From a virus: a stretch of DNA of 29,965 nucleotides. The stretch lies in IMG/VR virus record IMGVR_UViG_3300034111_000558, positions 1 to 29,965 of that record; one strand, 5' to 3'. The stretch's first letter is position 1. Every line of letters begins with the position of its first letter. The notes under the pieces are model-generated. The model saw only the letters and a program-made list of their open reading frames with translations, made no database searches and was not told where the DNA came from. Shown here piece after piece: positions 1 to 29,965 of the stretch. The position numbers and the translations under genes are program-made.

Positions 1-68
1 CTAAAACTCTGTCGACTGCTAACCGGCCTCAGAAAATGTGCCGGACTAATCGCGTCGTGGGGTGAGTC

Positions 69-269
69 GTGGCAGACAAGCCAAAGAAAGTCTGGTACAG
101 CAAAAGCAACATCTTTGGTGTGTTGCAAGTCGCTGCCGGAATCACCGGCGTCCTGATCGGGTCTGAATTCGTTCAGCAATACCCGACCGCAATTTCCGCT
201 GCAGTAGCAGTTTCCGGAGCAATCACGATCGGATTGCGTCTTATCACTTCCGTGCCTGTGGAGTGGTAA
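69..269 (+). CDS. Small holin-like membrane protein
   Basis: A 66-residue protein starting at GTG with a G-rich ribosome site (GGGG at 59-62) just upstream. It has a short basic, polar N-terminus (MADKPKKVW) and two hydrophobic stretches (about residues 15-33 and 41-58), and it ends in a short polar tail (SVPVEW). Small two-segment proteins with a K/W-rich start and an R-L-I-T-x-x-P ending occur in phage lysis cassettes and are usually called holins. The adjacent downstream genes encode another membrane protein and a cysteine peptidase, which fits a lysis cassette. The holin role is inferred from size, topology and position. The class of holin cannot be decided. Confidence 0.55.
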   Translation: MADKPKKVWYSKSNIFGVLQVAAGITGVLIGSEFVQQYPTAISAAVAVSGAITIGLRLITSVPVEW

Positions 270-272
270 TCG

Positions 273-749
273 ATGGCTAAAAAAGCCCCCGCAAAGAAGG
301 CACCAGCAAAGCGAAAGCCACGAGCAAAGAATCGGGTTGACATCGCTGGCGAAAAACTGACAAAAGAACTCACGAAGTCAATCGCGTGGCGGTCTTGGTT
401 AGTCAGTGGGGCCAAGGCTGCCGCGTTGATTGTTTGCGGTGCTGTGGCTGGAGTTTATGCAGCGGGTGGCATTCCGATTGGGCCGGGGCCAGTGCCTGCG
501 GATTCAGTCTCTGCCGTGTTTGACACGCAGGAATCTACGTTTCGCAGCCTGTCAGGAGAGCGAGCCAAAGCACTCCGCGCCGGGGAAATCAAGAGTGAGG
601 CAGATTCAGCCGCCTGGATGTCATCGCGGTTCATCCCAAAGGCTGAAGCGGCGTGGATTGTGTTGCTGACCGAAGAGGCGAAAGCATTTGGCGGCGAGCA
701 ATGGACGGCTGAAAAGGAAGCCAACCACATTGAGAGGTACTCGCGATGA
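273..749 (+). CDS. Basic-tailed single-pass membrane protein, possible lysis accessory
   Basis: A 158-residue protein with an ATG start and GGAG at 260-263 as ribosome site. Residues 1-25 are a Lys/Ala/Pro-rich, histone-H1-like segment. A hydrophobic segment around residues 45-68 is probably one membrane span, followed by a Gly/Pro stretch and a mostly helical, charged C-terminal half. The gene follows the holin-like gene by three bases and overlaps the peptidase gene by four (ATGA), so it sits inside the probable lysis cassette. I do not recognise a family. A spanin-like or peptidase-anchoring role is possible on position alone, and the lysine-rich N-terminus could also bind nucleic acid or acidic envelope polymers. 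Confidence 0.55.
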   Translation: MAKKAPAKKAPAKRKPRAKNRVDIAGEKLTKELTKSIAWRSWLVSGAKAAALIVCGAVAGVYAAGGIPIGPGPVPADSVSAVFDTQESTFRSLSGERAKALRAGEIKSEADSAAWMSSRFIPKAEAAWIVLLTEEAKAFGGEQWTAEKEANHIERYSR

Positions 750-1624
750 GTGATCCACTGCAATTTTACGGGCTGCTGCCATCGACACCGGAAGGCATCC
801 GAGAGGTTCTGTCGACGTTTCGCGTCAAAGCAATGGCCGAAGATAATCTTCCAGGCTGGGAAGACCGATTGGAGACACGCACTAAACTGCTAATGTCGAT
901 CATGCGAAAGCAAAATCAAAAGCGTAGCGACTGCGAAGGCAACGCGACGGCGAACGGGGCAGAAGCTCAGCATCAGTGGGTCAACGGAACCATCGTTCAA
1001 TACTCGGATACGTACGGATATCAAGGATCTGAACGAATTATGGGCCGCACAAACGTGGGCCGAGACTCAGGCGCGTCGATGGAATCAGGTGTGATTCTCC
1101 GCGTTGAAGGAATCAAGTCTCTTGCGATTGCTCCGGGGCTGCCATTGGAGTCGGACTGGGCTTACGAGCCATACGAGCGGGATGTCGGCCGATTTGAGAC
1201 ACGGGCAAAGACTGCAAAAATCCAGAACACATTTGTTGCCGAGTCCGGGGCACTCCCAGAGTTCAGCCAGTTGCTTTTGAGCTTGGCAGCCGGTGGCGTC
1301 GGGCACATCGGAACATACTGGCCGTTTAGGGTGTCGGACGTGGGCGGATATAAGTGCATGGATTCAGCCCCGACTGGCGGCGGCGGTCATGCGACAGAGA
1401 TCATCGGGGCCATTCGCATTGGCGGCAAGTGGTATCTGACTGTCTGGAACTCGCACGGATACGGAGCGTATCTGATGAGCCAGCGAGCCTATGAGCAGCT
1501 CCAGAACAAGCAATGGAGCCCATTCGGCGGCTATCTGATCATGCCAGACAAGCCAGTCGAGCGTTACCACAATCGCGTCGTGTCCGGTGGCGGATATTTC
1601 AGTCCAAGCAGGGGGGTTGCGTAA
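746..1624 (+). CDS. Papain-like cysteine peptidase, candidate lysis enzyme
   Basis: A 292-residue protein with the signature of the papain (C1) fold. A Cys sits in an R-S-D-C-E-G-N-A context at residue 63 with a Gln five residues before it. A His follows a Gly run (GGGGHA, His215), and an Asn lies in the W-N-S-H-G motif (Asn235), like the papain N-S-W-G box. The order Cys-His-Asn and the hydrophobic strand before each motif match papain-like enzymes. No signal peptide is seen. It lies between a membrane protein and a lipoprotein gene and overlaps both (ATGA, TAATG). The peptidase call rests on these motifs. An endolysin-like role against a protein or peptide component of the envelope is inferred from position. 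Confidence 0.65.
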   Translation: MSDPLQFYGLLPSTPEGIREVLSTFRVKAMAEDNLPGWEDRLETRTKLLMSIMRKQNQKRSDCEGNATANGAEAQHQWVNGTIVQYSDTYGYQGSERIMGRTNVGRDSGASMESGVILRVEGIKSLAIAPGLPLESDWAYEPYERDVGRFETRAKTAKIQNTFVAESGALPEFSQLLLSLAAGGVGHIGTYWPFRVSDVGGYKCMDSAPTGGGGHATEIIGAIRIGGKWYLTVWNSHGYGAYLMSQRAYEQLQNKQWSPFGGYLIMPDKPVERYHNRVVSGGGYFSPSRGVA

Positions 1625-2238
1625 TGAGAATCGCTTTGATTTTTTGCCTGCTGTTTGCAATCGGATGCGGAGCAACAGAACTGCCATCACCAGAAGTGCA
1701 GGCCCGTGCGTCTGAGTTGTCTGCATTGCTGACATCGACCAAAACAGTCGAGACAAAATCAGACGAGATCCTGAAGGTCGTTGAGTCGAACACAACCGCA
1801 CTGGCCGCGATACAGGCCAACATCGAAGCACTACAGGTCAAATCCGAAACCCTCAAAGGTCAGGAGGTGATCCAGTCTAGTGAGCCGCCGGCAAAAGCGA
1901 ACAACACCCCTAACTCCTCTCAAGTCGCTACGCCGGCGGCTTCTTCTTCCCGTGTCGCGTCGGACGGCACTGTCCTGCGTTGGAACATTGAAGGCAATTG
2001 GGATCCAGCGATTCTGGAAACCTCGCAGCATCTCGGGCAGCATCACGGCATCGACACGAACGGCATGACTCACCAGCAAATGGCCGACATTCATGCGTCG
2101 ATTCACGATGGCAAACAGATTCCAGTTTCAGCAGTCAGGGTTAAAAATGCGGGTGCGGTTTCGAATTGTCCCGGCGGGATGTGTCCGACAAATCGAACAC
2201 AGCGACGACGAGGACTTTTCGGAGGCTTGTTTAGATGA
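1624..2238 (+). CDS. Lipoprotein with coiled coil and CPGGMC tail
   Basis: A 204-residue protein whose ATG overlaps the preceding stop (TAATG). It begins with a short basic residue, a hydrophobic stretch and a lipobox-like A-I-G-C at residues 12-15, so lipid attachment at Cys15 is likely, although Ala at -3 is not ideal. Residues 28-80 form heptad repeats typical of a coiled coil. A Ser/Pro/Ala-rich linker follows, then a His-rich segment (HLGQHHGIDTNGMTHQQM and IHASIHDG) and a C-terminus with C-P-G-G-M-C-P and an Arg-rich end. A coiled-coil lipoprotein in a lysis cassette resembles an outer-membrane spanin, but the C-terminal modules are not spanin-like. Function is not settled. Confidence 0.6.
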   Translation: MRIALIFCLLFAIGCGATELPSPEVQARASELSALLTSTKTVETKSDEILKVVESNTTALAAIQANIEALQVKSETLKGQEVIQSSEPPAKANNTPNSSQVATPAASSSRVASDGTVLRWNIEGNWDPAILETSQHLGQHHGIDTNGMTHQQMADIHASIHDGKQIPVSAVRVKNAGAVSNCPGGMCPTNRTQRRRGLFGGLFR

Positions 2239-2507
2239 ACTTGATCAAGCCGATCGATCTTCGACACCTAAACATCCGCGAAGCAATTCAGGCGGTCATC
2301 AGCGGACGCATCGAGCGGATCGAGTTCAGCGAGACGGTTAACCTAAAACTGAAGCATGACAGAGAACAAGCAATCCTGACCATCACAGACGGGACGGTCG
2401 AGGTTGATATTCCGGGGCCAATCAGCCCGGACGTTTTGCGGGTCACAGCGTTTGAAGATCATGCTTTGGTGGACTTGAGATTGAGTCAGATCAGGGTGAA
2501 TTACTGA
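2235..2507 (+). CDS. Hypothetical protein, 90 residues
   Basis: A 90-residue soluble protein starting at an ATGA overlap with the lipoprotein gene. The first third is helical and charged. The rest looks like short beta strands (LKLKHD, AILTITDGTVEVDIPGP) ending in L-R-L-S-Q-I-R-V-N-Y. I recognise no family. Coupling to both neighbours supports it as a real gene of this operon. Nothing in the sequence assigns a role beyond co-expression with the lysis/envelope cassette. Confidence 0.55.
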   Translation: MNLIKPIDLRHLNIREAIQAVISGRIERIEFSETVNLKLKHDREQAILTITDGTVEVDIPGPISPDVLRVTAFEDHALVDLRLSQIRVNY

Positions 2508-2797
2508 TGAGTCTTGAAAACGCAATCATAGCGGGAGTGATTTTCGAGCGTGGAGTCATCACGCAAGGCAGAACGCTGGCCGCTGACGGTCGAGATGAAA
2601 GACTGCACATCAATCATTACGGTCGCAAGATGTTGAGGTTTGCAGAACGTGGACGCATCAAGGCGAGTGATTCAAACGAAGATATTGCGGCGGCATTGTC
2701 ATCGGGTGTTTTGGTGTGGTTGTTCTGGCAGATCGCTCCAGACCTGCTGATGTGGATTGTCGAAGCGATCCGAAAACGAATTTGGCAACAAGATTGA
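2507..2797 (+). CDS. Small protein with C-terminal membrane segment
   Basis: A 96-residue protein whose ATG shares a base with the previous stop (TGATG). Residues 1-65 are polar with an R-D-E-R-L-H-I-N-H motif. Residues 68-88 are hydrophobic (SGVLVWLFWQIAPDLLMWIV) and are followed by a short basic tail (RKRIWQQD). This is the layout of a tail-anchored membrane protein. No family is recognised. Its place after the holin-like, peptidase and lipoprotein genes suggests an envelope role in lysis, or a second holin/antiholin, but this is inference only. Confidence 0.5.
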   Translation: MSLENAIIAGVIFERGVITQGRTLAADGRDERLHINHYGRKMLRFAERGRIKASDSNEDIAAALSSGVLVWLFWQIAPDLLMWIVEAIRKRIWQQD

Positions 2798-2815
2798 CAA
2801 CAGGAATTGGTGTAA

Positions 2816-2881
2816 ATGGGAACATCAATAGCAGTTGTGATGGGGTGGAGCCCAAAGCAGGCAGTGTTCGGAGTTAAATAA
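2816..2881 (+). CDS. Possible 21-residue coupled micro-ORF
   Basis: This reading frame encodes 21 residues (begins MGTSIAVVMGWSPKQ, ends VFGVK). It has AGGA at 2802-2805 upstream, and its stop shares one base with the ATG of the PAS gene (TAATG). It fills most of the only gap in this part of the operon. It may be a leader peptide that feeds ribosomes to the PAS gene, or a very small hydrophobic peptide. The PAS gene also has its own GGAG, so the micro-ORF is not required for its translation. Low confidence as a protein-coding gene. Confidence 0.3.
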   Translation: MGTSIAVVMGWSPKQAVFGVK

Positions 2882-3768
2882 TGTGGGTAAACGAAGCTCC
2901 GCCGGAACAACTCGCCACAATGATCGAGTACTGCGCTGCTCTGAAGTTGGTTTCGGGTCCAAACGGGGAAATTTTTTACGCTAACGCCGCGTTTCGTGAG
3001 TGGTCCGAGTATTCACTGTTCGAACTAAAATCAATCGGATGGAAGAAACTAAGTGTTGAGAATGACTCACTTACCGCAGATATTGAGGCAGCCAAGCAGG
3101 TGGGTGACGGATACATTCAGAGTTACACAGTTCGAAAGCAATACCGAACAAAATCAGGGGCTGCACACTGGGGAAACCTTTCAGTAATTCGGTATCCCGC
3201 ATCCGGTGAAATACAGTGTTACTTTTGCGTTTGGGAACCGTTTAAGAATGGCACTTCAACAGCCTTTGCAATGGCAATGGAACACACTCAGAAACTGGAT
3301 GCGAGAATTGAAGCGATGACAGTTGAACTCAAGGCGATAACGACGCAGACGGATGAGGATAAATTTGTTCTTGGAGCAATCAGAATGGTTCAACGACACC
3401 CAAAAATTGCAGCCGGGTTTATGATCATGGCCCTGTCCATTTTTGGGCTAAACAACGTCGTTGAACTGCTTCAGAGAACGGGGCTGATCCAGCTTCCAGT
3501 GAAGATTGAAAAGGAGCCGACACATGCAGCATTGGCAAATCAAATTGGCACTGTGGTTGATTCGACGGGCCATAAAATCACGACGCCAGCTGGCACAGAA
3601 ATCAAATGGCAGTTTGTTGGTCAGCGACGGTACAAATCCGTGTCAGCTGCAGATAGATGCGTTGGATGCGGCGGCTGTGGATGTGGACAATGCTCTTGCG
3701 GTACTGCAGGACAGGGCGATGGCACTGATGATGTGCCAGATGGAAAACATGCAGCGTTGACGTTTTGA
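2881..3768 (+). CDS. PAS-domain single-pass membrane protein with Cys-rich tail
   Basis: A 295-residue protein. Residues about 10-120 look like a PAS sensory fold: G-P-N-G-E-I-F-Y-A-N-A-A-F opens the domain, S-L-F-E-L follows as in PAS helices, and a strand pair with Y-R-T-K-S-G-A-A-H-W precedes the last strands, as in the PAS/PAC fold. Next come a helical, possibly coiled segment (residues 130-170), a membrane span (about 178-198) and a short outer domain. The last 40 residues hold seven Cys in a C-x-x-C-G-G-C-G-C-G-Q-C-S-C run. There is no kinase, cyclase or other output domain. PAS domains normally bind small ligands or mediate dimers. The partner and signal are unknown. A second reading frame overlaps its 3' end. 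Confidence 0.6.
   Translation: MWVNEAPPEQLATMIEYCAALKLVSGPNGEIFYANAAFREWSEYSLFELKSIGWKKLSVENDSLTADIEAAKQVGDGYIQSYTVRKQYRTKSGAAHWGNLSVIRYPASGEIQCYFCVWEPFKNGTSTAFAMAMEHTQKLDARIEAMTVELKAITTQTDEDKFVLGAIRMVQRHPKIAAGFMIMALSIFGLNNVVELLQRTGLIQLPVKIEKEPTHAALANQIGTVVDSTGHKITTPAGTEIKWQFVGQRRYKSVSAADRCVGCGGCGCGQCSCGTAGQGDGTDDVPDGKHAALTF
3524..3760 (+). CDS. Possible nested gene inside the 3' end of the PAS gene
   Basis: A 78-residue frame lies wholly within the PAS gene, in the next reading phase. Its ATG is preceded by AAGGAG at 3511-3516 with a 7-base spacer, one of the best ribosome sites in the window. The product has an aromatic, basic N-terminus (MQHWQIKLALWLIRRAIKSR), an Asp/Ala-rich helix (LQIDALDAAAVDVDNALAVL) and a Met-rich C-terminus. 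Nested small genes are known in phage lysis cassettes, for example Rz1 within Rz, but this one has no lipobox. The strong SD could be fortuitous because the host frame reads it as K-E-P. Coding is plausible but not proven. Confidence 0.35.
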   Translation: MQHWQIKLALWLIRRAIKSRRQLAQKSNGSLLVSDGTNPCQLQIDALDAAAVDVDNALAVLQDRAMALMMCQMENMQR

Positions 3769-3813
3769 GGATCGGATCTGTTGATCCGCTGTTGATTAAA
3801 ACACGAGGAAACT

Positions 3814-5511
3814 ATGACATTTCCAGCATCAACGACGAACATGACATTGCGGCTTGATGCAGCTTCGTCTGTGATCGGTTCAGTGTCGCCGGATGTTGCC
3901 GCAAGCGAAGCCGGTGTCGTTCGTCGCTGGGTAGATTCGGTAGCGTCTCGTCAGTTCAATCAGTCGACAGCAACAAACCAGCCAGCATACGGAGCAAGAC
4001 TCTGCAATCAGAATCCCGGATTGCAGTTTGTGTCGGATGATTCATTAACCTCATCAATCGCATTGTCTACGCTTGTCACTGCTTCGGCGTTCGAAATTGC
4101 AATTGTGTTTCGGTGCGACGGTGTCCTGACAAACAATGCCAGTCAGTGGCTAAACGATGCGCTTATTTGTGATGAGTCTGGATTCTTTGGATTGTTCGTG
4201 CGAAACCTTTCCGGAACACCAACTCTACATGCCTATGTCTGGGACGGTGCGGCAAAAGTCGTTTCGCAGACGATCACTCTTGGAAAGACTCACGTCGCGT
4301 ATTTTCGAAAGACTGGCGGAAGCCATTTTCTATCGCTCGACGGTGGATCTGAGGCTTCAGTTGCGTCTGGGAATATAGCGACGATTACCGGCAATTTTGC
4401 CATAGGAAATCGCGCGAGCGTCAATGCTCGATTTAACGGTGCGATCGGTGAAATGCTCGCCTTTAACGCCGCTCGATCGTCGACGGATCGCAACGCTGAT
4501 ATCAGCTACCTGGTGTCGAAATACTCCACGACAGGAAAGCGAGCTGGTTACGAGTGGTCTCGCGTACTTGTGCAGTCTGGCGGCCGTCTTGATTCGCTTG
4601 CGGACCTTGGCGGCGGAAACATGTTGTCTGCTTCCAGATCGCCGAATCCAGCAAAAGTGTACGGCAGCACGAACAGCGGAGTATCATGGTCGCTCTATGA
4701 GGCGGTCGGAACTGCAGATTTGACGACGGTTGATTCTGCTGGCAGCGGCACGGCCTACATGGTTGATGAAAATTCCAAGGTTTACAAAACCACGAACTAC
4801 GGTGACACATGGACCGATTTGGGGCAGTTGTCATCGGCCACGCCGGTCAGCCCCTTCGCTCGGTGCTATGGATTGCTTGTCACTGCTGCCGGATCAATCC
4901 TCGTTGCTGATATGGCAAATACTGGCGGGCGAATCTTCCGGAGCACTGACGGCGGTGCATCCTTTACAAATCTCGGAACGATTGGGACTGGTGGAATTTA
5001 TCGTTTCTGCGCTGTTGGTGACGGCTTCCTGTGCAATGACACGAGTGGCCGAATTTACAAATCGATTGACGACGGGGCTACGTGGACCTCGAAGGGTCAG
5101 TTGGTCGCGTCGGCACTTTGGGCAATCGTCTATTGTGGTGGCGGTATTTGTCTTGCCGCATCGGAGTCTGGGCAGATTTTCAGAAGCACAGACAACGGTG
5201 AAAACTGGTCAAGCGTTATCACTCTGAATGGTGGTGCCGATGATTTCGCGTGGTTGAACGGCACCGTGATTTACAGCACATACACAAGCCGCAAGCAGTT
5301 TTATCGGAGTGATGATTCTGGAGCGACTTGGTATCTCGCCGGAACATTGGGCAGCGATTCGCTTGAGCATGTGATAGCGGTCGGGAATCGTTTTGTCGGC
5401 GTGACGAACGCCGGGTTTGTTATTCGCTCAAATGAGCAGTCAGGCGTGATAATTCCTCCGCCTCACGTTCGCTGTCCTACGTGTCTCGGAGCAGGAGTAA
5501 TTGCGGCATGA
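3814..5511 (+). CDS. LamG plus six-bladed Asp-box propeller adsorption protein
   Basis: A 565-residue protein with GAGGA upstream of its ATG. Residues 1-235 form a concanavalin/LamG-like beta sandwich. From about residue 245 there are six Asp-box (BNR) repeats of the form S-x-D-x-G-x-x-W: STNSGVSW, TTNYGDTW, STDGGASF, SIDDGATW, STDNGENW and SDDSGATW, at 4666, 4789, 4942, 5062, 5185 and 5308. They are about 40-51 residues apart, as in a six-bladed propeller. The C-terminus ends with C-P-T-C-L-G-A-G. Both domains are typical of carbohydrate binding or glycan cleavage. It heads the fibre-like gene group and probably serves receptor binding. Sialidase catalytic arginines cannot be assigned, so binding is safer than catalysis. 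Confidence 0.75.
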   Translation: MTFPASTTNMTLRLDAASSVIGSVSPDVAASEAGVVRRWVDSVASRQFNQSTATNQPAYGARLCNQNPGLQFVSDDSLTSSIALSTLVTASAFEIAIVFRCDGVLTNNASQWLNDALICDESGFFGLFVRNLSGTPTLHAYVWDGAAKVVSQTITLGKTHVAYFRKTGGSHFLSLDGGSEASVASGNIATITGNFAIGNRASVNARFNGAIGEMLAFNAARSSTDRNADISYLVSKYSTTGKRAGYEWSRVLVQSGGRLDSLADLGGGNMLSASRSPNPAKVYGSTNSGVSWSLYEAVGTADLTTVDSAGSGTAYMVDENSKVYKTTNYGDTWTDLGQLSSATPVSPFARCYGLLVTAAGSILVADMANTGGRIFRSTDGGASFTNLGTIGTGGIYRFCAVGDGFLCNDTSGRIYKSIDDGATWTSKGQLVASALWAIVYCGGGICLAASESGQIFRSTDNGENWSSVITLNGGADDFAWLNGTVIYSTYTSRKQFYRSDDSGATWYLAGTLGSDSLEHVIAVGNRFVGVTNAGFVIRSNEQSGVIIPPPHVRCPTCLGAGVIAA

Positions 5512-6113
5512 GTTATCCACGTAACGCAGCAAGTCCGGAAAGAGTGTCGATCGGTGCTGTTGTGCAGATCAGCGACGGAGCGGTACAGACCTCCGGTGTG
5601 TCAGTAACAATCATACCGTTCGGTGGCACCGAAACAGCAGCAGCAAACTCTCCAGCGTACTCATCGGCAGGCTGCGTTCTGTACACGCCATCGCAGGCCG
5701 AAACGAATTACACATCGTTCGTTTTGATTGCGAGCAAATCAGGGTGCTGGCCTGCGAGCGTTACCGTCATCACTGGGGCAAATCCGACAGCAGGACTGGT
5801 GCAGGTGGGCGGCTATGCGAGCGGCCAAGCACCTTTGCAGCCTCTGGTTGCTGGTCGGCAGATTGCTGTTTCTGCGACGACAGGAAAGGTAACGGCAGAA
5901 GCAGTGGAACTGGACTCCGCTGTTGGTACGCAGATCACGAACATTGAAAACGCTGCAGGCTACACGTTGGCAGTGTTAGCCGGTGCATGTGCAGATCCGC
6001 AGACATCATCGGAGACGTACGCAATCACTGCGTTCGGTTCAACGTTTACCGTCGACATGGCTGGCCAAACTTCCACAGGAACAAGGACAGCGCCAACGCT
6101 GACGAAATCATGA
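5508..6113 (+). CDS. Beta-rich phage structural (fibre-associated) protein
   Basis: A 201-residue, Ser/Thr/Ala/Gly-rich protein starting at an ATGA overlap with the propeller gene. The N-terminal 90 residues hold I-S-D-G-A-V-Q-T-S-G-V-S-V followed by V-L-Y-T-P-S-Q-A-E-T-N-Y and I-A-S-K-S-G-C, a pattern I recall from many phage tail and fibre proteins of marine and aquatic siphoviruses. The rest is low-complexity beta-prone sequence with an N-I-E-N-A-A-G-Y segment. It is likely a virion surface protein that works with the propeller protein and the two small genes downstream. The family assignment is from memory of the motif. Confidence 0.6.
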   Translation: MSYPRNAASPERVSIGAVVQISDGAVQTSGVSVTIIPFGGTETAAANSPAYSSAGCVLYTPSQAETNYTSFVLIASKSGCWPASVTVITGANPTAGLVQVGGYASGQAPLQPLVAGRQIAVSATTGKVTAEAVELDSAVGTQITNIENAAGYTLAVLAGACADPQTSSETYAITAFGSTFTVDMAGQTSTGTRTAPTLTKS

Positions 6114-6328
6114 GCACAGGAAGATTTGCAAAACGAGGTTTCGCGTTTCAGGGCTTCGCGTTTCGGACGTGGGGTTTAGCTGGGGCTGGAGAAACGACTG
6201 CCACAGATCCAGTTGCAGGATGGACTACACCCACTGCAAAGCGGCATTTTGTGGCATCGGCGGCGAAACGGCTAAGCATAACAACGCCACAGGACAGAGT
6301 TTGGATTGCGAGGGCTGACAATGGCTGA
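6110..6328 (+). CDS. Small fibre-region protein
   Basis: A 72-residue protein starting at an ATGA overlap. It begins with a duplicated aromatic motif (GFAFQGFAFRTWG) and ends with A-K-R-H-F-V-A-S-A-A-K-R-L-S-I-T-T-P-Q-D. Short Arg/Thr/Pro-rich proteins of this type are common next to phage fibre genes, where they may cap or link fibre subunits. No catalytic motif is seen. Its position between two beta-rich structural genes supports a structural or assembly role. Confidence 0.5.
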   Translation: MSTGRFAKRGFAFQGFAFRTWGLAGAGETTATDPVAGWTTPTAKRHFVASAAKRLSITTPQDRVWIARADNG

Positions 6329-6704
6329 GTGTGTGCAATCAATCAATGTGATCTGTAAGCACGTTGAGTCGAACGACACCTATTACGTCGATCTGGCTCC
6401 TCGTCTTGGGACTGGTGAGACTGTCAGCAGCATCACCTCTGTCACGCCTTCAGATGCGAACATGACAGCAGGATCGGCTTCAGTGTTAACCGGGGCAACA
6501 ACAGTCACTACAACAAGCAGAGATGAGCAGGGAAACACAACGACGTTAACCTATGTAATCGCTGCAAACAAAGGGGCATCGTTCACGCTGTCAGGTGGCT
6601 CTGTTGGTGCAGGATGCAGCACAGTGACAGTCAAATTCGTTAAGAGCACAGGCAAGACTGATGCGGTTGATTGCTTGGTTGAGGTGCATGGAGTTGATGT
6701 ATGA
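6321..6704 (+). CDS. Beta-rich structural protein, fibre region
   Basis: A 127-residue protein. I chose ATG 6321, which overlaps the preceding gene by eight bases and has GAGGG just upstream. The sequence is Thr/Ser/Gly-rich with alternating strands, an E-T-V-S-S-I-T-S-V-T-P-S-D motif, a G-A-S-F-T-L-S-G-G-S-V-G segment and a closing strand V-D-C-L-V-E-V-H-G-V. Proteins with the plan 'I-S-S-x-T near the start, L-S-G-G-x-x-G near the end' are found beside phage fibre and baseplate genes and probably adopt an Ig-like beta sandwich. A virion surface role is inferred. Confidence 0.5.
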   Translation: MAECVQSINVICKHVESNDTYYVDLAPRLGTGETVSSITSVTPSDANMTAGSASVLTGATTVTTTSRDEQGNTTTLTYVIAANKGASFTLSGGSVGAGCSTVTVKFVKSTGKTDAVDCLVEVHGVDV

Positions 6705-6859
6705 AATGTGCTGACTGCGATGGTTTAATTGGACAGGACAAGGGGCCATCAGATGGATGGCAATTGGAGGATGGCAGAACAGTTTGCCATGCCTGCTGTG
6801 TCAAAGACTTTAGGAAGATCGTCGATGCCGTCATCACCAAAGACATTCAGAAGCAGTGA
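6701..6859 (+). CDS. Small zinc-ribbon protein
   Basis: A 52-residue protein starting at an ATGA overlap with the previous gene. It carries C-A-D-C at residues 3-6 and C-H-A-C-C at 29-33, a CxxC...CxxC arrangement that should bind one zinc ion as a zinc ribbon, followed by a charged helix (K-D-F-R-K-I-V-D-A-V-I). The gene runs 35 bases into the HNH nuclease gene. Small zinc-ribbon proteins next to HNH and terminase genes may bind DNA or a partner protein. The exact role is unknown. Confidence 0.6.
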   Translation: MKCADCDGLIGQDKGPSDGWQLEDGRTVCHACCVKDFRKIVDAVITKDIQKQ

Positions 6860-7121
6860 GAGACGCAAGGAACGTGAGCAGTTTCGAGGGTCAAAGCAGA
6901 GCAGGGGATATGGGGGTGAGTGGGAACGCATCAGCGTATTGAAGCGACAACAAAGCCCAGTGTGCGAGGTGTGCAAGGATGCTCCTGCTGATGATGTTGA
7001 CCACATCGTGCCATTTGATGGAGTGAATGATCCGAAGCGGACAGAATGGCAGAACCTGCAGAGCATCTGCAGAGCCTGCCACAACGGCAAAACTCATGGC
7101 GGGAGGGGGCGAAAATGTTGA
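6825..7121 (+). CDS. HNH endonuclease of the packaging module
   Basis: A 98-residue protein. I chose ATG 6825 because AGGA lies at 6812-6815 and a longer form would overlap the zinc-ribbon gene fully. After a basic N-terminus it shows the HNH pattern: C-E-V-C, then D-H-I-V-P-F with the first His, W-Q-N-L-Q with the Asn, C-R-A-C-H-N-G-K-T-H with the closing His. The two CxxC pairs form the structural zinc site. In HK97-like phages such a nuclease sits just upstream of the terminase genes and works with the terminase in DNA maturation and packaging. The location here matches exactly. cos cleavage is likely, but the end type is not visible. Confidence 0.85.
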   Translation: MPSSPKTFRSSERRKEREQFRGSKQSRGYGGEWERISVLKRQQSPVCEVCKDAPADDVDHIVPFDGVNDPKRTEWQNLQSICRACHNGKTHGGRGRKC

Positions 7122-7180
7122 AAGCGATACAACGCCAGAACCGCCTTTACCTCGCACGCATTTTTCCGCAAAATTTATGA
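7115..7180 (+). CDS. Possible 21-residue micro-ORF before the terminase
   Basis: This frame starts in the last codons of the HNH gene with a run of purines (GGGAGGGGG, ending six bases before the ATG). It encodes 21 residues, MLKAIQRQNRLYLARIFPQN then Leu. The peptide is basic and could form a helix. It fills the 68-base gap before the small terminase gene. It may only be a translational bridge across the gap. There is no homology argument, so confidence is low. Confidence 0.25.
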   Translation: MLKAIQRQNRLYLARIFPQNL

Positions 7181-7189
7181 AATTAGAAG

Positions 7190-7639
7190 ATGGGTAGACC
7201 ACGAAAACCAACGGCGTTGAAAATCTTGCACGGCGATTTTGCCAAAGATCCGCAACGTCGGAACAAGGCGGAACCGCTGTTGCCATCAGAAACTCCAGAC
7301 TGTCCGGCATGGATGAAAGGCGACGCGAGAAAAGAATGGATCCGGATCATGGCAGAAATCAAATCCATGAAGGTGATGACACTTCCGGATCGTGCCGCAA
7401 TGGAACAGTATTGCGTTCTCTATGGAACATGGCGAGACGCACTGCGAGCTGTGGCAAGAGAAGGAGCCGTCTTGAGTTCTGAGCATGGATCGTATGAAAA
7501 CCCGTCATCGAAAATTGCACTGCGCTGCTCGGCAGAAATGCACAAGTATTTGTGCCAGTTTGGCTTGACTCCGGCATCAAGATCAAGGGTAAACGTAACA
7601 CAAGAAACGGCACCAGCGAGGATGAGACGACAGCGGTGA
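7190..7639 (+). CDS. terS: Small terminase subunit, P27 family
   Basis: A 149-residue protein with the P27-type opening M-G-R-P-R-K-P-T-A-L-K-I-L-H-G, followed by P-x-x-P-x-W-M at residues 36-41 and helices with D-R-A-A-M-E-Q-Y-C. A conserved S-S-K-I-A-L region precedes the oligomerisation helix containing the L-C-Q-F-G-L-T-P-A-S-R-S-R motif near the end. Length and order match the family. It recognises the packaging start on phage DNA and hands it to the large subunit, whose GTG overlaps this stop. The ribosome site is weak (TAGAAG), so translation may depend on upstream coupling. Confidence 0.88.
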   Translation: MGRPRKPTALKILHGDFAKDPQRRNKAEPLLPSETPDCPAWMKGDARKEWIRIMAEIKSMKVMTLPDRAAMEQYCVLYGTWRDALRAVAREGAVLSSEHGSYENPSSKIALRCSAEMHKYLCQFGLTPASRSRVNVTQETAPARMRRQR

Positions 7640-9318
7640 AAATCGACAAAGTCACAAAGCGATGGATTCGGAACGAAGCCGACGAAAGAGCGGCTGCGAA
7701 CGGATGCCGCATGGACGAAGCTCGAGGCCAGTTCGTAATTGATTGGGCGCGTGATAATCTCGTTCTCTGGGAGGGTGACTGTGCAGGACTGCCGTTGATT
7801 GCGAGCGATTGGCAGGCAGATTGTGCAATGCGGCTGTTCGGCTGGGTCAAGATGTCTGCCCGATGGAAACGCGAGGTGCGGCGATTTCGAGAGGCGTTGA
7901 TTGGCAAGCCGAAGAAAAACAAGAAATCACCGACGGTTGCGTGGTGGGATCTCTACTTACTTGATGGCGACGGAGAGCCAGGCCAAAACGTTTACACAGC
8001 AGCCAAGGACGGACAACAGGCCCGAATTGTTCAAGGCCACGCAATCAAGATGGTGCAGGCATCGCCAACGCTGTCGGCATACATGCGGATCAACAAAACT
8101 GACTCAAGTATCACGGTCGACGAAACGAACTCAGCAATGCGGATTCTGAGCAGCGACAACGTTGCATCTCAGAAGTCAAAGGAAGGGCTGAACGGATCAT
8201 GCTCAGTGGATGAAATCCACGTTGTAGACGCTGAGTTTATGAAGCGAATTAGCCGCATGGGCATCAGTCGTTCAGAGCCAATGATTATTCAGGTGACGAC
8301 GGCTGGCAACGATCCAACGAGCTATGGAAAACAGCGATACGACTACGGCAAGCGGGTTGAATCCGGTGCATTTGAGAACGAGTCGTTTTTCTTCGACTGG
8401 CACGAAGCACCACCGGACCTGACGGACGACGATCTGAAAAAAGATCCGATCAAGTTTGGCATGATGGCCAATCCAGCTTGGGGCCACACGGTTGGAGAAG
8501 AGGAATTCATTGCGGACCTGCAGAGCTGCGATACGCCGTCAGCGTTGCGAACGTTCAAAATGTACCGTCTGAACATCTGGCAGCAGTCATCGAATCCATT
8601 TCTGCAGGCTCACGATTGGGAGGCTTGTCAGCGTGAAGTGTCGTGGGAACATCTTGAGACGCTGCCATGCTGGGCAGGGCTCGACTTGTCAAGAACTCGA
8701 GACTTGACGGCACTCTGTCTTTGCTTCAAAGACCATGACGGCACGCTGCACTTTCGATGGTGGTTCTGGATGCCTGAAGACACGGCAAAACAGCGTGTTG
8801 CGGCAGCGCCATTTACTGATTGGGAGCATGACGAAAAGGCTCAATTGACCCTGACAGATGGTGACTGGATCGACTATGATTATGTCTGGTCAACACTGTG
8901 CGAAATTGGGCAACGTTTTCAGATACAAAAGCTACTTTATGACAAGCGATTTGCAGACTATTTGATTCAGCGGGTGATGGTTGGAGAACAGAACAGTGAC
9001 GGAACTTGGAAGCATCGGCCGGCAGAGTTTCCAATTGAGGAATGCGGGCAAGGCCCGTTTGTTTTGAATGAGCCAATCGAGGAATTTGAAAAGCTCGTGA
9101 TGTCTCATAAGTTGACCCACGATGGAAACCCGATCGCCGCATGGCAAGCCAGCAACGTGACGAGGGGAAAGAATGGCCTGCTCTGCAAACCTAACGGGAA
9201 AGATGATGTTCGGACAATCGACGGAATGCAGGCGGCCGTCATGGCTCTTGCTGGTGTCGAAAAGGGTGAGTCAAGCTTTGCATATTCCACCGCCGGTTCA
9301 GGCGTCGTTCTTTTCTAA
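7636..9318 (+). CDS. terL: Large terminase subunit (Terminase_1 type)
   Basis: The packaging motor: an ATPase plus a C-terminal nuclease that cuts concatemers. I chose GTG 7636, which overlaps the small-subunit stop (GTGA) and gives 560 residues, normal for the family. The ATPase part has a Walker A variant in G-K-P-K-K-N-K-K-S (Lys/Ser near residues 96-98) and Walker B C-S-V-D-E-I-H with Asp192-Glu193. An I-I-Q-V-T-T-A-G coupling motif lies soon after. The nuclease part begins at W-A-G-L-D-L-S-R-T-R-D with Asp350 as the first metal ligand, and a late acidic/His region ends with D-G-M-Q-A-A-V-M-A. The order fits HK97-like large terminases. Confidence 0.92.
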   Translation: MKIDKVTKRWIRNEADERAAANGCRMDEARGQFVIDWARDNLVLWEGDCAGLPLIASDWQADCAMRLFGWVKMSARWKREVRRFREALIGKPKKNKKSPTVAWWDLYLLDGDGEPGQNVYTAAKDGQQARIVQGHAIKMVQASPTLSAYMRINKTDSSITVDETNSAMRILSSDNVASQKSKEGLNGSCSVDEIHVVDAEFMKRISRMGISRSEPMIIQVTTAGNDPTSYGKQRYDYGKRVESGAFENESFFFDWHEAPPDLTDDDLKKDPIKFGMMANPAWGHTVGEEEFIADLQSCDTPSALRTFKMYRLNIWQQSSNPFLQAHDWEACQREVSWEHLETLPCWAGLDLSRTRDLTALCLCFKDHDGTLHFRWWFWMPEDTAKQRVAAAPFTDWEHDEKAQLTLTDGDWIDYDYVWSTLCEIGQRFQIQKLLYDKRFADYLIQRVMVGEQNSDGTWKHRPAEFPIEECGQGPFVLNEPIEEFEKLVMSHKLTHDGNPIAAWQASNVTRGKNGLLCKPNGKDDVRTIDGMQAAVMALAGVEKGESSFAYSTAGSGVVLF

Positions 9319-9328
9319 GGTGCTTTGA

Positions 9329-10963
9329 ATGTACGGCGTTTCTGAAATCATCGCAAATCCATCCCCGATCGGCAGCGGTCTGCAGAACTTGTCCGCGCGA
9401 GAGCCAGGCGGATGGACATCGATCATCGGCGGCGGAAAATCATCGGCTGGCGTTCGCGTAACGCCAATGTCAGCGATGGGCTACCCACCGTTATGGCGTG
9501 CCATCAATCTGATTAGCTCACGGGTGTCGTGTCTTCCGTTCGATTGCTTTCAGCGTAACGGCAGCGACCGGACCTATGACGAATCGCACCCGGCAAACGT
9601 CATGTTTTCCGGCGACATAAACGAGAACATGGACGCAGGCACGTTCATCGAAGTCATCACGGCGATGGCGGCACTGTACGGCAACGGCTATGCGGTCATC
9701 GATCGAGACTCACGCGGCAATCCGCTGGAAATGTATTTGCTGGATCCGCAGAAAACTTTCCCAGCGTTTTACGATGGAGCACTGTGGTACGTCACGCGAA
9801 TTGATCACGAGGAAATCAAGTTCCCGCAGCGTGACGTTTACCACATCAAGGGATTGAGCCACAACGGAATTCAAGGCATTAACGTCATCGACATCATGAA
9901 GGACGCATTAGGCGTCGGGATGGCGGCTCAGCAGTTCGGTGGCCGGTTCTTTGGCCAAGGGTCAAACGCTGGTGGTATCCTGATGATTCCGGGGCACTTC
10001 AGCGAAGAGAAAATCAGAAACACGATCGACGCATGGGAGAAGATGACGCAGGGGCTGCAGAAGGCTCACAAGGTTGCGTTGCTGCAGGATGGGGCGAAGT
10101 TTCAGCAACTCACCATCACCAACGATCAGGCACAGTTCCTTGAAACGCGGCAATACGAAATCCGGGCAACGGTCGGAAACATTTACGGCATTCCACCGCA
10201 CAAGCTCGGAGATGATACGCGAACGAGCCACAACAGTCTGGAGTCAGAGAATCAGTCCTTGCTTGACGACTGCCTCAACGTATGGCTGAAGCGACACGAG
10301 CGAGAGGCGAAGCGAAAGCTGCTGACTGATCGGCAGCGGAAAAACAATACTCACTTTTTCGAGTTCAATCGCGAAGCTCTGATCCAAATGAGTTTCGAAA
10401 CGAAGGTCAACGGAATCTATCGCCAAACGGAAATGGGGCTGATTACGTGGAATGAAGGCCGAAGAATGATGAACATGCCTGACATCGGGCCGGACGGTGA
10501 CAAGCGATTCCACCCGGCAAACTGGATGGAGGACGGGGTGGAACCTGTTCAAAATCCTGCTCCGGCTGTGCAGAATCCCGCGCAAACTTCGGACAAAACA
10601 CCACCAGAAACGCCACAGAACAGCGTATTGCGGGCGATGATTGCCAGTTCCGTGACAAAAGGCATACGAGTTGAGGGTAAAAGGGTTGTACTGGCTGCAA
10701 AGATGCGAAGTGATTTTTGCGGATCGCTTGACGACCTTTATGTGAACTGGACGGAAAATTTTATTGAAGATCTCGGCGTGAAATCGCCAAGTATTCTTAA
10801 TGAAGTCGCAAAACATAGCGAAGAAAGCAAGCGTCAACTTCTCGATGTTGCTGGTGTTGCAACAAGTTCAACACTGGAAAATCACGTGAGGGAGTTGGTT
10901 GCGTGCTGGTCTGATCGTGGGGAAATTTTGGTTGACAATCTTTTGAGGGCAGCGGTGAAATGA
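9329..10963 (+). CDS. Portal protein, HK97 family, with C-terminal extension
   Basis: A 544-residue protein with AAGGTG upstream. Family motifs include P-L-W-R-A-I-N-L-I-S near residue 55, N-G-Y-A-V-I-D-R-D, V-Y-H-I-K-G-L, G-G-R-F-F-G-Q-G-S-N-A-G-G-I-L, the T-x-x-x-x-Q-F-L-E-T-R core, I-Y-G-I-P-P-H-K-L-G-D and the late N-E-G-R-R-M-M-N-M-P. It forms the dodecameric DNA gate at one capsid vertex. The family body ends near residue 400. A Pro/Gln-rich linker (about 405-430) and a further helical domain of about 115 residues follow, making this portal clearly longer than usual. The extension has no motif I recognise and may be an inner barrel or scaffold-binding part. Confidence 0.92.
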   Translation: MYGVSEIIANPSPIGSGLQNLSAREPGGWTSIIGGGKSSAGVRVTPMSAMGYPPLWRAINLISSRVSCLPFDCFQRNGSDRTYDESHPANVMFSGDINENMDAGTFIEVITAMAALYGNGYAVIDRDSRGNPLEMYLLDPQKTFPAFYDGALWYVTRIDHEEIKFPQRDVYHIKGLSHNGIQGINVIDIMKDALGVGMAAQQFGGRFFGQGSNAGGILMIPGHFSEEKIRNTIDAWEKMTQGLQKAHKVALLQDGAKFQQLTITNDQAQFLETRQYEIRATVGNIYGIPPHKLGDDTRTSHNSLESENQSLLDDCLNVWLKRHEREAKRKLLTDRQRKNNTHFFEFNREALIQMSFETKVNGIYRQTEMGLITWNEGRRMMNMPDIGPDGDKRFHPANWMEDGVEPVQNPAPAVQNPAQTSDKTPPETPQNSVLRAMIASSVTKGIRVEGKRVVLAAKMRSDFCGSLDDLYVNWTENFIEDLGVKSPSILNEVAKHSEESKRQLLDVAGVATSSTLENHVRELVACWSDRGEILVDNLLRAAVK

Positions 10964-11172
10964 CGCAAAATGCGAGCCGTATATTTCATGTCGGCGCAAA
11001 GGCGGCATGGCAAGCGATGGCCGCTGTGCCTAAGCTTGGATCCGAGCCAGATGACATGAAAGGGTTTATTTGCGTGGCTCATGATGTTGAGATGTTGCCG
11101 CAAACGCTCTTAGCTCGGCTGCTGCTACGTCAAAAGCAATGGAAAGTCACGGCCCTGTTTGTCCCGAAATAA
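10960..11172 (+). CDS. Hypothetical protein between portal and protease
   Basis: A 70-residue protein starting at an ATGA overlap with the portal gene. The sequence has a hydrophobic-aromatic core (A-K-A-A-W-Q-A-M-A-A-V-P, G-F-I-C-V-A-H-D-V-E-M-L) and a basic C-terminal strand (Q-W-K-V-T-A-L-F-V-P-K). No family is recognised. Coupled translation with the portal argues that it is real and produced with the head proteins. A capsid assembly role is possible but unsupported by any motif. Confidence 0.5.
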   Translation: MTQNASRIFHVGAKAAWQAMAAVPKLGSEPDDMKGFICVAHDVEMLPQTLLARLLLRQKQWKVTALFVPK

Positions 11173-11188
11173 CAAGAACGGCATTAAA

Positions 11189-11899
11189 ATGAGACCACAA
11201 ACGAAACTCACGGCAACGATTCCGAGACTTTATGATTCCGTTTTTGACTCGGATTTCAAAATCACCTGCTCAGTCCAAGCTGACAGCGTCGACGTGTGGC
11301 TCCACGGCATCGTCGGTGACGAATACACGCAAACGGACTCAGCATCGATCAGCAAAGTGTTGATGTCGAATCGCGGCAAGCCTCTCAACCTCTACGTCAA
11401 TTCCCCTGGCGGGCTGGCCTATGACGGGGTTGCGATTTTCAACGCGATTCAGGCCCACACTGGACCGACAACGGGCATTATTGAAGGGCTGGCAGGATCG
11501 GCGGCCAGTCTTGCGGTGATGGCGTGCGACACAATTAAGGCTTATGCTACCAGCAAGTTCCATCCGCACTATTCGCTCTGCATTGCAATGGGGCACAAGG
11601 CTGACATTGCAGACACGCTGCTGATGATGGAAAAACTGGACGCGGATCTTGAGCGACTTTACGCTACGCGCACTGGAAATTCGGTTGAGGTTACGAAGTC
11701 GCACCTGATCGGCCCACATGGAGACGGAACGCACTTTACGGCGGCTGAAGCAAAGGCAGCTGGGTATGTCGACGAAGTGATTCAGATCACCGGCAAAAGT
11801 TCGCAGGCTAGCAAACCGAAAAACTCTGTCAGTGCAGATAGGTTGCGAGCGATAAGGCACACACATGATGTGATGCGCAAAAAGCTATTGACGAAATAG
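11189..11899 (+). CDS. ClpP-type prohead maturation protease
   Basis: A serine protease that trims the capsid protein and scaffold segment during head maturation. I chose ATG 11189 over an upstream TTG because the TTG would begin inside the preceding gene. The result is 236 residues. Visible motifs are L-Y-V-N-S-P-G-G near residue 70, the nucleophile site G-L-A-G-S-A-A-S with Ser104, and S-K-F-H-P-H whose second His (about 127) aligns with the catalytic His of the family (His136 in A-M-G-H is an alternative). The closing F-T-A-A-E-A-K-A-A-G-Y-V-D-E-V is also present. Position between portal and capsid genes is canonical. The His context differs from the usual M-I-H. Confidence 0.88.
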   Translation: MRPQTKLTATIPRLYDSVFDSDFKITCSVQADSVDVWLHGIVGDEYTQTDSASISKVLMSNRGKPLNLYVNSPGGLAYDGVAIFNAIQAHTGPTTGIIEGLAGSAASLAVMACDTIKAYATSKFHPHYSLCIAMGHKADIADTLLMMEKLDADLERLYATRTGNSVEVTKSHLIGPHGDGTHFTAAEAKAAGYVDEVIQITGKSSQASKPKNSVSADRLRAIRHTHDVMRKKLLTK

Positions 11900-11916
11900 C
11901 CACGGATTGCTAGATT
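11888..11916 (+). promoter_or_regulatory. Candidate promoter for the capsid transcript
   Basis: TTGACG (11888-11893) is followed by a 17-base spacer and TAGATT (11911-11916), with TG one base before the -10 element (an extended -10). The -35 matches the sigma70 consensus in five of six positions and the -10 in four of six. It overlaps the end of the protease gene and precedes a 160-base gap leading to the major capsid gene. Host sigma-factor preference is unknown, so this is a candidate only. Confidence 0.4.
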
Positions 11917-11981
11917 CTGGAGCACAGCCGAAAAGCCTGTTTAAAGGATATCGGCAAATTTCGGCACGATGAGCATTCAAG

Positions 11982-12036
11982 CAGCGTCGGTCGTTTGCAG
12001 ATTTGGTATTTCCAAACCTGTCAGCGACCGACGCTG
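11982..12036 (+). promoter_or_regulatory. Stem-loop in the capsid gene leader
   Basis: A perfect 12-bp inverted repeat (CAGCGTCGGTCG at 11982-11993, complement at 12025-12036) encloses a second stem, TTTGG at 12002-12006 with CCAAA at 12012-12016, extended by CAG/CTG. TTTT follows directly. It could be a weak intrinsic terminator for the upstream genes or a stabilising 5' leader for the capsid mRNA. The ribosome site AAAGGA lies 26 bases beyond the hairpin. The remaining gap on either side holds no ORF. Confidence 0.65.
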
Positions 12037-12077
12037 TTTTCGTTTGGTCCTGACTCAAAATCAAAGGATCAAACACA

Positions 12078-13520
12078 GTGGACGAATTTCAGAAACTTGT
12101 TGGCGAGCGAACCGCCCTGCTTGATCAGGCTCAGGCACTGGTTGACGCAGGCGTGACGGCTGGCTCACTCAGCGAAGACGATGACAAGAAAATAGGCGAA
12201 TTGCATGCTCAGGCAGAGGCCTTGACTGCAAAAATCAACGATCTTCAGGCCGCAAACGATCGAGCCGCGAAAGCACTCGACGCACAGAATCGGCTCAAGG
12301 CAACTCGCCTGAATCCGCTTGTCAACCGCATCAAGAACATTGGCACGAATGCCCCAGCGATGCCATCAAATGGCGGCAACGGTGCGTTCAAGCTGCCAGC
12401 CAACGTTCGACGGTTCAATCCGACCAACTTCGCACCGGAAGCGGACGAAGCAGGACGGCAGCCAGTTGAGCGAGCGTATCGTTTCGGTCAGTGGGCACTC
12501 GCCACCGCCACGATGTGCATGCCCGGCAAGTTCCAGTTCTATAACGCCGTCGAATACTGTCAGCAGAATGGGCTGATGAACGTTCACGGCGAAGGGGGAA
12601 GCGACGTTTCCGGAGCGGGAATTTTTGTTCCGGATGAGTTTTCAACGGATATCATCCGGCTCGTTGAGCAATACGGCGTTATACGTCGCTTGGTTCCAGC
12701 GGTGTTGATGCGTTCGGAAACGAAAACAACTCCGCGACGAATTGGCGGATTGACTGCTTATGCGGTTGGAGAAAACAACGCCGGAACAGAATCAGATGCC
12801 AAATGGAACGAAGTCAAACTCGTTGCCAAGAAGTGGATGGTTCTGACTCGCATGAGCAACGAGCTCGCGGAAGATTCTGTGGTGTCAATCGCCAACGAAT
12901 TGATCCGTGAAATCGCTCTGGCGTTCGCTTACACGGAAGACCTTGCAGGGTTCACCGGAACTGGAACGTCAGCGTTCAATGGTATCGTGGGAATTCTCAC
13001 GAAGCTTGACACGCTGACGGCTGGAACTGCTCCGGGCCTGATTCTTGGTGCGGGCAATGCCTACAGCGAACTGACGCTGGCGAACTTCAGTAGCGTTGTG
13101 GCCGCTTTGCCACAGTATGCAGCCGCAAGCCCTCGCTGGACCTGCCATCGCACGTTCTTTTACAACGTGATGCAGCCTTTGGCTCTGGCTGCTGGCGGAA
13201 CGACTGCGGCCGACATTGCCAACGGCATCGCAGCACAGTTTCTCGGCTACGCAGTCGAGTTTTCTCAGGTCATGCCATCAGTGGCGGCAAATAGCCAGAT
13301 TCCTGTCATCTTTGGCGATCTCGCACTGGGCTGCCAGTTTGGTGATCGTCGCATGATGAACATCGAATTCAGCGATCAGGTTTCCGTTGGCGGGCAGTCC
13401 GTTTGGGAACGCGATCAGATCGCAGTGAAGGCAACTAGCCGAAACGATTTTGTGTGCCACGATTTTGGAACCAATTCGGCCGCAGGGCCAATCGTTGGCC
13501 TGGAAATGGCCGGAAGCTAA
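12078..13520 (+). CDS. Major capsid protein, HK97 fold, with N-terminal scaffold domain
   Basis: A 480-residue protein starting at GTG 12078, with AAAGGA at 12063-12068. Residues 1-70 are a charged coiled coil rich in Gln, Ala and Asp, like the delta (scaffold) domain of HK97-type capsid precursors. A variable linker runs to about residue 115. The capsid domain contains V-P-D-E-F-S-T-D-I-I-R-L, Y-G-V-I-R-R-L, A-Y-A-V-G-E-N-N-A-G near the E-loop, M-V-L-T-R-M-S-N-E-L-A-E-D-S, G-T-G-T-S-A-F-N-G-I-V-G-I and a late F-G-D-L. The upstream protease presumably removes the N-terminal part during maturation. The cut site cannot be read. The gene sits between a structured leader and a terminator, suggesting its own abundant transcript. 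Confidence 0.93.
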   Translation: MDEFQKLVGERTALLDQAQALVDAGVTAGSLSEDDDKKIGELHAQAEALTAKINDLQAANDRAAKALDAQNRLKATRLNPLVNRIKNIGTNAPAMPSNGGNGAFKLPANVRRFNPTNFAPEADEAGRQPVERAYRFGQWALATATMCMPGKFQFYNAVEYCQQNGLMNVHGEGGSDVSGAGIFVPDEFSTDIIRLVEQYGVIRRLVPAVLMRSETKTTPRRIGGLTAYAVGENNAGTESDAKWNEVKLVAKKWMVLTRMSNELAEDSVVSIANELIREIALAFAYTEDLAGFTGTGTSAFNGIVGILTKLDTLTAGTAPGLILGAGNAYSELTLANFSSVVAALPQYAAASPRWTCHRTFFYNVMQPLALAAGGTTAADIANGIAAQFLGYAVEFSQVMPSVAANSQIPVIFGDLALGCQFGDRRMMNIEFSDQVSVGGQSVWERDQIAVKATSRNDFVCHDFGTNSAAGPIVGLEMAGS

Positions 13521-13539
13521 TCGACGGCTGACACGATAC

Positions 13540-13571
13540 GCGGGGCTTCGCGTTGAAGCCCCGCATTCTTT
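13540..13571 (+). terminator. Intrinsic terminator after the major capsid gene
   Basis: A perfect 10-bp GC-rich stem (GCGGGGCTTC at 13540-13549, complement at 13555-13564) has a 5-base loop and is followed by ATTCTTT. The U-tract is short and interrupted, so termination may be partial, letting some transcription enter the head-tail genes. Its place 20 bases after the capsid stop is typical. Confidence 0.65.
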
Positions 13572-13599
13572 GCGAATCATCCTGTAAGGGGAAACTATA

Positions 13600-14052
13600 G
13601 TGAATCACTTGAGTACAAAACTGGTAAGCGTCACGCCACCAGCGGCAATCAGCGACAACGCCACACTTACGACTGGCGAAATCGACACGCTCGGCTGGCG
13701 ATTTCTTGACATTATCGTTTATCTCGGAGCAACCGACATTGCGATGGCGGCCTTGTCTGTCACTCAGTCTGACACTGCCGGAAGCGGTCACGCAAATATC
13801 ACTGGCCTCATCTGGGGAACGTCGACGAACATCGACGGCAGCACTTCAGCGTTGCCATCGGCTACGGATGACAATCTGTTTCAGCGGGCTCGAATCGACC
13901 TGAAGGGCAAGAAGCGTTACATCGACGTGACGGCCACGACTGGCGACGGAGCAGCCGGTTCATTCGTCGCAATTCTGGGCATTCTGAGCCGTCCGGAAGT
14001 TTCACCAGCATCCGCGAGCGAAGCGGGCTGCAACGAAATTTTGGTGGCGTAA
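13600..14052 (+). CDS. Possible head decoration protein
   Basis: A 150-residue protein starting at GTG with AAGGGG upstream. It is Thr/Ser/Ala-rich with alternating beta strands (W-R-F-L-D-I-I-V-Y-L-G-A-T-D-I, G-K-K-R-Y-I-D-V-T-A-T-T-G-D-G) and an acidic end. It directly follows the major capsid gene, where many HK97-like phages carry a decoration or stabilising protein of about this size. I recognise no exact family. The call rests on position, size and predicted beta content. It is separated from the capsid gene by the terminator, consistent with lower expression. Confidence 0.5.
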   Translation: MNHLSTKLVSVTPPAAISDNATLTTGEIDTLGWRFLDIIVYLGATDIAMAALSVTQSDTAGSGHANITGLIWGTSTNIDGSTSALPSATDDNLFQRARIDLKGKKRYIDVTATTGDGAAGSFVAILGILSRPEVSPASASEAGCNEILVA

Positions 14053-14054
14053 TC

Positions 14055-14228
14055 ATGCAGACAATCACGTTCCTTCGTGGTTGGCAAGGGCGGGCCGTGG
14101 GGTCGCAAGACTCACGGCTGCCTCTTGGCATCATGAAAACTCTGATTATGGCTGGTACTGCTGAGTTCACGACTCAAGTAATGCAGCAGCCGCAGCATCA
14201 AGCCAAAAAGCATCGATCGAAACGATGA
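14055..14228 (+). CDS. Small basic protein, 57 residues
   Basis: A 57-residue frame starting two bases after the previous gene, with GGTGG at 14043-14047 as ribosome site. Its stop overlaps the connector gene (ATGA). The product begins M-Q-T-I-T-F-L-R-G-W-Q-G-R and ends in a basic tail (Q-H-Q-A-K-K-H-R-S-K-R). The tight fit between two genes, with coupling signals on both sides, supports coding. No family is recognised. The basic C-terminus could bind DNA or an acidic capsid surface. Confidence 0.55.
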   Translation: MQTITFLRGWQGRAVGSQDSRLPLGIMKTLIMAGTAEFTTQVMQQPQHQAKKHRSKR

Positions 14229-14797
14229 GCACAACCTACAAAGTCACGACAGAGCCGACGACTGAGCCAATCACACTGGATCAGTTCAAAGACGCTCTGC
14301 GCGTGACTGGTTGTGACTTCGACGAGCAGCTGACGGAACTGCTGAAAGTGTGCCGCAAGCAGGTCGAGCACGACAGCTATCGGAAGCTGATCACTCAAAC
14401 GGTGACGATGTACATGGATGACTTCCCGGATGAGGACGAAATTGAAATTCGTCTTGCTCCGGTGTCGGCCATTAACTTTGTGAAGTATTACGACGAATCA
14501 GAAACGTTGCAGACGTTGCCAGTCGGCGACTACTGGACGAATTTAATTGAAACACCGCCGGAGATCGAGCTGAAACTTGGCTACTCATGGCCGATGGTTC
14601 AGATCGAGCGTCCAAACGCAGTTCAGGTCGAAATGGTTTGCGGATACGGGGCAGCGTCTGCCGTTCCTGTCGAAGCAAAACTGGCAATCAAAGAACTCGG
14701 CAAAATGAACTGGAAGGACTGCACAGGAAGCCGGGCAGTCTATGACCGGCTCATGAATCAACTGGCGTGGACTGGTTACGGAGTCGCACAGGAATGA
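14225..14797 (+). CDS. Head-tail connector (gp6-like, phiE125 gp8 family)
   Basis: A 190-residue protein matching the phiE125 gp8/HK97 gp6-like connector plan. It opens with P-I-T-L-D-Q-F-K-D-A-L-R-V, has a helical bundle with F-D-E-Q-L-T-E-L-L-K-V-C-R-K-Q-V-E (about residues 36-55), then T-Q-T-V-T-M-Y-M-D-D-F-P, a beta region with L-A-P-V-S-A-I, and V-E-M-V-C-G-Y-G followed by P-V-E-A-K-L-A-I-K-E-L. Such proteins form a ring under the portal. Order after capsid and before the joining protein is canonical. Confidence 0.82.
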   Translation: MSTTYKVTTEPTTEPITLDQFKDALRVTGCDFDEQLTELLKVCRKQVEHDSYRKLITQTVTMYMDDFPDEDEIEIRLAPVSAINFVKYYDESETLQTLPVGDYWTNLIETPPEIELKLGYSWPMVQIERPNAVQVEMVCGYGAASAVPVEAKLAIKELGKMNWKDCTGSRAVYDRLMNQLAWTGYGVAQE

Positions 14798-14997
14798 CGA
14801 AGCCAGCAACAAAAAGTTTACTCGCCACCTTGCGGCAATTGATTCCTCAGATTCCTGAGCATTGCACGCGGGTAGAGTTGATTCTTTCAATGAACGCAGC
14901 CCCTGAACTTCGTTGTGACTTCATTGTTAAAGACTCTGAGGCAAAGGAGATTGAAGAACACCACAAGCGTTACTCGTTGTCAGAGATTGAGCCATGA
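14794..14997 (+). CDS. Hypothetical protein, 67 residues
   Basis: I chose ATG 14794, an ATGA overlap with the connector gene. The protein has a basic helix (T-K-S-L-L-A-T-L-R-Q-L-I-P-Q-I-P), a beta hairpin (V-E-L-I-L-S-M-N, L-R-C-D-F-I-V-K-D) and an acidic helix (E-A-K-E-I-E-E-H-H-K-R-Y). Its stop overlaps the joining-protein gene. No family is recognised. Coupling on both sides makes it a likely real gene of the head-tail group. Confidence 0.5.
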   Translation: MTKPATKSLLATLRQLIPQIPEHCTRVELILSMNAAPELRCDFIVKDSEAKEIEEHHKRYSLSEIEP

Positions 14998-15338
14998 CAT
15001 GCCTTTCCGAGTACGACAAGAAGGTGACGATTCAGAAAGCTGTTGGCACACCGGACGCTCACGGTCACGTCGATCTGACAACAAGCAGCAACTGGCAAAC
15101 CTACGCCACCGCGTTCTGTAAAGTCATAACAAAGGGCGGTCGAGAGTTTTGGAAAGTGCAGCAGGTCAACGCAGACACTGATCAGGCCTGGACAGCGCAA
15201 TGGACAAAGACACTGCAAAACGTGACTCCTGACATGCGGCTGATTTATGAGGGCAACACTTACGAGATTCTGACGGCAATCGACGTGAATATGGACCATG
15301 AGGAAATTCAGATTTTGACCCGTCGTAAGGTGGTGTGA
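14994..15338 (+). CDS. Head-tail adaptor/joining protein (SPP1 gp16-like)
   Basis: A 114-residue protein with the joining-family plan: Y-D-K-K-V-T-I-Q-K opening strand, a long beta region with N-W-Q-T-Y-A-T-A-F-C-K-V, G-G-R-E-F-W-K-V-Q-Q-V-N-A-D-T, then V-T-P-D-M-R-L-I-Y-E-G-N-T-Y-E-I-L-T-A-I and closing strand I-Q-I-L-T-R-R. It forms the stopper or adaptor ring between connector and tail. Size and place fit the family well. Both ends overlap neighbours by one to four bases. Confidence 0.85.
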   Translation: MTCLSEYDKKVTIQKAVGTPDAHGHVDLTTSSNWQTYATAFCKVITKGGREFWKVQQVNADTDQAWTAQWTKTLQNVTPDMRLIYEGNTYEILTAIDVNMDHEEIQILTRRKVV

Positions 15339-15832
15339 TGTCTGCGGTGACGGGTGTTGCCGAACTCGACAAAGTGTTTCGCGAACTGTCGAAAGGAATA
15401 GCAAACAGGATAGCAAGACCGGGGCTTGCAAAGGCTGGCAGGCTTGCAGTTAAGAAAGTCAAAGCGAGCATTCCAAGCAGATACAAGACCGTTCGCAAGG
15501 CAATCAAATCGCGGTCGGTCAAAACAAAATTTAATGGTGGCGTGGTCGGCGTAAAGGTCGGGGCAGGCGTGGCCCGCAAAAGAGAATCGGACAAAGACAG
15601 AAGTGGCAAAAAGGGAGTTGGAATCGGGGCTCGCAACGTTCATTGGTGGTTTGTTGGAACCGGAGAACGGCGAACGCGGGCAGGCAAAAGAACAGGCAGA
15701 ATGCCGAAGCAGGCAGTAGGCGTTTCTGATGTGCTGATGTCAGCCAGAGGCGAGCTGAATGAGATCATCCGACGTGGGATAGAAAAAGGCATTTGGAAAG
15801 AAACGGTTAGGCAGTCCAGAAAGCGGTTATGA
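15338..15832 (+). CDS. HK97 gp10-like neck/tail-joining protein
   Basis: A 164-residue, very basic protein. ATG 15338 shares a base with the previous stop (TGATG), and GTG 15335 would add one residue. The N-terminal part has G-V-A-E-L-D-K-V-F-R-E-L followed by L-A-K-A-G-R-L-A-V-K-K-V-K-A, as in the HK97 gp10 family. A beta part with G-V-K-V-G-A-G-V and an H-W-W-F-V-G-T-G-E-R motif (the family's 'F-x-E-x-G-T' region) leads to a C-terminal helix. It joins the tail terminator region to the neck. The region of residues 80-100 is rich in Lys/Arg. Confidence 0.8.
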   Translation: MSAVTGVAELDKVFRELSKGIANRIARPGLAKAGRLAVKKVKASIPSRYKTVRKAIKSRSVKTKFNGGVVGVKVGAGVARKRESDKDRSGKKGVGIGARNVHWWFVGTGERRTRAGKRTGRMPKQAVGVSDVLMSARGELNEIIRRGIEKGIWKETVRQSRKRL

Positions 15833-16230
15833 AAAGCGGGTTGGTTTCATTGCTGGCGAACGAATCGACGGTCAACGCAATTTGCGGGTCGCGAATTTAC
15901 GTCAACAAGGCACCACAGAAAGCCACGTTTCCACACATCGTTATTACTCAGATGAGCAGTGAAGAAAACCCGAGCATGGACGGCAGTTCGGGGCAACTAC
16001 GATTCATCAACTTCGACATCGACTGCAGGGCAACAACGAGCGTTAAATCGGAAGAATTAGCGAACGCAGTCAGGGTGTTTTTGGATGACTACACAGGAGC
16101 GGCTGGAAGTTACACGATCGGCGCAGTCGTCATGAATGACGAAAGCGACGACTACGAATCGCCGCAAGATGGTTCTGATATTGGCGTCCATGTCGTGACG
16201 CTGGATCTTGATGTTCAGTTCAACACATAA
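15829..16230 (+). CDS. Tail terminator/completion protein (DUF3168/gp17-like)
   Basis: A 133-residue protein of the gp17-like tail completion family. It has L-V-S-L-L-A-N-E-S-T-V-N-A-I at the start, the conserved R-I-Y-V-N-K-A-P-Q-K-A-T-F-P-H-I-V motif, then F-D-I-D-C-R-A-T-T, an A-N-A-V-R-V-F-L-D-D helix and the late V-H-V-V-T-L-D-L-D-V-Q-F strand. It caps the tail tube at the head-proximal end. The start overlaps the previous gene by four bases. Confidence 0.82.
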   Translation: MKSGLVSLLANESTVNAICGSRIYVNKAPQKATFPHIVITQMSSEENPSMDGSSGQLRFINFDIDCRATTSVKSEELANAVRVFLDDYTGAAGSYTIGAVVMNDESDDYESPQDGSDIGVHVVTLDLDVQFNT

Positions 16231-16241
16231 GGAAAACGCAC

Positions 16242-16658
16242 ATGGCCAAACTTCGGTGCAAAGGCACGATCATCAAGCAGACAATATCAGCCTCATTGAC
16301 GGCGGTTGCTCAGATCACTGATTTCAATCATGACGGAGCAGAATCGGAAACCTTCGACGCGACGACGCTCGACACTTCCGGGGCTGGTAAAGAGTACAGC
16401 CAAACAGGCTACTCCGAAGGGGGCAACTTCGGGTTTACAATCTTCTATGACGACACTCTGGCAGGCCATCAGGCAATCACGGATCTTGTGACCACTCCTG
16501 CTGCATGTGTTTGGAACATCACGACCACAGCGGCCACAGCGGCCGCAATGCAGTTTACGTCTGCTGGCGTTGGGTTTGGTTTCACCGGGGCCATGAATGA
16601 CGGATTGAAGGCTGACGTGAGCCTCAAAATTACCGGCTTGCTCGCTTACTCAACCTAA
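16242..16658 (+). CDS. Major tail (tube) protein
   Basis: A 138-residue protein with AAGGA at 16229-16233. It is Thr/Ala/Gly-rich with the tube-protein plan: V-A-Q-I-T-D-F-N-H-D-G near the start, E-T-F-D-A-T-T-L-D-T-S-G followed by a G-Y-S-E-G-G-N-F-G-F-T-I-F-Y-D motif, a central helix, then F-T-G-A-M-N-D-G-L-K-A-D-V-S-L-K-I-T-G. These are the hallmarks of lambda gpV-like tube subunits. It lies where the tube gene is expected, between the tail terminator and the chaperones. Confidence 0.85.
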   Translation: MAKLRCKGTIIKQTISASLTAVAQITDFNHDGAESETFDATTLDTSGAGKEYSQTGYSEGGNFGFTIFYDDTLAGHQAITDLVTTPAACVWNITTTAATAAAMQFTSAGVGFGFTGAMNDGLKADVSLKITGLLAYST

Positions 16659-16670
16659 TCGGAGTCGGCC

Positions 16671-17060
16671 TTGAAAATCAAGTTTGTACGATCAGACAAC
16701 GGCGTGGCTGCGGCATTTGATACGCCGGAATACGCGGAGCAAATCGACAGAAGCTCTGGGCAGCCATTTTGGAAGCTCGGGGCTATCGTTGAAGTCGATC
16801 GGCGCGGGGCGCAATTGCTCGTCGGCAATGGCGACTGTGAGCCAGCGGACGAAGAAGCTGAAGCAGCCTGTAAAAACTGGCGAGCAAATCGAGATGCCAT
16901 CTTGCTTTCTCGTGAGATGCTGGCCCGTGCGATCGACCCAGAAGACCGCGAGCGTTTTCGCAACGGCGAAATTCTTGGCTACGACGAAAACGGCAACGAT
17001 ATTCCCGGCCCGAATTGGATCGAGCCGGACGACGACGACACCGAAGAGGATGACGAATGA
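16671..17060 (+). CDS. Acidic protein next to the tail chaperones
   Basis: A 129-residue protein starting at TTG with GGAG at 16661-16664. The first half has beta strands (M-K-I-K-F-V-R-S-D-N-G-V-A-A-A-F). The second half is helical, and the last fifteen residues are almost all Asp/Glu (E-P-D-D-D-D-T-E-E-D-D-E). The gene overlaps the chaperone gene by four bases. I recognise no family. A role in tail tube assembly is inferred from its place. The acidic tail could hold unassembled basic tail proteins. The TTG start may limit expression relative to the tube protein. Confidence 0.55.
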   Translation: MKIKFVRSDNGVAAAFDTPEYAEQIDRSSGQPFWKLGAIVEVDRRGAQLLVGNGDCEPADEEAEAACKNWRANRDAILLSREMLARAIDPEDRERFRNGEILGYDENGNDIPGPNWIEPDDDDTEEDDE

Positions 17061-17452
17061 GAGTGATTCCAACGGCCGAACAGTTTTTGACGGCACCAGA
17101 ACTAGCCCAAGCAAAAAAAGACGTACCAGTTCCGGAACTCGGTGCGGGCATGGTCATTCCAGTGTGGGGCATGACTCCTCGTGAGCGTTCGGCGTGGGAG
17201 GATAAGCAGAGTCAGCTTTCGGAGTCGAAACGAGCAAAGCATAAGCTGCAGGTCCGCGAAAGGATCCTCGTTGAGTGCTGCCGCAACGATGACGGCGTGC
17301 AACTGTTCACAGCAGATCAAATTGAAGCACTTGGAAAACGTCGTGGCGATGTGATTGAGCGACTGGTCAACGTTGCTTTGGACCTGTCGGGCTTTTCTGA
17401 ACAAGACATCGAGAAAATAGCAAAAAACTCAGACGCAGCCCTCGAAGACTGA
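17057..17452 (+). CDS. Tail assembly chaperone, short form (lambda gpG-like)
   Basis: A 131-residue protein starting at an ATGA overlap. The sequence V-I-P-V-W-G-M-T-P-R-E-R-S-A-W-E near residue 33-48 and the helical R-I-L-V-E-C-C-R-N-D-D-G-V-Q-L-F-T motif match the tail assembly chaperones that bind the tape measure protein (lambda gpG, HK97 gp13 type). It is followed by a second open frame in the -1 phase and carries a slippery A AAA AAC near its end. This form is made when ribosomes do not shift. Confidence 0.78.
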   Translation: MRVIPTAEQFLTAPELAQAKKDVPVPELGAGMVIPVWGMTPRERSAWEDKQSQLSESKRAKHKLQVRERILVECCRNDDGVQLFTADQIEALGKRRGDVIERLVNVALDLSGFSEQDIEKIAKNSDAALED

Positions 17453-17769
17453 CAGCACTTCGACTGGCTGAACACGTTGAAAAGACGTTAGACGTTGATG
17501 AGATGCTGTCAAGAATGTCGCACCAACAACTAGATGAATGGTGTGCCAAAGACATGATCGAACCAATCGGAACCGATGCTGAGCTGTGCCGCATTTTGAC
17601 AAAGATTGGCAGAATGATTGCGGCGTTTATGGGGCAGGAAATGAAAGACCGTGATTTCATGCCGTGGATTGCAAAACACAAAAAGCAATCGAAGCCGAAA
17701 GCTTTGTCGCCTAAGCAAAGCGCCATCGCTATTGCTTCTCATTTGCGAATTCTGGCAGGAATGAACTGA
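17057..17769 (+). CDS. Tail assembly chaperone, long frameshifted form (gpGT-like)
   Basis: A predicted -1 frameshift product made of 17057-17428 joined to 17428-17769, about 237 residues. The downstream frame has no stop from the slippery site to 17766. It contains A-L-R-L-A-E-H-V-E-K-T-L-D-V-D-E, M-S-H-Q-Q-L-D-E-W-C-A and a helical C-terminal part, like the T domain of gpGT proteins. A free-standing ATG at 17503 would give 88 residues, but it lacks a clear ribosome site. As in lambda, the long form should recruit tail tube subunits to the chaperone-bound tape measure. The frameshift itself is inferred from sequence and family behaviour. Confidence 0.75.
17422..17428 (+). promoter_or_regulatory. 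Programmed -1 ribosomal frameshift site A AAA AAC
   Basis: The heptamer A AAA AAC lies in the correct phase of the upstream frame (GCA AAA AAC TCA). Slipping back one base joins the short chaperone frame to the downstream open frame, which is in the -1 phase. A small stem, CGAAG at 17443-17447 with CTTCG at 17458-17462, begins 14 bases downstream and could act as a stimulator. Confidence 0.8.
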
Positions 17770-19316
17770 TGGCAGTCATTGCTGGGGATCTTGTAACAAG
17801 GCTCGGCGTCGATGGGCGGAAGTTTCAAAGCGGGCTAGCTAAAGCACGCGGGGAAACTCGCAGCTTTGCGGCTGACGTTACGAAGATCGTTTCCGGCATT
17901 GCGATCGTGGATGTTTTCAAATCGTCAGCATCCAGCATGTTGGGTTTAGCGTCTGGAACTGTAGGGCTTGCAGCGTCTGCAGAAACCGCTTCAGTGCAAT
18001 TTAAAGTGCTTACAGGATCTGCCGAATCAGCTGCGCGGGTGATGGATGAGATAAACAAGTTTGCAGCCAGCACACCTTTTGAGTCAATGGAAATCACACA
18101 GGCGGCAAAGCAGTTGTTAGCGTTTGGTGGTGACGCTGGAACTGTGATCACTGAGCTTAAAACACTTGGTGAACTGTCCTCCGGCATGGGAATTCCATTG
18201 ACGGAACTGGCAGAAATCTACGGCAAGGCTCGCATTCAGGGCCGTTTGTTCATGGAGGACATCAATCAGCTTCAGGGACGAGGAATCAACATATCCGCGG
18301 AGCTGGCGAAAGAGTTCGGCAACGTCAGAGATGCGGTCGAAAAAGGTCAAGTCAACTTTGGTCATCTCGAGCGAGCATTAAAGGCCATGACAACCGAGGG
18401 CGGCGATTTTGCCGGGATGATGGTTGAAATGAGTCAAACGTTTGAGGGGCAAACATCAACCTTGCTCGACAACATTAAATCTATCGGAAGGGGAATCGGC
18501 GAAGCAATACTGCCTAAGCTGACATCAATGGTGTCTGAGATCAACGCGGTACTGGCTAAGTTCAACGAACTTCCGGACAAGATCAAATTCATTGGCGATG
18601 TAATCGACGCATCAATGGACGTTGCGTTTCTGTCGGTCAAAGATCGATGGAAGGCCATGTTGAAGGACATGGTTCTTGATGCAATGAAGATCGACTGGAT
18701 GGGGCTTATTAATCCAGTCGAAGGCCAGGCAATGGACGCTCTTGGCGCACTGATGCAGAAAAAGCCGGGTGAGCAAGACATGGGCGTTGCAAAAGCACGA
18801 CTTAAAGGATTGCTTGATCAGATTGCGCCAAACGGCGAACCACCAGCAAATGCAGGTGCACCGTTTCAATGGCAAGGTCCACGAGAGCAGGGATTTGCCG
18901 CAGCCATTTTGAGGAACATGAAACCGAAACCCGGAGAGCTGGGTTCAGCGTTTGAAAAACTGTTTTCGGCTGTCGGGAACGACCCGCTTGTGACATCTGT
19001 AATGGGTGGCATTGGCGGCATGTTGGACCGTGCAAAGATCAAGGGAGGCGCACTGGCGGGCATGTTCGAAAACTGGTTCGGATCATCTGATTGGGAAAAG
19101 AGCAATCAGGACGCCGCCAAGAAGCAGGAACCGCAACTGGCTGGAGCAATGGCGGCTGGATCACAGGAAGCGTTTTCGACAATTTTCGCGGCGATGCTAA
19201 AGCGTGGCAAAGATCCAAATGTCACAGCCACAGAAAAGCAAACGAAAGAATTGAAAACAGCATTGAAGCAATTGAACCTTCCGAACTGGATGGCAATGGG
19301 GGCTCTCGGATTATGA
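17769..19316 (+). CDS. Tape measure protein, short type
   Basis: A 515-residue protein whose ATG shares a base with the previous stop. Residues about 70-190 carry the tape-measure N-terminal domain: S-V-Q-F-K-V-L-T-G-S, F-A-A-S-T-P-F-E-S-M-E-I-T-Q-A-A-K-Q-L-L-A-F-G with following G-E-L-S-S-G-M-G-I-P, and R-L-F-M-E-D-I-N-Q-L-Q-G-R-G-I-N-I (shown here in short pieces). Hydrophobic and helical repeats follow. Using the usual rule of about 0.15 nm per residue, the tail would be near 75-80 nm, short for a siphovirus. The C-terminal 100 residues are Lys/Gln-rich helices. Confidence 0.88.
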   Translation: MAVIAGDLVTRLGVDGRKFQSGLAKARGETRSFAADVTKIVSGIAIVDVFKSSASSMLGLASGTVGLAASAETASVQFKVLTGSAESAARVMDEINKFAASTPFESMEITQAAKQLLAFGGDAGTVITELKTLGELSSGMGIPLTELAEIYGKARIQGRLFMEDINQLQGRGINISAELAKEFGNVRDAVEKGQVNFGHLERALKAMTTEGGDFAGMMVEMSQTFEGQTSTLLDNIKSIGRGIGEAILPKLTSMVSEINAVLAKFNELPDKIKFIGDVIDASMDVAFLSVKDRWKAMLKDMVLDAMKIDWMGLINPVEGQAMDALGALMQKKPGEQDMGVAKARLKGLLDQIAPNGEPPANAGAPFQWQGPREQGFAAAILRNMKPKPGELGSAFEKLFSAVGNDPLVTSVMGGIGGMLDRAKIKGGALAGMFENWFGSSDWEKSNQDAAKKQEPQLAGAMAAGSQEAFSTIFAAMLKRGKDPNVTATEKQTKELKTALKQLNLPNWMAMGALGL

Positions 19317-19537
19317 AAGCAAGAATTGCCGTAACTCGTTGGGAAGAAAGTGCCATGAACTGGTCGCAAGCAAGGCGAGATGCGATCAAGTTCGCCCGAG
19401 TAACGAGAAGCAATCCAGATGATGCGAGTTCTCCAGTCACGGGCTTGTGGGCTGTTTACCGCAGGGGCACGATTTTGGAAGGCGAGTCAGCAGAAAACGC
19501 CATTGCACAAGGCGTTGCGGTCGAGGTGGATGAATGA
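19313..19537 (+). CDS. Hypothetical tail-region protein, 74 residues
   Basis: I chose ATG 19313, an ATGA overlap with the tape measure gene. The protein is basic in the first half (W-S-Q-A-R-R-D-A-I-K-F-A-R-V) and has a beta part with G-L-W-A-V-Y-R-R-G-T-I-L-E-G-E-S-A, ending acidic. It resembles no family I know. The final ATGA joins it to the distal tail gene. Probably a small tail assembly or structural part. Confidence 0.5.
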   Translation: MKARIAVTRWEESAMNWSQARRDAIKFARVTRSNPDDASSPVTGLWAVYRRGTILEGESAENAIAQGVAVEVDE

Positions 19538-20403
19538 CAATCACATACCTTGGCGAAAATCACGCTCCAGCGACGAACACAAAGGGCGCTCGCAGCTATA
19601 CACGAACGTTCCGGCTGACGACATCAGCAAAAACAGAGCGAGCTTACCACGTTGGCTCGCATGCCTCACTTCCAGTGATCGGAGAAGTTCATCCCGACGA
19701 CGCTGGGGCATGGTGTACGACGCTCAATGTCGATCCGTCAGACCCGTGGAAGGGCTGGACCGTCACGGCTGAATACTCAACAGAACGCGAACTGGCCGAA
19801 GATCCAACAGATGACCCAGCTGAAATCACTTGGGGGTACGAGCAGTTCCAAAAAGCAGCGATCACAAACTACGCTGGCGAGGCGATTCTGAACAGTGCTG
19901 GCGATCCGTTTGACCCGCCAATCATGATTGATGATTCGCGGCCGTACGTCACGATCTCGAAAAATCTCGCGTCGGTGCCTCTCTGGATTATGACATATCA
20001 GGACGCGGTGAATTCTTCATCATTTGTCGTCGATGGAGTCACTATCGGTGCTGGCCTTGCGAAAATGCAAAACATCACGGTCACGCGGGGCCAGTCGCGA
20101 AACGGGACAGCATTTCGGACCGTGACGTTTTCCATTCACCTGCAGAAGCAAGGCTGGCAATCGCGGCAACTAGATGCTGGGTTCAGGGAGTTATCGGACG
20201 GTTCAGGATCTGGATCCGGCAGCGGTTCAGGTGGCGTTGAACTAATCAACATCAAAAACCCCGGCGACGATGAATTGCCAGCGGCCCCGGTTCCGCTCGA
20301 CGGATCTGGTAGAGCCTTGGAAAATCCATCGCCATCCACGGCGCAGTATCGTGTAGATATAGTTTACGAGGCCAAAGACTTTTCTGCACTGCCACTCACA
20401 TGA
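19534..20403 (+). CDS. Distal tail protein with Gly-Ser linker
   Basis: A 289-residue protein starting at an ATGA overlap. Residues 1-220 form a beta-rich domain with W-K-G-W-T-V-T-A-E-Y-S-T-E, R-P-Y-V-T-I-S-K-N-L and V-T-F-S-I-H-L-Q-K-Q-G-W, typical of phage tail or baseplate proteins. Residues 223-234 are a Gly-Ser repeat (positions 20200-20235), followed by a C-terminal part with A-Q-Y-R-V-D-I-V-Y-E-A-K-D-F. It occupies the distal-tail or hub position after the tape measure. The linker probably connects a tail-anchored domain to a mobile exposed part. Exact family is unknown. Confidence 0.58.
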   Translation: MTITYLGENHAPATNTKGARSYTRTFRLTTSAKTERAYHVGSHASLPVIGEVHPDDAGAWCTTLNVDPSDPWKGWTVTAEYSTERELAEDPTDDPAEITWGYEQFQKAAITNYAGEAILNSAGDPFDPPIMIDDSRPYVTISKNLASVPLWIMTYQDAVNSSSFVVDGVTIGAGLAKMQNITVTRGQSRNGTAFRTVTFSIHLQKQGWQSRQLDAGFRELSDGSGSGSGSGSGGVELINIKNPGDDELPAAPVPLDGSGRALENPSPSTAQYRVDIVYEAKDFSALPLT

Positions 20404-21068
20404 CAGAACCGGCGATTGGCTTTAACCAAGAAGGTTACGAAGAGTATAGGCAGATTGCGCGTGAAGTGTCGCGTCGCGTCATGAATGACAGGCCGCATCG
20501 GGGGCGATGGCAGCAGAAAGAAGCTGGATCGCTACGCGTTGCGTGGGGCACTCTCGGCCAGGACACGGGCAAAGATGACTGCACTCTAACGGTCGCACTC
20601 TATCGCGGTGCATCACTCGAGGAGTTCATTCCGTTTCTCTGCGGGCCATGTTCTGAGGGATCTGGCAGCGGTTCAGGTTCTGGCTCCGGAAGTGGATCTG
20701 GTGGCGACTGCTCCTTCCTCGACATGGACCTGAGCCTCTGCGATAGCCTCGGAAGTGTGACGGCTTTGGTCCCAGCGGGCTACAAAGCGGGGCCAGTCGG
20801 ACTGATCAAGATGCCGACCTGCGGAGCCTCTGGAAGCGGCTCCGGCTCGGGATCTGGTTCGGGATCTGGATCTGGCAGCGGCGGAACGTGGCAAGGCTGG
20901 ACGGTGATCGTTGGGCGGCGGCTTCGATGTGTCACAGAAATTCCAAACAAAATTGAATGTTGTCCCGTCGACGGTCTAAAGATTACCGAATGGAATCGAA
21001 TATGGTTCTTCGGGGAGGCAATGTCGCAGCGGCTTGACCCTTGCAGTACTGGAAGCGGGAGCGGAAGT
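20200..21068 (+). repeat. Four Gly-Ser linker blocks in two tail genes
   Basis: Gly-Ser runs are encoded at 20200-20235, 20658-20705, 20829-20885 and 21051-21068. Gly codons (GGT, GGA, GGC, GGG) and Ser codons (TCA, TCT, TCC, TCG, AGC, AGT) are mixed freely, so the repeat is conserved as protein rather than as DNA. Each block separates a small module with Cys residues. The last block also supplies GGGAG at 21057-21061, the ribosome site of the next gene. Confidence 0.9.
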
Positions 21069-21071
21069 TAA
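20400..21071 (+). CDS. Modular tail protein with three Gly-Ser linkers
   Basis: A 223-residue protein starting at an ATGA overlap. It has an N-terminal helical, basic segment (E-Y-R-Q-I-A-R-E-V-S-R-R-V), a beta segment ending C-G-P-C, a Gly-Ser block at about residues 87-102, a Cys-containing module (L-D-M-D-L-S-L-C-D-S-L), a second block at about 144-162, another Cys-rich module (L-R-C-V-T-E-I-P-N-K-I-E-C-C-P) and a terminal G-S-G-S-G-S that ends at the stop. Codon choice varies throughout the blocks. The beads-on-a-string plan suggests an extended tail fibre or spike part. Function is inferred from position and composition. Confidence 0.55.
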   Translation: MTEPAIGFNQEGYEEYRQIAREVSRRVMNDRPHRGRWQQKEAGSLRVAWGTLGQDTGKDDCTLTVALYRGASLEEFIPFLCGPCSEGSGSGSGSGSGSGSGGDCSFLDMDLSLCDSLGSVTALVPAGYKAGPVGLIKMPTCGASGSGSGSGSGSGSGSGSGGTWQGWTVIVGRRLRCVTEIPNKIECCPVDGLKITEWNRIWFFGEAMSQRLDPCSTGSGSGS

Positions 21072-21622
21072 TGGCTGATGCGTCTGCAGATTGCTGCTGT
21101 GGAAAGCCGTGTTGCGGGCGAACCAATCTGCCGGCAATTTTGTACTTGACTGTCACTGACCTTGTTAATTGCACCTGCAACGGATGGCTTGGCATCACCA
21201 TCGAATTGAAGAAAACAAATATAGGCCAAACGTCTGGGCTGGTGCGATGGGCTGGCTGTGCCACAGGACCATGTACCACGATTAACGGCGTGACAACGAC
21301 GCAAACTGTTTATTTCATGCTTGACTGTACCGTTGGGCAAATACAGCAGGTCGGAAATCCATCAGACCTAATCCTGTCTGCTGGATCTACTCCAGATGGT
21401 TCAGGAGTCGATCGCTGCGTAGATGCACCATATGAAGAAAACGGCATTTTAATTGGTGGTGAGTTTCCGTCAGTGCAGGCTAATTTAAGCAGTTGTTCCC
21501 CGTTGGTTCTTGTATTCAGAGTGGTAACTGGCGACGCGGCGGGCTCGATCTTTGAGGCGCTATGTCAAGATCCGATGGCTCCTCCTGGACCTGTCGAATG
21601 GGAAGTCACGATCACGGAGTAA
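21071..21622 (+). CDS. Cys-rich tail-region protein
   Basis: I chose ATG 21071, which shares a base with the previous stop. The 183-residue protein opens with D-C-C-C-G-K-P-C-C-G, continues as a beta-rich domain (L-Y-L-T-V-T-D-L-V-N-C-T-C-N-G, Q-T-V-Y-F-M-L-D-C) and ends with P-V-E-W-E-V-T-I-T-E. It contains about fifteen Cys, unusual for a cytoplasm-assembled virion protein, and they may form a metal site or oxidise in the finished particle. It is placed with the Gly-Ser tail proteins, so a tail tip or fibre role is likely. No family is recognised. Confidence 0.55.
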   Translation: MADASADCCCGKPCCGRTNLPAILYLTVTDLVNCTCNGWLGITIELKKTNIGQTSGLVRWAGCATGPCTTINGVTTTQTVYFMLDCTVGQIQQVGNPSDLILSAGSTPDGSGVDRCVDAPYEENGILIGGEFPSVQANLSSCSPLVLVFRVVTGDAAGSIFEALCQDPMAPPGPVEWEVTITE

Positions 21623-21626
21623 CGCA

Positions 21627-21815
21627 GTGAAAGAGATTCTGGCAATCGTGCTGGTCGGCCTGCTTTCATTTCCCGGAGCCTATTCTGTAGCCCTGATTGC
21701 AAACGGAGGGGCCGAACTAGAGCGGGCAATGGTTGAAGAAATGCAGGAACAGGCACGGCAACAGGATCTTGAGCTATATCTGTCGATCAAGCCAGAACAC
21801 AGGTGGCAGCAGTGA
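21627..21815 (+). CDS. Small membrane protein with signal-like N-terminus
   Basis: A 62-residue protein starting at GTG with GGAG at 21616-21619. Residues 4-25 are hydrophobic (I-L-A-I-V-L-V-G-L-L-S-F-P-G-A-Y). The rest is a Glu/Gln-rich helix (M-V-E-E-M-Q-E-Q-A-R-Q-Q-D-L-E-L-Y). Its stop overlaps the GTG of the glycosyltransferase fusion, so the two are made together. It may anchor the enzyme at the inner membrane or act in lysis or superinfection control. These roles are inferences from coupling. Confidence 0.5.
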   Translation: MKEILAIVLVGLLSFPGAYSVALIANGGAELERAMVEEMQEQARQQDLELYLSIKPEHRWQQ

Positions 21816-23968
21816 ATCAGCTCTTCGGAAGAATGCACGACATAGCTTCAGGCGCGGCCGGTCTACCAGCAGAAACGGCCCAGCGTTATCGAGAGCAGTG
21901 GTTAGCGGAAGGCTACACGCTTCCCGAGTACGATGAGACAGCAGCGGCCAGAGTGATCGAACCACAGAACCGCCCCGGCGATGCCCTTCACGGCATTCTG
22001 CGAGAAGAACACGGGTTTAAGATCGCCTCCTGCAAGTGCCAGGAGTGGATCGACAAGATGAACGCTTGGGGCCCTTCCGGATGCAGAGAGCATCTGACGG
22101 AAATCGTTGATCACCTCTACGAAGAAGCCTCAACGAATCCACAAGTCAGTCAGGCGATTCGGCTCGGGCTGCAAGTTCCGATCATCGGCCCGATGGAAGG
22201 CAGACGAAGAATCACGGCAATTGTGAGGAGAGCTGTTGAGATGGCAGAGACCGCCCCGAACCGAAACACCACTCAAGAGGAACTGGCGATCCGTTTGGCG
22301 TCACCCGCGCACAAATGGCCCGCAGGTTGGCGAGACTGGCCGAATGTGATCGAGTATCACCGGGAGCTGCTGAGGGCTGAACTGTTCCGCGACTGTCCCG
22401 CGACTATCCCGCCACTGTCCCGAGCGATCCTGATCCCAGCTGGCGGGCGATGCCAGATTTACGACAAGTCAGCCCCTCAGTTCTATTTCTGGGGCGCGTA
22501 CGCTGCAGCCTGGGTTCTCCGGTCATACGGCTGCACGTTGCCGATCCAGTTCTGGTTCCTTCCAGGCGAGATGGAGGAGATCGAGTTCTGCGAATTGCAC
22601 GCCCGAAGAGTGGCGGCAACCTGTCATGTGGTCGATACAAGCGGAATGCGATGCGTTCACGGTTGGCAGATCAAGATCAATGCGATCCTGCAGAGCGAGT
22701 ATCAGCAGGTGATTCACCTCGACGCGGATAACATCGTCACGAAAGACCCGTCGTATCTGTTCGACTGCGAAGCATTCCAGCAAAACGCGGCCATGTTCTG
22801 GATGGACAACCCGAACGTGAACGACTTTCACGGGCGAATCATTGAGGACCAGTGGAAGCGAACGGGCTCCGATCGACGGGATCGGATCAACGATATTGAA
22901 ACAGGCCAAATGGTGATCGACAAAATCCGAGGGGCCAAAGCACTGCAGATCGTGAAGCACTTCGCAGATCGTGCCGACTATTGGGAAGGGTTCAACGGAG
23001 GAGAGCGAGGAGTCTGGTACGGAGACAAAACGTCGTTTCACATGGGCTTTAAGCTGACAGGAACACCTCACCACATTCAGCCGTGGAACCGATGGAACGC
23101 TGGCGGGTTTTATGAGCACTGCGATCCTGACGGCAATGTGATCTTTCAACATGCGTGCCATCGGAAAGGACATCTGAACAACGGCCACGCGATCCAGAAC
23201 CTAAAGGGGAATCAGCTGATCGAGGAGGCGGCCGCGTTCAAAGGCCCGCTAAAGTTTCTTGACGGCACAATCGAGGACGCTTTGCGGTGCATTGCTCCGG
23301 AACGCTGTTTCGCAATCGAGTCCGATCGAATCAGCCGAGAAACGTGGCTCGATGTGCTAGGCCGGAATGAATACCTGCTGGCTCCGACGATCCCGGCCAA
23401 TGCCGTCGTGATCGATATCGGGGCGAACTCCGGAGCGTTCAGCTACGCCTGCCTCCGCCGAGGTGCGGGAACTGTCGTAGCATATGAGCCAGGACCGGTC
23501 GCAGACTTAGCTGAGAAGAACTGCTCCGAGTTTGGGAGTCGGTTCAGCCTAGTGAGGAAGGCGGTGTGGCGGTCCGATCAGGAAGGGATGAGGTTGGAAC
23601 TCGCTCCTTCCCACAAGGAACTGCACTCTGGGTCTATGTCGGCAGTGTTACCTCAACGAGGTCCCCGCATCACGGTAGAGACGATCAGCCTCGATTCAAT
23701 TCTTCAACAGTTCGAGAGGGTCCACATCCTCAAGCTGGATTGTGAAGGGGCTGAATACCCGATTCTGATGACCTGCACCGAACTCCATCGGGTGGAGCAC
23801 ATCTTAGGCGAGTATCACCACGTGAATTTCGAGTGGTCGATCGATAGCCTGAAGCGGCATCTCGAATCGGTTGGTTTTGAGGTTTACCGAATCATCCCCC
23901 ACGAGAAAACGCACGGCAATTTTTGGGCACGAAGAAAGCATGGTTACGGCCCGGAGTCGAGTGGATAA
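21812..23968 (+). CDS. Glycosyltransferase fused to FkbM-type methyltransferase
   Basis: A 718-residue protein (GTG 21812, GTGA overlap, with GTG 21803 as an alternative). Part 1, residues 1-190, has a Cys motif C-K-C...M-N-A-W-G-P-S-G-C (Cys74, 76, 91). Part 2, about 200-500, resembles a GT-A glycosyltransferase of the mannosyltransferase (MNN1-like) type, with H-L-D-A-D-N holding the metal-binding D-x-D at 304-306 and late H-A-C-H. Part 3, about 510-718, is an FkbM methyltransferase with V-I-D-I-G-A-N-S-G-A-F-S and V-A-Y-E-P-G-P for SAM binding and K-L-D-C-E-G-A-E. It may add a methylated sugar to virion proteins or host surface glycans. The acceptor is unknown. Confidence is high for parts 2 and 3. 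Confidence 0.8.
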   Translation: MNQLFGRMHDIASGAAGLPAETAQRYREQWLAEGYTLPEYDETAAARVIEPQNRPGDALHGILREEHGFKIASCKCQEWIDKMNAWGPSGCREHLTEIVDHLYEEASTNPQVSQAIRLGLQVPIIGPMEGRRRITAIVRRAVEMAETAPNRNTTQEELAIRLASPAHKWPAGWRDWPNVIEYHRELLRAELFRDCPATIPPLSRAILIPAGGRCQIYDKSAPQFYFWGAYAAAWVLRSYGCTLPIQFWFLPGEMEEIEFCELHARRVAATCHVVDTSGMRCVHGWQIKINAILQSEYQQVIHLDADNIVTKDPSYLFDCEAFQQNAAMFWMDNPNVNDFHGRIIEDQWKRTGSDRRDRINDIETGQMVIDKIRGAKALQIVKHFADRADYWEGFNGGERGVWYGDKTSFHMGFKLTGTPHHIQPWNRWNAGGFYEHCDPDGNVIFQHACHRKGHLNNGHAIQNLKGNQLIEEAAAFKGPLKFLDGTIEDALRCIAPERCFAIESDRISRETWLDVLGRNEYLLAPTIPANAVVIDIGANSGAFSYACLRRGAGTVVAYEPGPVADLAEKNCSEFGSRFSLVRKAVWRSDQEGMRLELAPSHKELHSGSMSAVLPQRGPRITVETISLDSILQQFERVHILKLDCEGAEYPILMTCTELHRVEHILGEYHHVNFEWSIDSLKRHLESVGFEVYRIIPHEKTHGNFWARRKHGYGPESSG

Positions 23969-23981
23969 ACAACGCGACTCA

Positions 23982-24032
23982 AAAACGCAGTCTGGGAAGG
24001 GCCAACTCGATCGGGTTGGCTCGCTGCGTTTT
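23982..24032 (+). promoter_or_regulatory. Bulged stem-loop after the glycosyltransferase gene
   Basis: AAAACGCAG (23982-23990) pairs with CTGCGTTTT (24024-24032). Inside, a 10-base 5' bulge (TCTGGGAAGG) precedes a perfect 6-bp stem, GCCAAC (24001-24006) with GTTGGC (24015-24020). The right arm ends in TTTT, so it may serve as a terminator, but its geometry is the same as the hairpins before csrA. It ends the late gene block. Confidence 0.65.
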
Positions 24033-24156
24033 GCAAGTAAAAAACACGACTTTCCAAAATCTTCTCGCAAAACACTAAGTGTATATTGCATTGCCATACG
24101 TAGGGCAATACATTGCGTCTCAGTCAAACCCAAACACCAAGCCAAGGACGCAAGCA

Positions 24157-24273
24157 ATGCACTACTTCCAACTGACAGCTGGCAAGAACATTTACACCTG
24201 CCTGAGCATCGACGAGGCTCGAAACCTCCAGCAGCGAATCGGCGGAATCATCGAGCACCAGTTCTCGAACTGA
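24157..24273 (+). CDS. Stand-alone 38-residue protein (moron-like)
   Basis: ATG 24157 has AAGGA at 24144-24148 with an 8-base spacer. A longer in-frame start at 24079 lacks a ribosome site. The product is MHYFQLTAGKNIYTCLSIDE followed by an Arg/Gln-rich helix ending H-Q-F-S-N. The gene is flanked by a bulged hairpin upstream and a textbook terminator downstream, so it forms its own transcription unit between late and early regions. This layout is typical of accessory 'moron' genes. I recognise no family and no function. Confidence 0.55.
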   Translation: MHYFQLTAGKNIYTCLSIDEARNLQQRIGGIIEHQFSN

Positions 24274-24293
24274 GACGAAACGAAGGCACGAAG

Positions 24294-24322
24294 AGGCCGC
24301 TCAGAAATGAGTGGCCTTTTTT
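24294..24322 (+). terminator. Intrinsic terminator after the 38-residue gene
   Basis: AGGCCGCTCA pairs with TGAGTGGCCT around a GAAA tetraloop (one G-U pair), followed directly by six T residues. This is the clearest terminator in the window, a stable stem with a GNRA loop and a U-tract. It isolates the small gene from the helicase operon. Confidence 0.92.
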
Positions 24323-24421
24323 ATTTGCAACAACGACGCGAATCATGATTGGTTGTTTTGTCATGGAAGTGGTTATCGAAAAATGTCAGAATGATCTGTT
24401 GACATTGTTTCGAGTTCTCGC

Positions 24422-24532
24422 AAGACTGTCCGCACGTTGGTGCAAGCGACGTGACAATCGAAATGAACGGGGTAACCCGATTTATCAAAAGGCTCGTTGA
24501 ACTGCTTGCACCAGTTTGACGGGTCTTTTTTT
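24422..24532 (+). ncRNA. Candidate structured RNA ending in its own U-tract
   Basis: This lies in the 312-base gene-free stretch 24274-24585. TGGTGCAAGC (24438-24447) pairs perfectly with GCTTGCACCA (24504-24513). Outside it, AAGAC (24422-24426) pairs with GTCTT (24523-24527), with GTC/GAC between. Inside, AATCG/CGATT or CGGG/CCCG can pair. Seven T residues follow (24526-24532). A TTGACA at 24399-24404 lies upstream but no good -10 accompanies it. The weak ORF across this span has no ribosome site. It could be a small regulatory RNA, or a long terminator-like leader for the helicase operon. Confidence 0.5.
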
Positions 24533-24585
24533 GTGCAACGGAGTTTCGATCTGCATTACTGCGGAGCGAAGCGGTGGAGTGCAGT

Positions 24586-26073
24586 ATGCGTATCGACTTT
24601 GATACCCGCTCGGCTGAAGACTACGCCCGATTCCTCGCAGTCAGGCGATGCCCGATCTATCAGTTCAAAGGATCGGCCGCAATTGTTCCAGACGAATACG
24701 CCTCGATGGTGGGCGTGAAGGCAAAACGAAAAACAGGCAAAAAATACACTCCAGCCGTCAACCTGTTCGACTACCAGGCTGACATTGTTCGCATCGCAGT
24801 TGAACGTCGCAAGTATGCGATTTTTGCGGACTGCGGACTCGGTAAGACGATGATGATTTTGGAATACGCCAGACATGCTGCCACGGTTACTGGCGGACGA
24901 GTACTGATTGTGTCTCCGCTTATGGTTTGCAGGCAGACTGTAGATGAGGCGGCAAAATGGTACGGCGAGCGAAATGGTATCGATCGTGTTCGTGCTTCGG
25001 ATCTTCAGTACTGGCTTGATGGCGAGTACAACGGTTTTGATTCGCAGATCGCCGTCACGAATTACGAATCGATTCGTGAAGGACTAAGGCCGGGAAAGCT
25101 GTCGGCGTTGATTCTCGATGAGTCATCAATGCTAAAGAGCCATTACGGAGCATGGGGCACACGACTGATCGAATTGGGCCGTGGACTCGACTGGAAGCTT
25201 TGTGCGACAGGAACGCCGGCCCCGAACGATAGAATTGAATTCGCAAATCACGCGGTGTTTCTCGATCGAGCAAAAACAGTCAATGAGTTTCTTGCCACCT
25301 ACTTCATCAACCGTGGCGAAACGCAGAACCGATGGGAACTAAAGCCGCACGCCTTAAAGCCGTTCTATCGTTCGCTGGCTGATTGGTCGATCTTTCTAAC
25401 GAATCCAGCAACCTACGGATGGAAGGATAATGTCGGCGTCACTCCACCGATTAATATTCACATTGATCACATTGACCTGACCGACGAACAACGCAAGGCC
25501 GCTCAGGCTGTCACCGGCTCGCTGATCACAAACAACGTCGGCGGCATTGGCGACCGTGGCAAGCTGTCGCAGATCGCAAAAGGAAAAGGCGGAATTGCAT
25601 CGCTGAAGCCAGCGTTTATTAGGGCACAGGTCGAGAGTTGGCCGGATGAATCGACAATCATTTGGTGCCACTACAACGACGAGCAAGAGCAGATGGAAAA
25701 GCTGTTTCCTGAAGCCGTCAGCGTATCCGGCGACACAAAAGAAACAGACCGAGAAGCGGCTGTCGATGCGTTTAAGTCCGGCCGTGTCAAAGTGCTTATT
25801 ACGAAGCCAAAGATTCTTGGGTTCGGCCTGAATCTGCAGGTATGCACTCGGCAGATATTTAGCGGCATAAAGGACTCATACGAGGAGTTCTATCAGGCCG
25901 TGAAACGATCCAATCGCATTGGATCAACGAAGCCTCTCAATGTCCATATTCCAGTGACAGAGCTGGAAGTGCCTTTTGTCGACAACGTGCTGAGAAAAGC
26001 CGGGCGAGTGCAGCAGGACACTGAAGAGCAGGAATCACTTTTCAAGGAAATTGGCCATGCATGTTTTCGATGA
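24586..26073 (+). CDS. SNF2-like superfamily 2 helicase/ATPase
   Basis: I chose ATG 24586 (GGAG at 24576-24579), giving 495 residues. Motifs in order: Q-like F-D-Y-Q near residue 62, Walker A D-C-G-L-G-K-T (Lys87), V-S-P-L-M-V as motif Ia, Walker B L-D-E-S-S (Asp178-Glu179), motif III A-T-G-T-P-A-P-N, then the second RecA domain with T-I-I-W-C-H-Y, V-S-G-D-T, L-I-T-K-P-K-I-L-G-F-G-L-N-L and Q-A-V-K-R-S-N-R-I-G as motifs V and VI. Such phage helicases act in replication, recombination or DNA remodelling. The gene overlaps the DNA methyltransferase by 17 bases, so the two are coupled and may work together. Confidence 0.88.
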   Translation: MRIDFDTRSAEDYARFLAVRRCPIYQFKGSAAIVPDEYASMVGVKAKRKTGKKYTPAVNLFDYQADIVRIAVERRKYAIFADCGLGKTMMILEYARHAATVTGGRVLIVSPLMVCRQTVDEAAKWYGERNGIDRVRASDLQYWLDGEYNGFDSQIAVTNYESIREGLRPGKLSALILDESSMLKSHYGAWGTRLIELGRGLDWKLCATGTPAPNDRIEFANHAVFLDRAKTVNEFLATYFINRGETQNRWELKPHALKPFYRSLADWSIFLTNPATYGWKDNVGVTPPINIHIDHIDLTDEQRKAAQAVTGSLITNNVGGIGDRGKLSQIAKGKGGIASLKPAFIRAQVESWPDESTIIWCHYNDEQEQMEKLFPEAVSVSGDTKETDREAAVDAFKSGRVKVLITKPKILGFGLNLQVCTRQIFSGIKDSYEEFYQAVKRSNRIGSTKPLNVHIPVTELEVPFVDNVLRKAGRVQQDTEEQESLFKEIGHACFR

Positions 26074-26992
26074 TTCAGAACAGTTCCACGTCCATCACGG
26101 CGATTGCATTCCGCACATGCTGGAAGACATGCCGGAAGACTCGGTCGACTTTGCGATATTTAGCCCTCCATTCCCGTCGTTGTACGCATACAGCGATGCA
26201 GAGGGCGACATCGGCAATGTTGATTCAATGGGGATGGAAGCTGCCGTCCATTTGTCGTTCATGTTCAATGGACTTGCAAGAGTTCTAAAGCCAGGACGGG
26301 CTGCAATCGTCCACGTCTGCCAGATTCCACGAATGAAGCGATCTGGCGGCGTTGGGCTTTGCGACTTTCGCGGCACTAACATTCGGCTCGGTGAACGTGC
26401 CGGCTTGGTGTACGAATACGATTGGAGCGTTCGTAAGAATCCACAATCACAAGCCATTCGAACACGATCGCGGGAACTTCAGTTTGCTGGACTTGAATCA
26501 GACCGAGCAAAGCAACGCGGCACCTTGCAAGACTACCTGATTAAGTTTCGCAAGCCTGGAGAAAACGTCGTCGCGATTGACGCTAAGGGCCAAGTCAGCC
26601 GAAACGATTGGATCTCATGGGCCGAAGGTTGCTGGGACGACATCCACGAAACGGATACTTTAAACACGGCGGCTGCAAAATCGGACGACGATACAAGGCA
26701 CATTTGCCCGCTGCAGCTTGAAGTGATTCGGCGTTGCGTACTGCTTTATTCAAATCCTGGCGAAATTGTATTCAGTCCGTTTGCCGGTATCGGATCGGAA
26801 GGATTCGTTTCGCTCGGCGGTGCATCGCCAAAGACAAAAAAGGCAATCTTTGACAAACGGCGTTTTTATGGCTGCGAACTCAAGACCGAGTATCACAATC
26901 AAGCCCTAAAGAATCTGGAACTTGCAACACGCCAACATTCGTCAGTGCATCAATCAAGTTTGTTTGCGGAACTTGAGGAGGCCGCAACATGA
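26057..26992 (+). CDS. DNA methyltransferase, SPPF (N4-cytosine/N6-adenine) type
   Basis: I chose ATG 26057, with AAGGA at 26044-26048, giving 311 residues. The catalytic motif IV is F-S-P-P-F (residues 35-39). The SAM-binding motif I comes late as F-S-P-F-A-G-I-G (239-246), preceded by the L-Q-L-E-V-I-R-R-C segment and followed by G-C-E-L-K-T-E-Y, so the order IV...I is that of beta-class enzymes. SPPF suggests N4-cytosine methylation but adenine cannot be excluded. There is no linked restriction nuclease. It probably protects phage DNA against host restriction or marks it for replication control. Confidence 0.88.
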   Translation: MHVFDDSEQFHVHHGDCIPHMLEDMPEDSVDFAIFSPPFPSLYAYSDAEGDIGNVDSMGMEAAVHLSFMFNGLARVLKPGRAAIVHVCQIPRMKRSGGVGLCDFRGTNIRLGERAGLVYEYDWSVRKNPQSQAIRTRSRELQFAGLESDRAKQRGTLQDYLIKFRKPGENVVAIDAKGQVSRNDWISWAEGCWDDIHETDTLNTAAAKSDDDTRHICPLQLEVIRRCVLLYSNPGEIVFSPFAGIGSEGFVSLGGASPKTKKAIFDKRRFYGCELKTEYHNQALKNLELATRQHSSVHQSSLFAELEEAAT

Positions 26993-27144
26993 AGAAGCAA
27001 AAGCAAACAGATGCATCGCAGGTTCGGATGCTACCACCGCTGGACAATTTAACGCTAGAAGACTGGGCGCGTATTTGCGAGCGAGTTGAGTCACGTTACG
27101 GAAAGCGGCCAGACGCAGTTTTTGATGAGGAGCCCGCCCGATGA
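26989..27144 (+). CDS. Hypothetical protein, 51 residues
   Basis: A small frame starting at an ATGA overlap with the methyltransferase gene, with GAGGAGG upstream, a very strong ribosome site. The product begins M-K-K-Q-K-Q-T-D and contains L-P-P-L-D-N-L-T-L-E-D-W-A-R-I-C-E-R-V-E, then a basic-acidic tail. Its stop overlaps the next ATG. No family is known to me. The strong signals argue for a real, well-expressed early protein. Confidence 0.6.
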   Translation: MKKQKQTDASQVRMLPPLDNLTLEDWARICERVESRYGKRPDAVFDEEPAR

Positions 27145-27485
27145 ACCAATTAACGCTAGGCTTTGACACGCCTGCCAGCATCAGCCGCAAATCCGACCCG
27201 ATCACCAGCCAGAAGTCAGCGGCGGAGTTTCAGAAGAAACTGAAAGGCGCAAAAGCCGCCTGTATGTTCATTTTGAATCACTACACGTATCCATTAACGG
27301 CGCGAGAAATAGCAAACAGGTGCGTGCAGTACGCAGGTGGATTCGAGTCGTCATATAGGGCAAGACCATCAGAACTTGTAAAAGATGGGTTTGTCGAGGA
27401 ATGCGGTGAACGCAAGTGTGAGGTGACCGGAAAATCAGCGATGACGTTTCGCGTGAAGGAGCAGCATCTATGCCGCGAGAACTAA
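27141..27485 (+). CDS. Winged-helix DNA-binding protein
   Basis: A 114-residue protein starting at an ATGA overlap. After a linker-like N-terminus with S-D-P-x-T-S it has helices A-A-C-M-F-I-L-N-H-Y and L-T-A-R-E-I-A-N-R-C-V, then S-S-Y-R-A-R-P-S-E-L-V-K-D-G-F-V-E-E-C as recognition helix and wing, followed by strand A-M-T-F-R-V-K. This is the plan of small phage winged-helix proteins that sit in replication regions. It may regulate early genes or bind replication origins. DNA target unknown. Confidence 0.65.
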   Translation: MNQLTLGFDTPASISRKSDPITSQKSAAEFQKKLKGAKAACMFILNHYTYPLTAREIANRCVQYAGGFESSYRARPSELVKDGFVEECGERKCEVTGKSAMTFRVKEQHLCREN

Positions 27486-27874
27486 TCGATCTCACGCAGA
27501 AAACGTTCGGCAAACTGATTGTCATTCGGCTCATCGAAATACTTCGAGCCAATGGAGAAAGCAGACCGTACTGGATGTGTAAATGTTCGTGCGGAAAGCA
27601 TGTGAGAGTTCGCGGTGATGTCCTGCGTGATGGGCGAAAAACAGATTGTGGATGCAAGACGACAAAGCAGCATTTTCGCAAATCGATTCTTGAGGTGAAC
27701 GGACAACGGAGAACGGTCGAGCAATGGGCACGATTCTACGGAATACGACCGAGCCACATTTATGACCGACTTCGATGCGGAATGAGCGTTGAGCAAGCAG
27801 TGACAACTCCAGTCGGGAAACCTGGTGTCAGGATTAGGAACAACGAGAAAAGGAGCCTCGAACATGCTCGCTGA
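27470..27874 (+). CDS. Zinc-motif plus HTH DNA-binding protein, HNH-relic type
   Basis: A 134-residue protein with AAGGAG at 27456-27461. Residues 1-65 match the common phage module I-D-L-T-x-K-x-F-G-K-L followed by Y-W-M-C-K-C-S-C-G-K and T-D-C-G-C-K, giving a four-Cys zinc site. Residues 75-115 (V-N-G-Q-R-R-T-V-E-Q-W-A-R-F-Y-G, S-H-I-Y-D-R-L-R-C-G) form a helix-turn-helix DNA-binding module like those attached to phage homing nucleases. No catalytic HNH or GIY-YIG core is present, so it is probably a nuclease relic or a site-specific regulator. It overlaps both neighbours. Confidence 0.62.
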   Translation: MPRELIDLTQKTFGKLIVIRLIEILRANGESRPYWMCKCSCGKHVRVRGDVLRDGRKTDCGCKTTKQHFRKSILEVNGQRRTVEQWARFYGIRPSHIYDRLRCGMSVEQAVTTPVGKPGVRIRNNEKRSLEHAR

Positions 27875-28016
27875 AATCGCAACAAAGTGCTTTGTGTTTT
27901 TGATTCTTGTGATGCTCGGATGCTTTGCGGCCGGCTCGTCTGAGATCGCATGTGAGCGGACAGAGCGCAAACGAATTGAACGGCAGATCCGTGCAAAGTA
28001 TGGAAGAACTTACTAA
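27864..28016 (+). CDS. Small membrane protein, 50 residues
   Basis: ATG 27864 has AAGGAG at 27849-27854 upstream. Residues 8-28 are hydrophobic (K-C-F-V-F-L-I-L-V-M-L-G-C-F-A-A-G). The rest is a strongly basic, charged helix (R-T-E-R-K-R-I-E-R-Q-I-R-A-K-Y). This is a one-span protein with a soluble basic tail. The function is unknown. Small membrane proteins in early regions often control superinfection or host membrane state. It precedes the hairpin array. Confidence 0.55.
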   Translation: MLAEIATKCFVFLILVMLGCFAAGSSEIACERTERKRIERQIRAKYGRTY

Positions 28017-28052
28017 CCGGCGAGCGCAAGGGTGCACCGGATTTCTACTCCC

Positions 28053-28124
28053 TCAGAGCCTGACCGATTGGAGAAGAAGCCAACGGCTGGCCCCCGCAAG
28101 CCATTAAGGCTGGTCAGGCTCTGA
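28053..28124 (+). ncRNA. Structured element 1 of 3 upstream of csrA
   Basis: A perfect 13-bp outer stem (28053-28065 with 28112-28124, TCAGAGCCTGACC on the left) is followed on the 5' side by a 12-base bulge (GATTGGAGAAGA), then AGCC/GGCT (28078-28081 with 28108-28111) directly stacked on the outer stem on the 3' side. An inner GGCTGGC/GCAAGCC pair (one mismatch) has a CCCC loop. There is no ORF with a ribosome site here. It may be an RNA leader, a small RNA or a protein-binding site. Confidence 0.65.
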
Positions 28125-28132
28125 TTTGTCCT

Positions 28133-28192
28133 CCTGCGAACAGTCGCCAAGGGTCGGCGTTTTTTAGCAGTCACGCCGAGACTGTTCGCAGG
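28133..28192 (+). ncRNA. Structured element 2 of 3 upstream of csrA
   Basis: A perfect 13-bp outer stem (CCTGCGAACAGTC at 28133-28145 with its complement at 28180-28192) is followed by an 8-base 5' bulge (GCCAAGGG) and a perfect 7-bp inner stem, TCGGCGT (28154-28160) with ACGCCGA (28173-28179), which stacks directly on the outer stem on the 3' side. The loop is 12 bases and starts with five T. Twenty base pairs in all without a mismatch. Confidence 0.7.
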
Positions 28193-28206
28193 TTTTGTGT
28201 TCTCCC

Positions 28207-28259
28207 GTGAGCGGTCCAGGTAGCACTGATGGCGTGCACAGACGCCATGTACCGCTCAC
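28207..28259 (+). ncRNA. Structured element 3 of 3 upstream of csrA
   Basis: A perfect 9-bp outer stem (GTGAGCGGT at 28207-28215, complement at 28251-28259), a 13-base 5' bulge (CCAGGTAGCACTG), and a perfect 7-bp inner stem ATGGCGT (28229-28235) with ACGCCAT (28242-28248) around a 6-base loop. The csrA ribosome site AAAGGA lies only 18 bases further. The three elements occupy nearly all of the 273-base gap 28017-28289. Confidence 0.7.
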
Positions 28260-28289
28260 TGGCTTTGTTCTAAATGAAAGGATTTCAGC

Positions 28290-28553
28290 ATGTTGGTGCT
28301 CGGAAGGAATTATGGACAGGAAATCATCATGACCGTTGGCGATGAGACAATCATCGTCAAAACGATTGAGATGACTGGTCGACAGGTAAAGCTCGGGATC
28401 ACAGCGTCTAAGAACGTCAGAATCGATCGCAAAGAGATTCATGATGCGATCATGGAGACCGGATTCAATCCGGAAGCGAATCCGGTGAAGCCCACGGTTA
28501 TTCGAATTGGCGAGCGACTTCCGGGCGAGCTGATGAGGAGAAAGCCGCAATGA
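28290..28553 (+). CDS. csrA: CsrA-family RNA-binding translational regulator
   Basis: An 87-residue protein with the CsrA signature: M-L-V-L-G-R at the start, I-I-V-K-T-I-E-M-T-G-R-Q-V-K-L-G-I, then V-R-I-D-R-K-E-I-H. The two RNA-contact arginines are kept: Arg6 and Arg47 (equivalent to Arg44 in E. coli). CsrA dimers bind A-N-GGA motifs in mRNA leaders and block or expose ribosome sites. The csrA gene's own site, AAAGGA at 28277-28282, contains GGA and suggests autoregulation. It has a C-terminal extension (residues 62-87) beyond the usual 61. The gene follows three long hairpins and overlaps the next gene. The phage may redirect host or phage translation. Confidence 0.9.
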   Translation: MLVLGRNYGQEIIMTVGDETIIVKTIEMTGRQVKLGITASKNVRIDRKEIHDAIMETGFNPEANPVKPTVIRIGERLPGELMRRKPQ

Positions 28554-28786
28554 GTAAGTCTACACGCCGCAAGGATGCGAAGCTAAACAAGACCGACCGC
28601 TACTTTCCGCAGGAGTACCCAAGCGCGGAAGAGATAGCAGAGCAGAAACGCATTCAGGCGGAAATACTGACTGAGAAAATGGCAGCAGGTCCACCAGAAC
28701 CGGAAGGAACGTTTGTGCGGCCGACAAAGGTTTACTCTTTAAACATGCTGCCAAGCGGTCGCGGCGTATTGAGGGGGCAAGGATGA
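28550..28786 (+). CDS. Hypothetical early protein, 78 residues
   Basis: A small, charged protein starting at an ATGA overlap with csrA and ending in an overlap with the resolvase gene. It has a basic N-terminus (S-T-R-R-K-D-A-K-L-N-K), a helix with E-E-I-A-E-Q-K-R-I-Q-A-E-I-L, and a Pro/Gly-rich tail (P-P-E-P-E-G, M-L-P-S-G-R-G). No family is recognised. Translational coupling with csrA makes joint control likely. Confidence 0.5.
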   Translation: MSKSTRRKDAKLNKTDRYFPQEYPSAEEIAEQKRIQAEILTEKMAAGPPEPEGTFVRPTKVYSLNMLPSGRGVLRGQG

Positions 28787-29196
28787 GAGAACTGGTGGTG
28801 CATCACGAGCCAGTCGGACAGCCACGACATCGCATATCGACACACGGGAAACATGCCCGCATGTACCTGCCAACAAAGCATCCGGTTCACGCATTTAAGC
28901 GAGCGATACAGGCGGAATTCGGCAAGCGGTTGCCATTCCATGAGGCCGTTGAAGTGGTCGTCAACGCATGGTTTCCACGACCAAAGTCAAAGACATGGAA
29001 AACACGGCCGATGCCATCGTATCGACATATTAAAAAGCCTGATGCTGACAACGTACTCAAGGCGGTTTTGGATGCACTGAACGGGCTGGCGTGGGTTGAT
29101 GACGCTCAGGTGTTTTCAGCGACCGTAAGAAAATTTGTGTGCAGTGGTGAGTGTGTTCCTAGGTGTGAAATTGTGATTAGAGGAGTGAGTGAATGA
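28783..29196 (+). CDS. rusA: RusA-type Holliday junction resolvase
   Basis: A 137-residue protein of the usual RusA length (about 120-140). It shows the family core R-H-I-K-K-P-D-A-D-N-V-L-K-A-V-L-D-A-L-N with catalytic Asp87 and Asp89, then G-L-A-W-V-D-D-A-Q-V with Asp106/107 and a final strand. The N-terminal part P-V-G-Q-P-R-H-R matches the family. It cuts four-way junctions during phage recombination or before packaging. It overlaps the next gene by four bases, so the two probably act together in recombination-dependent replication. Confidence 0.9.
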   Translation: MRELVVHHEPVGQPRHRISTHGKHARMYLPTKHPVHAFKRAIQAEFGKRLPFHEAVEVVVNAWFPRPKSKTWKTRPMPSYRHIKKPDADNVLKAVLDALNGLAWVDDAQVFSATVRKFVCSGECVPRCEIVIRGVSE

Positions 29197-29960
29197 AGAT
29201 CTTGAAAGGTAAACAGGGCGGACCACGTCGCGTCCTGTTTCACGGGACGAACTTTATCGGCAAGACAACGTTTGCTTCGCAGGCATTCGGCGGGGCACTG
29301 TTGGCGAATCTCGAAGACGATAGAGACGTTGACATGGACAAAACGCCGCCAATTCGAACTTGGGACGAGTGGCAGGAGTTTTGGTTGCATTGCGACACAG
29401 CGGCCGCAAAAGGTGAGTTTTCTTATCGCTGGATTGCCATCGACACAATCGACGCTTTGCAGCGGATTATTGAGAAGCAGATCTGCAAAGAAAAGAACGT
29501 CGAAAGCATGGCCGACGACAAGTTTTCGTATGGCAAGGGCAACAAGTTTATTGAGGCCATGTGGGACAAGATCAAGTTTCAACTGGATTGGCTGCACACC
29601 GAACGCGGGCTGGGAATCATCCTGCTGGCACACAGCGAAGCCGTGAAGATCACTCCGCCAGATGCGCCATCCTACGAACGCTGGGAACCGTCTGTCTGTG
29701 AGTTCGCTCGTGATCTTCTTTGCGATTGGTGCCAGGAAGTTTTCTTTGGATCGTTCCGAACTTACGCAGTCAAAGAAGACACCGGATTTAATCGCACTCG
29801 AAACATCGCGGCGGGTGGCAGCGAGCGTTTTGTCAGGACGCAGCCAACGGCGGGAGTCCGTGCCAAGAACCGTTTGAACATGCCGGAAGAAATGGTTGAG
29901 TTTTCGTTCGAGAAGTATGCAGAGTTTTTTGTCCCGAGTGAAGTTTTGAAAGGTAATTGA
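29193..29960 (+). CDS. RecA-fold ATPase, Sak4-like (AAA_24)
   Basis: A 255-residue protein of the phage AAA_24 type. Walker A is H-G-T-N-F-I-G-K-T-T (Lys24). The Walker B strand is W-I-A-I-D-T-I-D with Asp84, and the sensor-like strand is G-I-I-L-L-A-H-S-E-A. Such proteins (Sak4-like) promote single-strand annealing or strand exchange with a partner SSB. Placed after RusA, it fits a recombination module. The gene is complete in the window (stop at 29958-29960). Confidence 0.85.
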   Translation: MKILKGKQGGPRRVLFHGTNFIGKTTFASQAFGGALLANLEDDRDVDMDKTPPIRTWDEWQEFWLHCDTAAAKGEFSYRWIAIDTIDALQRIIEKQICKEKNVESMADDKFSYGKGNKFIEAMWDKIKFQLDWLHTERGLGIILLAHSEAVKITPPDAPSYERWEPSVCEFARDLLCDWCQEVFFGSFRTYAVKEDTGFNRTRNIAAGGSERFVRTQPTAGVRAKNRLNMPEEMVEFSFEKYAEFFVPSEVLKGN

Positions 29961-29961
29961 G

Positions 29962-29965
29962 ATGG
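29962..29965 (+). CDS. Start of the next gene, cut by the window edge
   Basis: An ATG at 29962-29964 follows the ATPase stop by one base, with AAAGG (29949-29953) before it. In this operon the next gene would normally start here. Only its first codon is in the window, so its product cannot be told. An SSB or another recombination partner would be expected after a Sak4-like gene, but this is inference. Confidence 0.4.

Follow-up and report, generated by a model that had tools for sequence, protein, structure and literature searches.

Sequence comparison points to a mosaic row of structured RNA modules upstream of csrA in a family of uncultured phages

Introduction

What does a row of tandem folded elements do directly in front of a phage gene for CsrA, an RNA-binding regulator? 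The question arises from a virus record of 29,965 bp (IMGVR_UViG_3300034111_000558), the whole of which is the window analyzed here. Family matches in the window are to terminase, portal, major head protein, tape measure, helicase, DNA methylase, csrA (PF02599), RusA, and a Sak4-like protein. An earlier note, made from the letters alone, had described three bulged hairpins in the gap before csrA (28017-28289) and had suggested that they form a leader or small RNA under selection for shape. A literature search found no description of this csrA-upstream array. We examined the gap and its counterparts in related contigs, and weighed what the row might do.

Results

The gap before csrA folds into tandem elements

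An inverted-repeat search (spans of at most 100) found three perfect inverted repeats in the gap, at 28053-28124 (13 bp), 28133-28192 (13 bp), and 28207-28259 (9 bp). Both 13-bp stems are the longest of the whole window, and no stem of at least 12 bp appeared in five Markov-shuffled windows. The gap as a whole folds at -118.8 kcal/mol (z = -3.7), and none of 200 shuffles folded equally well; z scores for the single modules C, D, and G are given in Table 1. Hence, the hairpins claimed earlier are present, with outer stems that pair perfectly over 13, 13, and 9 bp, and lie well above chance. The bulge sequences and the three GGA triplets (28039, 28070, and 28280) had also been reported correctly. 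Two further features emerged: a small extra hairpin begins at the base after the upstream stop codon, and the third module reaches beyond its 9-bp stem, a single C.T mismatch interrupting what is a perfect 12-bp stem in L002. T-rich tails lie 3' of the stems on the + strand only. No Rfam family reached its gathering score in the window, and a search of the gap at E up to 10 returned one chance-level match only.

Table 1. Parts of the csrA leader in the window
Feature	Position	Strand	Basis
Module A, small hairpin right after the upstream gene's stop codon	28017..28040	+	fold; pairing in relatives
Module C, 13-bp closing stem, variable arm 1, conserved arm 2 with core CGGCTGGCCCCCGCA	28053..28124	+	z -4.45; 17 forms
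T-rich tail and linker 3' of C, TTTGTCCT	28125..28132	+	sequence; tails compared
Module D, 13-bp closing stem, 8-nt 5' side (short arm in relatives), 7-bp arm 2	28133..28192	+	z -5.86; 22 forms; model R1 76.5 bits
T-rich tail and linker 3' of D, TTTTGTGTTCT	28193..28203	+	sequence
Module G, 9-bp perfect stem, CC/GG beyond one mismatch, two arms	28204..28262	+	z -3.65; counterparts in L002, L021, L022, L257
T-rich tail of G, CTTTGTT, weaker than in relatives	28263..28269	+	sequence
AAAGGA, probable csrA ribosome-binding site, contains the third GGA	28277..28282	+	sequence
csrA, 87 aa	28290..28553	+	PF02599, E 1.2e-12, 48 bits

Elsewhere in the window, a gene ending at 23968 is followed by a hairpin (23982-24032) whose geometry matches that of the csrA modules, an outer stem of 9 bp (AAAACGCAG/CTGCGTTTT) enclosing a 5' bulge and an inner stem.

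Modules are swapped, added, and lost before csrA

A CsrA search yielded 30 viral loci, and pattern and profile scans added further ones. The resulting 115 csrA loci, many of which overlap on shared contigs, represent 40 distinct upstream regions; all relatives are metagenome contigs and are possibly fragments. A module C, D, or E lies within 330 nt of csrA in 115 of the 115 loci examined, a count that is biased because part of the loci were picked up through the modules themselves. At least one module stands directly 5' of csrA in all of these overlapping loci, even with csrA alleles less than 50% identical. Among the 30 loci found by CsrA alone, the remote L030 (46% over 50 residues) was the only one at which no array was seen. 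csrA relatives with missing or broken stems, which the earlier note had named as the finding that would count against it, did not turn up in the 115 loci. Phage records gave no nucleotide match and, at the level of CsrA, remote matches only, and in bacterial genomes neither the module D pattern nor a confirmed CsrA relative was found. Two sets of candidates were set aside: a 14-mer scan returned more than 120 stretches, rejected as chance for a pattern that short, and C-pattern matches with a 63-bp span proved to be one common conserved sequence that looks coding and is unrelated to the array.

Judged from these loci, the csrA-upstream region in this family of uncultured phages is a mosaic row of modules that have been swapped, added, and lost. 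We named the modules A to G, where A is the small hairpin and B comprises two hairpins; the main modules are about 45-75 nt long. Before csrA we found C alone (L213, L214, and L256) or E alone (L186), pairs of modules in the orders E-D (L155 and L162), C-D (many loci), and F-D (L014), and triplets in the orders C-D-G (the window), E-D-G (L002 and L021), and F-D-G (L022). The same modules precede csrA alleles of less than half identity, with or without the C-terminal tail RIGERLPGELMRRK, and the genes flanking the array are exchanged as well. The window's major head protein has no match in G002 and G003, records that are possibly incomplete and whose csrA is 98% identical. The D and C models each find one strong place per record (22 and 18 records, respectively), so these modules are not dispersed repeats. 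The window's G matches the D model weakly (E 0.049); D and G may share an origin or only a form.

Several other features of these loci deserve a record. The tail RIGERLPGELMRRK (window 28500-28550 and relatives) is almost unchanged across CsrA cores that are about 45% identical, and is absent from some array-linked CsrAs. The csrA type of L023-L029 appears to start with ATC, its conserved start having no ATG, GTG, or TTG. A tRNA-like element sits in the array row at L002:2708-2775 (+), and also in L003, and scores 48.7 bits with RF00005 against a gathering score of 29. It has no seven-base anticodon loop: four model positions are missing, the anticodon arm is a 5-bp stem with UUU at its end, and the anticodon is absent. 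ARAGORN called no tRNA there, and a 27-base exact piece of the element occurs in those two viral contigs only. About 140-240 nt 5' of csrA, L021 carries a 100-nt element that resembles a cloverleaf and in which GCGGTTCGAATCCGC looks like a T arm (fold z -2.3); it gave no Rfam match at E up to 5 and is possibly a decayed tRNA.

Compensatory changes indicate selection on a + strand RNA

The 13-bp closing helix of D is paired in 286 of 286 cells across 22 distinct forms, with two-sided changes at 5 of its 13 pairs and at three more pairs in the longer arm. In C, 98.5% of cells are paired across 17 distinct forms and seven pairs show two-sided change; its short arm, aligned by hand, exchanges UA to CG, GC to AU, and AU to GC or CG. 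The inner stem of A is paired in 10 of 11 relative forms, and one of its pairs varies between A-U, C-G, and G-C, with G.U on the + strand. Distinct forms are not the same as independent events, and shuffles correct for relatedness incompletely. In a control that keeps relatedness but slides the 3' strand, only 24-44% of cells were paired, compared to 96-98% in the true register of D and C.

Many of the intermediates between paired states are G.U on the + strand and would be A.C mismatches on the - strand. Because these wobble intermediates pair on the + strand only, we suggest that the + strand RNA is what is selected. The D model (R1) likewise scores 76.5 bits on + and 35.8 bits on -. A conserved + strand RNA structure of the modules is therefore well supported by the comparative evidence, and the suggestion of selection for shape holds up: C and D show compensatory changes in their closing helices and arms, and the place before csrA is constant.

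The shape itself is richer than a bulged hairpin. Several C, D, and G forms are predicted to fold as three-way junctions, in which the element described earlier as a 5' bulge is the short arm. The bulge was thus read correctly as sequence but corresponds to a short arm in many relatives; that arm is missing from the minimum-energy folds of other members, including the window's C and D, where the stretch is open, and the window's third bulge folds through CAG/CTG. Module F is predicted to form a four-armed cloverleaf. The folded tops span about 30-48 nt, and the C core CGGYTGGCCCCCGCA is nearly invariant while the C stems vary. Module E folds no better than its shuffles (z -0.09).

A second conserved leader hairpin lies before the major head gene (window 11982-12036; the fold of 11975-12060 has z -8.1). 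Across the window (11979-12077) and L260-L264, its stem pairs are exchanged, and it is kept at a head protein identity of only about 40%. On its 3' side lies a further hairpin that, in the window and several relatives, engages the ribosome-binding site region in pairing.

T-rich tails follow the modules, strongest next to csrA

Every module type is followed by a T-rich stretch, with a mean of 4.6-7 T in the first 8 bases compared to 22% T in the regions, and nearly all C, D, F, and G modules of relatives have a T tract at once after a stable stem. By type, the mean longest T run is 4.25-7 beside csrA and 2.9-4 at internal positions, although the samples of C and E at the last position are very small. 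The tail next to csrA is usually T4-T7, the window's CTTTGTT being an exception, and a sole module C or E has a tail of T5 or T7; internal C tails are weak. Most D and G modules at the last position have terminator-type scores of about 0 or above; E and the window's G (-30) score below 0.

The last module ends 25-30 nt from the csrA start codon, or 38-39 nt in the one csrA type that apparently starts with ATC. With a gap of only 25-30 nt, there is no room for a promoter between the last module and csrA. At 24000-29965 no sigma-70-like promoter was seen; promoters of other types are possible.

Discussion

A terminator-like leader is the favored reading

With some hesitation, we favor reading the gap as a leader assembled from cassettes, which resembles a terminator (attenuator) and would gate csrA. 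What fits is a stable helix with an immediate T tract, found on a single strand just ahead of a gene and leaving no space for a promoter behind it. A structured leader RNA would be transcribed toward csrA, each main module presenting a closing helix, often that of a three-way junction, with a T-rich tail right after it; in anatomy, such a module corresponds to an intrinsic terminator whose top is folded. Transcription from upstream genes would then meet one to three modules before csrA and mostly stop, which would leave csrA expression to read-through. This read-through may be raised by a factor of the phage or the host, through antitermination or through recognition of the conserved cores. 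Both termination and regulated read-through are what we infer from this anatomy.

A plain terminator is no explanation for the nearly invariant C core. It also leaves the folded tops and the cassette exchange unexplained, and for these reasons we suggest that a factor or ligand may be recognized. Several observations count against a terminator: the scores of the window's last module and of E are negative, E folds like its shuffles, the tops far exceed terminator loops of the usual size, internal C tails are weak, and in L263 and L264 no clear T tract accompanies the similar hairpin of the major head gene leader. An alternative helix between the D inner loop and the D closing strands, hinted at by repeated CAGTC or ACGGTC, was rejected, as shuffled loops did equally well (fractions 0.11 to 0.999).

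Other readings of the row

Alternatively, the hairpins could act in processing and stability, as RNase III or RNase E punctuation and 5' protection that frees and stabilizes csrA mRNA, with the U-rich stretch 5' of the ribosome-binding site aiding translation. We consider this unlikely, but it has points in its favor. Long interrupted helices suit RNase III, the distance to the start codon is constant in independent csrA leaders, and the leader of the major head gene likewise contains a long conserved hairpin, which does not always have a T tract. However, every module type has its T tract exactly at the 3' foot of the closing helix, the last module has the strongest, and processing needs none.

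A bolder version of the terminator-like leader, which we offer as speculation, is an exchangeable cassette system in which different junction-shaped RNA modules, with a tRNA-like element without an anticodon loop in two cases, sit on a common terminator-like chassis. Each module would answer another factor, and the row would be a multi-input gate on csrA.

That each module is instead an independent or processed small RNA, with a terminator-like 3' end and acting in trans on host or phage targets, strikes us as rather improbable. The modules are discrete, 45-75 nt long and U-rich at the 3' end, and each is exchanged as a whole; F is a predicted cloverleaf, and a tRNA-like element can occupy a slot in the row. 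Yet no promoter-like site was seen in the region, and one strong place per record for C and D, with csrA downstream in all 115 loci, is more natural for a cis element.

The earlier note had proposed a leader or small RNA that binds CsrA or another protein. A cis-acting leader is the part we favor; binding of CsrA by the array finds no support in the GGA counts. Linkage to csrA and the GGA in the csrA ribosome-binding site, the most regularly kept one, would suit a leader or sponge for the encoded CsrA, but the gap has only the three GGA, just 2 of the 22 D forms have a GGA between the closing strands (among the 17 C forms, 10 contain one), and a stable GGA-presenting hairpin at the ribosome-binding site is weak or absent in most relatives. 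We therefore regard CsrA binding as very unlikely and reject a sponge, since the modules do not keep GGA; that a CsrB-like sponge was unsupported, with so few GGA and no series of GGA loops, had been anticipated correctly.

Least credible of all are DNA-level palindromes, recombination joints or mobile repeats that do not act as RNA: the site is a mosaic joint around which flanking genes and csrA are exchanged, but the single strong place per record, the strand-specific wobble intermediates and T-rich tails, the strand preference of the D model, and covariation in the inner arms all speak against them.

If the terminator-like leader is right, phage regulatory RNA can evolve through cassette exchange before a single regulator gene, and the array hints at how a phage could time a CsrA-type regulator, which may redirect host mRNA use. 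The modules also add several families of structured RNA that covary strongly and have no counterpart in Rfam.

Comparison with known systems

REP-like dispersed palindromes differ in copy number, as C and D are not present in many copies per genome but at one strong place per record. CsrB/CsrC sponge RNAs are likewise hairpin-rich and here, too, the RNA adjoins a CsrA-family gene, but the array has no series of GGA loops. Tandem riboswitches and attenuators resemble the array in placing several structured domains before one gene with a terminator-like stem. The array, however, has no Rfam riboswitch match and its module types are exchanged between phages, and the attenuator's antiterminator helix was not found in a comparison of the D inner loop with its own closing strand only. 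Compared to an intrinsic terminator, the modules have the T tract directly after a stable stem (the window's G tail being weak) but not the short loop, their folded tops being about 30-48 nt.

Among phage systems, the HK022 put RNA is a structured RNA of about 70 nt that acts in cis in the nascent transcript (PMC9378689), similar in size to the array's modules, which would likewise act in cis. It consists of two stem-loops near early promoters, a short way downstream of them, and suppresses termination by acting on RNA polymerase, whereas no sigma-70-like promoter was seen here and each module has one long closing helix and a T tail and stands before csrA. Lambdoid phages have terminators ahead of their early genes, and antitermination lets transcription pass them (PMC9378689). 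The array resembles such lambda N/nut-type terminators in its stable stem and immediate T tract before a gene in the same direction; it differs in that termination is here inferred, and in its large folded tops, its tandem exchangeable modules, and its nearly invariant C core.
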